Positions 1 to 64,000 of a DNA stretch of 64,000 nt are shown piece after piece (the stretch's first letter is position 1; each line of letters starts with the position of its first letter). The translations under genes and the position numbers were made by a program. The notes beneath the pieces were generated by a model. It had not been told where the DNA came from. It searched no databases and saw nothing but the letters and a program-made list of their open reading frames with translations. The DNA is from Mesorhizobium sp. B2-8-5. Lineage in GTDB: Bacteria > Pseudomonadota > Alphaproteobacteria > Rhizobiales > Rhizobiaceae. The stretch lies in assembly GCF_006440675.2 (NCBI RefSeq), contig NZ_CP083951.1, positions 6,357,501 to 6,421,500 on the forward strand, read 5' to 3'.

Positions 1-1
1 G

Positions 2-1060
2 ATCAAGGACGGCGCCTACGACTTCATCACTAAGCCTTTCGCCGCCGACAGGCTGGCGCAGAGCGTTGCCCGGGCCGCTGAAAAACGCCGCCTGGTGATG
101 GAAAACCGCGCCTTGCGCCAGGCGGCCGAGCAGGCGCAGGAAGGATTGCCGCTGATCGGCCAGACGCCGGCCATGGAGCGGCTGCGCCGGACATTGCGGC
201 AGATCGCCGACACCGATGTCGACGTTCTGGTGACCGGCGAGACCGGTTCGGGCAAGGAGGTGGTGGCGAGCCTGCTGCATCGCTGGAGCCGCCGCGCCAA
301 GGGCAATTTCGTCGCGTTGAACTGCGGCACGCTGCCGGAGACGGTCATCGAAAGCGAGTTGTTCGGACACGAGGCCGGCGCCTTCACCGGCGCGCAGAAG
401 AAGCGCGTTGGCCGCATCGAGCATTCGAGCGGCGGCACGCTGTTCCTCGACGAGATCGAGAGCATGCCGGCCTCGACGCAGGTGCAGATGCTGCGCGTCT
501 TGGAAATGCGCGAGGTGACGCCGCTCGGTACCAATGAGGTGCGCCCGGTCGACCTGCGCGTCGTTGCCGCCGCCAAGGTCGATCTCGGCGACGCCGGCCA
601 GCGCGGCAATTTCCGCGAGGATCTCTACTACCGGCTCAATGTGGTGACGCTTTCGATCCCGCCGCTGCGCGAAAGGCGGGACGACGTGCCGCTGTTGTTC
701 GGCTACTTCGCCGATCGCGCCGCCGCCCGTTTCCGGCGCGCCGTGCCGGCGATCTCCGCCGCGGTTCAGCGCCATCTCGGCGAACATGACTGGCCCGGCA
801 ATGTGCGCGAACTCGCCCACTTCGCCGAACGCTTCGTGCTCGGGCTGGACGACGTTGCCGCAGCGTCTTCCCCGGCGGCAACGGAGATCGGCACCTTGCC
901 GGAACGGCTCGATCGTTACGAAGCCGAAATTATCCGCGAGACACTTGGTCGCAATGACGGCGACGTCCGCCGCACCATCGAGGCGCTCGGCATTCCGCGC
1001 AAGACCTTCTACGACAAGCTGCAGCGGCACGGCATCGTGCGCAGCGATTTTTCCAGGTAG
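2..1060 (+). CDS. dctD: C4-dicarboxylate transport response regulator DctD (5' end outside window)
   Basis: This is the 3' part of a sigma-54-dependent response regulator; the frame is open from base 2, so the true start lies upstream. The visible protein begins with the end of a receiver domain (YDFITKPF), followed by an AAA+ domain with Walker A (GETGSGKE), the sigma-54 contact loop GAFTGA, Walker B-like LFLDEIE and the R-finger region. It ends with a Fis-type helix-turn-helix ([18 protein letters not shown]). The sequence closely resembles rhizobial DctD, which activates the dicarboxylate transporter gene dctA on signal from the kinase DctB, here expected just outside the window. Family assignment is firm; the DctD name rests on remembered similarity. 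Confidence 0.88.
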
Positions 1061-1067
1061 ATCAATT

Positions 1068-1174
1068 AATGCATGTCGCGCAAAAGTGTGCAGCGGTTTT
1101 GCGATAACGACATGCATGAAAACAAAGCCTTAAAAGCGCGTCGCCTGAATCCGCTTCAGCGCGACGCGCTTTAG
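1068..1174. repeat. Intergenic palindromic repeat A, copy 1
   Basis: About 107 bp made of two dyads: an outer TGCATGTCG/CGACATGCA hairpin with inner GCAAAA/TTTTGC pairing, and an AAAGCGCGTCGC/GCGACGCGCTTT hairpin with an inner CTGAA/TTCAG stem. The reverse complement is almost identical to 40408-40515, differing by one T. It begins a few bases after the dctD stop and may act as a terminator or processing signal. Confidence 0.85.
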
Positions 1175-1322
1175 GTGGAACCGCAACGCCGCTACCTCGT
1201 TGAAACCGACCGGGAAACCGTGGCGCTCGGGCATCAGCGGGGCGGCGACGCATCGCCGTGCCGGCTTTGCCGGGTTGCACTCGGCAGGCGTTGATGGTTT
1301 GTTGCCGCTCAGCGGAGAACGA

Positions 1323-1670
1323 ATGATGCGCGAATCCCTCGGTCAAGACGAATATGGCTCGACCAGCCCCTTCGACCCTGACGACCTGCCCAATCTCAAT
1401 GCGATGGGGCCGGCGATGGGTGGCGGCAATGATTTCGAGAAATACGCGGTCGCCGTCATAATCGTCTTCGGCGCGCTGATCATCGGCGGCCTGATGGCCG
1501 CCTCCATGTCCTTCGGCCACCGCAACGGCTTCCTGTTCGCGCTTGGCGGCGCCACGGCGGCCTGGATCTCGGGCAATGCGCTGCTGCTCGACCGGCCGCG
1601 CATCTATGCCCTCTTCGTCGCTATCGCCGCCGTGATGCTGATCGCCTCGACCATCACGCTGGTCACCTGA
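1323..1670 (+). CDS. Small conserved-looking membrane protein, function unknown
   Basis: A protein of 115 residues. The first 36 residues are polar and acidic. Three hydrophobic stretches follow, at about residues 38-60 (AVAVIIVFGALIIGGLMA), 67-85 and 92-113, consistent with an integral membrane protein. I chose the ATG at 1323 because GGAG lies just upstream and the frame before it looks non-coding; the next codon is also ATG. It stands alone between repeat A and the convergent ggt gene. I do not recognise a named family. Confidence 0.7.
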   Translation: MMRESLGQDEYGSTSPFDPDDLPNLNAMGPAMGGGNDFEKYAVAVIIVFGALIIGGLMAASMSFGHRNGFLFALGGATAAWISGNALLLDRPRIYALFVAIAAVMLIASTITLVT

Positions 1671-1674
1671 TCAA

Positions 1675-3414
1675 TTAATATCCCAGCGCCTCACCGGCGG
1701 CAGCGCGGCTGTCGATGGCGCCGTTGTAGCGCGCGCCGCCGCCCTTCTCGATCTCGCTGAGGCTCTTGCCGCCGACCAGAATGCCGGCGGCTTGTCCCCA
1801 GGTCTCGTCGCTCAAGTCCAGATGGTAGCCCATGCCGGCAAGCAGCTTCTCCGTGTCCGGCGAAAGCCCGAACGGTTCGACATAGATGGTGTCCGGCAGC
1901 CATTGATGATGGATGCGCGGCGCGTCGATCGCCTGCTGGATGTCCATGCCGTGGTCGATGACGTTGACGATCGCCTCGAGCGTGATGGTGATGATGCGCG
2001 AACCGCCCGGACTGCCGATGACCATGAACGGCTTGCCGTCTTTGGTCACGATGGTCGGGCTCATCGAGGATAAAGGCGTCTTCTTCGGTTGGATGGCATT
2101 CGCCTCGCCCTGGACCAGGCCGTAGAGGTTCGGCACGCCGGGCTTCTGCGTGAAATCATCCATCTCGTTGTTGAGCAGGATGCCGGTGCCGTCGGCGACG
2201 ACCCCGGCGCCGAAGGAGCCGTTCAGCGTATAGGTGACGGCGACCGCATTGCCGTCATTGTCGATGATCGAATAGTGAGTGGTTTCCTTCGACTCGCCGA
2301 AACCCTTGGGCATCAGGCCCTTCGACACGCCGGCGCGGAACGGATCGATCTTGTCGCGGATGTCTTTTGCATAGTTCTTGTCGAGCAGCTTCGAGACCGG
2401 ATTGTCGACGAAATCAGGATCGCCCAGCGCCGAGTTGCGGTCGACATAGGCATGGCGCATGGCCTCGACCATGACATGGACCGTCTCGGCGGAGCCCGGG
2501 CCGAGATAGGAGAGCGGGTAGAATTCGAGCACGTTGAGGATTTCGCAAATAATGACGCCGCCCGAACTCGGCGGCGGCGAGGAGATGATCTCGTAGCCGC
2601 GATAGGAGCAGGTCACCGGCTTCAGCTCGCGCACGGCATATTGCTCGAAATCGCCCTTGGCGAGGATGCCGCCCTTGGCGCCGCTCGCCTTGACGATGGC
2701 GTCCGCAATAGCGCCCTTGTAGAAGGCGTCCGGCCCCTTTTCCGAGATCGCCGACAGCGAGGCGGCGAGGTCCGGCTGAACGAGCCTCTCGCCGATGCCA
2801 TAAGGCTTGCCATCCGGTTTCAGGAAGACCGCGGCGGCCGCGGGGTCCTTTGCCAGACGATCGGCGCCGTCTGCGAACGACGCGGCATCGCCCTGGTTGA
2901 GCACGAAGCCGTCCTTGGCGTAGGCAATGGCCGGCGCCATCAGATCCTGCCTGGTGAGCGTGCCGTATTTCTCGCGCGCCATCTCGAAGCCGGCGACCGA
3001 GCCCGGCACGCCGACCGCCAGGTAGCCGTCGAGGCTGGCGCCTTTCACCGGATTGCCGTCCTTGTCGAGATACATGGTCTTGGTCGCGGCGAGCGGCGCG
3101 CGCTCGCGGAAATCGAGGAAGGTCGTGCGGCCGTCCTTCATGCGCACGGTCATAAACCCGCCGCCGCCGATGTTGCCGGCATTGGGATAGACGACGGCGA
3201 GCGCATAGCCGACGGCAACAGCGGCATCGACCGCATTGCCGCCCTTTTTCAGCACGTCGACGCCGATCTCGGTCGCCAGATGCTGGGCCGTCACCACCAT
3301 GCCGTGCTCGCCCTTGGCCGGTTGCGGCGAGGCGGCAAGGACGATGGTCGGCGGCGCGAGGGCAATTGCGAGCGAAAGGGTGACGCCGATCAGCGTCCGA
3401 CGGGTCAAGGGCAT
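1675..3414 (-). CDS. ggt: Gamma-glutamyltransferase (glutathione hydrolase)
   Basis: A 579-residue precursor. Residues 1-28 form a signal peptide (RRTLIG, hydrophobic core, ALA-type end), so the enzyme is periplasmic. It transfers or hydrolyses the gamma-glutamyl group of glutathione and related compounds. The proenzyme self-cleaves before the catalytic Thr; here the TTHYS motif places this at Thr378, and downstream residues such as YTLNGSFGAG and SPGGSRI fit the small subunit. An AGGAG ribosome site precedes the ATG. Length and motifs match the family. It follows rhaI by 98 bp on the same strand, but no functional link to rhamnose is apparent. Confidence 0.93.
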   Translation of the reverse strand: MPLTRRTLIGVTLSLAIALAPPTIVLAASPQPAKGEHGMVVTAQHLATEIGVDVLKKGGNAVDAAVAVGYALAVVYPNAGNIGGGGFMTVRMKDGRTTFLDFRERAPLAATKTMYLDKDGNPVKGASLDGYLAVGVPGSVAGFEMAREKYGTLTRQDLMAPAIAYAKDGFVLNQGDAASFADGADRLAKDPAAAAVFLKPDGKPYGIGERLVQPDLAASLSAISEKGPDAFYKGAIADAIVKASGAKGGILAKGDFEQYAVRELKPVTCSYRGYEIISSPPPSSGGVIICEILNVLEFYPLSYLGPGSAETVHVMVEAMRHAYVDRNSALGDPDFVDNPVSKLLDKNYAKDIRDKIDPFRAGVSKGLMPKGFGESKETTHYSIIDNDGNAVAVTYTLNGSFGAGVVADGTGILLNNEMDDFTQKPGVPNLYGLVQGEANAIQPKKTPLSSMSPTIVTKDGKPFMVIGSPGGSRIITITLEAIVNVIDHGMDIQQAIDAPRIHHQWLPDTIYVEPFGLSPDTEKLLAGMGYHLDLSDETWGQAAGILVGGKSLSEIEKGGGARYNGAIDSRAAAGEALGY

Positions 3415-3512
3415 GGCGGTGCTCCTGGCGTTGGGGACGCCTAGGAAAGACCCTGCCGGCGGACCTGTCCACCGCCAATGGCGCTGGACCAGATCAATCC
3501 GATATCTGCCTG

Positions 3513-4805
3513 TCAGACGATGCCGCCGCCACCGCCGGCGACTGTCGGCCGCTCGGCCGCGACTTTGGCCCGGTAGCCGGCCTCGCGATAGGCCGCGACC
3601 GGATCGATCGCGCCGCCAATGCGCAGTCTGGCCATCGCCAAGATCGGCTCGACATCGGTGCGGTAGGCGCTTTTAAGTGTCTGCGTCGCCATCAGCGCGT
3701 CGTTCTCCTCCTGGAAGCCATCCAGCGCCTTGCGGTCGACCAGCAGCGCCTGCGCATAGGCGCGCTGCACCTCGACCGCCGACAGCATCAGACTCTCGAT
3801 CGGATCGGTGACGTTGTGGCTCTGGTCGAGCATATGCGCGGGATCGAAGCCCTTGGCACCGGCGAGCTCCGCATCGACCAGTTCGTTGAAGACAAGGAAC
3901 AGGCGGTAGGGGTCGATCGAGCCGGCGTCGAGATCGTCGTCGCCATATTTGGAATCGTTGAAGTGGAAGCCGCCCAGCTTGCCGAACTGGATCAGCCGCG
4001 ACACGATCATCTCAATGTTGACGTTGGGCGCATGGTGGCCGAGATCGACCAGGCAGAAGGCCTTGTCGCCGAGCTCCTTGGCGATGATGTAGTTGGTGCC
4101 CCAGTCCTGCACGACCGTCGAATAGAAGGCCGGCTCATACATTTTGTGCTCGGTGAACAGCCGCCAGTCGTCCGGCAGGCCGGCATAAATCTCGCGCATG
4201 GCGTCGAGATAGCGCTCGAACGCCTTGGCGAAATTGACCTGGCCGGGGAAATTCGAGCCGTCGCCGATCCATACCGTCAGCGCCTTGGAGCCGAGCGTCC
4301 TGCCGATCTCGATGCATTCGAGATTGTGCTCGACCGCCTGGCGGCGCGTGCCGGCATCGGCATGCGAGAGCGAGCCGAATTTGTAGGAAAGCTTCTGGTC
4401 CTTCGCGTCGGAGAAGGTGTTGGAATTCATCGCGTCGAAGCCGAGGCCGAAGCGGGACGCCGCCTGCTTCAGCCGGTTCGCATCGGCTTTGTCCCACGGA
4501 ATGTGCAGCGAGACGGTCGGCGTCGCCTGCGTCAGCTGGCTGATGACGGCGCAGTCCTCGATCTTGTCGAAGATGTCGCGCGGCTCGCCGGCACCCGGAA
4601 AGCGGGCGAAGCGCGTGCCGCCGGTGCCGACGCCCCAGGACGGGATAGCCACGCCGAATTTCTCGACCTTGTCGCGGATCGCGTCGATGGCGATGCCGCG
4701 CCGGTCGAGGCGCTCGCCGAGCGAGGCGTAATCGCGCTCGAGGTCGGGTTTGCGCGCGGCGTTGCTTTTTTCGACGACATCAGTCGAGATTATCGTTTCG
4801 GACAC
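3513..4805 (-). CDS. rhaI: L-rhamnose isomerase, rhizobial type
   Basis: A 430-residue sugar isomerase of the TIM-barrel type that converts L-rhamnose to L-rhamnulose. Typical stretches are VSLHIPWDKAD, AMNSNTF, LFTEHKMYEPAFYSTVV and LVDLGHHAPNVNIE, which carry the acidic and His metal ligands. I chose GTG at 4805 because a strong GGAGGAA lies 5-6 bases upstream; a TTG at 4820 is in frame but would bury that site in the coding region. It lies downstream of rhaD on the minus strand and is probably co-transcribed with it, with repeat C between the two. Confidence 0.92.
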   Translation of the reverse strand: MSETIISTDVVEKSNAARKPDLERDYASLGERLDRRGIAIDAIRDKVEKFGVAIPSWGVGTGGTRFARFPGAGEPRDIFDKIEDCAVISQLTQATPTVSLHIPWDKADANRLKQAASRFGLGFDAMNSNTFSDAKDQKLSYKFGSLSHADAGTRRQAVEHNLECIEIGRTLGSKALTVWIGDGSNFPGQVNFAKAFERYLDAMREIYAGLPDDWRLFTEHKMYEPAFYSTVVQDWGTNYIIAKELGDKAFCLVDLGHHAPNVNIEMIVSRLIQFGKLGGFHFNDSKYGDDDLDAGSIDPYRLFLVFNELVDAELAGAKGFDPAHMLDQSHNVTDPIESLMLSAVEVQRAYAQALLVDRKALDGFQEENDALMATQTLKSAYRTDVEPILAMARLRIGGAIDPVAAYREAGYRAKVAAERPTVAGGGGGIV

Positions 4806-4836
4806 TGCACTTCCTCCCAAAACGTGTTCGGCCGGC

Positions 4837-4888
4837 GCTGCCCCTCATCCGCCTGCCGGCACCTTCTCCCCGTTGAACGGGGAGAAGG
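4837..4888. repeat. Intergenic palindromic repeat C, copy 1 (rhaD-rhaI gap)
   Basis: The block starts CCCCTCATCCGCC and ends in the hairpin CCTTCTCCCCGT-TGA-ACGGGGAGAAGG. The same block recurs at 42466-42518 and, reversed, at 42343-42396. It fills nearly the whole gap between rhaD and rhaI, so it would be transcribed as part of the rhaDI mRNA and could set relative expression or mRNA stability. Confidence 0.85.
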
Positions 4889-4892
4889 AAGC

Positions 4893-6995
4893 TTATCGCG
4901 TAAAACTTTGCGCGTTGCCGGCGTCGACGTTGACGATATTGCCGGTCGATTTGGCCGACATGTCGGAGGCGAAGAAGTAGATCGCCTCGGCAATGTCTTC
5001 CGGGAAGACCGAGCGCTTCAGCATCGAGCGCGAGCGGTAATGCTCCTCGAGATCGTCGGTCGACATCTTGTAGGCGGCGGCGCGCTGTTCCTTCCACTCG
5101 CCGGTCCAGATCTTGGAGCCGCGCAGCACGGCGTCCGGATTGACCACGTTGACCCTGATCTGGGCTTCCGCGCCCTCCAGCGCCAGGCAGCGGGCAAGAT
5201 GGATCTCAGCCGCCTTGGCCGTGCAATAGGCGGACGCATTCGGCGATGCGGCGAGGCCGTTCTTGGAGGCGACGAAGACGACGTTGCCGCCGATCTTCTG
5301 GGCGCGGAACAGGCGGAAAGCCTCGCGCGAGACGAGGAAATAGCCGGTGGACAGGATGTCCATATTCTTGTTCCACAACGCCAGCGTCGTCTCCTCGATC
5401 GGTGCCGAAGAGGCCAGGCCGGCATTCGAGACCAGGATGTCGACGCCGCCGAATTCGACCGCAGTTTCGGCGAAGCCGGAAAGCACTTGATCCTCGAAGG
5501 TGACATCGATGCGCACCGGACGGACGACGTCTTTTCCGTAGGCCTTCGAGAGTTCGTCATTGGCGCTGGCCAAAGCCGCTTCGTCTATATCGGCAAGCAC
5601 AACGCAAGCGCCTTCGCGCAGCAGCCGGTTGGCGGTGGCGCGGCCGATGCCGCCGGCGCCGCCGGTGACCAGCGCGATCTGGCCGGCCAGCGCCTTCGGC
5701 TTCGGCAGGCGCTGGAGCTTGGCTTCCTCGAGTTGCCAGTATTCGATGTCGAAGGCTTCCTGCGCCGGCAGGCCGACATAGGACGAGACCGTCGAGGCGC
5801 CGCGCATGACGTTGATGGCGTTGACGTAGAACTCGCCGGATATGCGCGCGGTCGCCTTGTCGCCGGCGAAGGTGAACATGCCGACGCCGGGCATCAGATA
5901 GACCACGGCATTGGGATCGCGGATGGCCGGCGAGTCCGGATGCTTGCAGCTGTCATAATAGGCCTGGTAGCCGACACGATAGGCGGCAATGTCTTCGGCG
6001 AGCCGCGCGATGACGGCGTCGACTTCGGGCTTTGCCGGATCGAACTCGATGACCAGCGGTCGGATCTTGGTGCGCAGGAAGTGATCGGGACATGATGTGC
6101 CGAGCGCCGCCAGCGGCCGCAAGTCCTTGGAGTTAACGAATTCGAGCACGGCCGGCTGGTCGTCGAAATGGCCGAGCTTGTGGCTTGTTTCGGAGATCAG
6201 GCCGCGGATCCTCGGCATCAGCTTGGCGGCGATGGCGCGGCGTGCCGGTGCTTCGAGCGACTGGACGGCCTCGCCGCCGAAGATCGCCTTGCCCTCGGAT
6301 TTCCGCTCGAACCAGTCGATCGCCTGGTTGATCACCGAGATCGTCGTCTCGTAGCACTCCTTCGGCGTGTCGCCCCAGGTGAAGAGGCCGTGGCTTTCCA
6401 GCACGACGCCCTTGGCCTCGGGGTTTTCGAGGCAGAATTTCTCCAGCCACAGGCCAAGCTCGAAGCCCGGCCGCTTCCAGGGCAGCCAGCCGATGGCGTC
6501 GCCGAAGATCTCCTTGGTGATCGCCTTGGAATCCTTGGCCGCGGCAACCGCGATGATGGCGTCGGGATGCATGTGGTCGACGCAAGCCTTCGGCACGTAA
6601 GCGTGCAGCGGCGTGTCGATCGAGGCCGCGCGCGGATTGAGGTTGAAGGTGCAGTGGGGCAGGTAGCCCACCATCTCGTCCTCGTGCTCGACGCCGCGAT
6701 AAAGACCTTTGATGGCACGCAGCTTGTCCATGTAAAGCGTGGCGAAACCGTCAAGCTTGATCGAGGCGCTGTCGCCACCGGAGCCCTTGACCCAGAGGAC
6801 TTCCACCTCCTCGCCGGTGAGCGGATCCTTCTGCCGGACCTTGGACGAGGTGTTGCCGCCACCGTAATTGGTGACGCGCTTGTCGGACCCCAGCGTATTC
6901 GAGCGATAGACCAGGAGCTCGGGACCGCTCATCCCTTCGGCTTTTGCATCGTCCCAAAGATTGGCGAGGCGCGAGCCGGAGCGCTTGTCGAGCAT
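4893..6995 (-). CDS. rhaD: Bifunctional rhamnulose-1-phosphate aldolase / short-chain dehydrogenase
   Basis: A 700-residue fusion. Residues 1 to about 400 form a class II aldolase domain, with HMHPDAIIAVAA and ESHGLFTWG carrying metal-binding His. From about 425 a Rossmann short-chain dehydrogenase follows (VTGGAGGIGRATA, NAG, and the catalytic YCTAK). It is expected to split rhamnulose-1-phosphate into dihydroxyacetone phosphate and L-lactaldehyde and to oxidise or reduce the aldehyde. The ATG at 6995 has GGGAGGAT upstream. It is divergent from rhaR across a symmetric operator and is the first gene of the minus-strand rhaDI unit. Confidence 0.92.
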   Translation of the reverse strand: MLDKRSGSRLANLWDDAKAEGMSGPELLVYRSNTLGSDKRVTNYGGGNTSSKVRQKDPLTGEEVEVLWVKGSGGDSASIKLDGFATLYMDKLRAIKGLYRGVEHEDEMVGYLPHCTFNLNPRAASIDTPLHAYVPKACVDHMHPDAIIAVAAAKDSKAITKEIFGDAIGWLPWKRPGFELGLWLEKFCLENPEAKGVVLESHGLFTWGDTPKECYETTISVINQAIDWFERKSEGKAIFGGEAVQSLEAPARRAIAAKLMPRIRGLISETSHKLGHFDDQPAVLEFVNSKDLRPLAALGTSCPDHFLRTKIRPLVIEFDPAKPEVDAVIARLAEDIAAYRVGYQAYYDSCKHPDSPAIRDPNAVVYLMPGVGMFTFAGDKATARISGEFYVNAINVMRGASTVSSYVGLPAQEAFDIEYWQLEEAKLQRLPKPKALAGQIALVTGGAGGIGRATANRLLREGACVVLADIDEAALASANDELSKAYGKDVVRPVRIDVTFEDQVLSGFAETAVEFGGVDILVSNAGLASSAPIEETTLALWNKNMDILSTGYFLVSREAFRLFRAQKIGGNVVFVASKNGLAASPNASAYCTAKAAEIHLARCLALEGAEAQIRVNVVNPDAVLRGSKIWTGEWKEQRAAAYKMSTDDLEEHYRSRSMLKRSVFPEDIAEAIYFFASDMSAKSTGNIVNVDAGNAQSFTR

Positions 6996-7068
6996 AGGTA
7001 TCCTCCCTTGGAGCGCGAACGCCGCATCCCTCATTTCTCGCCGGGAATGTCTACGCAAGCGCCTCGCT

Positions 7069-7141
7069 TGTCAATCACAAACGATCAATATCGCTCATAT
7101 TGCACTGCACAATGAAAATATTTGATCGGAAATGATTGACA
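7069..7141. promoter_or_regulatory. Symmetric operator / divergent promoters of the rha locus
   Basis: TGTCAATCA (7069-7077) and CGATCAA (7082-7088) are mirrored by TTGATCG (7122-7128) and TGATTGACA (7133-7141), with identical 4-base gaps and 33 bases between the halves. Each outer arm contains a TTGACA -35-like hexamer, one facing rhaD and one facing rhaR. The centre around 7099-7113 is itself near-palindromic. It is most simply read as a pair of RhaR binding sites controlling both directions. Confidence 0.7.
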
Positions 7142-7183
7142 CTGCGCGTTTTCTAAGGCCTGATGCTTGGGCAGGGAGGAACC

Positions 7184-7993
7184 ATGCACGAGAAAGAGCG
7201 CCACAGGATCATTCTGTCCGCCGTCCAGGAAAAGCCTGTGGTGACGGTGCAGGAAATGGTCGAGCTGACGGACTCCTCCGAGGCGACGATCCGGCGCGAC
7301 ATCGCGGCCCTCCATGTCCAGAAACGCTTGCGCCGGGTGCGCGGCGGCGCCGAGGCGATCTCGCCGCCGCAGTTCATCGGCCTTGCCGGCCGGCCCTTCT
7401 CGGTCAACGAAACGCTGAACGCCGCGCAAAAGCGGGCGATCGCGCGGGAAGCGGTGAACCTGTGCACGGACGGCGAGCCGATCATCATCAATGGCGGCAC
7501 CACAACCTTCCAGATGGTGCATTTCCTGACCGGCCGCCGGATGCCGATCTTCACCAATTCCTTCCCGATCGCCGAGCATCTGCTCAAGCACTCGAAGAAC
7601 ACGGTGATGCTGTCGGGCGGCACGATCTACCGCGAGCAGAACATCATCCTGTCGCCCTTCGACAATGACGTGACGCGCAACTTCTATGCGCGGCGCATGT
7701 TCATGGGTGCGCAGGGGCTGGGGCCGCTCGGACTGATGGAAGGCGATCCGCTGCTGATCCAGGCGGAACAGAAGCTGATCGACCAGGCCGACGAGCTGGT
7801 GGTGCTGGTCGATTCCTCGAAATTCCGCATGCGCTCCAGCCTGATCCTGTGCGGGCTGTCGCGCATCGCGACCGTGATCACCGACGACGGCATCGAGGAC
7901 CGCGAGGCCAAAATGCTGGAAACGGCGGGCGTGGCGCTGATCGTCGCCCGCAGACAGTCAAGCGACAAGGGAGAATCTTCACTGCAGGCCTGA
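7184..7993 (+). CDS. rhaR: DeoR-family regulator of rhamnose catabolism
   Basis: A 269-residue DeoR/GlpR-type regulator. The N-terminal winged helix-turn-helix spans about residues 5-58 (VQEMVELTDSSEATIRRD, followed by RVRGGAEAI). The C-terminal sugar-phosphate-sensing domain contains INGGTTTFQM, SGGTIYREQ and the VDSSKF signature. GGGAGGA lies just before the ATG at 7184; an upstream ATG at 7163 is less well placed. In rhizobia the homologue represses the rha genes in the absence of rhamnose. It is the first gene of the plus-strand operon and lies beside the divergent operator. Confidence 0.92.
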   Translation: MHEKERHRIILSAVQEKPVVTVQEMVELTDSSEATIRRDIAALHVQKRLRRVRGGAEAISPPQFIGLAGRPFSVNETLNAAQKRAIAREAVNLCTDGEPIIINGGTTTFQMVHFLTGRRMPIFTNSFPIAEHLLKHSKNTVMLSGGTIYREQNIILSPFDNDVTRNFYARRMFMGAQGLGPLGLMEGDPLLIQAEQKLIDQADELVVLVDSSKFRMRSSLILCGLSRIATVITDDGIEDREAKMLETAGVALIVARRQSSDKGESSLQA

Positions 7994-8048
7994 GGGAAAC
8001 TCACGCCCGCAGCGGCGATGGAATGCAACGCTCAAGGGAGGATATTCG

Positions 8049-9044
8049 ATGAGCTTTTTGAAGAAACTGCTGGTTACGGCGGCCTTTTCCACCGCCATGT
8101 TCGTGAATGCCGCCTATGCCGAGAACGTCAAGATCGCGCTGGTGGTGAAGTCGCTCGGCAACGGCTTCTTCGACGCCGCCAACAAGGGCGCCGAGGAAGC
8201 GGCCAAGGAACTGGGCGATGTCGATGTCATCTACACCGGCCCGACCAAGGCGACCGCCGAAGCGCAGATCGAAGTGATCAATTCGCTGATCGCGCAGAAG
8301 GTCAACGCGATCGCCGTTTCGGCCAATGACGCCGACGCCCTAGTGCCTGTGCTGAAGAAGGCGATGGAGCGCGGCATCACCGTCATTTCATGGGATTCCG
8401 GCGTCGCCAAGGAAGGCCGCCAGCTTCACCTCAACCCGTCCGACACCGGCCTGATCGGCGAGACGATCATCAAGCTTGCCGCCGACTACCTGCCGGAAGG
8501 CGGCGACGTCGCGATCCTCTCGGCGTCCTCGACGGCGACCAACCAGAATGCCTGGATCGAGGCGGCCAAGAAGGTGCTGCCGGAGAAGTTCCCGAAGATC
8601 AAGCTGGTCGCCACCGTCTATGGCGATGACGACTCGGCCAAGAGCACCGATGAAGCCAAGGGCCTGCTGAAATCCCATCCGAACCTCAAGGCGATCATCG
8701 CGCCGACCACCGTCGGCGTCGTCGCCGCCGCGCAGGTCGTCACCGACGAGAACCTGATCGGCAAGGTCAACGTCACCGGCCTGGCGCTGCCGTCCGAGTT
8801 CAAGAAGTTCATCGACAACGGCGCTTCGCAGGCTGTCGCGCTGTGGAACCCCATCGATCTCGGCTACTCGGCGATCTACCTCGCCCATGACCTGGCGGTG
8901 AAGAAGGAAGAAGCCAAGCCCGGCGCTACGCTGTCGATCGGCCGCGTCGGCAAGGTGACGCTCGACGACACCAACTCGGCCGCGATGGCTCCGCCCTTCC
9001 AGTTCGACAAGACCAACATCGACAAGTTCTCCAAGATCTACTGA
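8049..9044 (+). CDS. rhaS: Rhamnose ABC transporter, periplasmic binding protein
   Basis: A 331-residue class I sugar-binding protein (ribose-binding fold). Residues 1-24 are a signal peptide ending AAYAEN. The mature part carries LVVKSLGNGFFDAANKG and the DSGVAKEGRQ region typical of rhamnose/autoinducer-2-type binding proteins. GGGAGGATATTC precedes the ATG. It follows rhaR by 55 bases and is separated from rhaT by 84 bases containing a perfect hairpin, which may allow more binding protein than ATPase to be made. Confidence 0.92.
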   Translation: MSFLKKLLVTAAFSTAMFVNAAYAENVKIALVVKSLGNGFFDAANKGAEEAAKELGDVDVIYTGPTKATAEAQIEVINSLIAQKVNAIAVSANDADALVPVLKKAMERGITVISWDSGVAKEGRQLHLNPSDTGLIGETIIKLAADYLPEGGDVAILSASSTATNQNAWIEAAKKVLPEKFPKIKLVATVYGDDDSAKSTDEAKGLLKSHPNLKAIIAPTTVGVVAAAQVVTDENLIGKVNVTGLALPSEFKKFIDNGASQAVALWNPIDLGYSAIYLAHDLAVKKEEAKPGATLSIGRVGKVTLDDTNSAAMAPPFQFDKTNIDKFSKIY

Positions 9045-9065
9045 TTCCGGTCGACTTCAAGTTCC

Positions 9066-9091
9066 TGCGGCGGGACAATTGTCCCGCCGCA
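9066..9091 (+). other. Perfect hairpin between rhaS and rhaT
   Basis: TGCGGCGGGAC-AATT-GTCCCGCCGCA is a perfect 26-base palindrome 22 bases after the rhaS stop. It lacks a following U-run, so it is more likely a 3' stabiliser or partial terminator that favours rhaS expression over the downstream genes. Confidence 0.6.
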
Positions 9092-9128
9092 TCTTCAAAC
9101 GGACCTTCTCTCGGGGCCTGATACGGAT

Positions 9129-10688
9129 ATGGACACGACAGCCCAGCGCAAAATAGAGACGGAGCGGCCCGGGCCTTCAGGCCCGGCCCAAAGCGCCTCT
9201 CCTCGCCTGACGCTCTCAGGCATCTCGAAAAGCTTCCCGGGCGTGCGTGCCCTGCATAATGTCAGCCTGTCGCTCTATCCTGGACAGGTGACGGCGCTGA
9301 TCGGCGAGAACGGCGCCGGCAAGTCGACATTGGTCAAGATCATGACCGGCATCTACCAGGCCGACTCCGGCGAGATCGGCATCGACGGCCAGGCCACGAC
9401 GCTGCCGAGCGCGCATGCCGCCTTCGGCCACGGCATCACCGCCATCCATCAGGAAACCGTGCTGTTCGACGATCTGTCGGTCGCCGAGAACATCTTCCTT
9501 GGCCACGCGCCGCGCACCCGTTTCGGCACCATCGACTGGCGCACCATGCGCAAGAACGCGCGCGAGGTGCTGGAGACGATGCGCGCCGGCCATATCGACG
9601 CCGATGCACGACTGAGAGATCTCGGCATCGCCAACAAGCACCTGGTGGCAGTCGCCCGCGCCATGTCGATCGATGCGCGCATCGTCATCATGGACGAACC
9701 GACCGCAGCGCTTTCGATGAAGGAGATCGAGGAGCTTTTCCTGCTGATCGAATTCCTGAAAAGCGATGGCAAGGCGGTGCTGTTCATCAGCCACAAATTC
9801 GATGAGATCTACCGCATCGCCGATCGCTATACGGTGTTTCGCGACGGCGAGATGGTCGGCGAAGGCCTGCTCAAGGACGCCGGCCAGAACGAGATCGTAC
9901 GCATGATGGTCGGCCGCAATGTCGACCACATCTTTCCGCAGCGCGAGCCGAAGATCGGCGCGCCGGTGCTGTCCGTCTCCGGCCTGTCGCATCCGACCGA
10001 GTTCGACGATATCGGCTTCGAATTGCGCAAGGGCGAGATCCTCGGCTTCTACGGGCTGGTCGGCGCCGGGCGCAGCGAGGTGATGCAGGCGATCGCCGGC
10101 ATCACCCGCACGAGCCGGGGCGCGATTTCACTCGACGGCCGGACGATCGCACCGAAATCGGCTGCGGATTCGATCGAGGCCGGCATCGTCTATGTGCCCG
10201 AAGAACGCGGCAAGCAAGGCGTGGTGATCGGCCTGCCAATCTTCCAGAATGTTTCTCTCCCTTCACTGGCGCGCACCTCGAAATCCGGCGTGCTGAGGCT
10301 GGCGGAAGAGTTCTCGCTCGCCCGCTCCTATACCGAGCGGCTCGACCTGCGCGCCTCATCGCTGAGCCAGGATGTCGGCACGCTTTCCGGCGGCAACCAG
10401 CAGAAAGTCGTTATCGCCAAATGGCTGGCCACAGCGCCCAAGGTGATCATCCTCGACGAGCCGACCAAGGGCATCGACATCGGCTCCAAGGCCGCCGTGC
10501 ACGGCTTCATGGCCGAGCTGGTCGCGCAAGGCCTGTCGGTGATCATGGTGTCGTCCGAGCTGCCCGAAATCCTCGGCATGTCGGACCGCGTCGTGGTCAT
10601 GCGCGAAGGCCGTATCGCGGCGACCTACGACAACAAGAGTCTCGACGCCGAAACGCTGGTTCGGACGGCAGCGGGGATCGCGGCATGA
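9129..10688 (+). CDS. rhaT: Rhamnose ABC transporter, ATP-binding protein
   Basis: A 519-residue sugar ABC ATPase with two nucleotide-binding domains. The N-terminal domain has Walker [10 protein letters not shown] and Walker B IVIMDEPTAAL. The C-terminal domain has the degenerate loop YGLVGAGRSEV usual in this family, the signature TLSGGNQQK and Walker B VIILDEPTKG. It energises the permeases RhaP and RhaQ at the cytoplasmic face. The first 30 residues form a polar extension before the ATPase fold. Its stop overlaps the rhaP start (ATGA), indicating translational coupling. Confidence 0.93.
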   Translation: MDTTAQRKIETERPGPSGPAQSASPRLTLSGISKSFPGVRALHNVSLSLYPGQVTALIGENGAGKSTLVKIMTGIYQADSGEIGIDGQATTLPSAHAAFGHGITAIHQETVLFDDLSVAENIFLGHAPRTRFGTIDWRTMRKNAREVLETMRAGHIDADARLRDLGIANKHLVAVARAMSIDARIVIMDEPTAALSMKEIEELFLLIEFLKSDGKAVLFISHKFDEIYRIADRYTVFRDGEMVGEGLLKDAGQNEIVRMMVGRNVDHIFPQREPKIGAPVLSVSGLSHPTEFDDIGFELRKGEILGFYGLVGAGRSEVMQAIAGITRTSRGAISLDGRTIAPKSAADSIEAGIVYVPEERGKQGVVIGLPIFQNVSLPSLARTSKSGVLRLAEEFSLARSYTERLDLRASSLSQDVGTLSGGNQQKVVIAKWLATAPKVIILDEPTKGIDIGSKAAVHGFMAELVAQGLSVIMVSSELPEILGMSDRVVVMREGRIAATYDNKSLDAETLVRTAAGIAA

Positions 10689-11662
10689 AGAGCTTCCTCA
10701 AATATCGCGAGATCTGGCTGCTTGCCGGCATCGTCGTGCTGATCGGCCTGATCTCGACGCGCTTCCCCGGCTTCGCCGACCCCGCCAATCTGCGCCAGGT
10801 GTTCAACGACACCTCGATCCTGATGATCCTGGCGCTGGGGCAGATGGTGGTGATCCTGACGCGCTCGATCGATCTGTCGATGGCCTCCAACCTCTGCTTC
10901 ACCGGCATGGTGGTGGCCATGCTGAACGCCGCGCATCCGGCGATCCCGATCCCGATGCTGATCGTGATCGCGCTTCTCGTCGGCCTGGTGCTCGGCGCCA
11001 TCAACGGCCTTCTGGTGTGGCGGCTGAACATCCCGTCGATCGTGGTGACGTTGGGCACGCTCACCATCTATCGGGGCGCCACCTTCGTCGTCTCCGGCGG
11101 CGCTTGGGTCAATGCCGACCAGATGAGCCCGGACTTCATCAACTTCCAGCGCGTTGCCTTCCTCGGCCTGCCGGTGCTGTCCTGGATCGCGATCGTCGTG
11201 ATCGCGCTGTTCTTCCTGGTGATGACGCGGACCGCGATCGGCCGCTCGATCTACGCCATTGGCGTCAATCCGACCGCCTCGGTCTATGCCGGCATCGATG
11301 TCGGCCGCACCAAATTCATCGTCTTTTGCATTTCCGGCATGATCGGCGGGCTTGCCGGCTATCTGTGGATCTCGCGCTATGTGATCGCCTCGGTCGAGGT
11401 CGCCAACGGCTATGAGCTCAACATCATCGCCGCCTGCGTCATCGGCGGCATCTCGATCGCCGGCGGCATCGGCTCGGTCGGCGGCGCGGTGCTGGGGGCG
11501 CTGTTCCTCGGCATCATCTCCAACGCGCTGCCGGTCATCAACATCTCGCCCTTCTGGCAGATGGCGATCTCGGGCAGCGCCATCATCCTGGCCGTGGTGC
11601 TCAACGCGCGCGGCGAGCGCCGGCAGGGCCGCATCATCCTGAGAAAGGCGGAAGCGGCATGA
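10685..11662 (+). CDS. rhaP: Rhamnose ABC transporter permease 1
   Basis: A 325-residue integral membrane permease of the ribose/xylose (BPD_transp_2) family. There are about eight to nine hydrophobic segments, beginning around residue 9 (IWLLAGIVVLIGLI), and the conserved stretch AIGVNPTASVYAGI near the cytoplasmic loop. The start codon overlaps the rhaT stop by four bases and its own stop overlaps rhaQ the same way. It forms the channel with RhaQ for L-rhamnose uptake. Confidence 0.92.
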   Translation: MKSFLKYREIWLLAGIVVLIGLISTRFPGFADPANLRQVFNDTSILMILALGQMVVILTRSIDLSMASNLCFTGMVVAMLNAAHPAIPIPMLIVIALLVGLVLGAINGLLVWRLNIPSIVVTLGTLTIYRGATFVVSGGAWVNADQMSPDFINFQRVAFLGLPVLSWIAIVVIALFFLVMTRTAIGRSIYAIGVNPTASVYAGIDVGRTKFIVFCISGMIGGLAGYLWISRYVIASVEVANGYELNIIAACVIGGISIAGGIGSVGGAVLGALFLGIISNALPVINISPFWQMAISGSAIILAVVLNARGERRQGRIILRKAEAA

Positions 11663-12660
11663 CCGACACCCCTGCCCCGCGCCATATCCCCGACCGGCTC
11701 GACAAGCCGCTGTCCTCGGCGATCTTCTCCTGGGAAGCGCTGCTGGTCGTCATCGCGGTCGCCATCTTTGCGGTCAACAGCTTCGCTTCGCCCTATTTCC
11801 TCGATCCGTGGTCGCTGTCGGACCTGACCTTCAACTTCACCGAAAAGGGGCTGATCGCTCTAGCCATGGCGCTGCTGATCATCTCCGGCGAGATCGATCT
11901 CTCGGTTGCCGCGATCGTGGCTTTAGCCTCGACGATGATGGGCGTGGCGGTGCAAGCCGGTGCGGGCACCCCAGTGCTGGTGGCGATCGGCATCGTCGTC
12001 GGCCTTGGCTGCGGCTCCTTCAATGGGTTGCTGGTCACCCGCCTCGGCCTGCCTTCCATCGTCGTCACCATCGGCACGATGAGCCTGTTCCGCGGCATCG
12101 CCTTCATCATCCTCGGCGACCAGGCCTACAAAGGCTATCCGGAAAGCTTCGCCTTCTTCGGCCAAGGCTATGTCTGGTGGGTCTTCTCGTTCGAGCTGGC
12201 GCTGTTCCTGATCGCGGCGCTGATCTACTGGTTCGTCCTGCACCGCACGAGCTTCGGCCGCCGGGTCTTCGCCATCGGCAACAACCCGGTGGCCTGCCAA
12301 TTCTCCGGCGTGCGCGTCAACCGCATCAAGTTCATCCTGTTCTGCCTGACCGGGCTGATGTCGGGCATCGCCTCCGTGCTGATCACCTCGCGGCTCGGCT
12401 CGACGCGGCCGTCTATCGCGCAGGGCTACGAGCTTGAGGCGATCACCATGGTGGTGCTGGGCGGCGTCTCGATTCTCGGCGGCGCCGGCAGCATTCTGGG
12501 CGTCGTGCTCGCCGCCTTCATCATGGGGCTGGTGACGTTCGGCCTCGGACTGCTCAACGTGCCCGGCATCGTCATGTCGATCTTCATCGGCCTGTTGCTG
12601 ATCATCGTCATCGCGCTGCCCATTATCTGGCGCCGCCTGCGCGTGGGACGCTTCGCCTGA
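11659..12660 (+). CDS. rhaQ: Rhamnose ABC transporter permease 2
   Basis: A 333-residue permease paralogous to RhaP, with a cytoplasmic N-terminus and about eight to nine membrane segments. It carries the family motifs [17 protein letters not shown] and [14 protein letters not shown] and the Gly-rich [14 protein letters not shown] loop. It overlaps rhaP by four bases at its start and shares one base with the rhaU start (TGATG). The tight coupling supports one polycistronic rhaSTPQUK transcript. Confidence 0.92.
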
Positions 12661-12974
12661 TGGAGAAATACGCCTTCAAGATGAAGCTCAATCCCGGCAT
12701 GAAGGCCGAGTACCAGCGGCGCCATGACGAGATCTGGCCCGAGCTAGTTGATCTGCTGAAGCTGGCCGGCGTCTCCGATTATTCGATCCATCTCGACGAG
12801 GAAACCAACATCCTGTTCGGGGTGCTGCGGCGGCGTGACGACCACGGCATGGCGGACCTTCCGAAGCACCCCGTGATGCAGCGCTGGTGGGCGCATATGG
12901 CCGACCTCATGGAAACCAAAACCGACAACGAGCCGGTGGCGGTGCCGCTGGAAACCGTGTTCCATATGGCATGA
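12660..12974 (+). CDS. rhaU: L-rhamnose mutarotase
   Basis: A 104-residue protein of the RhaM/RhaU mutarotase family, which interconverts the alpha and beta anomers of L-rhamnose. Family marks include [27 protein letters not shown] N-terminus (split here), the [12 protein letters not shown] strand and [12 protein letters not shown]. The start codon overlaps the rhaQ stop and the end overlaps rhaK by four bases. Length equals the family norm. Confidence 0.93.
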
Positions 12975-14320
12975 TCGTCGCCGTCATCGATATCGGCAAG
13001 ACCAACGCCAAGGTAGCGCTGGTCGATCTCGCGACGCTGAGCGAGATTGCACTGCGCCGTATCGCCAATGCTCCTGTGCGGCAGGCGCCCTACCCGCATC
13101 ACGATGTCGAGGCGCTGTGGACGTTCATCCTCGACAGCCTGGCCGATCTCAACCGCGAACAGCGGATCGATGCGATATCGATCACCACGCATGGCGCGAC
13201 CGGCGCGCTGGTCGACCGCTCCGGCGAACTGGTACTGCCGGTGCTCGACTATGAATTCGACGGCCCCGACCAGCTTGCGGCCGACTACGACGCCGTGCGT
13301 CCGCCCTTCGCCGAAACCGGTACGCCGCGGTTGCCGATCGGCCTCAATCTCGGCGCGCAATTCTTCTGGCAGCAGAGACAATTCCCGGCGGAATTCGCCA
13401 AGGCCGCCGCGATGCTGATGTATCCGCAGTACTGGGCGCTGCGGCTGACCGGTGTCGCTGCCAATGAAGGCACGTCGCTCGGCTGCCACACCGATCTGTG
13501 GAACCCCTGGACGTCCGATTACTCCTCGCTGGCCGACAGGATGGGCTGGCGCCGGTTGATGGCGCCGGTGCGGCCAGCAAAGGATCGGCTTGGCCCGATC
13601 CTGCCGGAGCTGGCGCAACGCACAGGGCTCGACCCGCAGACGCCCGTATTCTGCGGACTGCACGATTCCAACGCCTCGCTGCTGCCGCATCTGTTGTCCG
13701 ACGCACCGCCCTTCTCGGTCGTTTCGACCGGCACATGGGTGGTGTCGATGGCGGTGGGCGGCCGGAAGGTCGAGTTGGACGCGGCGCGCGACACGCTGGT
13801 CAACGTCAATGCGCTCGGCGATCCTGTGCCGTCGGCGCGGTTCATGGGCGGACGCGAGTTTTCGCTGTTGACCGACGGCCAGCCACAGGAATGGAGTGAA
13901 GACGACGTTGCCGCCGTGCTGGCGCAGAAAGCTCTGCTGCTGCCGTCCACTCAGCAGGGCTCCGGACCGTTTCCGCAGCGCGCCGCGCAATGGTGTAACG
14001 CCGACGACCTGAGCTCCGGCCAGCGCTTCGCCGCCATCTCATTCTACCTGGCGCTGATGACCGTGACCTGCCTGGAGCTGATTGGCGGCGACGGGCCGAC
14101 AACCGTCGAGGGACCGTTCGCGCAGAACCCGCTTTTCATCCGCATGCTGGCGGCAGCGACGGGAAGGCCCGTCATTGCATCGGAGGCCTCGACCGGCACC
14201 AGCATCGGCGCCGCGCTGCTGGCGTCGGATGGCGCTACGGTCACGAGCAAAGGCGAACGCACCGCACCGCCAATCGAGCGCGCTTGGCGCGAATACGCGT
14301 TGGCCTGGCAGCAGGCGTGA
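12971..14320 (+). CDS. rhaK: Rhamnose/rhamnulose kinase, FGGY family
   Basis: A 449-residue sugar kinase. The N-terminus [14 protein letters not shown] is the FGGY phosphate-binding loop; further marks are [35 protein letters not shown] and the C-terminal [15 protein letters not shown] chose ATG 12971, overlapping rhaU by four bases, because it places the ATPase loop at the very N-terminus. In Rhizobium leguminosarum RhaK activity is also required for transport by the RhaSTPQ system, from memory of published work. It is the last gene of the plus-strand operon. Confidence 0.92.
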
Positions 14321-14334
14321 AGCTCTAAGCCGGC

Positions 14335-15591
14335 TCAGCGCGCCGTCCCGTAGAGCAATCCCTGCGGATCGATCTGCGGCTTGCGGCCGGCAACGACGTC
14401 GGCGAGGAACTGTCCCGAGCCGCAGGCCATAGTCCAGCCGACATGGCCGTGGCCGGTATCGAGATAGAGATTGCGGTATTTCGCCTGGCCGATAACCGGC
14501 ACCGAGTTCGGCATCATCGGCCGCAGGCCTGCCCACAGCACGGCCTTCTTCTCGTCGAAGGCGCCCGGGAAAAGGTCCTTTCCGGTTTCCAGGATGGTTC
14601 TGAAATCGCCGGGCTTGAAGCTGCGGTCGAAGCCGGTGAATTCGGCCGTCGAGGACATGCGCAGGCGGTTGCCGAGCCTCGAATAGCCGATCAGCCGGTC
14701 CTCGTCGGCGCCGCCCATGGTCGGCCCCTTGCTTTCGTCTTCTAGGGGAATCGTCGCGGTGTAGCCTTTCACCGGATAGACCGGCAGGTCGATGCCGTAG
14801 CGGCGGCCGAGCAGGCCGCTTTCCGGCCCCATGGAGATGACGATGGCGTCGCCGGCGAGCGGGCCGGCCGAAGTCATGACGGCGCGCACCCGGTCGCCCT
14901 CGATGTCGAGGCCCTGGACCGTCGTGCCGAACAGGAATTTGACGCCGAGCTTCTCGGCGGCATAGGCCGCGAGCCTGTCGGTGAACTGCTTGGAATCGCC
15001 GGTCTGGTCGATCGGCGAATAGATGCCGCCGGCGATCTTTTCCTTCACGCCGGCAAGGCCCGGTTCCAGCTCGACCAGGCGCTCGCGGCCGACGATCTCG
15101 ATCGGCAGGCCGTGCTCGCCGAGATAGCGGTAATTGTCGGTGCCGGTGTCGACGCTCTTTTGCGATCGGAAGAAGTAGAGAATGCCCTTCCTGCGCTCGT
15201 CGTAATGGATGCCGGTTTCCTCCGAGAGCGCGTTGATGCAATCGCGGGAGTGGAGTGCCAGCCTGAGCTTGATATCGGTGTTGGCGCGCAGGCGCTTCAC
15301 CGTGCATTCGCGCAGGAAACGCAGGCTCCAGGCATAGAAATAGGGATCGAGGCGCAGCCTGACCTTGATGCCGAGGTCGTGGTTCCAGAGCGCGCGCAGG
15401 AAGGTCTTCAGCGCGGCCGGCGAGGCCCAGGCGGTTGCGTCGCCCGGCGAGACCAGGCCGGCATTCGACTGGCTGGTGCCGCGCGCCGCCGCTTCGTGGC
15501 GCTCGATCACCGTCACCTCATGACCGTCCTTTGCCAAATAATAGGCGGCCGCCGTGCCAACCACCCCGGCGCCGAGAACCAAGACCTTCAT
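14335..15591 (-). CDS. dadA: D-amino acid dehydrogenase, small subunit
   Basis: A 418-residue FAD-dependent oxidoreductase that deaminates D-amino acids, classically D-alanine, to 2-oxo acids at the inner membrane. The N-terminus KVLVLGAGVVGTAAAYYLA is the dinucleotide-binding fold. Other family marks are SQSNAGLVSPG, AWASPAALKTF, YPVKGYTATIP, RPMMPNSVPVIG and the C-terminal DTGHGHVGWTMACGSG. GGGGACAG precedes the ATG. It is convergent with rhaK with only 14 bases between the stops. Confidence 0.92.
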   Translation of the reverse strand: MKVLVLGAGVVGTAAAYYLAKDGHEVTVIERHEAAARGTSQSNAGLVSPGDATAWASPAALKTFLRALWNHDLGIKVRLRLDPYFYAWSLRFLRECTVKRLRANTDIKLRLALHSRDCINALSEETGIHYDERRKGILYFFRSQKSVDTGTDNYRYLGEHGLPIEIVGRERLVELEPGLAGVKEKIAGGIYSPIDQTGDSKQFTDRLAAYAAEKLGVKFLFGTTVQGLDIEGDRVRAVMTSAGPLAGDAIVISMGPESGLLGRRYGIDLPVYPVKGYTATIPLEDESKGPTMGGADEDRLIGYSRLGNRLRMSSTAEFTGFDRSFKPGDFRTILETGKDLFPGAFDEKKAVLWAGLRPMMPNSVPVIGQAKYRNLYLDTGHGHVGWTMACGSGQFLADVVAGRKPQIDPQGLLYGTAR

Positions 15592-15703
15592 GCTGTCCCC
15601 TCAGGATCGAACAGGGCAGCGCGCCTCGACGCACCGCTGCATGAGGCTCAATACCGCGTCTAAAGACGCCGGACGAGCCCTTGGCCCAACAGCTCAGTTT
15701 CAT

Positions 15704-15778
15704 TACGCAATTCCGGAGGGAAGGCTACGGCGAAGTCGCCGAACCCAACCGCTACACACTTTTCCCGGAATTGCTCAG
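15704..15778. repeat. Intergenic palindromic repeat B, copy 1
   Basis: Starts ACGCAATTCCGG and ends TTTTCCCGGAATTGCTCAG, the ends forming a CAATTCCGG/CCGGAATTG stem. Other copies are at 29101, 41675 and, truncated, 51134. This copy carries about 20 extra central bases. Its last bases include the galE stop codon. Confidence 0.8.
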
Positions 15779-16773
15779 GTTCGAACGGAGTTCTTGGTCG
15801 TCAGGATGCGTTCCCAGGCCAGCGCATCGTTGACGATCAAGTCGAGATCGTCACGCTGCGGCGTCCAGCCGAGTTCGTTGCGGGCAAGCTCGGAATTGGC
15901 GACCACGGCGGCGGCGTCGCCCGGCCGGCGGTCCCCCATGCGCACATCGAAGTCATGGCCGAAGGCGCGGCGCACGCTGTCTATCACCTCGAGCACGGAA
16001 TAGCCGTGGCTGTAGCCGCAATTGGCGACGAGGCTCTCGCCACCGGCGCGCAGCCGCTGCAGCGCCAGCCGGTGCGCGGCGGCGAGATCGCTGACATGGA
16101 TGTAATCGCGCATGCAGGTGCCGTCCGGCGTCGGATAGTCATTGCCGAAGACCTGCATGAAGGGGCGCTTGCCGAGCGCGGTCTCGCAGGCGACCTTGAT
16201 CAGATGCGTGGCGCCGGGCGTCGACTGTCCGGTGCGGCCCTTTGGATCGGCGCCGGCGACGTTGAAATAGCGCAGCGCCGTGTAGCGGATGTCGTGCGCC
16301 AGGGCGGCATCGCGCAGCATCCACTCGCTCATCAACTTGGAAAGGCCATAGGGCGATTCCGGCGCAAGGCGGGCATCCTCGCGCACCGGCTCCAGCCCGG
16401 CGCCGCCATAGACGGCGGCGGTGGAGGAGAAGATGAAATGCGGCACGCCTTCGCGCACCGCGGTTTCGATCAGCGTGCGGGTCTTGCAGGTGTTGTTCTC
16501 GTAGTAACCGAGCGGGTCGGCGACCGATTCCGGCACGACGATCGAACCGGCGAAGTGGATGATGGCATCGACCTTGTTGTCGCGGATGATCCGGCCGACC
16601 AGGTCACGATCGGCGACATCGCCGACGACCAACCTTGCTTCCGGGGCCACCGCCCATTCGAAGCCGGTGGAAAGCCGGTCGAGCACCACGACGCTCTCGC
16701 CGGCGTCCAGCAGCTCCCAGACCATGTGGCTGCCGATATAGCCGGCACCGCCCGTCACCAAAACCGTCATCAT
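15775..16773 (-). CDS. galE: UDP-glucose 4-epimerase
   Basis: A 332-residue extended short-chain dehydrogenase interconverting UDP-glucose and UDP-galactose. In rhizobia the same activity (ExoB) supplies galactose for exopolysaccharide and LPS. Visible motifs are the NAD-binding TGGAGYIGSHM, the SSTAAVYG stretch with the catalytic Ser, and YGLSK with the catalytic Tyr and Lys. Further family marks are RYFNVAGADP and RDYIHVSDLA. GAGG lies before tandem ATG codons at 16773 and 16770; either could be the start. The stop codon lies inside repeat B. Confidence 0.92.
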   Translation of the reverse strand: MMTVLVTGGAGYIGSHMVWELLDAGESVVVLDRLSTGFEWAVAPEARLVVGDVADRDLVGRIIRDNKVDAIIHFAGSIVVPESVADPLGYYENNTCKTRTLIETAVREGVPHFIFSSTAAVYGGAGLEPVREDARLAPESPYGLSKLMSEWMLRDAALAHDIRYTALRYFNVAGADPKGRTGQSTPGATHLIKVACETALGKRPFMQVFGNDYPTPDGTCMRDYIHVSDLAAAHRLALQRLRAGGESLVANCGYSHGYSVLEVIDSVRRAFGHDFDVRMGDRRPGDAAAVVANSELARNELGWTPQRDDLDLIVNDALAWERILTTKNSVRT

Positions 16774-17101
16774 CTACCTCGCTGATCAAGATTTATCGGA
16801 AACTGTCTCAACAGCCACCGTGCTGGAAACCCCGCCGCAAGCCCGTTAAAGCCTATGTCGTTCGCCCAAACCGCTGTGCACTTTTGGGCGATATGCATTG
16901 GCCTCCCTACAGTGTTAAATCCGTAACAGTTCCTCCCGCCCGAGGCATCGTACTGAAACAAAGCTGCTTCAAACAGCCGGGAATAGGCCACGATCCGGCA
17001 TCGTTAGGAACAGGGTAAAGGCGTGGCATTTTGACCGGTTGGGTCCGGTGGACGTGGCATGGGGCAGTGACTATGATCCGCCGCAAAATTGGGAAGCCGA
17101 C
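16774..17101. other. galE-hemA intergenic region
   Basis: This 328-base divergent gap holds a degenerate repeat A hairpin (16853-16899) and otherwise no open frame that looks coding. It must contain the galE and hemA promoters. A dyad ACCGG-N6-CCGGT lies at about 17034-17049, but I see no convincing FNR/FixK-type box. Confidence 0.5.
16853..16899. repeat. Degenerate half-copy of repeat A
   Basis: TATGTCGTTCGCCCAAACC...CTTTTGGGCGATATGCATT matches the second hairpin of repeat A in order and spacing, with compensating changes (CGCCCAAA pairs with TTTTGGGCG). The GC-rich hairpin of the full repeat is absent. Confidence 0.65.
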
Positions 17102-18379
17102 ATGAATTACCAGCGGTTCTTCGAAGATGCGATCGATCAGCTCCACGCCGAGCGTCGCTATCGCGTTTTCGCCGACCTCGAGCGCATGGTGGGCAAGTTC
17201 CCGCGCGCCATCTGGCGTTCCAACGGCCGTGCCCAGGAAATCACCGTTTGGTGCTCCAACGACTATCTCGGCATGGGCCAGAACGAAGATGTCATCGCCG
17301 CCTTCCAGAACGCGGCCGGCCGGATGGGTTCGGGCGCCGGCGGCACCCGCAACATCTCCGGCACGTCCAACCCGCTGGTCGAACTGGAGCATGAGCTCGC
17401 CGACCTGCACGACAAGGAAGCAGCCCTTGTCTTCACCTCGGGCTTCGTCTCCAACGAGGCCTCGATCTCGACCATCGCGCGGCTGCTCCCCAACTGCCTG
17501 ATCATCTCGGACGAGCTGAACCATGCCTCGATGATCGAAGGCGTTCGGCGCTCGGGCGCGGAAAAGAAGATCTTCCGCCACAACGACGTCGCGCATCTGG
17601 AAAGCCTGCTGCAGGCGGCCGGGCGCGAACGCGCCAAGCTGATCGTCTTCGAAAGCGTCTATTCGATGGACGGCGACATCGCGCCGATCAAGCAGATCGT
17701 CGAGCTCGCCGAACGCTACAACGCCATGACCTATATCGATGAGGTCCATGCCGTCGGCATGTACGGACCGCGCGGCGGCGGCATCACCGAGCGCGAAGGC
17801 CTGGCCGACCGCATCGACATCATCCAGGGCACGCTGGCCAAGGCCTTCGGCACGCTGGGCGGCTACATCACCGGCACCAGCGCGGTGATCGACGCCGTGC
17901 GTTCCTATGCGCCGGGCTTCATCTTCACCACTGCGCTGCCGCCGGCCATCGCCGCCGCCACCACCGCCTCTATCCGCCACCTCAAACGCTCGCAGGTCGA
18001 GCGCGACGCACAGCGACGCCAGGCGGCGCGCACCAAGCAGGTGCTTGCGGCGGCCGGCTTGCCGGTGATGGAATCGGCCACCCATATCGTGCCGGTGCTG
18101 GTCGGCGACCCCGAGCTTTGCAAGATGGCCAGCGACCGCCTGCTCGGCGTGCACGGCATCTACATCCAGCCGATCAACTATCCGACGGTGCCGCGCGGCA
18201 CCGAGCGGCTGCGCATCACGCCGACGCCGTTCCATTCGGACGCGCTGATCGCCGAATTGCAGGACGCGCTGGTCGAGACCTGGGATGCCCTGGGCATTCC
18301 CTATGCCAGCTCCGGCCGTCCCGCTGTCGCCAAGACCGATCGGATCATTCCGCTCCTGGTGCCGAAATCAGGCGGCTGA
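17102..18379 (+). CDS. hemA: 5-aminolevulinate synthase
   Basis: A 425-residue PLP enzyme condensing glycine and succinyl-CoA to 5-aminolevulinate, the first step of haem synthesis in alphaproteobacteria. It carries the ALAS marks [43 protein letters not shown] and [13 protein letters not shown], with the PLP lysine at Lys247. I chose ATG 17102, preceded by GGGAAG, because homologues begin MNYQ/MDYQ. Haem supply matters for respiration and symbiotic cytochromes. A single-gene unit flanked by a long upstream gap. Confidence 0.95.
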
Positions 18380-18452
18380 CGTTACGTCTGCCTAAGAACG
18401 AAGCGGTGCGGAAAAGGGTTCGTAAACAAACACTTCCCGACCGATTGCGACC

Positions 18453-19643
18453 TCACACCGTCTTCATCCATTTCGCCAAACGATGCGCCGCTTCCTCGAG
18501 CTGATCGAGGCGACGGTGGAAGCATAGTCTGAGGAAGGCTTCGCCGCCGGGGCCGAAGGCGGTGCCGGGCGCCAGGCCGACATTGGCGTTGTCGACGATG
18601 TCGAAGGCGGCTTTTCGGGCATCGGTGAGGCCGTCGACCCTGAAGAACAGGTAGAAGGCGCCTTGCGGCACGGTGAAACGCGCCTTGCCGGTTTCGCCCA
18701 GAATGCCGCAGACGAGATCGCGGGCGGCCCGCGCGCGCGCCACCTGTTCGGCGATGAAGCCGTCGCCCTCGTCAAGGGCGGCGACCGCGCCGCGTTGCAT
18801 GAACTGGGCGACGCCCGAGGTCGAGTACTGGATCAGGTTTTCGAACACCTGCTGCAAGGCGGGATGGGTCTTGATCCAGCCGACGCGCCAGCCGGTCATC
18901 GCCCAGTTCTTGGAAAAACTGTTGACGAACAGGATGCAGTCCTCGGGCGTGGCGACGTCGAGGAAGGAGGGCGCGCGGCCGTGGCCGTAGTGGAACAACG
19001 AATAGATCTCGTCGGCAATGATCCACAGGCCCTTTTGGCGGGCGAGATCGAGGATCGCCTGGAGCGTCTCCTTGTCGGCCGTCCAGCCGGTCGGGTTGGA
19101 CGGCGTGTTGATGAACAACAGCTTTGTGCGCGGCGTGATCGCGGAGGCGATCTTGTCGACGTCGCAGGACCAGCCATTGCCGGACTGGTCGAGGGTGACC
19201 GGCACCGGCACGGCGCCCGCCACGCCGGCGGCCGCGGCGAAGTTCGGCCAGGCGGGCGAGAGGTAGATCACCTCGTCGCCGCTGCCGGCGATCGCGTCGA
19301 TGGCCAGTTGGATGGCATGCATGCCGGATCCGGTGACGATGAACTCTTCCTCGGCGAAGGTCCCGCCGAAGTGCCTGGCGTAGTAGCGGGCGAGCGCCTG
19401 CCTGAGCGCGGGAATGCCCTTCTGCCAGGTGTAGAACGTCTCGCCGTCGGCCAGCCCTTTGGCGGCGGCATCGCTGATGAAGGAAGGCGTCGGCAGATCG
19501 CCCTCACCGGCCCAGAGCGGGATCAGGCCTTCACGCAACCGGCCGTGATTGACGACGGCGACTATGCCGCTTTCGGGTGCGGCTCGGGCTTCGGTGCGCA
19601 AGGTCTGGATCAGGGTCATGCAAGAATCCGTCCGGTTTTTCAT
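18453..19643 (-). CDS. PLP-dependent class I/II aminotransferase
   Basis: A 396-residue fold-type I aminotransferase of the aspartate-aminotransferase superfamily. Conserved parts are LWAGEGDLPTPSF, TPSNPTGW, IADEIYSLF and SFSKNWAMTGWRVGW, where the Lys binds PLP, and the C-terminal RLCFHR Arg that binds substrate carboxylate. Substrate cannot be read from sequence; pyridoxal phosphate-dependent aminotransferases of this group act on aspartate, alanine or aromatic amino acids. AGAGG lies 9 bases before ATG 19643; a second ATG at 19619 is an alternative. No operon partner is evident. Confidence 0.85.
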   Translation of the reverse strand: MKNRTDSCMTLIQTLRTEARAAPESGIVAVVNHGRLREGLIPLWAGEGDLPTPSFISDAAAKGLADGETFYTWQKGIPALRQALARYYARHFGGTFAEEEFIVTGSGMHAIQLAIDAIAGSGDEVIYLSPAWPNFAAAAGVAGAVPVPVTLDQSGNGWSCDVDKIASAITPRTKLLFINTPSNPTGWTADKETLQAILDLARQKGLWIIADEIYSLFHYGHGRAPSFLDVATPEDCILFVNSFSKNWAMTGWRVGWIKTHPALQQVFENLIQYSTSGVAQFMQRGAVAALDEGDGFIAEQVARARAARDLVCGILGETGKARFTVPQGAFYLFFRVDGLTDARKAAFDIVDNANVGLAPGTAFGPGGEAFLRLCFHRRLDQLEEAAHRLAKWMKTV

Positions 19644-19677
19644 GACTGCTAGCCTCTTTTACGGCAGCCGCAAACAG

Positions 19678-19707
19678 AAAACCCCGGCCGCAGGCGGCCG
19701 GGGTTTT
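19678..19707 (-). terminator. Intrinsic terminator after mscL
   Basis: On the minus strand AAAACCCCGGCCGC-CT-GCGGCCGGGG is followed by TTTTCTGTTT, 23 bases after the mscL stop. A GC-rich stem with U-run is a classical rho-independent terminator. Confidence 0.85.
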
Positions 19708-19730
19708 GGTCCAGGGCGCTCGTTGCGGAG

Positions 19731-20153
19731 TTACCGTTTCGCGAGCAGGTCGCGGATTTCGGTCAGCAACTGCACGTCGGCCGGCGGTGGCGCAGCGGCA
19801 GGCGCGGGCTTTTCGCGCTCCAGACGCTTGCGCATATTGTTCACGGCCTTGACCATCAGGAAGATAATAAAGGCAAGGATCAGGAAGTTCAGCACCACGG
19901 TGATGAAGCTGCCATAGGCGAAGACCGCGCCCTCTTTCTTGGCATCGGCCAGCGCGGTCGAATGAACGTTCGAGGACAGTCCGAAGAAGTAATTGTTGAA
20001 GTCCAGCCCGCCGAAGATCGCGCCGACGATCGGCATGATGATATCGTTGACCAAGGAATCGACGATCTTGCCGAAGGCGGCGCCGATGATGACGCCCACG
20101 GCCAAGTCCATCACATTGCCCTTGGAAATGAATTCCTGGAATTCTTTCAGCAT
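19731..20153 (-). CDS. mscL: Large-conductance mechanosensitive channel
   Basis: A 140-residue inner-membrane channel that opens under membrane tension to release solutes during hypo-osmotic shock. The N-terminal helix is followed by [25 protein letters not shown] (shown only to name the region: TM1, about residues 15-39). A periplasmic loop follows, then TM2 around residues 75-96 ([19 protein letters not shown]) and a cytoplasmic helix with the [11 protein letters not shown] linker. GGAGGG precedes the ATG and a terminator follows the stop, so it is monocistronic. Confidence 0.95.
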
Positions 20154-20387
20154 TCGACCCTCCGTGACGGACCGCGCTGCCGCCTCACCAATGTCCTTCG
20201 GCGCCGGCCCCAGGCCACCATAACAAAAACCCCCAGTTGCAAAACCGGAAAATAGGCCAAAGCACCGCTTTGTGTTTACGCAGCGTCATCAAGCACATAT
20301 GCGCCGAAAGCCGCGATGGACTCAGGCGCCAGGCTGTGGTTGCGTGATTGCCGGAGGAGGCAAACGGCCAGGGAGGAAGTGCGGACC

Positions 20388-23300
20388 GTGTTAGGCTGGT
20401 TCGTCGTCATCATCGCGATCGCCTATGTGACGCTGCTTTTCGCCATCGCCAGCGTCGGCGACCGGCGTGCGGCTACTATCGGCCTGGGCCGGGCACGGCC
20501 TTTCATCTATGCGCTCAGCCTTGCCATCTACTGCACGTCCTGGACCTTCTTCGGCTCGGTCGGCCTGTCCTCCGAGCGCGGCCTCGAATTCCTCGGCATC
20601 TATACCGGCCCGGTGCTGGTGTTCGTGTTCGGCTTCCCGCTGCTCAGCCGCATGATCCGGCTGGCAAAAAGCGAGAAGATCACCTCGATCGCCGACTTCC
20701 TCGGCGCCCGCTACGGCAAGAGCTTCACCGTCGCGGCGATCGCGACACTGATCGCGACCATCGGCGCGGTGCCCTATATCGCGCTGCAGCTGAAGGCGAT
20801 CTCGGGCTCCGTCAGCCTGATGGTCGAGCACTATACCGGCTCGCCGCCCTCCTTCGATCCGTTCGTCAGCGATATCTCGCTCGTGGTGGCGATGCTTTTG
20901 GCGCTGTTCGCGGTGCTGTTCGGCACCCGCCATGCCGACGCCACGGAACATCAGGACGGCCTGGTGCTCGCGGTGGCGGTCGAGACCGTGGTCAAGCTCG
21001 CCGCCTTTCTCGCCATCGGCCTGATGGTGACGTTCCTGATCTTCGGCGGGCCCGGCGACATGTTCGCCAAGCTCGCCGGAAACGGCCAGGTGCGCCAGGC
21101 CATGAGCTACAGCACCTCTTTGGCCACCTGGCTGGTGCTGACCGGCCTGAGCGGCTTTGCCGTGCTGATGCTGCCGCGACAGTTCTACGTCACCATCGTC
21201 GAGAACCGCAGCGAGGCGGAGTTGCGCACGGCGACCTGGGTGTTCCCGCTTTATCTGGTGGCGATCAACCTCTTCGTGCTGCCGATCGCCTTTGCCGGCC
21301 TGTCGCTGGTCGGCGCCAGGACCAGCAGCGACCTTTACGTGCTGTCGCTGCCGCTGCTCAGCGGGCATGACCTGCTGGCGATGACCGCTTTTGTCGGCGG
21401 CCTGTCGGCGGCGACCGCCATGGTGATCGTCGAGAGCGTCGCGCTGTCGATCATGATCTCCAACGATCTCGTCATCCCGCTGTTCGTGCGGCGCGTGCTC
21501 AAGACCAGTTCCTCGGAGAACGAGGACTGGTCGACGCTCATCCTCAATGTGCGCCGCGCCTCGATCTTCATCATGCTGTTCATCGCCTTCCTCTATTATC
21601 GCGAGAGCACCAACAGCGCGCGGCTGTCGTCGATCGGCCTGATGTCGTTTGCGGCGATCGCGCAATTCTCGCCCGCGCTGATCGGCGGCCTGATCTGGCG
21701 CCGCGCCAATGGCCGGGGCGCCGCGCTCGGCATGGTCGCTGGCATCGCCGTCTGGGGTTACACGCTGCTGCTCCCCTCGCTCGTCGGTCCCTCTACCGAC
21801 ATCGTCGTCCACGGCCTGTTCGGCTTCGAGGCGCTGAGGCCGCAGGCGCTGTTCGGCACCGTCGGCGAGCCGCTGAACCATGGCGTGCTGTGGAGCCTCT
21901 CGGTCAACGCGCTGTTTTTTGTCCTCGGCTCCCTGTCCCGCGCATCCGTGCCGCTGGAGCGCATCCAGGCGGCGATCTTCGTGCCGCGCGAGGCCGGCCC
22001 GATGCCGAGCCTCAGGCGCTTCCGCACTGCCGTCACCGTCAACGACCTGAAAGATACGATCTCGCGCTATCTCGGCGTCGAGCGCACGGAGCGCTCGTTC
22101 CAGTCCTTCGAAAGGGACGCGAAAGTCTCCCTGCACGGTACCGAACAGGCCAGCATGGATGCCATCCGCTTCTCGGAGCAACTGCTGGCAAGCGCCGTCG
22201 GCTCTTCCTCGGCGCGGCTGATCCTGTCGCTGCTCTTCCGCCGCAACGACCGCGACTCCAAGGATGCCTTCAAGCTGCTCGACGACGCCACCGAGGCGCT
22301 GCAGCACAATCGCGACTTGCTTCAGATCGCGCTCGACCAGATGGAGCAAGGCATCACCGTCTTCGATCGCGATTTCCGGTTGATCTGCTGGAACCGGCAA
22401 TACCGGCTGCTGTTCGACCTGCCGGACGAGATGGGCCAGGTCGGCGTCTCGCTCGACCGGATCCTGCGCCATCTCGCCGAGCGCGGCGACATTCCCGGCG
22501 ACCAGCGTGTGACGATGCTCAACCGGCTGACCAGCTTCGCCGGCCCGTGGCAGATGGAGCTGAGGACCAGCGGCCGCATCCTTGAGCTGCGCTCCAACCC
22601 CATGCCCGATGGTGGCATCGTCGCCACCTATGCCGACATTTCCGGCCGCGTCGAACAGGACCTGGCGCTGAAGCGGGCCAATGAATCGCTGGAGCAGCGG
22701 GTCAAGACCCGCACCATCGAACTCACCCGCGTCAACGAGGAGCTGGCGCAGGCGCAGATGCTGGCCGAGGAGGCAAACCTCGGCAAGACGCGCTTCCTCG
22801 CCGCCGCCGGCCACGACATCCTGCAGCCGCTCAATGCCGCCCGGCTCTATTGCTCGTCGCTGATCGAGAAGGCCGGCAAGGGACCGGCCGGCAAGGCGGC
22901 GATCAACATCGAATCCTCGCTGGAATCGGTCGAGACCATCCTCGGCGCGGTGCTCGACATCTCGCGGCTCGACGCTGGCGCCATGAAGCCCGACAACGCC
23001 GCCTTCAATCTCGGCGGACTGCTCGGCCAGATCGGCAATGATTTCCGCCCGCTTGCCGCTGAGAAGAAGCTCGAACTCACGATCATCCCATCCTCGCTCG
23101 GCGTCATGACCGACCGCAACCTGCTGCGCCGGCTGATCCAGAACCTCGTTTCCAACGCCATCAAATACACGCGCCAGGGCCGCATCCTGGTTGGAGTGCG
23201 GCGACGCGGCGAACTGGCCGAGATCCAGGTGATCGACACCGGCATCGGCATTGCCGGCGACAAGCTCAACACGGTCTTCCACGAGTTCACGCGCCTCGAC

Positions 23301-23873
23301 GAGGGCGTGCGCGAGGCCGAAGGCCTTGGCCTGGGGCTCTCCATCGTCGACCGTATCGCCAGGGTGCTGAGGCTCGAGATCCGCATCTACTCCAACCCCG
23401 GCAGGGGCACGCGTTTTTCCGTCATCCTGCCGGTCGCGGCGGTCGCCGCGCCGCCGCGCGAGGCCGGCAAGGCGCCGGCCCGCTCCGCCTCGACGCTTGC
23501 CGGGCTCAATGTGTTGTGCATCGACAATGACGCGCGCATCCTCGACGGCATGCGGCTGCTGCTCGAAGGCTGGGGATGCCATGTCGAGACGGCTTCGGGA
23601 TCAGGCGATCTGCTGAAGCCCGGCGCGCCGAAGCCGGACCTCGTGCTGGCAGATTACCATCTCGACGGCGGCACCGGCCTCGATGCGATCGCCACACTGC
23701 GCGCCGCCTACGGACGGGACCTTGCCTGCGTGCTGGTCACCGCCGACCGCTCCAGCGAGGTGCGCGCGGCTGCCGGCCGGCTCGACATTCCGCTCGTCAA
23801 CAAGCCGCTGAAGCCGGCGGTGCTGCGCTCGATGATGGCGCGCGTCAGGCCGCTGGCGCCGGCGGCGGAATGA
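20388..23873 (+). CDS. Hybrid histidine kinase with sodium:solute symporter-like sensor domain
   Basis: A 1161-residue protein if it starts at GTG 20388 (GGGAGGAA upstream; an in-frame GTG at 20379 is too close to that site). The first roughly 480 residues form about 13 membrane segments like the SSF transporter family. Next come a PAS-like domain (DQMEQGITVFDRDFRLICWN), a coiled coil, HisKA (AAGHDILQPLNAAR, His809), a HATPase (NLVSNAIKYT, DTGIGI, GLGLGLSIV) and a C-terminal receiver (LVLADYHLDGG, Asp1089; Lys in NKPLKP). The family includes CbrA-like sensors that couple nutrient binding or transport to signalling. It converges on a LuxR-type response regulator, its likely partner. Confidence 0.9.
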   Translation: MLGWFVVIIAIAYVTLLFAIASVGDRRAATIGLGRARPFIYALSLAIYCTSWTFFGSVGLSSERGLEFLGIYTGPVLVFVFGFPLLSRMIRLAKSEKITSIADFLGARYGKSFTVAAIATLIATIGAVPYIALQLKAISGSVSLMVEHYTGSPPSFDPFVSDISLVVAMLLALFAVLFGTRHADATEHQDGLVLAVAVETVVKLAAFLAIGLMVTFLIFGGPGDMFAKLAGNGQVRQAMSYSTSLATWLVLTGLSGFAVLMLPRQFYVTIVENRSEAELRTATWVFPLYLVAINLFVLPIAFAGLSLVGARTSSDLYVLSLPLLSGHDLLAMTAFVGGLSAATAMVIVESVALSIMISNDLVIPLFVRRVLKTSSSENEDWSTLILNVRRASIFIMLFIAFLYYRESTNSARLSSIGLMSFAAIAQFSPALIGGLIWRRANGRGAALGMVAGIAVWGYTLLLPSLVGPSTDIVVHGLFGFEALRPQALFGTVGEPLNHGVLWSLSVNALFFVLGSLSRASVPLERIQAAIFVPREAGPMPSLRRFRTAVTVNDLKDTISRYLGVERTERSFQSFERDAKVSLHGTEQASMDAIRFSEQLLASAVGSSSARLILSLLFRRNDRDSKDAFKLLDDATEALQHNRDLLQIALDQMEQGITVFDRDFRLICWNRQYRLLFDLPDEMGQVGVSLDRILRHLAERGDIPGDQRVTMLNRLTSFAGPWQMELRTSGRILELRSNPMPDGGIVATYADISGRVEQDLALKRANESLEQRVKTRTIELTRVNEELAQAQMLAEEANLGKTRFLAAAGHDILQPLNAARLYCSSLIEKAGKGPAGKAAINIESSLESVETILGAVLDISRLDAGAMKPDNAAFNLGGLLGQIGNDFRPLAAEKKLELTIIPSSLGVMTDRNLLRRLIQNLVSNAIKYTRQGRILVGVRRRGELAEIQVIDTGIGIAGDKLNTVFHEFTRLDEGVREAEGLGLGLSIVDRIARVLRLEIRIYSNPGRGTRFSVILPVAAVAAPPREAGKAPARSASTLAGLNVLCIDNDARILDGMRLLLEGWGCHVETASGSGDLLKPGAPKPDLVLADYHLDGGTGLDAIATLRAAYGRDLACVLVTADRSSEVRAAAGRLDIPLVNKPLKPAVLRSMMARVRPLAPAAE

Positions 23874-24560
23874 TCAGCCAACCGGCTGCAGCGGGTCGCC
23901 GCCGATCTTCGAAAGCTGGATGACGGCCTGGGTGCGGCTATCGACGCCGAGCTTCTGCAGGATGGCCGAGACATGCGCCTTGATGGTGGCTTCGGAAACG
24001 CCGAGCTCATAGGCGATCTGCTTGTTGAGCAGGCCCTCCGCCAGCATGCCGAGCACCCGCGTCTGCTGTGGCGTCAGCGCCTGCAGCCGCTTGATCAGGT
24101 CGGAGATTTCCGGATCGCGCTCGACGCCCAGCTCGACGCCGGTGGGCGCGGCGATATCGCCGGCAAGCACCGCCTGCACGGCGCCGCGTATCTCTTCCAT
24201 GCTCGCCGATTTGGAGATGAAGCCGGAAGCGCCGAGATCGAGCGCGCGGCGGATGGTGACGGGATCGTCATGCGCCGATACCACCACCAGCGGCACCGCC
24301 GGATGGATGCCGCGCAGCGCGATCAGGCCGGAGAGACCGCTGGCGCCCGGCATCGACAGGTCGAGCAGCACCATGTCGACATCCTCGTTGGCGAGCACCA
24401 GCGCCTTGGCGCTTTCGAAATCGCCGGCCTCATGGATGGCGGCAACGTCGCCGATGCCGGCCAGCGCCTCCTTCAGCGCGCCGCGAAAAAGCGGATGGTC
24501 GTCGGCAATGACGAAAGTGTGGCCCGACGGCAAATATTCCTCCCCCGATCCCATCATCAT
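23874..24560 (-). CDS. Two-component response regulator, NarL/LuxR family
   Basis: A 228-residue regulator with an N-terminal receiver (FVIADDHPLFRGAL, phosphoacceptor Asp in VLLDLSMPG at 67, Lys in FISKSAS) and a C-terminal LuxR helix-turn-helix (LTPQQTRVLGMLAEGLLNKQIAYELGVSE, split here as the DNA-binding region, residues about 157-220). Three tandem ATGs start the frame, but a strong GGGGGAGG inside it points to a possible TTG start at 24533. The stop codon directly abuts that of the hybrid kinase (TGA|TCA). The pair is probably functional partners, by position. Confidence 0.88.
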   Translation of the reverse strand: MMMGSGEEYLPSGHTFVIADDHPLFRGALKEALAGIGDVAAIHEAGDFESAKALVLANEDVDMVLLDLSMPGASGLSGLIALRGIHPAVPLVVVSAHDDPVTIRRALDLGASGFISKSASMEEIRGAVQAVLAGDIAAPTGVELGVERDPEISDLIKRLQALTPQQTRVLGMLAEGLLNKQIAYELGVSEATIKAHVSAILQKLGVDSRTQAVIQLSKIGGDPLQPVG

Positions 24561-24669
24561 TGTGTGCTTCTTGCGGGGACCGGACCGATTATGCGGCGAC
24601 GCGGCGCGTTTTCAAGCGGCAAAGGCCGCGCGCGGGTTTTTCCCAGGACGGCTCGGCCGCGCGCCCCGT

Positions 24670-25104
24670 TCAGGTCTTCTGATTCAGCTTGGTGCCGCCG
24701 TCGCCATCGTCCTTGTCCATGTCCTTGACGATGTCCTTGAAGGTCCGGAAGAACTGCTCCATGTAGCCGAGCGACTTGTTGAAATCCTCCTGACTGGGCA
24801 GGTTGGATTCCAGCCGGGCGGAGAGCGAATTCTCGAGCTTGGCGACGCGCGCGTCGAGCGCCTTGACCGAATTGTCCAGCCGGTCGATCTCGTCCTGGTA
24901 GGCGGCGCGCTCGTCGGCGGCCATCTTGCAGACGAGTTGGCCGGAGCGCTCCTCGCAGATCGACATGGCGCCGGTTCGGGTGTCCATGCGGACATAACCG
25001 TCGGCGGACTTCTCCAAGCGGTAGTGGTCGGTCTCCTCGGAATAGGCGGAAGCGGCAACCAGCGAGCAAAGCGCCGCGGGGATCAGGATGTGCTGCAGAC
25101 GCAT
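24670..25104 (-). CDS. Exported coiled-coil protein, function unknown
   Basis: A 144-residue protein with a signal peptide at residues 1-22 (ILIPAALCSLVAASAYSEE). The mature part has a small domain with two cysteines (MSICEERSGQLVCKM) that could form a disulfide in the periplasm, then a heptad-like helix (IDRLDNSVKALDARVAKLENSL). The acidic tail is KDMDKDDGDGG. GGAGGAACAAC precedes the ATG. Proteins of this general plan are common in rhizobia without an assigned role; I cannot name the family. Confidence 0.75.
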   Translation of the reverse strand: MRLQHILIPAALCSLVAASAYSEETDHYRLEKSADGYVRMDTRTGAMSICEERSGQLVCKMAADERAAYQDEIDRLDNSVKALDARVAKLENSLSARLESNLPSQEDFNKSLGYMEQFFRTFKDIVKDMDKDDGDGGTKLNQKT

Positions 25105-25215
25105 GTTGTTCCTCCATGAGCCAGTGAAGGCGCCATATCACAGGTTTGCGCCGGAAATGGGGAAGAGTCGAGCTTGAGCCTTCCTCCTACCTTCGGTTCG
25201 GATTATAGCGCGAGA

Positions 25216-25563
25216 ATGTCTCAGATTATCTACAAGATTGCCCCCGAGGCGCTTTGGCGCGAAGCCGAGAAGAACGGGCGCTTCATCGGCGCGCCGATCG
25301 ACATCGCCGACGGCTTCATCCATTTCTCCACCGCCGGCCAGGTGCGCGAGACGGCGGCCAAGCATTTCGCCGGCCAGACGGACCTGCTGCTGATCGCCAT
25401 CGACGGGACCAAACTGGGCGAGGCGCTGAAATACGAGGTGTCGCGCGGCGGTGCCTTGTTCCCGCATCTCTACGCCGCGCTCGCTCTCGATGCCGTTCTC
25501 TGGGTGAAGCCGCTGCCGCACGGCGCCGGTGGCCACGAATTCCCGGCGCTGGAGGGCGAATGA
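25216..25563 (+). CDS. DUF952 family protein
   Basis: A 115-residue protein matching the DUF952 plan: IYKI at the start, ALWREAEKNGRFIGAPIDIADGFIHFS (quoted in part: GFIHFSTAGQV), LLLIAIDGTKLG, LKYEV and FPHLYAAL. The biochemical role of this family is not established. I used ATG 25216; an upstream TTG at 25174 is in frame but poorly placed. The stop overlaps the pyrD start by four bases, so the two are probably translated together. Confidence 0.85.
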   Translation: MSQIIYKIAPEALWREAEKNGRFIGAPIDIADGFIHFSTAGQVRETAAKHFAGQTDLLLIAIDGTKLGEALKYEVSRGGALFPHLYAALALDAVLWVKPLPHGAGGHEFPALEGE

Positions 25564-26633
25564 GCGTGCTCGACCGGATCGGCCAGAAACTGCTTTTCTC
25601 CTTCGATCCGGAAACCGCTCACGGCCTGTCGATCGCGGCGCTGCGCTGCGGGCTTCCAGTCGGCGCGACGACGCCGCGCGACGCGCGGCTCAAGCTGAGC
25701 CTTTGCGGCCTCGATTTCCCGAACCCGCTCGGCATGGCCGCCGGCTACGACAAGAACGCCGAAGTGCCGGACGCGCTGCTGGGGCTTGGCTTCGGCTTCG
25801 CCGAGGTCGGCACCGTCACGCCGCTGCCGCAACCCGGCAACCCGAAGCCGCGCATCTTCCGGCTGACGGCTGACGAGGCGGTGATCAACCGGCTGGGCTT
25901 CAACAATGAAGGCCACGCGGCCGCCGAAAAACGGCTTGCCGCGCGCAAGGGGCGACCGGGGATCGTCGGCGTCAACATCGGCGCCAACAAGGACAGCGCC
26001 GACCGCGTCGCCGACTACGAGCGCGGCGTCGCCCGCTTCGCGCCCTATGCGAGCTATCTGACGGTCAACATCTCCTCGCCCAACACGCCAGGCCTGCGCA
26101 ACATGCAGGCGCGCGAGCAGCTCGGCGAATTGCTGTCGCGGGTGATGGCCGCGCGTGCGGCCGCGTCGGCGCAACCGCCGGTTTTCCTCAAGATCGCGCC
26201 GGATCTCGTCGAGTCGGAACTCGAAGACATCGCCGCCGAGGTCGCCGAGAAGAAAATCGACGGCGTCATCGTCTCCAACACGACGCTGGCGCGGACCGGG
26301 TTGCGGAGCGCGACCGTGGCCGGTGAAGCCGGCGGCCTTTCGGGCAAGCCGCTGTTCGGGCGTTCCACCGCTGTGTTGGCCCGCATGCGCAAGCTGCTCG
26401 GACCCGACATGGCCATTATCGGTGTCGGCGGCGTCGATTCCACCGAGGCCGCATTGGAAAAGATCCGCGCCGGCGCCGACCTCGTCCAGCTCTACACCGG
26501 CATGATCTATGCCGGCCCGGCGCTGCCGGGGCGCATCGTTGCCGGCATGGCGCGCTTTGCGGAGAGGGAACACCTCAAATCCATCGGAGAGCTGCGCGAC
26601 ACCGGCTGCGCAAGCTGGTCCGAACGACTCTGA
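25560..26633 (+). CDS. pyrD: Dihydroorotate dehydrogenase (quinone), class 2
   Basis: A 357-residue membrane-associated flavoenzyme oxidising dihydroorotate to orotate with quinone as acceptor, the fourth step of pyrimidine synthesis. Marks are the N-terminal amphipathic helix, NPLGMAAGYDKNAEV, NRLGFNNEG, GVNIGANKDS and TVNISSPNTPGLR, where the catalytic Ser of class 2 enzymes lies. Further on are FLKIAPDL, VSNTT and VGGV/LVQLYTGMIYAGP for FMN phosphate. The ATG overlaps the stop of the DUF952 gene (ATGA), giving a firm start. Confidence 0.95.
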   Translation: MSVLDRIGQKLLFSFDPETAHGLSIAALRCGLPVGATTPRDARLKLSLCGLDFPNPLGMAAGYDKNAEVPDALLGLGFGFAEVGTVTPLPQPGNPKPRIFRLTADEAVINRLGFNNEGHAAAEKRLAARKGRPGIVGVNIGANKDSADRVADYERGVARFAPYASYLTVNISSPNTPGLRNMQAREQLGELLSRVMAARAAASAQPPVFLKIAPDLVESELEDIAAEVAEKKIDGVIVSNTTLARTGLRSATVAGEAGGLSGKPLFGRSTAVLARMRKLLGPDMAIIGVGGVDSTEAALEKIRAGADLVQLYTGMIYAGPALPGRIVAGMARFAEREHLKSIGELRDTGCASWSERL

Positions 26634-26661
26634 GAATTCCCACCAATCAGGAGGGCAAACG

Positions 26662-27624
26662 ATGGCCGAAATTCTGGACTCCGTCGTGGACTCGATCGGT
26701 GGAACGCCATTGGTCCGGCTCGACAGGCTGACGGCGCAGGCGGGCGTCGACGGCGCAATCCTCGCCAAGCTGGAATATCTCAATCCGGGCTTTTCCAAGA
26801 AGGACCGTGCGGCACTTGGAATAATCGAGGAGGCCGAGAGATCCGGCGCCATCAAGCCGGGTCAAACGGTGGTCGAGCTTACCTCCGGAAACATGGGCAC
26901 GGGGCTCGCCATCATCTGCGCCGTCAGGGGTTACCCCTTCGTCGCGGTGATGTCGAAGGGCAACTCCGAAGAGCGTGCACGCATGATGACGGCGCTCGGC
27001 GCGGAAGTCATCCTCGTGGACCAGCTGCCGGGGTCGGTGCCGGGGCAGGTCTCGGGTGGCGACCTGGCGCTCGTCGAGCAGGCCGCCAAAGCGGTTGCGG
27101 CGGAACGTGGCGCGTACCGCGCCGACCAGTTCCATCGCGACGGGAACTGGCTTGCGCATTATCACGGAACCGGACCGGAAATCTGGGACGCCAGCCATGG
27201 CGCCATCGATGCATTCGTCGACTTCATCGGCTCGGGCGGCACATATGCCGGGGTGGCAAGGGCGCTGAAGGAACGCAACCCTCTGATCAAGTGCTTCATC
27301 GTCGAGCCGGAGGGCGCCGCGGCCGCCGCGGGCGAGACGGTCACCCAGCCCGAGCACCCCATTCAAGGCGGCGGCTACGCCATGCCGGACCTGGCATTCC
27401 TGAACAACGCGCCCGTTGATGGTTATCTTCAGATTTCCGGCGATGAAGCACGCGAGGCCACGCGCCTGCTCGCGCGCAGCGAAGGTATCTTCGGCGGCTT
27501 CTCCTCGGGAGCGAATGTGGCCGCCGCGCTGCGTCTCCTGCGCGGCGATCAATCAGGCAAGGCGATCGCTGTCGTGATTTGCGATTCCGGCCTGAAGTAC
27601 CTCTCGACCGATCTCTGGGGCTGA
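26662..27624 (+). CDS. Cysteine synthase / cystathionine beta-synthase-like PLP enzyme
   Basis: A 320-residue fold-type II PLP enzyme. The PLP-lysine motif is NPGFSKKDRAALG, the substrate loop is ELTSGNMGTGLA and the phosphate-binding loop GSGGTYAGV. The C-terminal ICDSGLKYLST Ser contacts the PLP nitrogen. The usual CysK asparagine-serine-threonine loop reads TSGNMGT here rather than TSGNTGI, so substrate may differ from O-acetylserine. AGGAGGGC precedes the ATG, 28 bases after pyrD. Function beyond the family is uncertain. Confidence 0.82.
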   Translation: MAEILDSVVDSIGGTPLVRLDRLTAQAGVDGAILAKLEYLNPGFSKKDRAALGIIEEAERSGAIKPGQTVVELTSGNMGTGLAIICAVRGYPFVAVMSKGNSEERARMMTALGAEVILVDQLPGSVPGQVSGGDLALVEQAAKAVAAERGAYRADQFHRDGNWLAHYHGTGPEIWDASHGAIDAFVDFIGSGGTYAGVARALKERNPLIKCFIVEPEGAAAAAGETVTQPEHPIQGGGYAMPDLAFLNNAPVDGYLQISGDEAREATRLLARSEGIFGGFSSGANVAAALRLLRGDQSGKAIAVVICDSGLKYLSTDLWG

Positions 27625-27661
27625 GAAACGCCGGCGCCCAGCCGAAGCTGAACAATCGGCC

Positions 27662-28994
27662 CTAAAATGCCGTGCGCACCCTGAGCCTCAGCACCGCAAG
27701 CAAACTCACTCCCCGCACCAGCAGGAAGACATGCAGCGATGCCCATAGGCCGTTGTTGCCGAAGGCCGGCGCCAGGGTGATGAGCGCGGCGCTGAAGACG
27801 AGGAACGACAACAGCATCATGTTACGCATGTCGCGCGACCAGGTAGCGCCGATGAAGACGCCGTCCATCTGGAAGGCCAGCACGCCACTCAGCGCCGTGA
27901 AGGCCGCCCAGGGCAGATAGGTGTCGGCGACCGCGCGGACTTCTGGAGACGTCGTCACTAGTTGCCACCAGACTGGTGCCGGCGGTCAACAGGATGAGCG
28001 TGGCGATGCCGGCGAGACAAAAGCCCCAGATCAGCGTCAGCCGGACGGCCTGCCGGAACGGGGCAGGCGCACGCGCGCCGATGGCGCGACCGGCCAGTTG
28101 CTCCGCGGCGGTGGCGAAACCGTCGAGGAAATAGCCGGCGATGAGGAAGAAGTTCATCAGCACGGCGTTGGCGGCGAGCGTCACGGTGCCGAATTGCGCG
28201 CCCTGCCTGGTGAACAGCGCGAAGGCGGCAAGCAGCGAGAAGGAGCGGATCATGATGTCGCGGTTGAGCGACAGCATGCGCCGGTAGGCCGGGAGGTCGA
28301 GGATGCGGCGGCGTGACGGCCGCTCTAGCTTGCGGAAACGGTTGAGCACGATGGCAAGGCCAAGCAGCATGGCCAGGAACTCGCCGGTGACGGTCGCCCA
28401 GGCGACGCCGGCAACGCCCCAGCCAAGCTCGAGGCCGAGCAGGAAGCAGAGCGCGATGTTGATGCCGTTGAGCACGGCCTGCAGCATCAGCCCGAGCCCG
28501 CCCTCGCCGCGCCCCAGCACGTAGCCCAGTATGGCGTAGTTGATGAGCGAGAAAGGCGCTGCCAGCAGCCTGATGCGAATATAGACCGACATCGCCGCGC
28601 TGACGCGCGGCTCGGCGCCCATGAACCATTGGCCGGCGACGGCAAAGAGCGGTGAAAGGGCGGCAAGTATGACGCCCGCGACGACCGCGATCAGCACGGC
28701 GCGCCACAGCACCGCCTGTTCCTCCAGCGGATCGCCGCGCCCGAACGCCTGGGCGACGAGGCCGGTGGTGCCGGAGCGCAGGAAATTGAACGTGGTGAAG
28801 ACGACGTCGAAGACCAGCGATCCCGCCGCCAGGCCGCCAAGCAAGGCCGCGTCGCCGAACTGGCCGACCACCGCCGTGTCGACGATGCCGAGCAGAGGCG
28901 TCGTCAGATAGGCAAGCGTCATCGGCACGGCGATCGCGAGCACCGAGCGATTGGTGACCGCGAAGGATCTGGCGCTGGCTTGGGTTGCGTCCAT
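27662..28994 (-). pseudogene. MATE-family multidrug/Na+ exporter, broken by a +1 frameshift
   Basis: A MATE exporter in two frames. Residues 1 to about 344 (MDATQASARSF to LLTAGTSLV) run from ATG 28994. The frame then shifts at the AA doublet 27962-27963 (minus strand GGCAACTAGTG) and the protein continues in another frame as LVTTSPEVRAVADTYLPW to the stop at 27662. Removing one A restores VALVTTSPEV and a full protein of about 443 residues with some 12 membrane segments. MATE proteins export cationic drugs or metabolites using Na+ or H+ gradients. The remainder is intact, so the shift is either very recent or a sequencing error. Confidence 0.85.
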
Positions 28995-29100
28995 TGCTGC
29001 CTGGCTGATTGCGGCTTGATCGTGAACCCGATGTGCCTCAGTTTGCCGGCACCACGCAACCACCATCCGCCGAACTGCCAACCGAATTTTCCGCTGGCCT

Positions 29101-29151
29101 TACGCAATTCCGGACGGAAAACCGTCTCACACTTTTCCTGGAATTGCTCAG
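29101..29151. repeat. Intergenic palindromic repeat B, copy 2
   Basis: TACGCAATTCCGGACGGAAAA...CACACTTTTCCTGGAATTGCTCAG, with CAATTCC/GGAATTG ends and GGAAAA/TTTTCC inner arms. It lies between the MATE and histone-deacetylase-like genes, just ahead of the latter's start. Confidence 0.85.
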
Positions 29152-29174
29152 AGCTGGCGCAGGCCTCCCGATCC

Positions 29175-30077
29175 ATGCCGCTGCAGATCGTCCATCACCC
29201 CGACTATGACGCCGGCTTCGCCGTCAACCACCGCTTTCCGATGAGCAAATATCCGCTTTTGATGGAAGCCTTGCATATGCGCGGGCTGGCCGCACCGGGC
29301 GCGCTCTCGATGCCGGAACCGGCGCCGGCCGCACGGCTGAAGCTCGCGCACGCCGCCGAGTATGTCGATCAGGTAATCGCCTGCCAGGTGCCGGAGACAA
29401 TAGAGCGCGAGATCGGCTTTCCGGTCGGTCCGCGCGTGTCGCTGAGGGCGCAGCTTGCCACCGCGGGCACGGTGCTGGCCGCCAGGCTGGCGCTGAGACA
29501 CGGCATCGCCTGCAACGCGGCCGGCGGCAGCCATCATGCCAGGCGCGCGCAAGGCGCCGGCTTCTGCACCTTCAACGATGTCGCCGTCGCCTCGCTGGCG
29601 CTGCTGGCCGAAGGCGCCGTCGAAAATGTGCTGGTTGTCGACCTCGACGTGCATCAGGGCGACGGCACCGCCGACATCCTGAAGGACGAGCCTCGCGCCT
29701 TCACCTTTTCCATGCATGGCGAGCGCAATTACCCTGTGCGCAAGATCGCCTCAGACCTCGACGTCGCCTTGCCGGACGGCACCGGCGACGGCGCCTATCT
29801 CGAGGGGCTCGCCGCCATCCTGCCGGACCTATCCCGGCAAAGGCGCTGGGACCTCGTCTTCTACAATGCCGGCGTGGATGTCCATGCTGAGGACAGGCTC
29901 GGCCGGCTGGCGCTCACCGACAATGGCCTCAGGGCCCGCGAAGACATGGTCATCGGCCATTTCCGTGAGCAGGGCGTGCCGTTTTGCGGCGTCATCGGCG
30001 GCGGCTACTCGACCGACGTGCCGGCGCTGGCCGCGCGGCACGCCATCCTGTTCGAGGTCGCCTCCCGATATGCGTGA
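29175..30077 (+). CDS. Histone deacetylase-like (acetylpolyamine/acetoin utilisation-type) amidohydrolase
   Basis: A 300-residue arginase-fold Zn hydrolase of the HDAC superfamily. It shows the conserved GGSHHARRAQGAGFCTFND, with the paired His of the active site, then VVDLDVHQGDGT with Asp and His Zn ligands. YNAGVDVHAEDRLG has the third Zn Asp and GGGYSTD the catalytic-Tyr region. Bacterial members deacetylate polyamines or other small amides; substrate is not readable here. ATG 29175 was chosen because it directly precedes LQIVHHPDYD, the usual family start. Confidence 0.87.
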   Translation: MPLQIVHHPDYDAGFAVNHRFPMSKYPLLMEALHMRGLAAPGALSMPEPAPAARLKLAHAAEYVDQVIACQVPETIEREIGFPVGPRVSLRAQLATAGTVLAARLALRHGIACNAAGGSHHARRAQGAGFCTFNDVAVASLALLAEGAVENVLVVDLDVHQGDGTADILKDEPRAFTFSMHGERNYPVRKIASDLDVALPDGTGDGAYLEGLAAILPDLSRQRRWDLVFYNAGVDVHAEDRLGRLALTDNGLRAREDMVIGHFREQGVPFCGVIGGGYSTDVPALAARHAILFEVASRYA

Positions 30078-30089
30078 TGCTACGCCCAG

Positions 30090-30359
30090 CTATTTCCTGT
30101 AGCTGGCGATCCTGAGCAGGATGAACACGGGCACCACGATCGCCGCGCCGAGCAGGATATAGCCCAGGAAGCGGTCGATGGCGTGGAAGCCGAGATTCCA
30201 CAGATCGACGAAGAACTGGCGGATGCCATAGAAGACGTCCATCGGCGACCAGCCGAAGGCATGCATGACGAGGCCGACGAGGAAGGAGACCACCAGCAGC
30301 TTCAGGAACACCCTGAGCGGCGTGTCGCCAAGAAAGCGCGTCAGTGCGGACAAGGCCAT
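30090..30359 (-). CDS. Small membrane protein (DUF6460-like)
   Basis: An 89-residue protein with two hydrophobic segments, at about residues 18-36 (FLKLLVVSFLVGLVMHAFG) and 65-82 (GYILLGAAIVVPVFILL), and the linking region WSPMDVFYGIRQFFVDLW. From memory it resembles a short rhizobial family (DUF6460) of unknown role; that link is unverified. It is convergent with the deacetylase-like gene with 12 bases between stops. Confidence 0.7.
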   Translation of the reverse strand: MALSALTRFLGDTPLRVFLKLLVVSFLVGLVMHAFGWSPMDVFYGIRQFFVDLWNLGFHAIDRFLGYILLGAAIVVPVFILLRIASYRK

Positions 30360-30520
30360 TCTCCGGTTCGAGCCGCCCGATTCGGCAGCGTGGCCCAGAA
30401 ATACGCATTCGCTTGTCCGCCATCAAGCGGCGCTGCTGGAGGTCAAGGGGGTGCCTTCATTGGCAGCACTGCTTTGCCGATTGCTTGCAGCCCGGGCCTC
30501 ATGTTAACGAGGTGGCCGAC

Positions 30521-30594
30521 GCGGGTATGATGTAATGGTAGCTTGTCAGCTTCCCAAGCTGAACGCGCGGGTTCGATTCCCGCTACCCGCTCCA
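30521..30594 (+). tRNA. tRNA-Gly (anticodon CCC)
   Basis: A full cloverleaf: acceptor GCGGGTA/TACCCGC, D-loop TAATGGTAG, anticodon stem TCAGC/GCTGA enclosing TTCCCAA (anticodon CCC), and T-arm GCGGG-TTCGATT-CCCGC. Discriminator T is followed by an encoded CCA. It reads GGG glycine codons. Confidence 0.97.
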
Positions 30595-30829
30595 CCTTGC
30601 GGCGCAAGGATTTGAGTCAGACCTCACCAAGGGACCAAATTGCGCGACCAATTCGGATCGCCTGCCGGGGATCGCGGGGCGCAATTGCATTGGGTCGACC
30701 CTCAGGCCGAGCAGTTTGCGCGATGGTGAATTCGGCTGTTTGTAAGCGAACGTTTGGGCCTTGCACACCCATGCAAGACCCAGTCAGCGATTCACCCGGT
30801 AGGCCCCGGGGCAGGTAGTTGCTATCGGC

Positions 30830-31165
30830 CTAGAGCCGGAAGCCGATCCAGACGCGGCGGCGCCAGCAGCGGACATGACGCCGGCCATAGCGCCAGTAGC
30901 GGCGGCAGACTCGTCTCCAAACGCGCCGACGGCGGCGGCGGTAGTACCGGTCACGGTAATACCGCCGGCGGTAATACTGAGCTGGCTGCAGCAGATCGGC
31001 CTGGTCATCCTCCTCGTAGATGGCCGGATCCGGCTTGTCCAATTCATCGAGAATCCCGTTGCCTTTGGGGATGCCGGCAACCGCCTTGGCTGGTCCGGCC
31101 AGGCTTGCAAGCGCTGCCGCCCCCGCAACCCCAAGCATTCCAGTCAGAAACAACCGACGTTCCAT
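30830..31165 (-). CDS. Tat-signal, Arg/Tyr-rich basic exported protein
   Basis: A 111-residue protein. Residues 1-28 are a signal peptide with a twin-arginine start (ERRLFLTGM) and a hydrophobic, Ala-rich core ending GPAKA. A short acidic segment follows (DELDKPDPAIYEEDDQ). The last 45 residues are extraordinarily rich in Arg, Tyr and Trp (YYRRRYYRDRYYRRRR and WRRVCRRYWRYGRR) and include two cysteines. GGGAGGTTTCG precedes the ATG. Similar basic-tailed proteins occur in rhizobia, sometimes labelled protamine-like; no function is established. Confidence 0.78.
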   Translation of the reverse strand: MERRLFLTGMLGVAGAAALASLAGPAKAVAGIPKGNGILDELDKPDPAIYEEDDQADLLQPAQYYRRRYYRDRYYRRRRRRVWRRVCRRYWRYGRRHVRCWRRRVWIGFRL

Positions 31166-31268
31166 CGAAACCTCCCGAGCTGTTGAGCATCGGCAGCCTT
31201 CCCTCACCCGCAACGGGCTCCAGCGAGCGGCCGATCGGTTTGAACGCACAAGTAGCATTCTCGTTCCA

Positions 31269-32258
31269 TTACCCCACTTCGCGCAGGATGAAGTCGTGCA
31301 GCATTTTGGCGGCGGGCGAGAGCACGCGATTCTTGACCGTGATCAGGCTGTAGGGCCGGACCTCGATGTCGAACTCGGTCTGCACGACATCGATGGCGCC
31401 GGCCAGCCCGTCGCCGCCCTGGATGAACTTGGCGACCTGGATCGAGACCGGCGCGATGGCGTCGGACTGCGCCACCATCACCAAGGTGAGCAACAGCGAA
31501 GAGGTGTTGAGGATGCGGTCGGGCAGCGGAATGTCGCGGTTCAAGAAGTTGCTTTCCATGGCCTGGCGAAGCGGCGAGCCGCCGGACTGGAACACCCAGT
31601 CATAGCCCGCCGTCTCCTCCAGCCGCACCAACCGGCCGCTCGCCAAGGGGTGGCCGCGGCGCACGATGAGGCAGGCCTTCTCGACGCCGATGACGCGCGA
31701 TTCGAAGAGCCGCGGATTGAGGTCGTCGGGGATGCGGGCGATGATGAAGTCGTGACGCGACGCGATCAGCTCGCGGGCAAGCACGTTCGAGGTCTCGACC
31801 TGCATGGTGATCTCGATGCGCGGATAGATGCGGCGGATCTCACGGATCGCCGGCACGGCCAATTCGATCGCCGGCGCCGTCACCGCGCCGAGGAAGACCG
31901 AGCCGCCCTTGCCGGCCTTGAGCTCGGAAATCTCTCGGTCGGCCTCCCGCATCTCGAGCAAAATGGAGCGGGCACGGCGGGCGAGCGCCTGGCCAAAAGG
32001 GGTCAGCGTCACGCCGCGCGGCAGCCGTTCGCACAACTTCACGTCGAGCACCGCCTCCATCTCGGCGATCATGCGCGAGGCGGCCGGCTGGGAGATGTTC
32101 ATGACCTGGGCGGCGGCGCTCACCCGTCCGTGATCGTCCAGGGCGGTGATCATGCGCATATGGCGAAGACTGAGGCCGCTGCGCAGCAGCGTCTCGCCAT
32201 CTCCCGGCAACTTCTCGTAACTCCCTGAAATCGCATCGGGATCGCGCAATGCCGCCAT
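31269..32258 (-). CDS. gbpR: LysR-type regulator of sugar-binding protein genes (GbpR-like)
   Basis: A 329-residue LysR regulator. The helix-turn-helix lies at about residues 32-90 ([20 protein letters not shown], then [10 protein letters not shown]), followed by the two-lobed effector domain. It is divergent from chvE, the arrangement in which Agrobacterium GbpR controls the galactose-binding protein ChvE and the gguAB transport genes in response to sugars. Two palindromes in the shared gap are likely binding sites. The gene symbol rests on context and remembered similarity. Confidence 0.83.
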
Positions 32259-32297
32259 GGTTTTCGGTCTCTTGTCCGGGTTCTATCAGCTCCTTAA

Positions 32298-32354
32298 GCT
32301 ATATCAGTTTCGATATAGCAACCAGCAAAGATCGCATTTGACAGTTATGTCAAA
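32298..32354. promoter_or_regulatory. Two dyads in the gbpR-chvE divergent promoter
   Basis: GCTATATC-AGTTTC-GATATAGC (32298-32319) contains a T-N11-A LysR-type core. TTTGACA-GTTA-TGTCAAA (32337-32354) is an 18-base palindrome that also holds a TTGACA -35-like hexamer. Centres are 37 bases apart. These are candidate GbpR sites; the rest of the 292-base gap shows no coding potential. Confidence 0.65.
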
Positions 32355-32550
32355 GGGACCCACCCTTCGCGCGTTCCGAGGCGCAACGGTCGGCAACGAG
32401 CAAATTCGTATCGATTTAAACTGCGCCGCGGGGCCGATTGGGAGGATACCGGAGATCGATAAAGCCGACAGTGGCGCGCCAGCGCACCTGTTCGGTTGCG
32501 CGGCCCGCGAAGCCCCGAGGTGTCGCGTCCATCAACCAGGGAGAGTAATC

Positions 32551-33621
32551 GTGAAGATCATCAAGACGCTGGCCGCCGTCGCGGCCCTTGGCATCGCCGC
32601 CATGACCTATTCGGCGCATGCCGCCGACAAGGGTCTCGTCGGCGTGCTGATGCCGACCAAGACCTCGCAGCGCTGGATCAACGACGGCGACGCCGTCAAG
32701 TCCCAGCTCGAAGCGCTCGGCTACACCGTCGACCTGCAGTATGCGCAGGACGATATCCCGAACCAGCTCAGCCAGCTGGAAAACGAAATCACCAAGGGCC
32801 CGAAGGCGCTGATCATCGCTTCGATCGACGGCACCACCATGGCCGACGCGCTGCAGAAGGCCAATGACGCAGGCGTCGTCGTCGTCGCCTACGACCGCCT
32901 GATCAAGAAGACGGGCAATGTCGACTACTACACCACCTTCGACAATTTCGGCGTCGGCGTCATCCAGGCGAACTCGCTGGTCAAGGGCCTCAAGGAGCGT
33001 TTCCCGAACACCAAGCCGTGGAACGTCGAGCTGTTCGGCGGCTCGCCGGACGACAACAACGCCTTCTTCTTCTACAACGGCGCCATGTCGGTCCTGCAGC
33101 CGCTGATCGATGACGGCTCGATCAAGATCAAATCCGGCCAGACGGGCATGGACAAGGTCGGCACGCTGCGCTGGCTCGCCGCCACCGCCCAGGCGCGCAT
33201 GGACAACCTGCTTTCGGCCAACTATTCGGACGGCAGCCGCGTCGATGGCGTTCTGTCGCCGTATGACGGCCTGTCGCGCGGCATCACCGCCTCGCTGCGC
33301 GCCGTCGGCTACGGCACCGAAGCGCAGCCCTGGCCGATCGTGACCGGCCAGGACGCCGAAACCGCCTCGGTCAAGCTGATCATCTCGGGCGAGCAGTATT
33401 CGACCGTGTTCAAGGACACCCGCGAACTGGCCAAGGCCACCGTGCAGCTGGTCGACAAGGTGCTCTCCGGCGGCAAGCCGGACGGCCTCGACGAAAAGAC
33501 CTACAACAACGACGTCAAGGTCGTTCCCTCGATCCTGTTGACGCCGCATGAGGTCGACAAGTCGAACTATCAGGCGCAGGTCGTCGACTCCGGCTACATC
33601 AAGGCCGACGAGCTGAAGTAA
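32551..33621 (+). CDS. chvE: Multiple-sugar-binding periplasmic protein ChvE
   Basis: A 356-residue class I sugar-binding protein. The signal peptide is residues 1-24 ([17 protein letters not shown]). The mature start [21 protein letters not shown] and the region [13 protein letters not shown] are characteristic of ChvE/MmsE proteins that bind galactose, glucose, arabinose and related sugars. In Agrobacterium ChvE also presents sugars to the VirA sensor; here only the transport role can be argued. Start is GTG 32551 with GGGAGAG upstream. A hairpin terminator separates it from gguA. Confidence 0.93.
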
Positions 33622-33637
33622 TCCAGCCTCGAAGGGA

Positions 33638-33666
33638 GGGGTCCTGCGCAACGCAGGGCCCCTTTT
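33638..33666 (+). terminator. Terminator-like hairpin between chvE and gguA
   Basis: GGGGTCCTGCG-CAA-CGCAGGGCCCC followed by TTTT, 16 bases after the chvE stop. It is likely a partial terminator that keeps binding-protein transcripts in excess over gguAB. Confidence 0.8.
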
Positions 33667-33818
33667 CGTTCAGAGCCGACCCCGGTATTGTTTTTGCCGG
33701 CTTCCGCAGCGTCACGCGCCGATCCGCAACGCGAAGCCGCCGCAGCATGTTGATTTTGCGCACAGGCCTTTCCACGATCGATGCCGATTGGGAGCCGTGC
33801 GCCAGGGAGCAGATCCTG

Positions 33819-35351
33819 ATGGCCTCGACGATTTTGGAGATGCGCGACATCACCAAGACGTTTCCCGGCGTGAAGGCGTTGTCGAACGTCAATCTCAGCG
33901 TCGAGGAAGGTGAGATCCATGCCATCGTCGGCGAGAACGGCGCCGGCAAGTCGACGCTGATGAAGGTGCTGTCGGGCGTCTATCCGTCCGGCACCTATGA
34001 CGGCCAGATCATCTTCCGCGGCCAGGAATGCAATTTCAAAGGCATTCACGACAGCGAGCATATCGGCATCGTCATCATCCACCAGGAGCTTGCCCTGGTG
34101 CCGATGCTGTCGATCGCAGAAAACATCTTCCTCGGCAACGAGCACGCCAGCTACGGCGTCATCGACTGGGACGCCAACGAGACGCGCACCAGCGCCCTGC
34201 TCAAAAAGGTCGGCCTCAAGGAAGACCCCAAGACGCTGATCACCGACATCGGCGTCGGCAAGCAGCAGCTGGTCGAGATCGCCAAGGCGCTGAGCAAGGA
34301 AGTGAAGCTTCTGATCCTCGACGAGCCGACGGCGTCGCTCAGCGAAAAGGACAGCCAGGCGCTGCTCGACCTCCTGCTCGAGTTCAAGCGCCAGGGCATG
34401 ACCTCGATCCTGATCTCGCACAAGCTCAACGAGGTGAACCGCGTCGCCGACAAGGTGACGGTGATCCGCGACGGGCGCACCATCGAGACCCTGCCGAGGA
34501 AGGACATCTCGGAAGACCGCATCATCACCTCGATGGTCGGCCGCTCGCTCGACGACCGCTACCCGCCGCGCGAGCCGAAGATCGGCGAGGTCATCTTCGA
34601 GGTCAAGGACTGGTCGGTCTACCACCCGATCCATGCCGAGCGGCAGGTGATCAAGAACATCAATATCAATGTGCGCAAGGGCGAGGTTGTCGGCATCGCC
34701 GGGCTGATGGGCGCCGGCCGTACCGAATTCGCTATGAGCCTGTTCGGCCGCACCTACGGTCGGCGCATCAGCGGCGAGGTGCTGCTCAGGGGCAAGCCGC
34801 TCGATCTTTCGACAGTGAGCAAGGCGGTGGAGAACCGCATCGCCTATGTCACCGAGGACCGCAAGACCTACGGCCTCAACCTCATCGACCACATCAAGCA
34901 CAATGTGACTTTGGCCAATCTGGGCGGCGTTTCGAGCCGCGGCGTCATCGACGACATGCGCGAGATGAGCGTCGCCAACGACTATCGCAAGAAGACCAAT
35001 ATCCGCGCCTCCAGCGTCTACCAGCTCACCGGCAACCTCTCGGGCGGCAACCAGCAGAAGGTCGTGCTGTCCAAATGGCTGTTCGCCGATCCGGAGGTTT
35101 TGATCATGGACGAGCCGACCCGCGGCATTGACGTCGGCGCGAAGTACGAAATCTATACGATCATCGCGCGCCTCGCCGCCGAGGGCAAAGCGATCATCGT
35201 CATCTCGTCGGAAATGCCTGAACTGCTCGGTATCTCCGACCGCATCTATGTCATGAATGAAGGGCGTATCGTCGGCGAAATGGCGGCAAGCGACGCAAGC
35301 CAGGAAAAAATCATGCGCGCCATCGTTCGCGGAGAAGGAAAAGCATCATGA
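33819..35351 (+). CDS. gguA: Sugar ABC transporter ATP-binding protein GguA
   Basis: A 510-residue tandem ABC ATPase of the ribose/xylose type. The first domain has Walker [10 protein letters not shown] and Walker [12 protein letters not shown]; the second has [10 protein letters not shown] in place of a canonical Walker A, signature LSGGNQQKV and Walker [10 protein letters not shown]. It powers uptake of sugars bound by ChvE. I chose ATG 33819 (GGGAG upstream) because it precedes [16 protein letters not shown], the normal family start. The stop overlaps the gguB start by four bases. Confidence 0.92.
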
Positions 35352-36640
35352 GCACAGACAGCGCTCCCGCGCCGCAAAGCGGCGTCGCCGAGGACGTCAA
35401 GCAGGGACAGCGCGTCGCCGTCTCGGCGCTGACGACGAATCTGCGCGAATACGGCCTGATCATCGCGCTGATCGTCATCATGCTGTTCTTCCAGTACACG
35501 ACGTCGGGAACGCTGTTCAAACCGGTCAACCTGAGCAATCTGGTGCAGCAGAACTCGTTCATCATCGTGATGGCGCTGGGCATGCTGCTGGTCATCGTCT
35601 CCGGCTATATCGATCTCAGCGTGGGATCGGTCGCCGGTTTCATCGGCGCGCTCGCCGCGATGATGATGGTGATCTGGCCGCTCGGGATATTCTCGAATCC
35701 GCTGGTGGTTTCGATCATCTGCTTGATCGTCGGCGGCCTCATCGGCGCCGCGCAAGGCTACTGGATCGCCTATCACAAGATACCGAGCTTCATCGTGACG
35801 CTGGCGGGCATGCTGATCTTCCGCGGCATCTGCCAGGCGCTGCTCGGCGGCGGCTCTTCGGTCGGCCCGCTTCCGCCCGACTTCAAGGCGCTGAGCTCCG
35901 GCTTCATCCCGGACGTAATCGGCCCGCTGATGCTGATCCCGCCGACGGTGAATGCCGCCGGCAAGACCATCGTCGGCAGCGGCTTGACGCTGCATATGAC
36001 GACGATCGTGCTGGGTCTGGTCGCGGTGCTCGCCTATGCCTATTTCGGCTTCAGGACGCGGCGCAAGCGCGAGCGGCATGGCTATGAGGCGGAGCCCTTC
36101 CCGCTGTTCGTCGTCAAGACGCTGGTCGGCAGCGCGCTGGCGCTGTTCCTGGTCTTCCAGTTCGCGAGCTACAGGGGCCTGCCGGTCGTGCTCCTGGTGA
36201 TGGGCGTGCTGATCTCGCTGTTCGTCTTCGTCACCAAGCGCATGACCATTGGCCGCCGCATCTACGCCATGGGCGGCAACGCCAAGGCCGCGCAGCTCTC
36301 GGGCATCAATACCGAGAGGCTGACGCTGCTGGTCTTCATCAACATGGGCGTGCTTTCGGCGCTGGGCGGCCTGATCATCGCGGCGCGCCTCGGCCAAGCG
36401 GTGCCGGCAGCGGGTCTCGGCAGCGAGCTCGACGTCATCGCGGCCGTCTTCATCGGCGGCGCCTCGGCGATGGGCGGCGTCGGACAGGTGATCGGCGCCG
36501 TGGTCGGCGGCTTCATCATGGGCGTGATGAACAACGGCATGTCGATCATGGGCGTCAATGTCGACTGGCAACAGGTGGTCAAGGGCCTGGTGCTGCTCGG
36601 CGCCGTGATCTTCGACGTCTACAACAAGAACAAGGCCTGA
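35348..36640 (+). CDS. gguB: Sugar ABC transporter permease GguB
   Basis: A 430-residue permease of the MmsB/XylH type with a polar N-terminal tail of about 35 residues and some ten or more membrane segments. Family marks are [48 protein letters not shown] and [15 protein letters not shown]. It is longer than RhaP/RhaQ because of an extra central loop with a charged stretch ([15 protein letters not shown]). It overlaps gguA by four bases and probably works as a homodimer with GguA and ChvE. Confidence 0.92.
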
Positions 36641-36841
36641 AGGCCGGAAGCGGATTTAAGGAGGCATACGGGTTTCAGATCGCGAAGCTGCCGGCAACCC
36701 GTCGGCGCCGAGAGTCCAGCAAGGACCCAGGCTCGCGAACGCAATCCGGACGAAGCGTTTCAACCGTGGCGGGGATTGCTCCGCGCCGCGCCAGTCAAGG
36801 CTTGCCCGCGGGCGGCCGGCAAAATGAGAGAGGATTTCAAC

Positions 36842-37837
36842 ATGCTGATCTCCCAGATCCTCGACGACGCCGAGACGATCCGCGTCGTCGCCCGCAACGG
36901 CGGCGGCAAGACAAGGATCATCAACGGCGCGCGCAGCGTCTATTCGCTGGCGATGGAGGCCGCGCGCACCGGCACCGGGCTCGAAGCGCTGATCGAGCGC
37001 AAGGGCTATGGCGAGACAGTCGATCTCGATGCCGCCTACAAGAGGGGCAGGCTGGTGTCGCCGATCAACCACCCCGATCCCGCGCATCTGCATCTCACCG
37101 GCACCGGCCTGACGCATCTCGGCTCCGCGGCGACGCGCGATTCCATGCACAAGAAGCTCAGCGAGGGCGGCGAGGAGGAGCTCACCGATTCCATGAAGAT
37201 GTTCCGCATGGGGCTGGAAGGCGGCAAGCCCGCCAAGGGACAGGTCGGCGTGCAGCCGGAATGGTTCTACAAAGGCAACGGCACGATGGCGGTGGCCCCC
37301 GGCGCGCCCCTGATGTCGCCGGCCTTTGCGCAGGACGGCGGCGAGGAGCCGGAGATCGCCGGCATCTATGTCATCGGCGATGACGGCGCGCCGTTCCGCG
37401 TCGGCTTCACGCTATCGAACGAATTCTCCGACCACGTGACGGAGCGGGTGAACTATCTGTTCCTCGCCCACTCCAAGCTGCGCAACGCTTCGTTCGGTCC
37501 GGAGATCCTGATCGGCGACCTGCCGGCCGACATCCGCGGCGGATCGCGCATCTGGCGCCACGGCAAGCTTTTGTGGGAAAAGCCGTTCCTGTCCGGCGAA
37601 GCGAACATGTCGCACACCATCGCCAATCTCGAGCACCATCATTTCAAATATTCGGCCTTCCGCCAGCCGGGCGACGTGCATGTGCACATGTTCGGCACCG
37701 CGACGCTGTCCTTCGCCGATGGCATCAGGACCGAGGCCGGCGACACGTTCGAGATCGAAGCGCAGGATTTCGGCCTGCCGCTGCGCAACCCGCTGGAGAT
37801 CGAAAAGCCGGTCAAGGTGGCGGTGAAGGCGCTGTGA
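36842..37837 (+). CDS. gguC: GguC / AraD1-family protein
   Basis: A 331-residue cytoplasmic protein of the GguC/AraD1 family, related to the fumarylacetoacetate-hydrolase fold (INHPDPAHLHLTGTGLTH, GDDGAPFRVGFTLSNEFSDH, HMFGTATLSFADG). Family members include sugar-acid dehydratases such as those acting on 2-keto-3-deoxy-arabinonate; the activity here is not proven. I chose ATG 36842, preceded by AGAGGATTTC; ATG 36824 is an alternative. It follows gguB by 201 bases and completes the chvE-gguABC locus. Confidence 0.85.
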   Translation: MLISQILDDAETIRVVARNGGGKTRIINGARSVYSLAMEAARTGTGLEALIERKGYGETVDLDAAYKRGRLVSPINHPDPAHLHLTGTGLTHLGSAATRDSMHKKLSEGGEEELTDSMKMFRMGLEGGKPAKGQVGVQPEWFYKGNGTMAVAPGAPLMSPAFAQDGGEEPEIAGIYVIGDDGAPFRVGFTLSNEFSDHVTERVNYLFLAHSKLRNASFGPEILIGDLPADIRGGSRIWRHGKLLWEKPFLSGEANMSHTIANLEHHHFKYSAFRQPGDVHVHMFGTATLSFADGIRTEAGDTFEIEAQDFGLPLRNPLEIEKPVKVAVKAL

Positions 37838-37842
37838 GAGCG

Positions 37843-37866
37843 TGATCTCCCCCAAGGGGGAGATCA
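37843..37866. terminator. Perfect hairpin between convergent gguC and dcd
   Basis: TGATCTCCCCC-AA-GGGGGAGATCA, an 11-bp perfect stem, begins 5 bases after the gguC stop and lies 12 bases from the convergent dcd stop. It is probably a bidirectional terminator without a strong U-run and belongs to the common rhizobial CTCCCCC/GGGGGAG palindromes. Confidence 0.6.
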
Positions 37867-37878
37867 GCAGCTCAGACC

Positions 37879-38973
37879 TTAGCGCGCGGCGCGAAAATGC
37901 TTGGAGAGCTTCAGGCCCTGCGCCTGGTAGTTCGATCCCAGGTCGGTGCCGTAAAGAGCCTGCGGGCGCTGCAGCATGTGCTCGTAGACGAGACGGCCGA
38001 CGATCTGGCCGTGGTCGAGGATGAACGGCACCTCGTGGCTGCGCACTTCGAGCACAGCGCGGCTGCCGCTGCCGCCGGCGGCGGAGTGGCCGAAGCCTGG
38101 GTCGAAGAAGCCGGCATAGTGGACGCGGAACTCGCCGACCAACGGATCGAAAGGCGTCATCTCGGCGGCGTAGAGCGGCGGCACGTGCACCGCTTCGCGC
38201 GAGACCAGGATGTAGAATTCGTCGGGGTCGAGCACGAGTTCGCCGGCGCCGCTCTTGTAGATCGGCTCCCAGAAATCGACGACATCCTGCGCGGCGCGCT
38301 TGTCGACATCGACCAGGCCGGTGTGGTGCTTGCCGCGATAGCCGACAAGGCCGTCCTTGTCGCCGTCGAGGTCGATGGAGAGCGCGATGCCGCCGCCTGA
38401 AATATTGGGCGGCTCGGTGGCGACCAGCATCTCGGCGCGGTGAAGGTCGCGCAACTCGCTCTCCGAAAGCACCGCGTTGCCGGTGCGGAAACGGATCTGC
38501 GACAGCCGCGAGCCGGCCCGCACGACGATCGGGAAGGTGCGCGGGCTGACTTCGAGATAGAGCGGCCCGTGATAGCCGGCGGCGATCTTGTCGAACTCGT
38601 GGCCGCGATCGGTCATCACCCGGGTGAAGATGTCGAGCCGCCCGGTCGAGCTCTTGGGATTGGCGGAAGCGGACACATTCGAGGGCAGCGCCAGGCTTTC
38701 GAGCAGCGGCACGATGTAGACGCAACCCGTCTCCAGCACGGCGCCCTCGGCGAGGCTGAATTCATGCAACTTCAGCCGCTCGAGCTTGTCGGCTACCCGA
38801 TGATCGGGGCCGGGCAGGAAGGAGGCTCGCACGCGGAAGGCCGTGTCGCCGAGCCTCAGGTCAAGGCTGGCCGGCTGGATCTGGTTGGTGTCCAGCGCGC
38901 GCGGCGACTTCAGCGCACTGGACTGGAACAGCGCGGAAATATCCTGGTCGGGAAGAATGCCTGTCTGCCGCAA
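37879..38973 (-). CDS. dcd: 2'-deoxycytidine 5'-triphosphate deaminase, long alphaproteobacterial form
   Basis: A 364-residue nucleotide deaminase, about twice the length of enterobacterial Dcd, consistent with two tandem dUTPase-fold domains in one chain. Domain one has IQPASLDLRLGD and ANPKSSTGRLDIF (Ser-Ser-Thr-Gly-Arg motif). Domain two has MTPFDPLVGEFRVHYAGFFDPGFGH (named here as the substrate loop). It converts dCTP to dUTP for thymidylate synthesis. The frame begins at TTG 38973 with GGAG 8 bases upstream, a rare but well-supported start. Divergent from metZ. Confidence 0.88.
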   Translation of the reverse strand: MRQTGILPDQDISALFQSSALKSPRALDTNQIQPASLDLRLGDTAFRVRASFLPGPDHRVADKLERLKLHEFSLAEGAVLETGCVYIVPLLESLALPSNVSASANPKSSTGRLDIFTRVMTDRGHEFDKIAAGYHGPLYLEVSPRTFPIVVRAGSRLSQIRFRTGNAVLSESELRDLHRAEMLVATEPPNISGGGIALSIDLDGDKDGLVGYRGKHHTGLVDVDKRAAQDVVDFWEPIYKSGAGELVLDPDEFYILVSREAVHVPPLYAAEMTPFDPLVGEFRVHYAGFFDPGFGHSAAGGSGSRAVLEVRSHEVPFILDHGQIVGRLVYEHMLQRPQALYGTDLGSNYQAQGLKLSKHFRAAR

Positions 38974-39057
38974 AGTCTTACTCCGCTCTGCTGGTACAAA
39001 CCTCTTAATGAAGCCGGCAATTGACGCAAGCGCGGCGCGGGTTTAAAGCGTCGTTAT

Positions 39058-39113
39058 CCCGTGGTGATTTGGCCGGTCGGCTTGCAGCCACGTTAAACAA
39101 GTCGCTAAAGGAC
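39058..39113 (+). promoter_or_regulatory. SAM-II (metA-type) riboswitch aptamer
   Basis: The sequence fits the SAM-II consensus closely: P1 strand CGTGG (39060-39064), GATTT, GGCTTGCAGCCACG (39079-39092, whose CCACG closes P1), then AAACAAG and CGCTAAA forming the pseudoknot side. SAM-II switches bind S-adenosylmethionine and turn off methionine genes in alphaproteobacteria. It lies about 70 bases before metZ, with a terminator hairpin in between. Confidence 0.92.
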
Positions 39114-39136
39114 CGTCGAGCCGCAAGGCTATATGG

Positions 39137-39166
39137 ACCGGTTGCGACTTCGCGGCCGGTTTTTTT
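39137..39166 (+). terminator. Intrinsic terminator in the metZ leader
   Basis: ACCGGTTGCG-ACTT-CGCGGCCGGT (two G-U pairs) followed by seven Ts, 24 bases after the SAM-II aptamer and 18 bases before metZ. Its 5' arm GACCGG (39136-39141) is complementary to CCGGTC in the aptamer (39073-39078), giving a possible antiterminator. Confidence 0.85.
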
Positions 39167-39184
39167 GTGTCTGGAAGCAGGGCT

Positions 39185-40375
39185 ATGAGCACCAAGAAGC
39201 GCAACTGGAAACCTCAGACGGCACTCGTGCATGGCGGAACGCTGCGTTCCGGCTTCGGCGAGACATCCGAGGCGATGTACCTCACCCAGGGCTATGTCTA
39301 TGAGACCGCGCAAGCCGCGGAAGCCCGCTTCAAGGGCGAGGAGCCCGGTTTCATCTATTCGCGCTACGCCAACCCGACGGTCGACATGTTCGAAAAGCGC
39401 ATGTGCGCGCTCGAAGGCGCCGAGGATGCCCGCGCCACCGCTTCCGGCATGGCGGCCGTCTCGGCCGCGTTGCTCTGCAGCGCCAAGGCCGGCGACCATA
39501 TCGTTGCGGCGCGCGCCCTGTTCGGCTCCTGTCGCTGGGTGGTCGAGACGCTGGCGCCGCGCTACGGCATCCAGGCGACGCTGGTCGACGGCACCGACAT
39601 CGCCAATTGGGAAAAGGCGATAAGGCCGAACACCAAGCTGTTCTTCCTCGAAAGCCCAACCAATCCGACGCTGGAAGTGGTCGACATCGCCGCGGTTGCC
39701 AAGCTCGCCAATTCCATCGGCGCGCGCGTGATCGTCGACAATGTCTTCGCCACGCCGCTGCAGCAGAAGCCGCTGCAGCTCGGCGCCCATATTGTCGTCT
39801 ATTCGGCGACCAAGCACATAGACGGCCAGGGCCGCTGCCTCGGCGGCGTCATCCTGTCCGACAAGAAATGGATCGACGAAAACCTGCACGACTACTTCCG
39901 CCACACCGGTCCCAGCCTGTCGCCGTTCAACGCCTGGACGCTGTTGAAAGGCCTGGAGACGCTGCCGCTGCGCGTGCGCCAGCAGACCGAGAGCGCCGGC
40001 AAGATCGCGGATTTCCTCGCCGGCCGATCGGAGATAGCCCGCGTCATCTATCCGGGCCGGGCCGATCATCCGCAGGCGGATGTCGTCAAGAAGCAGATGT
40101 CGGGTGGCTCGACGCTGATCTGCCTCGACGTCAAGGGCGGCAAGCAGGCGGCCTTCGCCTTTCAGAACGCGCTCGACATCGTGCTGATCTCGAACAATCT
40201 CGGCGACGCCAAGAGCCTGATCACCCATCCGGCGACGACCACGCACAAGAATCTGAGCGACGACGCGCGGGCCGAGCTCGGCATCGGGCCGGGCACGCTC
40301 AGGCTCTCCGTCGGCCTGGAGGACGCCGACGACCTGCTGGAGGACATCGAGCAGGCGCTGAAGGCGGCCAAATAA
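39185..40375 (+). CDS. metZ: O-succinylhomoserine sulfhydrylase
   Basis: A 396-residue Cys/Met-metabolism PLP enzyme making homocysteine from O-succinylhomoserine and sulfide. Marks are TALVHGGTLRSGFGETSEAM (region), YSRYANPT, SGMAAVSAALL, the PLP lysine in YSATKHIDGQGRCLGG (Lys210) and GTLRLSVGLEDADDLLEDI near the end. ATG 39185 is the start; an in-frame upstream ATG at 39167 lies next to the terminator and is unlikely. A SAM-II riboswitch controls it, and this type of control fits the methionine pathway and supports the name. Confidence 0.94.
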   Translation: MSTKKRNWKPQTALVHGGTLRSGFGETSEAMYLTQGYVYETAQAAEARFKGEEPGFIYSRYANPTVDMFEKRMCALEGAEDARATASGMAAVSAALLCSAKAGDHIVAARALFGSCRWVVETLAPRYGIQATLVDGTDIANWEKAIRPNTKLFFLESPTNPTLEVVDIAAVAKLANSIGARVIVDNVFATPLQQKPLQLGAHIVVYSATKHIDGQGRCLGGVILSDKKWIDENLHDYFRHTGPSLSPFNAWTLLKGLETLPLRVRQQTESAGKIADFLAGRSEIARVIYPGRADHPQADVVKKQMSGGSTLICLDVKGGKQAAFAFQNALDIVLISNNLGDAKSLITHPATTTHKNLSDDARAELGIGPGTLRLSVGLEDADDLLEDIEQALKAAK

Positions 40376-40407
40376 GACCTGTAGCGGCGACCGTCACTAC
40401 ACAGGAC

Positions 40408-40515
40408 TTTAAAGCGCGTCGCGCTGAAGCGGATTCAGGCGACGCGCTTTAAGGCTTTGTTTTCATGCATGTCGTTATCGCAAAACCGCTGCACACTTTT
40501 GCGCGACATGCATTA
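40408..40515. repeat. Intergenic palindromic repeat A, copy 2 (inverted)
   Basis: The reverse complement of 1068-1174 apart from one T. It carries AAAGCGCGTCGC/GCGACGCGCTTT and TGCATGTCG/CGACATGCA hairpins. It ends on TTA, which is the stop codon of the minus-strand glycosyltransferase, and follows metZ, so it may end both transcripts. Confidence 0.87.
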
Positions 40516-41655
40516 GGCAAGCTCTTCCAGTTCGGTCATCGCCTTGGTGCGGATGGTCATGGCGTTGCCGCGCCATTCGACGGCGCCGCCGAACCAGGCG
40601 CGCGCCCAGATGGCGGGCAGCAGGGCATCGCGCACGAGCATCGCGGTGACGCTGCGCGGCGACAGGTACCAGCCCTTCGCAAAGGCCAGGAGGCATTCCG
40701 GCAGGTAGGCGATCGCCAGCACGCCCAAGGCCGTCGTGGGCAGGCTGACGCCGGCGCTTGCCGCCGCAATCAGCGCCAGCAGCAGCGGCACCGCAGCGCC
40801 GGTCAGGATCTCCGGCGCGAAGAACAGCGGGAAGGTGACGCGGCGTAGCCGCGCCCAGCGCGCCTGGCGCGACCAGATCTCGGCGAGCCGGCGCTGGCCG
40901 AGCGGCTGCTCGAAAGGCGAAGCGACGAGATTGACGCGCAGGCCCAGGCTGTTGACCAGCTTGGTGGCGGCCGCGTCCTCGGCGATCTCGGCGGCCAAAG
41001 CCTGGATACCGCCATTGGCATCGAGCATCGGCTTGTTCCACAGCATGCTCTTGCCTTGGGCGAAGCCGAGCCCAAGCGCCTCGCCGGCATACTGCCAGCG
41101 CGCCTGCAGCGTGTTGAGGAAGGCGCATTCGACTTCGGCCCAAAACCCATCCGGCCGCGAGCCGATCGGCGTCGAGCAGACGAGGCCGGTATCCGGGCGC
41201 CATGCCGCCATCAGGTGCTGAATATAGTCCTTCGGCATCAGAACATTGGAATCGGCGAGGACCACCCAATCGTGCCGCGCAGCCTGCCAGCCCTTGATGC
41301 AGTTGTTGAGCTTGGGGTTGGCGCTGACGCGATCGTCGCCGATCAGGAGTCGCGCAGGCACCTTCGGATAGCGCGCGATCGCCGCATCGATCAGCTTGAC
41401 CACCGGGTCTTCGGCATGCGCAACGCAGAAGATCAGCTCGTAGAGCGGCCAATCGAGCGAGAAGGCGCGCTGCAGGGTCTCCTGTGTGAACGGCTCGACG
41501 CCGCGCGACGGCACGATGATCGAGACCGGCTGTGCGCCGACGGGCGGCGCAATGACATGCCGCCATTTCAGCCGCGACGCGGCGAGCAGGATGCTGGTGA
41601 GATTGGACAGAAGAAGGGCTGACGAAGCCAGGCCGGCTGCGATAGTCAGTTCCAT
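40513..41655 (-). CDS. Family 2/21 glycosyltransferase, ceramide glucosyltransferase-like
   Basis: A 380-residue membrane glycosyltransferase. Residues 8-28 form an N-terminal membrane anchor, and two or three hydrophobic segments lie at about 270-340. The GT-A domain shows VSIIVPSRG, the acidic motifs LADSNVLMPKDY and EIAEDAAATK, and the processive-type Q/RxxRW motif RQARWARL. GT21 enzymes add hexoses to ceramide or diacylglycerol; in Mesorhizobium and Agrobacterium similar Pgt proteins make glycosyl-diacylglycerols during phosphate limitation (recalled, unverified for this gene). ATG 41655 was preferred to a TTG at 41694 inside repeat B. Its stop lies in repeat A. Confidence 0.8.
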   Translation of the reverse strand: MELTIAAGLASSALLLSNLTSILLAASRLKWRHVIAPPVGAQPVSIIVPSRGVEPFTQETLQRAFSLDWPLYELIFCVAHAEDPVVKLIDAAIARYPKVPARLLIGDDRVSANPKLNNCIKGWQAARHDWVVLADSNVLMPKDYIQHLMAAWRPDTGLVCSTPIGSRPDGFWAEVECAFLNTLQARWQYAGEALGLGFAQGKSMLWNKPMLDANGGIQALAAEIAEDAAATKLVNSLGLRVNLVASPFEQPLGQRRLAEIWSRQARWARLRRVTFPLFFAPEILTGAAVPLLLALIAAASAGVSLPTTALGVLAIAYLPECLLAFAKGWYLSPRSVTAMLVRDALLPAIWARAWFGGAVEWRGNAMTIRTKAMTELEELA

Positions 41656-41674
41656 CGAGATCTGGTCACTCTCT

Positions 41675-41735
41675 ATCTCTTTGTTTTCACGCAATTCCGG
41701 ACGGAAAACTGCTCACACTTTTCCTGGAATTGCTC
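41675..41735. repeat. Intergenic palindromic repeat B, copy 3
   Basis: ATCTCTTTGTTTTCACGCAATTCCGGACGGAAAA...CACACTTTTCCTGGAATTGCTC, about 90 percent like copy 2 and including the ATCTCTTTGTTTT lead-in shared with the truncated copy at 51134. It lies just upstream of the glycosyltransferase start. Confidence 0.85.
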
Positions 41736-41932
41736 TCGGCCGCATGCGCCCATTTCATTAGTTACAGAGCGCCCGAGTCGCCCGGCACGGTTTGTGCACA
41801 CCAACATTGTCATGTGTCACTTAAATGACATTGTTTTTCGGCACGTGCGCTACAAGGCTGGCAGGATGGTCGGCGTTGCGCGCCCAACAGCGAAGCGCAA
41901 CGAATGTTCTGCAGCGGCAACCGGAGTGGCCC

Positions 41933-42325
41933 ATGTATCGCGCAGTGACGCGCAACATCGAAGTGCTAGTCAGGCCCTTCTATCTGGAGGACCGCTCCGA
42001 TCCGTCCGAGAACCGCTATGTCTGGGGCTATCAGGTGACGATCGACAACCGCTCCGACGAGTTCGTGCAGCTTGTGTCGCGCTACTGGCACATCACCGAT
42101 GGTCGAGGCCGGGTCGAGGAGGTGCGCGGCGCCGGCGTCGTCGGCGACCAGCCGGAACTCAATCCTGGCGACAGCTACCAGTACACCTCGGGCTGCCCGC
42201 TCTCGACGCCGTCGGGCATCATGGTCGGCCATTACACGATGCGCAACGGCCGCGGCGAGACGTTCGATATCGCCATTCCGGCTTTCTCGCTCGATATGCC
42301 GGGGACAAGGCGCACGGTGAATTAG
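41933..42325 (+). CDS. apaG: ApaG (Co2+/Mg2+ efflux-associated protein)
   Basis: A 130-residue beta-sandwich protein of the ApaG/DUF525 family. Marks are [58 protein letters not shown] and [18 protein letters not shown] (region). The molecular role is unresolved; it has been linked to cobalt/magnesium tolerance and to nucleotide metabolism. ATG 41933, with GGAG 7 bases upstream, gives the standard family length; the longer in-frame start does not. Confidence 0.93.
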
Positions 42326-42342
42326 GCGTCGGCGATTAGCGT

Positions 42343-42396
42343 CTTTCTCCCCGTTCCACGGGGAGAAATGCCCGGCAGGGCAATGAGGGGCAGCGC
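42343..42396. repeat. Repeat C, copy 2 (reverse orientation)
   Basis: TTTCTCCCCGTTCCACGGGGAGAAATGCCCGGCAGGGCAATGAGGGGCAGCG is the reverse-oriented repeat C, starting 18 bases after apaG. With copy 3 it brackets a 69-base spacer. Confidence 0.8.
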
Positions 42397-42465
42397 CAAA
42401 TTTCTGAGATTTTTTGAGGCAGACGACCGCGTCGCCAGCGTGTCGCTATCACCACCAACCAAGGC

Positions 42466-42518
42466 GTTGCCCCTCATCCGCCCTTCGGGCACCTTCTCCC
42501 CGTGGAACGGGGAGAAGG
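42466..42518. repeat. Repeat C, copy 3
   Basis: CCCCTCATCCGCCCTTCGGGCACCTTCTCCCCG...CGGGGAGAAGG, nearly the same as copy 1 at 4837. It ends 9 bases from the hslO stop. Copies 2 and 3 point towards each other across the apaG-hslO gap. Confidence 0.85.
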
Positions 42519-42526
42519 TAAAGACG

Positions 42527-43531
42527 CTACTTCGCGAACTCGGCCGGGTCGAAGTCGTATTGCGTCGAGCAGAACTCGCAGGCGACGTGGATGCCGCCGT
42601 CCTCGGTCGAGTCCTTGATCTCCTGGGCCGAAAAGCCTTCGAGAATGCCGCGGATCTTGTCGCGCGAGCAGGAGCACTGGTCGGCGACCGGCACGCCGCG
42701 GAAGACGCGCACGCCATGTTCGTGGAACAGCCGGTAAAGCAGCCGCTCGGCGCCCACCGTCGGGTCGATCAACTCGGTCGGCTCGATCGTGCCGAGCAGC
42801 GCCAGCAACTCCTGCCAGGAATTGTCGGCCGGGTGGTCCGCAACGTCACGCGGATCGCCGTCGCCACCGGAAATATCGGGAACGCGCATGCGCTCCGGCG
42901 ATTGCGGCAGGAATTGCGCCAGGATGCCGCCGGCGCGCCACTGCTCGCGTGCGCCCGCCGGGCCGGGCGTGACCAGCTTGGCGACCGACATCTTGATCTC
43001 GGTCGGGATCTGCTCCGACTGCCGGAAATAGGTACGCGCGGCATCCTCCAGCGAGGTGCCGTCGAGCTGGACGATGCCCTGGTAGCGCTGCGTATGCGTG
43101 CCCTGGTCGATGGTTAGAGCCAGGACGCCGTTGCCGAGCAGCGTCTGCTGCGAGGTCTCGCCGGCGGCGGTCAGCGCCTGCAGCCGGTCGGCATCGAAAC
43201 GCGCATAGGCGCGCAGCGCATGCGGCGTGGTGAAATCGGCCACCAGCATGTCGACCGGACCGTCGGTGCGGGTCTGCAGGATGAACTTGCCTTCGAACTT
43301 CAGCGAGGTGCCGAGCAGCACGGTGAGCACGCAGGCTTCCGCCAGCAGGCGGGCGACCGGCTCTGGGTAATTGTGGCGGCTCAAAATAGCGTCGAGCATC
43401 GGCCCGAGCTGCACGGTACGGCCGCGCACATCGAGCGGCGCGACCTCGTAAGGCACGACGTGATCGTCGCCGGCGAAGCCAAATTCACCGAGTTGGGGTT
43501 TATGCTCAGCCAAGGTCTGGGTTTCCAACAT
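42527..43531 (-). CDS. hslO: Redox-regulated chaperone Hsp33
   Basis: A 334-residue cytoplasmic holdase that becomes active on oxidation. The C-terminal zinc redox switch is intact, with the CxC pair in DQCSCSRDKI and the CxxC pair in VACEFCSTQY. The core carries LLGTSLKFEGKFILQTRTDGPV-like strands and ALTIDQGTHTQRYQGIV. I chose ATG 43531 because GGAG lies 8 bases before it; a start at 43555 is in frame but adds only eight unconserved residues. It may be transcribed after argF on the same strand, 147 bases away. Confidence 0.93.
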   Translation of the reverse strand: MLETQTLAEHKPQLGEFGFAGDDHVVPYEVAPLDVRGRTVQLGPMLDAILSRHNYPEPVARLLAEACVLTVLLGTSLKFEGKFILQTRTDGPVDMLVADFTTPHALRAYARFDADRLQALTAAGETSQQTLLGNGVLALTIDQGTHTQRYQGIVQLDGTSLEDAARTYFRQSEQIPTEIKMSVAKLVTPGPAGAREQWRAGGILAQFLPQSPERMRVPDISGGDGDPRDVADHPADNSWQELLALLGTIEPTELIDPTVGAERLLYRLFHEHGVRVFRGVPVADQCSCSRDKIRGILEGFSAQEIKDSTEDGGIHVACEFCSTQYDFDPAEFAK

Positions 43532-43678
43532 GACAAAACTCCGGGGCGCAGCCATGCAACCCGATGAGCCGCATGCGTCGAAGCGCGTTCAATTTACGTG
43601 ATGGCCCGCAAATAGGCATCACATATCCCCAGATCAAGTTGAGCCCGATCGGGCCGGAAGCGGTCAGGTCGGCCCTTC

Positions 43679-44590
43679 TCAAGCGCCCAGGCACCAGGCC
43701 AGCACCGCCTTCTGGGCGTGCAACCGGTTCTCGGCCTCGTCGAAGACCACCGAATGCGGCCCGTCGATCACCTCGTCGGTGACCTCCTCGCCGCGATGCG
43801 CCGGCAGGCAGTGCATGAACAAAGCATCGGCCTTGGCCTTTGCCATCAGCGCCGCATTGACCTGATAGGGCAGGAAGACGTTGTGGCCGCGGGCGCGATG
43901 CTCTTGGCCCATCGAGACCCAGCTGTCGGTGACGACGCAGTCGGCCTTGTCGACGGCCTCCTCGGCGGACCTGGAAAACCGGACCTTGCCGCCATTGGCT
44001 TTCGACCAGTCGACATATTTCTCGAACGGCTCGCTGCCTTCCGGCACCGCGACATTGAGATTGAAGCGGAACCGAGCCGAGGCTTCCAGGAGCGAATGCA
44101 GCACATTGTTGCCGTCGCCGGTCCAGGCGAAGGTCTTGCCGGCCACCGGCCCGCGATGTTCCTCAAAGGTCATGATGTCGGCCATGAGCTGGCAGGGGTG
44201 CGTGTCGTCGGTCAGCCCGTTGATCACCGGAACGGTGGCGCTCTCGGTGAGCTCCAGCAGCCGGTCATGCGAGGTGGTGCGGATCATGATGGCGTCGACG
44301 TAACGCGACAGCACCTTTGCCGTGTCGGCGATCGTCTCCGACCGGCCGAGCTGCATCTCGGTGCCGGTCAGCATGATGGTCTCGCCGCCGAGCTGGCGCA
44401 TGCCGACATCGAAGGAAACGCGCGTGCGCGTCGACGGCTTGTCGAAGATCATGGCCAGCACCTTGCCATCGAGCGGTTTTGAACGCTCGCCCGCCTTGAG
44501 CCTGGTCTTTCGCGCCACCGCGTCGTCCAGCATGATGCGCAGGTCGCCTGCGGAAACGGCGGATAGATCGGTGAAGTGGCGAACACTCAT
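43679..44590 (-). CDS. argF: Ornithine carbamoyltransferase
   Basis: A 303-residue transferase making citrulline from ornithine and carbamoyl phosphate in arginine synthesis. The carbamoyl-phosphate motif STRTR is at residues 53-57, HPCQ near 133 and the ornithine-site HCLPAHRG near 268. ATG 44590, preceded by GGAAC, gives the standard [10 protein letters not shown] start. It follows argD by 16 bases, so argD-argF form one operon. Confidence 0.95.
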
Positions 44591-44606
44591 CGGCAGGTTC
44601 CAGAAA

Positions 44607-45806
44607 TTATTTGGCGGCTTCGGCCGCAATCGCGTCGGTCAGGCTCTTGGCGCCGCCGCGAATGCGCTCCAGCGCCTCGCCGATCTCCTCGTCGGTGACG
44701 GTGAGCGGCGGCAGGAGGCGGATGACGTTGTCGCCCGCCGGCACGGCAAGCAGGTGCTGGTCGCGCAGCGCCATGTTCACCTTGGTGTTGGGCATGGCGC
44801 ATTTCAGGCCGAGCATAAGGCCGGTTCCCCTGATGCCCTCGATGACGTCGGGGAATTCATCGGCCACCGCCGCAAGGCCCTGCTTCAGAAGCAGCGCCTT
44901 GCGCTGCACGTCCTCGAGGAAGCCGTCGGCCAGGACAATGTCGAGCACGGCGTTGCCGACGGCCATCGCCAACGGATTGCCGCCGAAGGTGGTGCCGTGC
45001 ACGCCGGCCGTCATGCCGGTCGCCGCCTCGTCGGTGGCAAGGCAGGCGCCCATCGGAAAGCCGCCGCCTATGCCCTTGGCGATCGCCATCAGGTCGGGCG
45101 TGACGCCTGTCCATTCATGCGCGAACAGCTTGCCGGTGCGGCCGATGCCGCACTGGACCTCGTCGAAGATCAAAAGCAGGCCATGCTTGTCGCAGAGTTG
45201 CCGCAGCCGCTTCAAGGACTGCGTCGGCACCGGCCGTATGCCGCCCTCGCCTTGCACCGGCTCGATCAGGATCGCCGCGGTCTCCGGCGTAATCGCCTTT
45301 TCCGCGGCGTCGATGTCGTCGAAAGCCACCTGGTCGAACCCCTCGACCTTCGGGCCGAAGCCTTCGAGATATTTGTACTGGCCGCCGGCGGCGATCGTCG
45401 CCAGCGTGCGGCCGTGAAAGGCACCCTCGAACGTGATGATGCGGAAACGCTCGGGATGGCCCTTGACGAATTGATAGCGCCTGGCCGTCTTGATGGCGCA
45501 TTCCAGCGCCTCGGCACCGGAATTGGTGAAGAACACCTTGTCTGCGAAGGTCGCTTCGGCCAGCCGCTCGCCCAGCCGGCGCTGTTCCGGGATCTCATAG
45601 AGGTTGGAGACGTGCCACAGCTTGGCAGCCTGCTCGGTGAGCGCCGCCACCAGATGCGGGTGGCTGTGGCCCAACGAATTCACCGCGATGCCGCCCGCGA
45701 AGTCGAGATATCGCTCGCCCTTGTCGGTGACCAGCCAGGTCCCCTCCCCGCGGTCGAAAGCCAGGGGGGCGCGAGCAAAGGTCTCGTAAAGCGCCGAACC
45801 GCTCAT
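44607..45806 (-). CDS. argD: Acetylornithine aminotransferase
   Basis: A 399-residue class III aminotransferase converting N-acetylglutamate semialdehyde to N-acetylornithine, and often also serving in lysine synthesis. Marks are [57 protein letters not shown] and the PLP lysine at Lys244 in [11 protein letters not shown]. The start at 45806 has GGAG about 10 bases upstream. A strong terminator hairpin and a structured RNA lie directly upstream on the same strand, which suggests control by attenuation or a neighbouring sRNA. Confidence 0.95.
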
Positions 45807-45832
45807 TATATGCGTCTCCGGAACCGGAAATC

Positions 45833-45855
45833 AAAAAAGCCGCCAATGCGGCGGC
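45833..45855 (-). terminator. Rho-independent terminator ahead of argD
   Basis: On the minus strand GCCGCC-GCATT-GGCGGC followed by six Ts, ending 27 bases before the argD start. No minus-strand protein gene lies upstream of it, so it must end an RNA or attenuate argDF. Confidence 0.8.
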
Positions 45856-45942
45856 CTTTGCGGCTTATCATGTTTTTCGGCCATGAAGTCAACGAAAACG
45901 TCACGCAGAAGCGCGTGGCGAACCTCCGACGCCACGCCGGCT
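45833..45942 (-). ncRNA. Structured RNA upstream of argD (sRNA or attenuator leader)
   Basis: Reading leftward, GCGTGGCG-TCGGAGGTT-CGCCACGC (45913-45937) forms an 8-bp stem with a GGAGG-containing loop. After a linker, GCCGCC-GCATT-GGCGGC-TTTTTT (45833-45855) forms a terminator. Transcription must start upstream near or beyond 45942; the 5' end is not determined. I recall that an alphaproteobacterial sRNA family (alpha-r45, Smr45C of S. meliloti) lies in a similar argD-side gap, which I cannot verify. Confidence 0.6.
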
Positions 45943-45981
45943 CATAAGTAGACCGGCAAGTTGGGGAAAACCGAAAAAACC

Positions 45982-46017
45982 GAATCGTGTTGCCCTGGGG
46001 ACTCTTGTCACCGAGTC
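45982..46017. promoter_or_regulatory. Cluster of GANTC methylation sites before gcrA
   Basis: GAATC (45982), GACTC (46000) and GAGTC (46013) lie within 36 bases, and GATTC follows at 46124. GANTC is the CcrM target, and GcrA/CtrA circuits read its methylation state. The remainder of the 356-base argD-gcrA gap holds the RNA described above and no coding frame. Confidence 0.7.
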
Positions 46018-46162
46018 AGCGTATAAGGTATTTGTAGTCGAGAAATAACTAGATTTCGTGCGGCGGACCTAATCACCCGGTATATGTGGTGTCGTTTGCC
46101 CGGCGAGAGCCGGGTCGGGAATGGATTCTGACTACCGCACGCCTCAGCAGGAGCGCGGCCCC

Positions 46163-46681
46163 ATGAACTGGACTGACGAGCGGGTAGAACTTCTCAGGAA
46201 ACTGTGGTCGGAGGGCCTGAGCGCCAGCCAGATTGCCGCACAGCTTGGCGGAGTGAGCCGCAACGCTGTCATCGGCAAGGTGCACCGCCTGAAGCTTTCG
46301 GGCCGCGGTCGGGCGACGGCCGCCCCGGCGCGCCAGAAAAAGGCGACGCAAGGCGCCACGATGCAGAAATCGGTGACCCGCGCCGCAAGTGCTACGCGTC
46401 ACGTGACGGCCACCATCGGCGCCACCGCGCTGCAGGTGCAGTTCGACGCCGAGCCGGTCGCGCGCCACTATATCCGACCGGTCGAGAACGTGGTCGTGCC
46501 GATCTCGCGGCATCTGCAGCTCGTCGAGCTGACCGAACGCACCTGCAAATGGCCGAACGGCGATCCGCTGTCGGAAGACTTCAACTTCTGCGGCAACGAC
46601 GCCGCCGAAACGGGACCCTATTGCAAGTATCATTCCCGGGTGGCGTTCCAGCCGGCGGGGGAGCGGCGGCGGGCAAGATAG
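46163..46681 (+). CDS. gcrA: Cell-cycle regulator GcrA
   Basis: A 172-residue alphaproteobacterial transcription factor that binds sigma-70 and GANTC-methylated promoters to drive S-phase genes. The N-terminal DNA-binding domain is canonical (MNWTDERVELLRKLWSEGL and SASQIAAQLGGVSRNAVIGK), followed by a basic linker. The C-terminal sigma-binding part has TERTCKWPNGDP, FNFCGNDAAETGPYC and KYH, with three conserved cysteines. I chose ATG 46163 (AGGAG upstream) because homologues start MNWT; the in-frame ATG at 46121 is upstream. Confidence 0.95.
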   Translation: MNWTDERVELLRKLWSEGLSASQIAAQLGGVSRNAVIGKVHRLKLSGRGRATAAPARQKKATQGATMQKSVTRAASATRHVTATIGATALQVQFDAEPVARHYIRPVENVVVPISRHLQLVELTERTCKWPNGDPLSEDFNFCGNDAAETGPYCKYHSRVAFQPAGERRRAR

Positions 46682-46689
46682 GGGAATAG

Positions 46690-46788
46690 GGGAGTAAGGC
46701 AGTAGGGGAGTAGGGGAAAGAGCGCTTCATGCGCTACGTTTCGCAGTCAGTCGCTCCCTATTACCTACTCCCTTACTGCCCTACTCCC
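46690..46788. repeat. Long inverted repeat of GGGAGTA-type units
   Basis: Arms of 25 bases at 46690-46714 and 46764-46788 pair at 23 positions and consist of iterated GGGAGTA/GGCAGTA units. A short AGCGC-TTCAT-GCGCT hairpin (46721-46735) lies in the loop. It sits between convergent gcrA and corA and probably terminates both. Confidence 0.85.
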
Positions 46789-46801
46789 TTGCTCCCATAT
46801 T

Positions 46802-47806
46802 TCACAGCCACCCATTCTTCTTGAACCGCCAGTACAGGAACGAGCAGATCGCGGCCATCACCAGCAGGATGATTGGATAGCCGTATTCCATCTTCAGTTC
46901 CGGCATGTCGGAGAAGTTCATGCCGTAGATGCCTGCGAAGGCCGTGGGCACCGCCAGAATGGCGGCCCATGAGGCGAGCTTCTTGGATATTGCGGTTTCC
47001 TGGCTCTGCCCGACCAGCAGACTGGCTTCGAAGGCGAAGGCCAGAACCTCGCGCAGTGAGTCGATCTTTTCCTGCACGGTGCGGATGTGGTCGGTCACGT
47101 CGCGAAACAGCGGATGCATGGCGGCATGGATCTGCGGCAGCTCGGCACTGGTCAGCCGACGGCAGACCTCGACCAGCGGCAGCGCCGCATTGCGCAGGCG
47201 CAGCAGATCGCGGCGCAGCATGTAAAGCCGCTCGATATCGGAACCGGTCATCGGCTTCAAAAGCACCTTGTCCTCGATCGCCTCGACCTCGTCCTCGATC
47301 TGCTCCAGCACCGGCATGTAATTGTCGACGATGAAATCGAGGATGGCGTAGAGGACGAAGTCCTCGCCCTTGGCGAGCGAATGCGGGCAGCTCTCCCAGT
47401 GCTGGCGCACGGCGGCGTAGGAGGTCGACGGGCCGTGCCGGACGCTGACGATGTAGCCGGTGCCGACGAACAGATGCGTCTCGCCGAACGTGACGCGGCC
47501 GTCGATCAATTGCGCGGTGCGGGCGACGATGAAGAGGGCGTCGCCATATTGCTCGATCTTCGGGCGTGCATGCGGATGCTCGGCATCCTCGATCGCCAAA
47601 TCATGCAGGTGGAATTGCGCCTGCACCCGGAGCAGCAGGTTGCGATCGGGCTCGAGCAGGCCGATCCAGACGACATGGCCAGGTTTTGCCGCCCATTCGC
47701 CGGCTTGTTCGACGGCGATGTCGGCGACGCGCTTGCCGCCCGAATAGACGCTGGATGCAATGATGCCCGACGTTGGGGCCGGGGTCAGGTTCCGAACTTG
47801 TTCCAT
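46802..47806 (-). CDS. corA: CorA-family Mg2+/Co2+ channel
   Basis: A 334-residue inner-membrane divalent cation channel. A large cytoplasmic domain (residues 1 to about 270) is followed by two membrane helices. The hallmark GMN motif occurs in AGIYGMNFSDMPE at the end of the first helix, and the protein ends KKNGWL. GGGAGGTTTG precedes the ATG. It lies on the same strand as phoU with 87 bases between, and is convergent with gcrA. Confidence 0.94.
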   Translation of the reverse strand: MEQVRNLTPAPTSGIIASSVYSGGKRVADIAVEQAGEWAAKPGHVVWIGLLEPDRNLLLRVQAQFHLHDLAIEDAEHPHARPKIEQYGDALFIVARTAQLIDGRVTFGETHLFVGTGYIVSVRHGPSTSYAAVRQHWESCPHSLAKGEDFVLYAILDFIVDNYMPVLEQIEDEVEAIEDKVLLKPMTGSDIERLYMLRRDLLRLRNAALPLVEVCRRLTSAELPQIHAAMHPLFRDVTDHIRTVQEKIDSLREVLAFAFEASLLVGQSQETAISKKLASWAAILAVPTAFAGIYGMNFSDMPELKMEYGYPIILLVMAAICSFLYWRFKKNGWL

Positions 47807-47893
47807 CGCAAACCTCCCGAGACTGCGACTGACAAAATCGCTGTGTCTGGAGGAGCTTACCCTAAATCAGGAAGCCGTTCGAGAGGCGCCGGT

Positions 47894-48616
47894 TCACTTA
47901 GCCGGCACCGTGGCGGGAAGCACGACCTTGTCGGTCTTGTCGCCTTTCGGCCGATCGGCCGGCATCTGGTCGCCGGTGACGATGTAATAGATCGTCTCGG
48001 CGATGTTGGTCGCGTGGTCGCCGATGCGCTCGATGTTCTTGGCGCAAAACAGAAGATGCGTGCAGGGCGTGATGTTGCGCGGATCTTCCATCATGTAGGT
48101 TAAAAGCTCGCGGAACAGCGAGGTGTACATGGCGTCGATCTGGTCGTCCCGGTCGCGCACGAGGCCGATCCTCTCTACCGAGCGCGAGGCATAGACGTCG
48201 AGCACTTCCTTGAGCTGCGTCAGCGCCAGATTGGCAAGGGCCTCCAGGCCGCGGAAAAGGCTATTCGGCTGGCGGCCGTCGACCGAGGCCACGCGCTTGG
48301 CGACGTTCTTGCCCAGGTCGCCGACGCGCTCGATATCGGCCGAGATGCGGATCGCGCCGACGATCTCGCGCAGGTCCGTCGCCATCGGCTGGCGCCTGGC
48401 GATGATGATGATAGCCTTGTCGTCGATCTCGCGCTGTCCTTCGTCGAGGACGAGATCGTCCTGGATGACCTTCTGCGCGAGGCCATGGTCGACGTTCACC
48501 AGGGCCGCGACCGCCTGTTCGACCATGCGCTCGGCATGGCCGCCCATCGCAGCGATGCGCTTCGACAGGAACTTCAGCTCTTCATCATAGGCACTGGCGA
48601 TATGGACGGACTGCAT
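47894..48616 (-). CDS. phoU: Phosphate signalling protein PhoU
   Basis: A 240-residue helical protein with the two PhoU repeats (MGGHAERMVEQAV ... DEGQREIDDKAI and the second EDPRNITPCTHLLFCAKNIERIGDHATNIAE). PhoU couples the Pst transporter to PhoR, keeping the Pho regulon off when phosphate is plentiful. GGGAAGG precedes the ATG. It is downstream of phoR, but the pstSCAB genes that usually lie between, and phoB after it, are absent from this locus. Confidence 0.94.
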   Translation of the reverse strand: MQSVHIASAYDEELKFLSKRIAAMGGHAERMVEQAVAALVNVDHGLAQKVIQDDLVLDEGQREIDDKAIIIIARRQPMATDLREIVGAIRISADIERVGDLGKNVAKRVASVDGRQPNSLFRGLEALANLALTQLKEVLDVYASRSVERIGLVRDRDDQIDAMYTSLFRELLTYMMEDPRNITPCTHLLFCAKNIERIGDHATNIAETIYYIVTGDQMPADRPKGDKTDKVVLPATVPAK

Positions 48617-48724
48617 GGATATGCCTTCCCGGTTTGTGCCGGCTGGTGCGTTCCCTCAATCCGTCGCTGATACGCGAACCGCATGACAGAAAGAAGAAAA
48701 TCCCGGTTGGCAACCGATACACGA

Positions 48725-50053
48725 TCAGCGAGCCGGCAAATGAACCGTGAACGCCGCGCCCTTGCCGACTTCCGACTTGATCGACAATCTTGCGTTATGA
48801 CGGGTCAATATATGCTTGACGATCGAAAGGCCAAGCCCGGTGCCTTTCTGGGTGCGGCTGTTTTCGACATCGACGCGGTAGAAGCGCTCGGTGATGCGCG
48901 GGATGTGTTCTTCGGCAATGCCCGGACCATAGTCCCTTATCGTGACGTCGAAGCTCGGCTGTTGGCTATCCTCGCCGCCGGCGATCGATACGGTGACGTG
49001 CCCACCTGACTGGCCGTATTTGCAGGCGTTCTCTAGGAGATTCTCAAAGACCTGGAACAGTTCGTCGCGATCGCCGGGGACGACGAGCGGCCCGTTGGCG
49101 AACTCCCGCTTGATGACGACGCCGTTCTCACCGGCCAGCGGCCCGAGCGAATCGATGACGCTATCGATCGTCTGGCGAAGATCGACCTCCGTGCCCGGCC
49201 TCAGATAGGGTTTCATCTCCAACCGCGACAGCGAGAGCAGATCGTCGATCAGGCGGGCCATGCGGCCGGTCTGGTTCTGCATGATCTGCAGGAACTGGTC
49301 GCGCGCCGCCGGATCGTTTCGGGCCGGCCCACGCAGCGTCTCGATGAAGCCGGCGATCGAGGCGAGCGGCGTGCGCAGCTCATGGCTGGCATTGGCGATG
49401 AAATCGGCTCGCATGCGATCGATGCGACGCGTCTCGCTCTGATCCTTGAACACCAGCACGTAAAGGCCGGTGGCATGGCCGACCGTGGACGCGCTGACCC
49501 GATATGTCCGCTCCACCGGCAGCTTCTCGGTGTAGTCGACCGCATCGGCGGCGACCTGACCCGACAGAATGCCGTCGAGCAGCGCCTGCATTTCCGGCGC
49601 GCGAAACTTCAATGCCAGCGACATCCCCGGAGCCAGCCCGCCGAAGGCGGCGAAGGCGGCGGCGTTGGCGTGAACCATGGCGGCGGAGCGATCGAATATG
49701 ATGAGCGGATCGGCGACCGCGGCCGCCAGATACTCGCCGGAGAGCCGCTGCAGCCCGCTTGCCTCGATCGCTGCTCCCGTATCGGCTGGCTGGCGTTCGG
49801 TATTTGCCGGCAGCATCGCGGCGGCCGCCAGCGCGGCCAGGGCCAGCATCAGCACATAGACGGAGACGCCGGCGAAAAAATAAACGGCAAGGACCGCGAG
49901 AACACCCGCGCCAAGCAGCCAGCGGTTGCGTGACAGCCGCGCCGCCAAGGCTTGCCCCCTGTTGTTTTGTCCCGCGCCCGTCTCTGCCATAGGCCCGCGC
50001 CACCCCGCATCCCGTTCGACCGGCCAGCGGCTCGCTGGATCGGCCTGACGCAT
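48725..50053 (-). CDS. phoR: Phosphate regulon sensor histidine kinase PhoR
   Basis: A 442-residue kinase from ATG 50053; ATG 49990 would give 421 residues. Two membrane segments lie at about residues 43-85, followed by a PAS domain (AVADPLIIFDRSAAMVHAN). The HisKA motif is ANASHELRTPLASIAGFIETLRGP (His in SHELRTP), and the HATPase has NLLENACKYG, DYGPGI and GTGLGLSIVKHI. It phosphorylates PhoB when phosphate is scarce. The name follows from the domain plan and adjacency to phoU. Confidence 0.9.
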   Translation of the reverse strand: MRQADPASRWPVERDAGWRGPMAETGAGQNNRGQALAARLSRNRWLLGAGVLAVLAVYFFAGVSVYVLMLALAALAAAAMLPANTERQPADTGAAIEASGLQRLSGEYLAAAVADPLIIFDRSAAMVHANAAAFAAFGGLAPGMSLALKFRAPEMQALLDGILSGQVAADAVDYTEKLPVERTYRVSASTVGHATGLYVLVFKDQSETRRIDRMRADFIANASHELRTPLASIAGFIETLRGPARNDPAARDQFLQIMQNQTGRMARLIDDLLSLSRLEMKPYLRPGTEVDLRQTIDSVIDSLGPLAGENGVVIKREFANGPLVVPGDRDELFQVFENLLENACKYGQSGGHVTVSIAGGEDSQQPSFDVTIRDYGPGIAEEHIPRITERFYRVDVENSRTQKGTGLGLSIVKHILTRHNARLSIKSEVGKGAAFTVHLPAR

Positions 50054-50191
50054 GGGACCCTGAAAATCAGGATCGATTTTCGCGAAGGTTCATGCGCAAA
50101 ATCAAAATGCTACAGCGTTTTTGCGCCCGAAAGCGCGCTGCGCTGCACAGGCTCCATAGCATGAGTCCGCAAACTGGAAAGGTTCGTCTGG

Positions 50192-51097
50192 ATGAAAAAG
50201 GCCAAGGAAACGGCTGAAGCGGTGCCGGCCACCGCACCGATCAAGATCAAGATCGGCGGCAAGGAGCGCGAGTTCGACATCGACAATCCGGTGCTCCCGG
50301 ACTGGATCGAGGACAACAAGCTCACCGCCGGCGGCTATCCTTACGACAAGAAGATGAAAGGCGAGGAGTACGAAAAGGAACTCGAGACTCTGCAGATCGA
50401 ACTGGTCAAGGCCCAGGCCTGGCTGCAGGCCACCGGCAAGCGGGTGATGGCGCTTTTCGAAGGGCGCGACGCGGCCGGCAAGGGCGGCACGATCTTCGTG
50501 CTGCGGCAATATTTGAACCCGCGCACGGCGCGCAACGTCGCCCTGACCAAGCCGACGCCGACCGAGGCGGGGCAATGGTATTACCAGCGCTATGTCGACC
50601 ATTTCCCGACTTCGGGCGAGTTCGTCACCTTCGACCGCTCCTGGTACAACCGCGCCGGCGTCGAGCCGGTCATGGGGTTCTGCACGCCGGAGCAGCACGA
50701 GAAATTCCTCGACGAGACGCCGCACTTCGAGCGGATGATCTCCAACGAGGGCATCCATTTCTTCAAATTCTGGCTGAACATCGGCCGCGAGACCCAGCTC
50801 GAACGGTTCCATGACCGCCGTTGGTCGCCGCTGAAGAACTGGAAGTTCTCGCCGATCGACATCGCCGGCGTCGGCAAGTGGGACGACTACACCAGGGCGC
50901 GCGACCAGATGATCGAGCGCACGCACAAGGAGTTCTCGCCCTGGATCGCCGTGCGGGCCAACGACAAGCGCCGCGCCCGGCTCGCGGTGATGCAACGTAT
51001 CCTGCTTTCCCTGCCCTATGACGGTCGCGACCTCGATGCCATCGGCAAGCCCGACAAGAAGATCATCGGCGAGGGACCGGAATTCCTGAAGGACTAG
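50192..51097 (+). CDS. ppk2: Polyphosphate kinase 2
   Basis: A 301-residue class I PPK2, a P-loop kinase transferring phosphate between polyphosphate and nucleoside diphosphates. Walker A is [10 protein letters not shown] (residues 91-100); Walker B and lid regions are [18 protein letters not shown] and [19 protein letters not shown] (regions). It is divergent from phoR, which places polyphosphate storage next to phosphate sensing, although I see no clear Pho box in the 138-base gap. A hairpin after the stop probably ends the transcript. Confidence 0.94.
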
Positions 51098-51133
51098 TGC
51101 TTTTCCCCGTTTCATGGAAACGGCGAAACGCCT

Positions 51134-51162
51134 ATCTCTTTGTTTTTACGCAGTTCCGGACG
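51134..51162. repeat. Truncated repeat B (left half)
   Basis: ATCTCTTTGTTTTTACGCAGTTCCGGACG matches the left half of repeat B copy 3; the right half is replaced by the following hairpin. Confidence 0.6.
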
Positions 51163-51168
51163 AATTAC

Positions 51169-51205
51169 AGCGCCGCGCGCCTTTCGGCTCGCGCGGCGCT
51201 GAGGT
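51169..51205 (+). terminator. Terminator-like hairpin after ppk2
   Basis: AGCGCCGCGCG-CCTTTCGGCT-CGCGCGGCGCT is an 11-bp perfect stem followed by GAGGTTTTT. It lies between convergent ppk2 and the crotonase gene. Confidence 0.7.
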
Positions 51206-51220
51206 TTTTAAGCCAGGCGC

Positions 51221-51970
51221 TCAGGCAGCCAGGCGGGCGATCCGCTGCAGCCGCTTCAGCGTGGCGTCATCCTGAAGCGCCTGCTGGAACAGCGTGATCT
51301 CGTGGTCGATGCGGTCGCACAAGACGTCCGTGTCGCCCTTGAGCAGGCTGCGCGTCTGCAGCAGGGCCGCCACGGGCTTCTTGGCCAGCTGTTTCGCCCT
51401 CGCCAGCGTCGCTTCCTCGGCGCTGCCTTGCATCACGATCTCGCCGACCAGGCCGAGCGCCTTGGCGTCTTCGACGCCCAGCGTGTCGCCCAGGCAAAAG
51501 AAGCGGAAGGCGCCGGCATAGCCGAGCTTCTGGGGTGCCAGGATGCTGGTCGCCGCGTCCGGCACCAGGCCGAAATCGACGAACGGCACCCTGAAGGTGC
51601 TGCCCCGGGAAGCGATCACCATGTCGCAATGGAACAGGATGGTGCAGCCGACACCGACGGCGTCGCCGTCGACGCAGGCAAGGACCGGCTTGGGGAAGGT
51701 CGCCAACATGCGGAACATGTCGGTGACGGCGGCGATCAGCTCTTGGTGCTTGGTGGCGTCGAGGAACTCCGAGAAGTCGCCGCCAAGGCAGAAGCATCCG
51801 GCAAGGCCGCGCAGCATGACGACGCGGACCTCGTCATTGACGGCTGCCTCGTGCAAGGTCCTGGCAAGGCTCGCATAGGCATGCCTGTCGAGCACCGGCC
51901 GGCCATCATGCGAGGACACGGTGACGACCAGCGTATGGCCGCGCAATTCCGGTTCGGGATGGAAACTCAT
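51221..51970 (-). CDS. Enoyl-CoA hydratase/isomerase (crotonase) family protein beside luxI
   Basis: A 249-residue crotonase-fold protein. Conserved parts are VVMLRGLAGCFCLGGDFSEFLD (oxyanion region) and CVDGDAVGVGCTILFHCDMVIAS, followed by FRVPFVDFGLVPDAAT. Position-by-position, the usual catalytic Glu of hydratases is not obvious at the VGVGCTIL or FGLVPDAA loop (Asp is present instead). I chose ATG 51970, preceded by GGAGG; the frame upstream is not coding. It overlaps the end of luxI's operon with only 11 bases between them, so it is probably co-expressed and may modify the acyl chain of the signal. Confidence 0.85.
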   Translation of the reverse strand: MSFHPEPELRGHTLVVTVSSHDGRPVLDRHAYASLARTLHEAAVNDEVRVVMLRGLAGCFCLGGDFSEFLDATKHQELIAAVTDMFRMLATFPKPVLACVDGDAVGVGCTILFHCDMVIASRGSTFRVPFVDFGLVPDAATSILAPQKLGYAGAFRFFCLGDTLGVEDAKALGLVGEIVMQGSAEEATLARAKQLAKKPVAALLQTRSLLKGDTDVLCDRIDHEITLFQQALQDDATLKRLQRIARLAA

Positions 51971-51981
51971 GACCGCCTCCA

Positions 51982-52620
51982 TCACGAAGCCTGCTTGAGG
52001 CCGAGCAGACCGGGATAACCCCGGTTCAGCACCGGCAGGTGGTGGTTGCGGCGGGCCCGCACGACATCGAGCGTATGCTCGGTGAAGGTGAGCAGCGTCG
52101 CCACGACCTGCTGGTTGCCATAGGTGCGCTGGTAGCCGAGCGGCTTTGCCAGGAAGTGCAGTTGCAGCGCTCGCAGCACCCACATCGGCTCGAACTCGAT
52201 GATGACCTGATTGACGGAGCGCTTGAGGCCCCATTCGACGAAGCCAGCGATCAGTTCGGTGCCGACCGTCGAGACGCCGCGTTTGCCGTCGCGAAAACCC
52301 GGAGCCACCGCGTAGCGGGTCAGTTCCCAGACATTCGGCCCCGAGGGAGACGGTCCCTCACAGAGATCCGACAGCACGTCCGTGAGCAGATGCGGCCGTG
52401 TGGTCGGCAGCATCCGCTGGTAGCCAGCCAGCTCGCCGTTGCGGATGACGAGGTGATGCTCGGCCTCGTCATGATCGAACTGGTCGATCTCGAGCTGGTC
52501 CGGACGATCAAGATCGGTCCATCCCATCTCCTCGACGAAGATCTTGTAGCGCAAGCGATAGACCGCCTCCCAGAGGTCGGGACGTTCCATCAATTCCTGA
52601 GTGGTAAGGGCAAAAAGCAT
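51982..52620 (-). CDS. N-acyl-homoserine lactone synthase, LuxI family
   Basis: A 212-residue autoinducer synthase. All hallmark residues are present: Arg24, Phe28, Trp34, Asp46, Asp49, Arg69, Glu99 and Arg102 (YRLRYKIF, GW, EIDQFDHDEAEHH, YQRM, WELTRYAV). It makes an acyl-homoserine lactone from S-adenosylmethionine and an acyl donor; chain type cannot be read from sequence. AGGAGA precedes the ATG. It is followed by a crotonase-family gene and preceded by a luxR-type gene on the same strand. Confidence 0.94.
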   Translation of the reverse strand: MLFALTTQELMERPDLWEAVYRLRYKIFVEEMGWTDLDRPDQLEIDQFDHDEAEHHLVIRNGELAGYQRMLPTTRPHLLTDVLSDLCEGPSPSGPNVWELTRYAVAPGFRDGKRGVSTVGTELIAGFVEWGLKRSVNQVIIEFEPMWVLRALQLHFLAKPLGYQRTYGNQQVVATLLTFTEHTLDVVRARRNHHLPVLNRGYPGLLGLKQAS

Positions 52621-52699
52621 TAGCCGTCTCCTAGGCTTAAGAGGAAGATACGGCCGTGATGTCCCTTAAAATATTGCGCGAATGCGCAGGCAAGAATTT

Positions 52700-52722
52700 C
52701 TAGGTCGGCACGGCCGACCTAG
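52700..52722. promoter_or_regulatory. Perfect 10-bp-arm palindrome between luxR and luxI
   Basis: CTAGGTCGGC-ACG-GCCGACCTAG lies about 80 bases upstream of the luxI start and overlaps the luxR stop codon. It has no U-run, so it may be a regulator-binding site rather than a terminator. It does not match the classical lux-box CTG-N10-CAG. Confidence 0.6.
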
Positions 52723-53450
52723 CTAATATAGCCACGTCTAATCGCCTCCGCGACTGCCTGCACCCGGTTGGCTGCGCCCAGTTTGCTCTTGGCGTTAAGA
52801 AGATGTTTCTCGGATGTGTGTTCCGAGATGCCTAAAATTTGAGATATCTCCCATTCAGACTTGCCGACTGCGGCCCATTGCAGGCATTCCCGCTCACGCG
52901 CCGTCAATTCTATGTGATCGATGACGCTCTCGGCCTTGGTGTGCAGTTGCATGGCGCGGCCGATCGCATAGGTCGATGCGAGCGACACCATTCCGAATTC
53001 CGCATCCGACAAGTCAACGGATTCGCCACCCAGCGAGACCATGACGATCTGGCCGTCGAGCGTGACCAGCGGAAACGCCAAGCCGTCGCGCAGCTTGAAC
53101 TCGCGGGCGTCGCCCATGACTTCGTCGCTGCTCTTGTCGATCAGGGCGTTTTTTGAAGCGTCCCGCCATTGGAACGGCGCCTGAAGCTGCTTCATGTGAC
53201 TGACGACCGGATCGTGGTCGACATAGTTGCGCGCCACATAGCGCTTCAGCCAATCGCCGGGCCAATCGCAAAGCATCACATGCTGTTTCTGCCGGCCACG
53301 CGGCGTGCCCGGCTGCGGCACGGTTCCCGCCATCAATGCGGTCAGGCCGAAGTTCGAGGTGACGCCGAGCAGCCTCTCGCAGACCGCGGCCGCGGTGCCA
53401 GCATGCTGCAACTGGTCTATGTATTCCAGAGTTCTGTCAAACAGGCCCAT
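52719..53450 (-). CDS. LuxR-family autoinducer-responsive regulator
   Basis: A 243-residue quorum-sensing regulator. The ligand-binding domain keeps the invariant residues equivalent to TraR Trp57, Tyr61, Asp70, Pro71 and Trp85 at 67, 71, 80, 81 and 95. The C-terminal helix-turn-helix (LTARERECLQWAAVGKSEWE) continues with ISQILGISEHTSEKHLLNAK. It should bind the product of the adjacent LuxI and control the luxI-crotonase unit. The stop lies within a perfect palindrome. Confidence 0.93.
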   Translation of the reverse strand: MGLFDRTLEYIDQLQHAGTAAAVCERLLGVTSNFGLTALMAGTVPQPGTPRGRQKQHVMLCDWPGDWLKRYVARNYVDHDPVVSHMKQLQAPFQWRDASKNALIDKSSDEVMGDAREFKLRDGLAFPLVTLDGQIVMVSLGGESVDLSDAEFGMVSLASTYAIGRAMQLHTKAESVIDHIELTARERECLQWAAVGKSEWEISQILGISEHTSEKHLLNAKSKLGAANRVQAVAEAIRRGYIS

Positions 53451-53699
53451 CGCAACATCTACCCCATGTTGCTTCTATTTTTCTCATTGCCGACGGTAGA
53501 TGCCCGAACACCCCTTCGCCATCAACCTCGGGTCGCAATTGCCTCAGCAAAGCCGGTAGCTTCCCCCTTCCGGCACGCAGGTCACTTGCAAACACGCCGA
53601 ATCATACGCTTAATTCGGCCGCCTGAAATCAAAAACCGTTGTGCCTGCCCCATTTTCATACGAAAAGCCGAGGAACGGGGACAGGCGCGGAGCCATATC

Positions 53700-54551
53700 G
53701 TGATCTTGCGGTGGATATTTCTGGCCCTGATGTCGCTGGTGGGCGGCGCGTTGCCTCTCGCCGATGCGACTCAGGCGGCGGAGCCGCAGGTGCCGGTGCT
53801 GTGGGACGCCAAGGAGCGGCTGCCGAAACCCGACCTCTCCGCGCTGCCGCGGCTCAGATTCCTCACCACCACCGATTTTCCGCCCTTCAACTTCCTCGAT
53901 GGCGCTGGCCGGCTGTCGGGTTTCCACATCGATCTGGCGCGGGCGATCTGCGCGGAACTGGACGTCGTCGAGAAATGCCAGGTCCAGGCCTTGCCGTGGA
54001 ACGAACTGGAGGGCGCTCTCCAGAAAGGCGAAGGCGAGGCGATCATCGCCGGCATCGCCGCGACGCCGGAGAGCCGTGAGAAATACGCCTTCTCGCGCTC
54101 CTACATGCAGTTCCCGGCCCGCTTCATCATGCCGAAGGCAAAGGCCTTCGCCGAGCCGATCCTCGACAAATTGCGCAGCAAGCGGGTCGGCGTCGTCGCC
54201 GGCTCGGCGCATGAGAAGATGCTGCGCGATTACTTCAACACCGTCCAGGTGGTGACCTTCGACACGCCGGAAGACCTTTATACCGACCTCAAGGCCGGCA
54301 AGATCGACGCCGCCTTCGGTGACGGCATGCGCTTCGCCTTCTGGCTGGGCGGTTCGGACGCCGCCGGCTGCTGCCGCTTCGCCGGCGGTCCGTATCTGGC
54401 GCCGGAATATCTGGGCTCGGGCATGGCGATCGCCACCCGCAAGAGCGACACCGCGCTTGCCGCCGCCTTCGACTATGCGTTGCAGGAGATCTCGATCAAA
54501 GGCAGCTTCGCCGAGTTCTACCTGCGCTATTTTCCTGTCAGCTTCTTTTAG
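53700..54551 (+). CDS. Extracellular solute-binding protein, family 3
   Basis: A 283-residue periplasmic binding protein. The signal peptide is residues 1-25 (FLALMSLVGGALPLADATQA). The mature part shows FLTTTDFPPFNFLDGAGRLSGFHIDLARAI (region), PWNELEGALQKGEGEAIIAG and the C-terminal LQEISIKGSFAEFYLRYF typical of polar amino acid-binding proteins of ABC transporters. No permease or ATPase gene is nearby. The start is GTG 53700 with GGAG 8 bases upstream. Divergent from luxR. Ligand unknown. Confidence 0.85.
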   Translation: MILRWIFLALMSLVGGALPLADATQAAEPQVPVLWDAKERLPKPDLSALPRLRFLTTTDFPPFNFLDGAGRLSGFHIDLARAICAELDVVEKCQVQALPWNELEGALQKGEGEAIIAGIAATPESREKYAFSRSYMQFPARFIMPKAKAFAEPILDKLRSKRVGVVAGSAHEKMLRDYFNTVQVVTFDTPEDLYTDLKAGKIDAAFGDGMRFAFWLGGSDAAGCCRFAGGPYLAPEYLGSGMAIATRKSDTALAAAFDYALQEISIKGSFAEFYLRYFPVSFF

Positions 54552-54562
54552 GTCTGCAGCCT

Positions 54563-54976
54563 TCAGGTGAGCGTGCGCAGGCGGGCTTTCGCCGCACGCG
54601 CGATCGCGGCGACGGTCAGCGTGTCGAGGTCGAGCTTGAGGCGGATGAGCTGCAGCACCCTGACTTCCTCCATACGCATTTCGAGATCGACGGCGGCTAC
54701 TTCAAAGGCAGCGGCATAAGCAGTGTCGCGCAGCCGCTCGGGTAGCGCTTCGGAGACGCGCGCCAGCACGCCTTCCAGCCCGTCCTTGTCGTGCAGCGCC
54801 TTCTGGCAGGCCTGCGCCACCGCAATTAGCCTGTCCTGGTTGAAATCGACGAAGACCGGCCAGGAGCGGACGACATCGCCGATCCGCGCCAGCTCGACAT
54901 CCGTCATGTCGCGATCGGAAGCCGACGTGATGACCATCAGGTGGATCAGGGCTTCGTGCGGCGTCAGCAAAGGCAT
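54563..54976 (-). CDS. TerB-like tellurite-resistance family protein
   Basis: A 137-residue helical protein resembling the TerB/DjlA N-terminal-type domain: TPHEALIHLMVITSASDRDMTDVE, LARIGDVVRSWPVF, ALPERLRDTAYAAAFEVAAVD and EEVRVLQLIRLKLDLD (regions). Such proteins are metal-binding or scaffold-like, with no defined enzymatic role; the gene is probably not tied to tellurite. AAGGAG precedes the ATG. Convergent with the solute-binding protein gene. Confidence 0.8.
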   Translation of the reverse strand: MPLLTPHEALIHLMVITSASDRDMTDVELARIGDVVRSWPVFVDFNQDRLIAVAQACQKALHDKDGLEGVLARVSEALPERLRDTAYAAAFEVAAVDLEMRMEEVRVLQLIRLKLDLDTLTVAAIARAAKARLRTLT

Positions 54977-55131
54977 TCAAAACTCCTTGAAGGTGAGGCT
55001 CGAACGTAGGAGCGCGATTGTGGCGCCGCAAGGAAAACCGCCGCAAATCGTTGACGCTCCGATCTCGCGCGCCTAGAGACCGGTCGACAAACCTTATCCG
55101 CCGCACAGACGGCCATGACTGGAACTTTGAC

Positions 55132-56781
55132 ATGACGGGATCAAACATCATCGATCTCAATCCCGAGATGCTTGCCGCGGCGGCCGAGAGCAAGGCCTGG
55201 CCGTTCGAGGAAGCCAAGAAGATCATCGCCCGCTACAAGGGCAAGGATTTTCCCGAAACCGTGCTGTTCGAGACCGGCTACGGCCCGTCCGGCCTGCCGC
55301 ATATCGGCACCTTCGGCGAGGTGGCGCGCACGACCATGGTGCGCCACGCCTTCCGCGTGCTGACGCAGGACAAGGTCAAGACCAAGCTTCTATGCTTCTC
55401 CGACGACATGGACGGCATGCGCAAGATCCCGGAGAACGTGCCGGACCGCGCGGCGCTGGAACCCTACCTGCATATGCCGCTGACCTCGGTGCCCAATCCG
55501 TTCGGCGGCGACTATGCGAGCTTCGCCGACCACAACAACGCGATGCTGTGCCGTTTCCTCGATACCTTCGGCTTCGATTACGAATTCGCCAGCGCGACGC
55601 AGTATTACAAGGCCGGCCGCTTCGACGAGGTGCTGCTGCGCGCCGCGGAGCGCTATGACGAGATCATGGGCGTGATGCTGCCGACGCTCGGGCCGGAGCG
55701 CCAGGCGACCTACAGCCCGTTCCTGCCGATCTCGCCGAAGAGCGGCCGCGTGCTCTACGTGCCGATGATAAATGTCGACGCCAAGGCCGGCACCGTCACC
55801 TTCGACGACGAAGGCACGGAGACGACGCTGCCGGTCACCGGCGGCCATGTGAAGCTGCAGTGGAAGCCGGATTTCGGCATGCGCTGGGCGGCGCTCGGCG
55901 TCGACTTCGAGATGTTCGGCAAGGACCACCAGACCAACGCCGGGATCTACGACCGCATCTGCAACATCCTCGGGGGCCGCGCGCCGGAGCATTTCGTCTA
56001 CGAGCTGTTCCTCGACGAGGAAGGCCAGAAGATCTCGAAGTCGAAGGGCAATGGGCTCACCATCGACGAATGGCTGACCTACGCGCCGACCGAGAGCCTC
56101 GGCCTCTATATGTACCAGCGGCCGCGGCAGGCGAAGAAGCTCTATTTCGACGTCATCCCGAAGGCGGTGGACGAGTATTACGCTTTCCTTGGCGCGTATC
56201 CGCGCCAGGACTGGAAGGAGCGGCTCGGCAATCCTGTATGGCACATGCATGACGGCAACCCGCCGGCAATCGACCTGCCGGTACCGTTCGCGCTGCTGCT
56301 CAACCTGGTGAGCGCCTCCAACGCGCATGACAAGGCTGTGCTGTGGGGCTTCATCTCGCGGCACGCGCCGGGCGTGACGCCGAAGACGCATCCGGAACTC
56401 GACCGGCTGACCGGCTACGCGATCCGCTATTTCGACGACTTCGTGAAGCCGACCAAGGTCTACCGTGCCGCCGACGAGATGGAGCGCGAGGCGCTGGCCA
56501 AGCTTTCCGACGCGCTCGGCGCGCTGCCGCAGGGCGCCGACGGCGAGGCGATCCAGAACGCGGCGCTCAACGTCGCGCGCAAGATCGACCGCTACCAGGA
56601 CCATTCCAAGCAGAGCCCTGAGGGCGGACCAGGCGTGTCGGTCGCCTTCTTCCAGATGATCTACCAGGTGCTGATCGGCCAGGAGCGCGGGCCGCGCTTC
56701 GGTTCGTTCGCGGCGCTTTACGGCATCGCCGAGACACGCGCGCTCATTGAGCGGGCGCTGGCTGGTCAGTTGGCGGCGTAA
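55132..56781 (+). CDS. lysS: Lysyl-tRNA synthetase, class I
   Basis: A 549-residue class I lysyl-tRNA synthetase, the archaeal-type enzyme used by most alphaproteobacteria. HIGH occurs as HIGT (57-60) and KMSKS as KISKS (300-304). ATG 55132 is preferred as it starts MTGSNIIDL; upstream frame is weak. The final 38 bases overlap the convergent nuclease-like gene on the other strand. Also named lysK in some annotations. Confidence 0.94.
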
Positions 56782-57601
56782 CGTCGCCGCCATCGGCCGG
56801 CAGGATCGAATCCGGCGCAACCGGCGCCGGATCTGACGCGGCCGGCAGCGCCGGCAGACCGTCAAGCTTAGGCACCGAGCCGAAAATACCCTTCCTGGCC
56901 GTGCGGGCCTTGTTCTCGGCCTCGACATAGGGACCGCCTTGCGCGGCGCGTGCCCAGCCATTCTCGACCAGCCACTGGCCGACGTCCTGATTGCCGATAT
57001 GGCATTCGGCGGAAATGGTGTCGCGGCCGCCCTCGGGCGGCACGGTGCAGGCGACCGCCCGGCCACGCAGGAAAGCGCGGAAGGCTGTCCTGGCGCGCGC
57101 GCCGCAGGCCCAGCTCTTGCCCTCGTCGGCGCAGGTTTCGTCCGCCTTGACGACATCCACGCCGGACACTGCGACCGCATAGCCCTTCGACTCGATCAGC
57201 CCGGCGGCGATGGCGACCGGCTGGAACAATTTCGTGCCGTTCCAGTCGCCTGGCATCTTCGTTTTGGGCGGCTTGGGCGGCCCGGCCAGCGCCAGATCGC
57301 TGAGCGGCGCGCGCGGTTCCACCCGTTCGAGTTCGTTGTCCGAAAGAGCGGGCGGCGCCACCACTTCGGGATCGATGGCCCTCGAATGAACCGGTGGCTG
57401 CGGAGTGGCAGGCGCGGGAATGGCCGAGGTCGCCGGCTCGTCCGGCGGCGTCTCAGTGCCTGGATCTGCAAGCGCGTCCGGATCGATCTGATCCACCGCG
57501 ATCGTGCTCTCATGGCCTTTGATTGCGCGCCCGCCGGTCACGACGAGCGCCGCCATGACCGGAAGCGCCAGAACCGCCAGGGCTGTTTGAAGAAGCCGCA
57601 C
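56744..57601 (-). CDS. Exported staphylococcal-nuclease-like protein
   Basis: A 285-residue protein starting at GTG 57601, 12 bases after the S24 repressor gene. A membrane anchor or signal lies at residues 4-25 ([19 protein letters not shown]), followed by a proline-rich linker of about 80 residues. A nuclease-like OB fold then spans about 150-245 ([43 protein letters not shown]), and a Pro/Ala-rich tail follows. Four cysteines could form disulfides. Catalytic Arg/Glu of true SNase are not clearly conserved, so it may not be an active nuclease. Confidence 0.78.
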
Positions 57602-57612
57602 CGGTCCGGGAC

Positions 57613-58254
57613 CTACTGGCTCGCCCAAATGATGCGCGCCACCCATTCGATATCGCGCGCCGGGATGTCACGGTCCGGGTGGGCGGGGTTCAGCGAAACC
57701 AGCACGATCGATTTCACCGTTTGCCGATCGAGCACCTTGGCCATCACCTCGCCGGCGGTGGTCTTGACCACGACACGATCGCCCTTGCGCGTCGGCGCGC
57801 CCGGTTCGACGATCAGCACGTCGCCGTTGCGGTAGAGCGGCAGCATGGAATCGCCCTGCACCTGCAGCGCGTAGGACGTCTCGGTCGCCCGCGCCGGAAG
57901 CTCGACCAGATCCCAGCCCTGCCCCGCCGGATAGCCGGCATCGTCGAAGAAGCCCCCCGCGCCGGCCTGGGCGAAGCCGAGCAACGGAACCGCGCTGCGA
58001 TGTTGGGCGACGGAAGCCCCGCCGCGTCCTTCGACCAGTCCGGTGAATTCCTCCAGCGAAGCGCCGGTGGCCTCGATGATCTTGGCCAGCGATTCGGTCG
58101 AGGGCCAGCGCGGCCGGCCGTCGGAGGACAGACGCTTCGACTTGTTGAAGGCCGTCGAATCGAGGCCCGCACGCCGGGCAAGGCCGGAAGCCGAAAGCGA
58201 ATAGCGCTCGGCGAGAGCGTCGATTGCGGCCCATACGCGGTCGTGTGAGAGCAC
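57613..58254 (-). CDS. XRE helix-turn-helix / S24 peptidase repressor
   Basis: A 213-residue LexA/CI-like repressor. The N-terminal helix-turn-helix is at about 10-65 (SASGLARRAGLDSTAFNKSK, then WPSTESLAKIIEATG). The C-terminal S24 domain has the nucleophile Ser in QVQGDSMLPLYRNGDVLIV and the general-base Lys in RVVVKTTAGEVM, so self-cleavage is possible. It starts at GTG 58254 with GGAGAG upstream. It is followed by the nuclease-like gene and may control it. No phage genes lie nearby. Confidence 0.87.
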   Translation of the reverse strand: MLSHDRVWAAIDALAERYSLSASGLARRAGLDSTAFNKSKRLSSDGRPRWPSTESLAKIIEATGASLEEFTGLVEGRGGASVAQHRSAVPLLGFAQAGAGGFFDDAGYPAGQGWDLVELPARATETSYALQVQGDSMLPLYRNGDVLIVEPGAPTRKGDRVVVKTTAGEVMAKVLDRQTVKSIVLVSLNPAHPDRDIPARDIEWVARIIWASQ

Positions 58255-58378
58255 GCGCGCTCTCCTTCAGAACAGGAAAAAATGCCTCAAGCCTGTCTAG
58301 CGCGCGACCACACCATTGTCCATCGGCGTGGCCGATGGACATCGAGAAATCTGCGTGGCTTTCGCGTCCTTACGCGAC

Positions 58379-58681
58379 CTATCCGATCCCGGCCAAAGCC
58401 TTGGGCAGGCCCTTCTTGAGTTCCTCCGCATTCATGACCGGCACGAAATCCACGGCGGCATTGAAAGCCAGGAAGAACCGCTCGCCGAAATGAGGCATGT
58501 CGGAACTGTCCTTTATATCGACGAACAGGTAAGCCGTTCGTTGACCTTTTTCGGCGGTGAAATAGGCGGCCTCCGGCTTAAGGTCCGACAGGGTATGTTC
58601 GATGAACTTCGCCATGCTGCCGTCCTTGAGTGCCTTGTTGCCTTCGACGGTCGGAACGGAAATTCTCAACATCATGCGCAT
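58379..58681 (-). CDS. Small conserved protein (DUF3303/YCII-like), function unknown
   Basis: A 100-residue alpha/beta protein (RMMLRISVPTVEGNKALKDG, LSDLKPEAAYFTAEKGQRTA, YLFVDIKDSSDMPHFGERFF) of the size of dimeric ferredoxin-like fold proteins. I do not recognise an enzymatic role. Start at ATG 58681, with GGGAG eight bases upstream; an in-frame TTG at 58702 lacks a ribosome site. A 19-base AT-rich palindrome lies 23 bases before the start. Confidence 0.72.
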   Translation of the reverse strand: MRMMLRISVPTVEGNKALKDGSMAKFIEHTLSDLKPEAAYFTAEKGQRTAYLFVDIKDSSDMPHFGERFFLAFNAAVDFVPVMNAEELKKGLPKALAGIG

Positions 58682-58703
58682 GATGATCGCTCCCGTGGTC
58701 AAC

Positions 58704-58722
58704 AGTTTTATTAGATAAAACT
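58704..58722. promoter_or_regulatory. AT-rich palindrome upstream of the small conserved protein
   Basis: AGTTTTAT-TAG-ATAAAACT, perfect 8-bp arms in an otherwise GC-rich region, ending 23 bases before ATG 58681. It probably overlaps the promoter and may be an operator for an unlinked regulator. Confidence 0.55.
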
Positions 58723-58829
58723 AATATATCATCCAAATCCTTCGCCAAAAAGCCGACGACGCCCGCGCCTCTAAAATGTGATCCAAGCCGTTGTTGACCC
58801 GGCAAGTCGGACTGACCACTTCAGCGCGA

Positions 58830-59361
58830 TCAGGCGGCCTTGGCCTGTTCGCGCAAATTCCGGTGCGAAAGCATGAAGGCCCGCTCGGCTTCGGTCGGCG
58901 GGCGTGGACTGGCGGCGTGGCCGAGCGCCGCGACGACCTCGTCGATGTCGAGGAAGCGGCGGCCGCCGCGGTCATAGACGCCGCCGGTGGTCAGGATCAG
59001 AGCCGCCGTCGAGGACGAAACGATGCCTGCCGATGACGGAGGTGCCTTCCCAGGTCTCGATCGACGAGACCACCTCGAAGCGGCGCCACAGCTTGATCTC
59101 GCGTACATAGGACACCTGCAGCCCGCCGATCATCGGCGCCCAGCCATTCTTGCGTGCAAGCGCGATAAGGCCGACGCGCAGGAAGATATCGATGCGACCG
59201 AGATCGGCCAGCATCATATAGCGGGCATTGTTCAGATGCAGGTTGAAATCGATGTCGATCGGCAGGCAGCGGAAGGCCAGCCGGCTTTCGTCGCCGACCC
59301 TGTAGGGGCCACGGCTCGACGCCGTGGCCATGGTGCGGGCCATTCGCGCCCAGACATACAT
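58830..59361 (-). pseudogene. Acyl-CoA thioesterase (4HBT family), broken by a frameshift
   Basis: A hot-dog-fold thioesterase in two frames. The N-terminal part from ATG 59361 (or 59343) has FRCLPIDIDFNLHLNNARYM and LGRIDIFLRVGL and reaches RHRFVLDGG. The frame then shifts at about 59000-59007, and the C-terminal part continues as LILTTGGVYDRGGRRFLDID to the stop at 58830. One extra base explains it. Members hydrolyse acyl-CoA esters; this one is transcriptionally downstream of the fatty-acid oxidation genes. Either an inactivated gene or a sequence error. Confidence 0.85.
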
Positions 59362-59374
59362 CCCGGCTTCGTTG

Positions 59375-61594
59375 TCAGGCCGCCTCTCTGACCTCACCCT
59401 TCTGGTAGGGGTCGAAGCGCTGGTAGAAGGTCTCGCCCTTCTCGGCCATGTCGAGCAACAGCTTCGGCGCCTTGAACTCGGCGCCGTATCTCTTCTGCAG
59501 GCCCTTGGCGATCTTGACGAAACGCTTGGCCCCGATGCCGTCGATGTAGGACAGCGCGCCGCCGGTGAAGGGCGCAAAGCCGAAGGCGAGGATCGAGCCG
59601 ACATCCGCCTCGCGCGGATCGGTGACGATGCCCTCTTCCATCACCCGCGCCGCTTCCAGCGCGATGGCGACCAGCAGGCGCTGCTTCAGCTCCTCATAGT
59701 CGACCTTGTCGGGGTTAAGCTGCGGATAGAGGTCCTTGAGGCCCGGCCACAGCTTCTTCTTCGCCGGCTTGGCCGGATAGTCGTAGAAACCCTTGCCGTT
59801 CTTGCGGCCGAAGCGGCCATGCATGTCGACCATGGTGTTGATCAACGCCATCTGCCTGGGATCGACGGCCTTCTCGCCGAGATCCCGGATGGTCTGCTTC
59901 ATGATCTTCTGGGCAAGGTCGACGGCCGTCTCGTCGGTCAGCGCCAGCGGGCCGACCGGCATGCCGGCAGCCTTGGCGGCGTTCTCGATCATCGCCGCGG
60001 GCACGCCTTCGATCAGCATCTTGTAGGCTTCCGACATGTAGCGCAGCACGCAGCGGTTGACGTAGAAGCCGCGCGTATCGTTGACGACGATCGGCGTCTT
60101 CTTGATGGCGCGCACGAAGTCGAAGGCGACGGCCAAGGCCTTGTCGCCTGTCTTCTTGCCGAGGATGATCTCGACCAGCATCATCTTGTCGACCGGCGAG
60201 AAGAAGTGGATGCCGATGAAATTCTTCGGCCGCGCCGAGTTCTTCGCCAGAGCGGTGATTGGGATCGTCGACGTGTTCGAAGCGAAGATCGCCGACGACT
60301 TCAGCACCGCTTCCGCCTTCTCGGTGGCTTCCTTCTTGACGCTCGAATCCTCGAAGACCGCCTCGACGACGAGATCGCAGCCGGCAAGGTCGGCATAATC
60401 CGCCGTCGGCGTGATCAGCGACAGGAGCTTGTCCTTGTCTTCCGGCTTGGCGCGGCCCTTCTTGACCTGATCGGCCATCAGGCTGTCGGAATGCGCCTTG
60501 CCCTTCTCGGCCGACGGCAGGTCGCGGTCGAGCAGCACCACCGGAATACCGGCGCGCGCGGTGACATAGGCGATGCCGGCGCCCATGAAGCCGGCGCCGA
60601 GGATGCCGATCTTCTTGAACTTGGTCTCCGGCACGTCGGCCGGCCGGCGCGCGCCCTTGTTCAATTCCTGCAGCGACAGGAACAGCGAGCGGATCATCGC
60701 CGCCGCTTCCTTCGACTGCATGATCTCGGTGAAATAGCGCTGCTCGATCCTGAGCGCCGTGTCGAAGGGCACCAGCAGGCCTTCATAGACGCATTTCAGG
60801 ATAGCGGCCGCAGCCGGATAATTGCCGTAGGTTTCGCGGCGCAGGATGGCGATCGCCGGCGGCCAGAGATTGGCGCCGGCGGCCGAATAGATCGGACCGC
60901 CGGGCAGCTTGAAACCCTTCTCGTCCCAGGGCGCCACCGGCTTCAGCCCGTTCTTGATCATCGCCTTGGCGGTCTCGACGAGTTTCGAAGGCTCGGCGAT
61001 CTCGTGGATCAGGCCCATCGCCTTCGCCTTCTGCGGCGTCAGGTTCTGGCCGGTGGTCAGCATCTGCAGCGCCTGCTGCTGGTCGGTCAGCCGCGGCACG
61101 CGCTGGGTGCCGCCTGCACCGGGGAAGATACCGATCTTCACCTCGGGAAGCGCCATCTTCACCTTGTCGGAATCGGTGGCGACGCGGCCGTGGCAGGCGA
61201 GCGACATCTCGAAGGCGCCACCCATGCAGGTGCCGTTGATCGCCGACACAAACGGCTTGCCGCAGGTCTCGATCTTGCGGAAAAGGCCGGTCATGTAGCC
61301 GGCATTCTCGAACAGCGCCTTGGTCGCCTTGTCGAGATCCTTCTCCTTGTCGGCGGCGAAGGTGGCGAGCATCTTCTGCAGCATGCTGATGTCGGCACCG
61401 CCGGAGAAGCTGTCCTTGCCGGAGGTGATGACGGCGCCCTTGATGGCGGCATCGCCGGCCACCTTATCGACGATGTCGTTGAGCTCGCGCATCACCTCTT
61501 CGGTGAACACGTTCATCGAGCGGTCCGGCATGTTCCAGGTGATCAGCGCAATGCCGTCGGCGTCGGTGTCGAGGGTGAAATTGGTATAGGTCAT
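59375..61594 (-). CDS. fadB: Enoyl-CoA hydratase / 3-hydroxyacyl-CoA dehydrogenase
   Basis: A 739-residue bifunctional beta-oxidation protein. Residues 1 to about 300 form the crotonase domain ([40 protein letters not shown]). From about 330 the 3-hydroxyacyl-CoA dehydrogenase follows ([45 protein letters not shown] with the catalytic His). It hydrates enoyl-CoA and oxidises 3-hydroxyacyl-CoA. GGGGAGAG precedes the ATG and it follows fadA by 15 bases. FadJ is an equally possible name. Confidence 0.92.
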
Positions 61595-61609
61595 CTTCTT
61601 CTCTCCCCG

Positions 61610-62818
61610 TCAGACGCGTTCGATGATGGTGGCGGTGCCCATGCCGGCGCCGATGCAGAGCGTGACCAGCGCGGTGTTGAGGTCGCGACGCTCCAGCTCG
61701 TCAAGCACCGTGCCCAGGATCATGGCGCCGGTGGCGCCGAGCGGATGGCCCATGGCGATCGCCCCGCCATTGACGTTGATCTGGTCATGCGGGATGTCGA
61801 AAGCCTGCATGTAGCGCAGCACGACCGAAGCGAAGGCCTCGTTGAGCTCGAACAGGTCGATGTCCGACTGCTTCATCTTGGCGCGCTTCAGGAGCTTCTC
61901 GGTGACATCGACCGGACCGGTCAGCATCAGCACCGGTTCCGAGCCGATATTGGCGAAGGCGCGGATGCGCGCGCGCGGCTTGAGGCCCATCGCCTTGCCG
62001 GCTTTCTTTGAGCCGAGCAGCACGGCGGCGGCGCCGTCGACGATGCCGGAAGAATTGCCGGCATGGTGGACGTGGTTGACCTCCTCCACTTCCGGATGCT
62101 TCTGGAGGGCGACCGCGTCGAAGCCGCCCATCTCTCCCGGCATGACGAAGGACGGGTTGAGCGAGGCCAGCGACTGCATGTCGGTCGAGGGCCGTATGTG
62201 CTCGTCATGGTCGAGGATAGTGAGACCGTTCTGGTCCTTGATCGGGATCACCGAATTCTTGAAACGGCCCTCGCCCCAGGCCTTGGCGGCTCGCTTCTGG
62301 CTCTCGACCGCATAGGCGTCGACGTCGTCGCGGGAAAACCCGTATTTGGTGGCGATCAGGTCGGCCGAGATGCCCTGCGGCACGAACCAGCCGGGCAGGC
62401 CGACGGAAGGGTCCATGAACCAGGCGCCGCCGGACATGCCCATGCCAACGCGCGACATGGATTCGACGCCGCCGGCAATGACGATCTCGTCCGCCCCTTG
62501 CGCGATCTTGGCGGCGCCGAAATTGATGGCGTCGAGACCCGAGGCGCAGAAGCGCGATATCTGCATGCCGGGCGCCGAGGTCGCGTAGCCGGCCTCGAAC
62601 GCGGCTGCACGCGGAATGACGGAGCCCGCCTCGCCGACCGGATCGACACAGCCGAAGATGATGTCGTCGACATTGCCGGTGTCGAGCCCGTTGCGGTCGC
62701 GCAGCGCCTCAAGCGTCCTCGCGGCGAGCCGCACCGCCGGCACCTCGTGCAGCGAGCCATCCTTCTTGCCCTTGCCACGCGGCGTGCGCACGGCGTCATA
62801 GACGTAAGCCTCAGTCAT
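61610..62818 (-). CDS. fadA: Acetyl-CoA acyltransferase (thiolase)
   Basis: A 402-residue thiolase for the last step of beta-oxidation, cleaving 3-ketoacyl-CoA. The nucleophilic Cys lies in [14 protein letters not shown]; the other catalytic residues are the His in [11 protein letters not shown] and the Cys in [20 protein letters not shown] precedes the ATG. It lies 15 bases upstream of the fadB-like gene, 33 bases downstream of the acyl-CoA dehydrogenase gene and on the same strand, so all three are one operon. Confidence 0.94.
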
Positions 62819-62851
62819 TTTCGTGCTCCTTGGCTTTGCCGGCCGCCGCGC

Positions 62852-64000
<1,149 letters not shown>

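Follow-up and report, generated by a model that had tools for sequence, protein, structure and literature searches.

A luxR-luxI-crotonase locus in Mesorhizobium sp. B2-8-5 and a probable isomerase role for its crotonase in making an unsaturated homoserine lactone signal

The luxR-luxI-crotonase locus

The window analyzed here is a stretch of 64,000 nucleotides of the Mesorhizobium sp. B2-8-5 genome (contig NZ_CP083951.1, positions 6,357,501 to 6,421,500). It carries a luxR-type receptor gene, a luxI-type acyl-homoserine lactone (AHL) synthase gene, and a gene of the crotonase superfamily, in that order and on the same strand (Table 1). The Pfam matches of all three proteins score above the gathering threshold. 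The TGA of luxI is followed by TGGAGGCGGTC and then by the ATG of the crotonase gene. The gap is therefore 11 bp with GGAGG placed 5 nt ahead of the start, which bears out the short gap and strong ribosome site described in the first-pass annotation. Translation might instead begin four codons earlier, at an in-frame ATG that overlaps the luxI stop (TGATG).

The spacer between luxR and luxI is 98 bp long and holds both a perfect hairpin and the dyad TGCGCATTCGCGCA. The 110-nt region around the hairpin folds better than shuffled versions of itself (z = -2.95; 4 of 200 shuffles were equally good). No run of T residues follows the stem, and by eye the hairpin is also present in the aligned relatives that have a short spacer.

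Table 1. Features of the luxR-luxI-crotonase locus (positions are those of the window)
Feature	Position	Strand	Evidence
luxR-type receptor gene, R1 orthologue, 243 aa	52719..53450	-	PF03472 (1.5e-25) and PF00196 (1.6e-16)
Perfect hairpin, 10-bp stem, 3-nt loop, overlaps luxR stop codon	52700..52722	-	Sequence
lux-box-like dyad TGCGCATTCGCGCA, center 61.5 bp before luxI ATG	52675..52688	-	Sequence and published I1 repeat
AGGAG ribosome site of luxI	52628..52632	-	Sequence
luxI-type AHL synthase gene, I1 orthologue, 212 aa	51982..52620	-	PF00765 (6.7e-16)
GGAGG ribosome site of crotonase gene	51976..51980	-	Sequence
Crotonase-superfamily gene, mlr5639 orthologue, 249 aa, Thr110/Phe130/Asp138 columns	51221..51970	-	PF00378 (5.7e-34)
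PPK2 gene, next gene past the crotonase, opposite strand	50192..51097	+	

Relation to the published R1-I1-crotonase circuit

An R1-I1-crotonase trio has been described in Mesorhizobium japonicum MAFF 303099 as mlr5637-mlr5638-mlr5639 (Suo et al., 2023; PMC10470506). The product of I1, which was assigned to the acyl-CoA-dependent LuxI subgroup, is N-[(2E,4E)-2,4-dodecadienoyl]-HSL (2E,4E-C12:2-HSL). R1 responds to it very selectively, and the center of an inverted repeat in the I1 promoter lies 61.5 bp upstream of I1 (PMC10470506). Little signal remained after deletion of mlr5639, even when added signal kept I1 induced. A plasmid copy brought the signal back in a strain that grew slowly (PMC10470506). 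The signal structure, the need for the crotonase gene, and the response of R1 have thus been shown by others in relatives of the present strain. Among nearly 500 Mesorhizobium genomes, about 90% have homologues of R1-I1, and two other genera also contain the trio; the discoverers stated that the role of the crotonase was unknown (PMC10470506).

The locus in the window shares with the MAFF 303099 circuit the three genes, their order and strand, the position of the crotonase directly after I1, the length of R1 (732 bp in both), and the dyad centered 61.5 bp upstream of I1. It differs in the luxI-crotonase gap, which is 11 bp in the window and was reported as 8 bp. MAFF 303099 lies outside the 80 loci retained below, and the likeness rests on gene order, R1 length, and dyad position. 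At the locus of Mesorhizobium loti DSM 2626, all three proteins are 84-86% identical to those of the window. We take this strain to be NZP 2213, which has been shown to make 2E,4E-C12:2-HSL.

The trio in the window is an orthologue of the published Mesorhizobium circuit, i.e., another copy of a system already known. The first-pass annotation had stated, correctly, that M. japonicum carries a luxI gene beside an acyl-CoA enzyme and makes a doubly unsaturated C12 lactone (PMC10470506). Its suggestion that the cluster makes a modified signal is supported by the match to the 2E,4E-C12:2-HSL circuit; its suggestion of a distinct quorum-sensing system is not, as the system is the published one (PMC10470506). 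Our literature search found no follow-up to Suo et al., although most subscription papers lay outside the search and such work may exist. Within the literature searched, the assignment of the crotonase as an isomerase, the split between Glu and Asp at its active site, its wider spread, and two natural strains with a broken crotonase gene appear to be new.

Conservation, linkage, and co-inheritance

A scan of the genomes of named species for the crotonase gave 115 relatives, from which the best 80 were kept; 77 of these are titled Mesorhizobium. The crotonase gene directly follows luxI in all 80 of these best loci, with a gap of -4 to 16 bp as judged by match ends. Upstream of luxI, luxR is present in 79, truncated by a contig end in one, and in the single locus without it (L056) the contig begins inside luxI. 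Where luxR is full length or nearly so (78 loci), it is 84-98% identical to that of the window. A sample of 99 genomes of the genus contained luxI (at least 80% identity) in 88 and the crotonase (E-value up to 1e-60) in 86. Both genes were missing from 11 of the 99, and the crotonase was never found without that luxI. Two genomes, G008 and G083, have full-length luxR and luxI and a crotonase gene broken into fragments (L164 and L165). The matches cover residues 198-249 at L164 and residues 1-31 and 203-249 at L165; the breakpoints differ.

The linkage extends beyond the genus. Across 394 genomes of the family, 18 from outside the genus have a luxI of at least 71% identity, and in all 18 the crotonase adjoins it; a luxI of 39-49% identity had the crotonase beside it in one of the 16 fetched loci, some of which were short. 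Among 397 genomes of the order, luxI is followed at no more than about 160 bp by a crotonase (36-45% identical) in 8 of the 18 further loci fetched; the fetch left out one listed match, the second in G687. In 385 genomes of the class, a luxI cut-off of 1e-40 was passed only by the genome of the window and one member of the order. Chance adjacency of luxI and the crotonase is ruled out by the 80/80 loci together with the co-occurrence at the genus and family levels. The median dN/dS relative to the window is 0.116 for the crotonase (53 pairs), 0.105 for luxI (78 pairs), and 0.083 for luxR (76 pairs). These medians exclude pairs whose matches had gaps, were incomplete or shifted, or diverged very little. 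The value for the crotonase is like those of luxI and luxR.

The best 14-mer dyad is centered 59.5-61.5 bp upstream in 77/80 spacers, a count for which about 25 offsets were tried per spacer and which has no shuffled control. The spacer between luxR and luxI is about 275 bp, rather than about 97 bp, in 16 of 79 loci (e.g., L053, L057, L058, and L067). By eye, these long spacers contain the remnant of a duplicated luxR 3' end and a second copy of the control region, which suggests a collapsed tandem duplication. A tblastn match to a similar luxR relic is present at L164. The spacer of L086 is 116 bp long and has an apparent second lux-box-like dyad.

Other luxI copies were also seen. G510 has two (L167 and L168), each about 59% identical to I1; in the fetched stretch, one comes with a crotonase match and the other does not. 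The genome of the window itself has a second luxI homologue (G000:C1:2266427-2266951; L001 and L187) that is 28% identical to luxI of the window. The ORF directly upstream of it (L187, 4551-5321) appears luxR-like by eye, and no PF00378 match was found near this second luxI.

The crotonase active site

Enoyl-CoA hydratases of the crotonase superfamily use two catalytic Glu residues 20 positions apart, and both are kept in FadB (E119/E139 by count) and PaaF (E109/E129). The first-pass annotation had remarked that the hydratase Glu was not evident, and the case is stronger than it claimed. Both positions are replaced, by Thr110 and Phe130, in 100/100 copies (81 close copies, i.e., the window and the 80 loci, and 19 more distant copies from the family). 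Eight residues past the second position is Asp138, which is found in 81/81 close and 18/19 distant copies (99/100 overall); the odd copy, L146, has Glu. The window crotonase thus lacks the hydratase pair and fits the pattern of a single catalytic Glu or Asp seen in PaaG and in enzymes of the Δ3,Δ2-enoyl-CoA isomerase (ECI) type. PaaG of Escherichia coli has the same Thr/Phe/Asp set, and its D144 aligns with both D136 of Thermus thermophilus PaaG and Asp138.

The third position divides the wider family. All 120 listed homologues of the window crotonase, the best 120 of 308, have Thr/Phe/Asp. The luxI-linked crotonases found at the order level have Thr/Phe/Glu in 8/8 cases. Thr/Phe/Glu is also found in all 120 listed homologues, out of 434 matches, of the L171 protein, which is identical to a protein of Hansschlegelia quercus. 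Within the genome of the window, L043 is 37% identical to the crotonase and has Thr/Phe/Glu. Of the 15 PF00378 proteins in this genome, Asp occupies the third column in three besides the crotonase: L035 (Glu/Glu/Asp), L044 (Ile/Phe/Asp), and L047 (Gly/Glu/Asp). L035 (G000:C1:445996-446748), with acids in all three catalytic columns, is a candidate for a second enzyme in diene formation.

The catalytic residues of human Δ3,5-Δ2,4-dienoyl-CoA isomerase, ECH1, include D177, E197, and D205 (PMC10709515). By spacing only (20 and 8 residues), these correspond to Thr110, Phe130, and Asp138. Orthology of the crotonase to ECH1 was ruled out on the same spacing, as the first two acids are missing. None of the 15 PF00378 proteins of the genome has the Asp-Glu-Asp set expected of ECH1, and none has Asp at the first position.

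A profile search of the PDB placed ECI2-type chains first among those named as isomerases (ranks 6 and 9-11), followed by PaaG of T. thermophilus (ranks 12-15). PaaF (rank 17) and the mitochondrial hydratases came below both. Several chains within the top eight are named enoyl-CoA hydratase (4nek, 5ve2, 6lvo, 3qmj, and 2ej5). A structure model of the crotonase built from 54 more diverse sequences has a mean pLDDT of 93.7; a first model from 18 close sequences (mean pLDDT 52.9) was set aside.

In a maximum-likelihood tree of 65 rows, all 34 luxI-linked crotonases fall within one clade of 45 rows (support 100/100), the other 11 rows of which are of unknown gene context. The 25 Asp-type rows form a clade that also has 100/100 support. 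The window crotonase lies among Thr/Phe/Glu homologues, apart from PaaF and from L033 of its own genome. Six changes of state are needed to place the luxI-linked label on the tree, and the linkage may thus have arisen more than once. In this tree, which holds no characterized ECI and carries a long-branch warning for L175 and L176, PaaG falls outside and groups with PaaF and L033, both of hydratase type by their Glu pair. The Thr/Phe/Asp set shared with PaaG therefore need not reflect kinship.

A proposed role for the crotonase

Orthology to close relatives, synteny, co-inheritance, the active-site pattern, and the clade are the observations from which we start. We favor, with moderate confidence, the explanation that the locus is an R1-I1-crotonase orthologue in which the crotonase is a double-bond isomerase that supplies 2,4-dienoyl-CoA to LuxI. 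LuxI (I1) would make an unsaturated long-chain AHL, most likely 2E,4E-C12:2-HSL. LuxR (R1) would bind the signal and activate the luxI-crotonase operon via the dyad at -61.5, so that the circuit is positively autoregulated. The crotonase would supply the acyl-CoA donor, working not as a hydratase but like ECI and PaaG with one carboxylate, Asp138. It would convert 2E,5Z-dodecadienoyl-CoA to the 2E,4E-dienoyl-CoA, directly or through the 3,5-diene, and I1 would then join the conjugated 2E,4E-dienoyl-CoA to S-adenosylmethionine. The isomerase chemistry as such is likely, judging by the active-site residues and the profile similarity.

The substrate is proposed more tentatively, at somewhat less than even odds, as the 2E,5Z-C12 intermediate of cis-vaccenate breakdown. 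Three rounds of beta-oxidation convert cis-vaccenate (18:1 Δ11Z, omega-7) to 12:1 Δ5Z-CoA, from which the following dehydrogenation step forms 2E,5Z-C12:2-CoA. This route would account for the C12 length and for a double bond that lies one position off from that of the signal. Related AHLs have been listed from other bacteria, namely 5Z-C12:1- and 3-oxo-5Z-C12:1-HSL from a marine Mesorhizobium and 2E,5Z-C12:2-HSL from Phaeobacter and Roseobacter (PMC10470506), which suggests that other alphaproteobacteria draw on the same 5Z-C12 pool. Because E. coli has no dienoyl-CoA isomerase, about 10% of its oleate ends up as a dead-end 3,5-diene (PMC9329746). The genome of the window encodes FabA and four PF00724 proteins, which are candidates for FadH.

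Several points weigh against the isomerase reading. The C2-C4 shift of ECI and PaaG turns a 2,5-diene into a 3,5-diene, not a 2,4-diene. Since the further acids of ECH1 are, by spacing, Thr and Phe here, either Asp138 must reach C6 in a remodeled pocket or a second enzyme, perhaps L035, must act. G008 and G083 are natural strains that keep R1-I1 with a broken crotonase gene, and the deletion mutant of Suo et al. still made a little signal (PMC10470506). The hydratase-named chains near the top of the PDB ranking and the place of PaaG in the tree also count against it.

The strongest alternative is that the crotonase is a classical ECI and acts one step off, making 3,5-dodecadienoyl-CoA or another positional isomer, with an unlinked second enzyme finishing the 2E,4E-diene. 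It is favored by the one-acid site of ECI/PaaG type, with its known C2/C4 proton shift, by the Glu that luxI-linked relatives outside the near group have in the place of Asp138, and by L035, which could be the second enzyme. We nevertheless regard it as unlikely: the Asp-Glu-Asp set of ECH1 is missing from the genome's 15 PF00378 proteins, and the Asp of the near group, as against the Glu of the others, with the linkage kept, suggests chemistry adapted to a 2,4-diene product.

It is improbable that the crotonase leaves the AHL precursor untouched and instead protects or drains intermediates of beta-oxidation, its link to signal yield being indirect. The enzyme itself was not assayed by Suo et al. 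and their complemented strain grew slowly (PMC10470506), and the two natural strains would fit such a role. It is opposed by the scarcity of signal in the deletion mutant despite induced I1 (PMC10470506) and by the crotonase never occurring without I1 in the genus sample. A hydratase or dehydratase that dehydrates a hydroxy-enoyl-CoA to the diene is what the family and homologue names and several of the nearest PDB chains would imply, but it is very improbable and was rejected on the missing Glu pair, invariant as Thr/Phe in every copy and kept in FadB and PaaF, and on the place of the crotonase in the tree, away from PaaF and L033.

Returning to the isomerase reading, a broader version can be drawn, which we consider speculative and rather unlikely to hold in full. 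The luxI-linked crotonases may be one clade of signal-tailoring isomerases spread over several families of the order. Glu would have become Asp in the Mesorhizobium branch, where the one-acid site would carry the proton shift one double bond further and so make 2,4-dienoyl-CoA. The Glu branches (Hansschlegelia, Methylopila, and others) would make AHLs with other double-bond positions. To our knowledge, such an extended shift is otherwise known from the multi-acid site of ECH1.

The value of the copy in the window is that it bears on the question left by the discoverers, namely what part the linked crotonase plays in signal production. A concrete and testable answer comes from the active-site pattern together with the grouping of the luxI-linked enzymes in one clade and the C12 length expected from cis-vaccenate. 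If this answer is true, a dedicated acyl-CoA isomerase can tailor AHL signals, and the active site of the linked gene would be of use in predicting the unsaturated AHL of a given genome.

Comparison with known systems

PaaG, the 1,2-epoxyphenylacetyl-CoA isomerase of E. coli and T. thermophilus, belongs to the same family as the crotonase and has one catalytic Asp at the equivalent place. In place of the two hydratase Glu residues it has Phe at the second and, at the first, Thr in E. coli and Ser in T. thermophilus. Proton transfer between C2 and C4 is the task of the catalytic Asp, and PaaG is a homologue of Δ3,Δ2-enoyl-CoA isomerases (PMC7497051). PaaG differs in its aromatic and adipyl substrates and in its separate branch of the tree, which it shares with hydratases.

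The best specifically named isomerase by profile is ECI2. The ECI-like L043, an uncharacterized bacterial Thr/Phe/Glu homologue, shares the Thr/Phe pair with the crotonase; it and the listed distant homologues differ in having Glu where the clade of the window crotonase has Asp. The chemistry of ECI is known to stop at the C2/C4 shift. ECH1 is alike in its type of product, 2,4-dienoyl-CoA, which corresponds to the acyl group of the signal, and in its third acid (human D205), which is spaced like Asp138. It differs at the D177 and E197 positions, which by spacing are Thr110 and Phe130 in the window crotonase.

RpfF and DspI, which make DSF signals, retain the catalytic Glu pair. They are enoyl-CoA-hydratase-like makers of an unsaturated C10-C12 signal (PMC13220807), and in this they resemble the crotonase. 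Their products are cis-2-enoic acids, whereas the crotonase would provide the precursor of an AHL.
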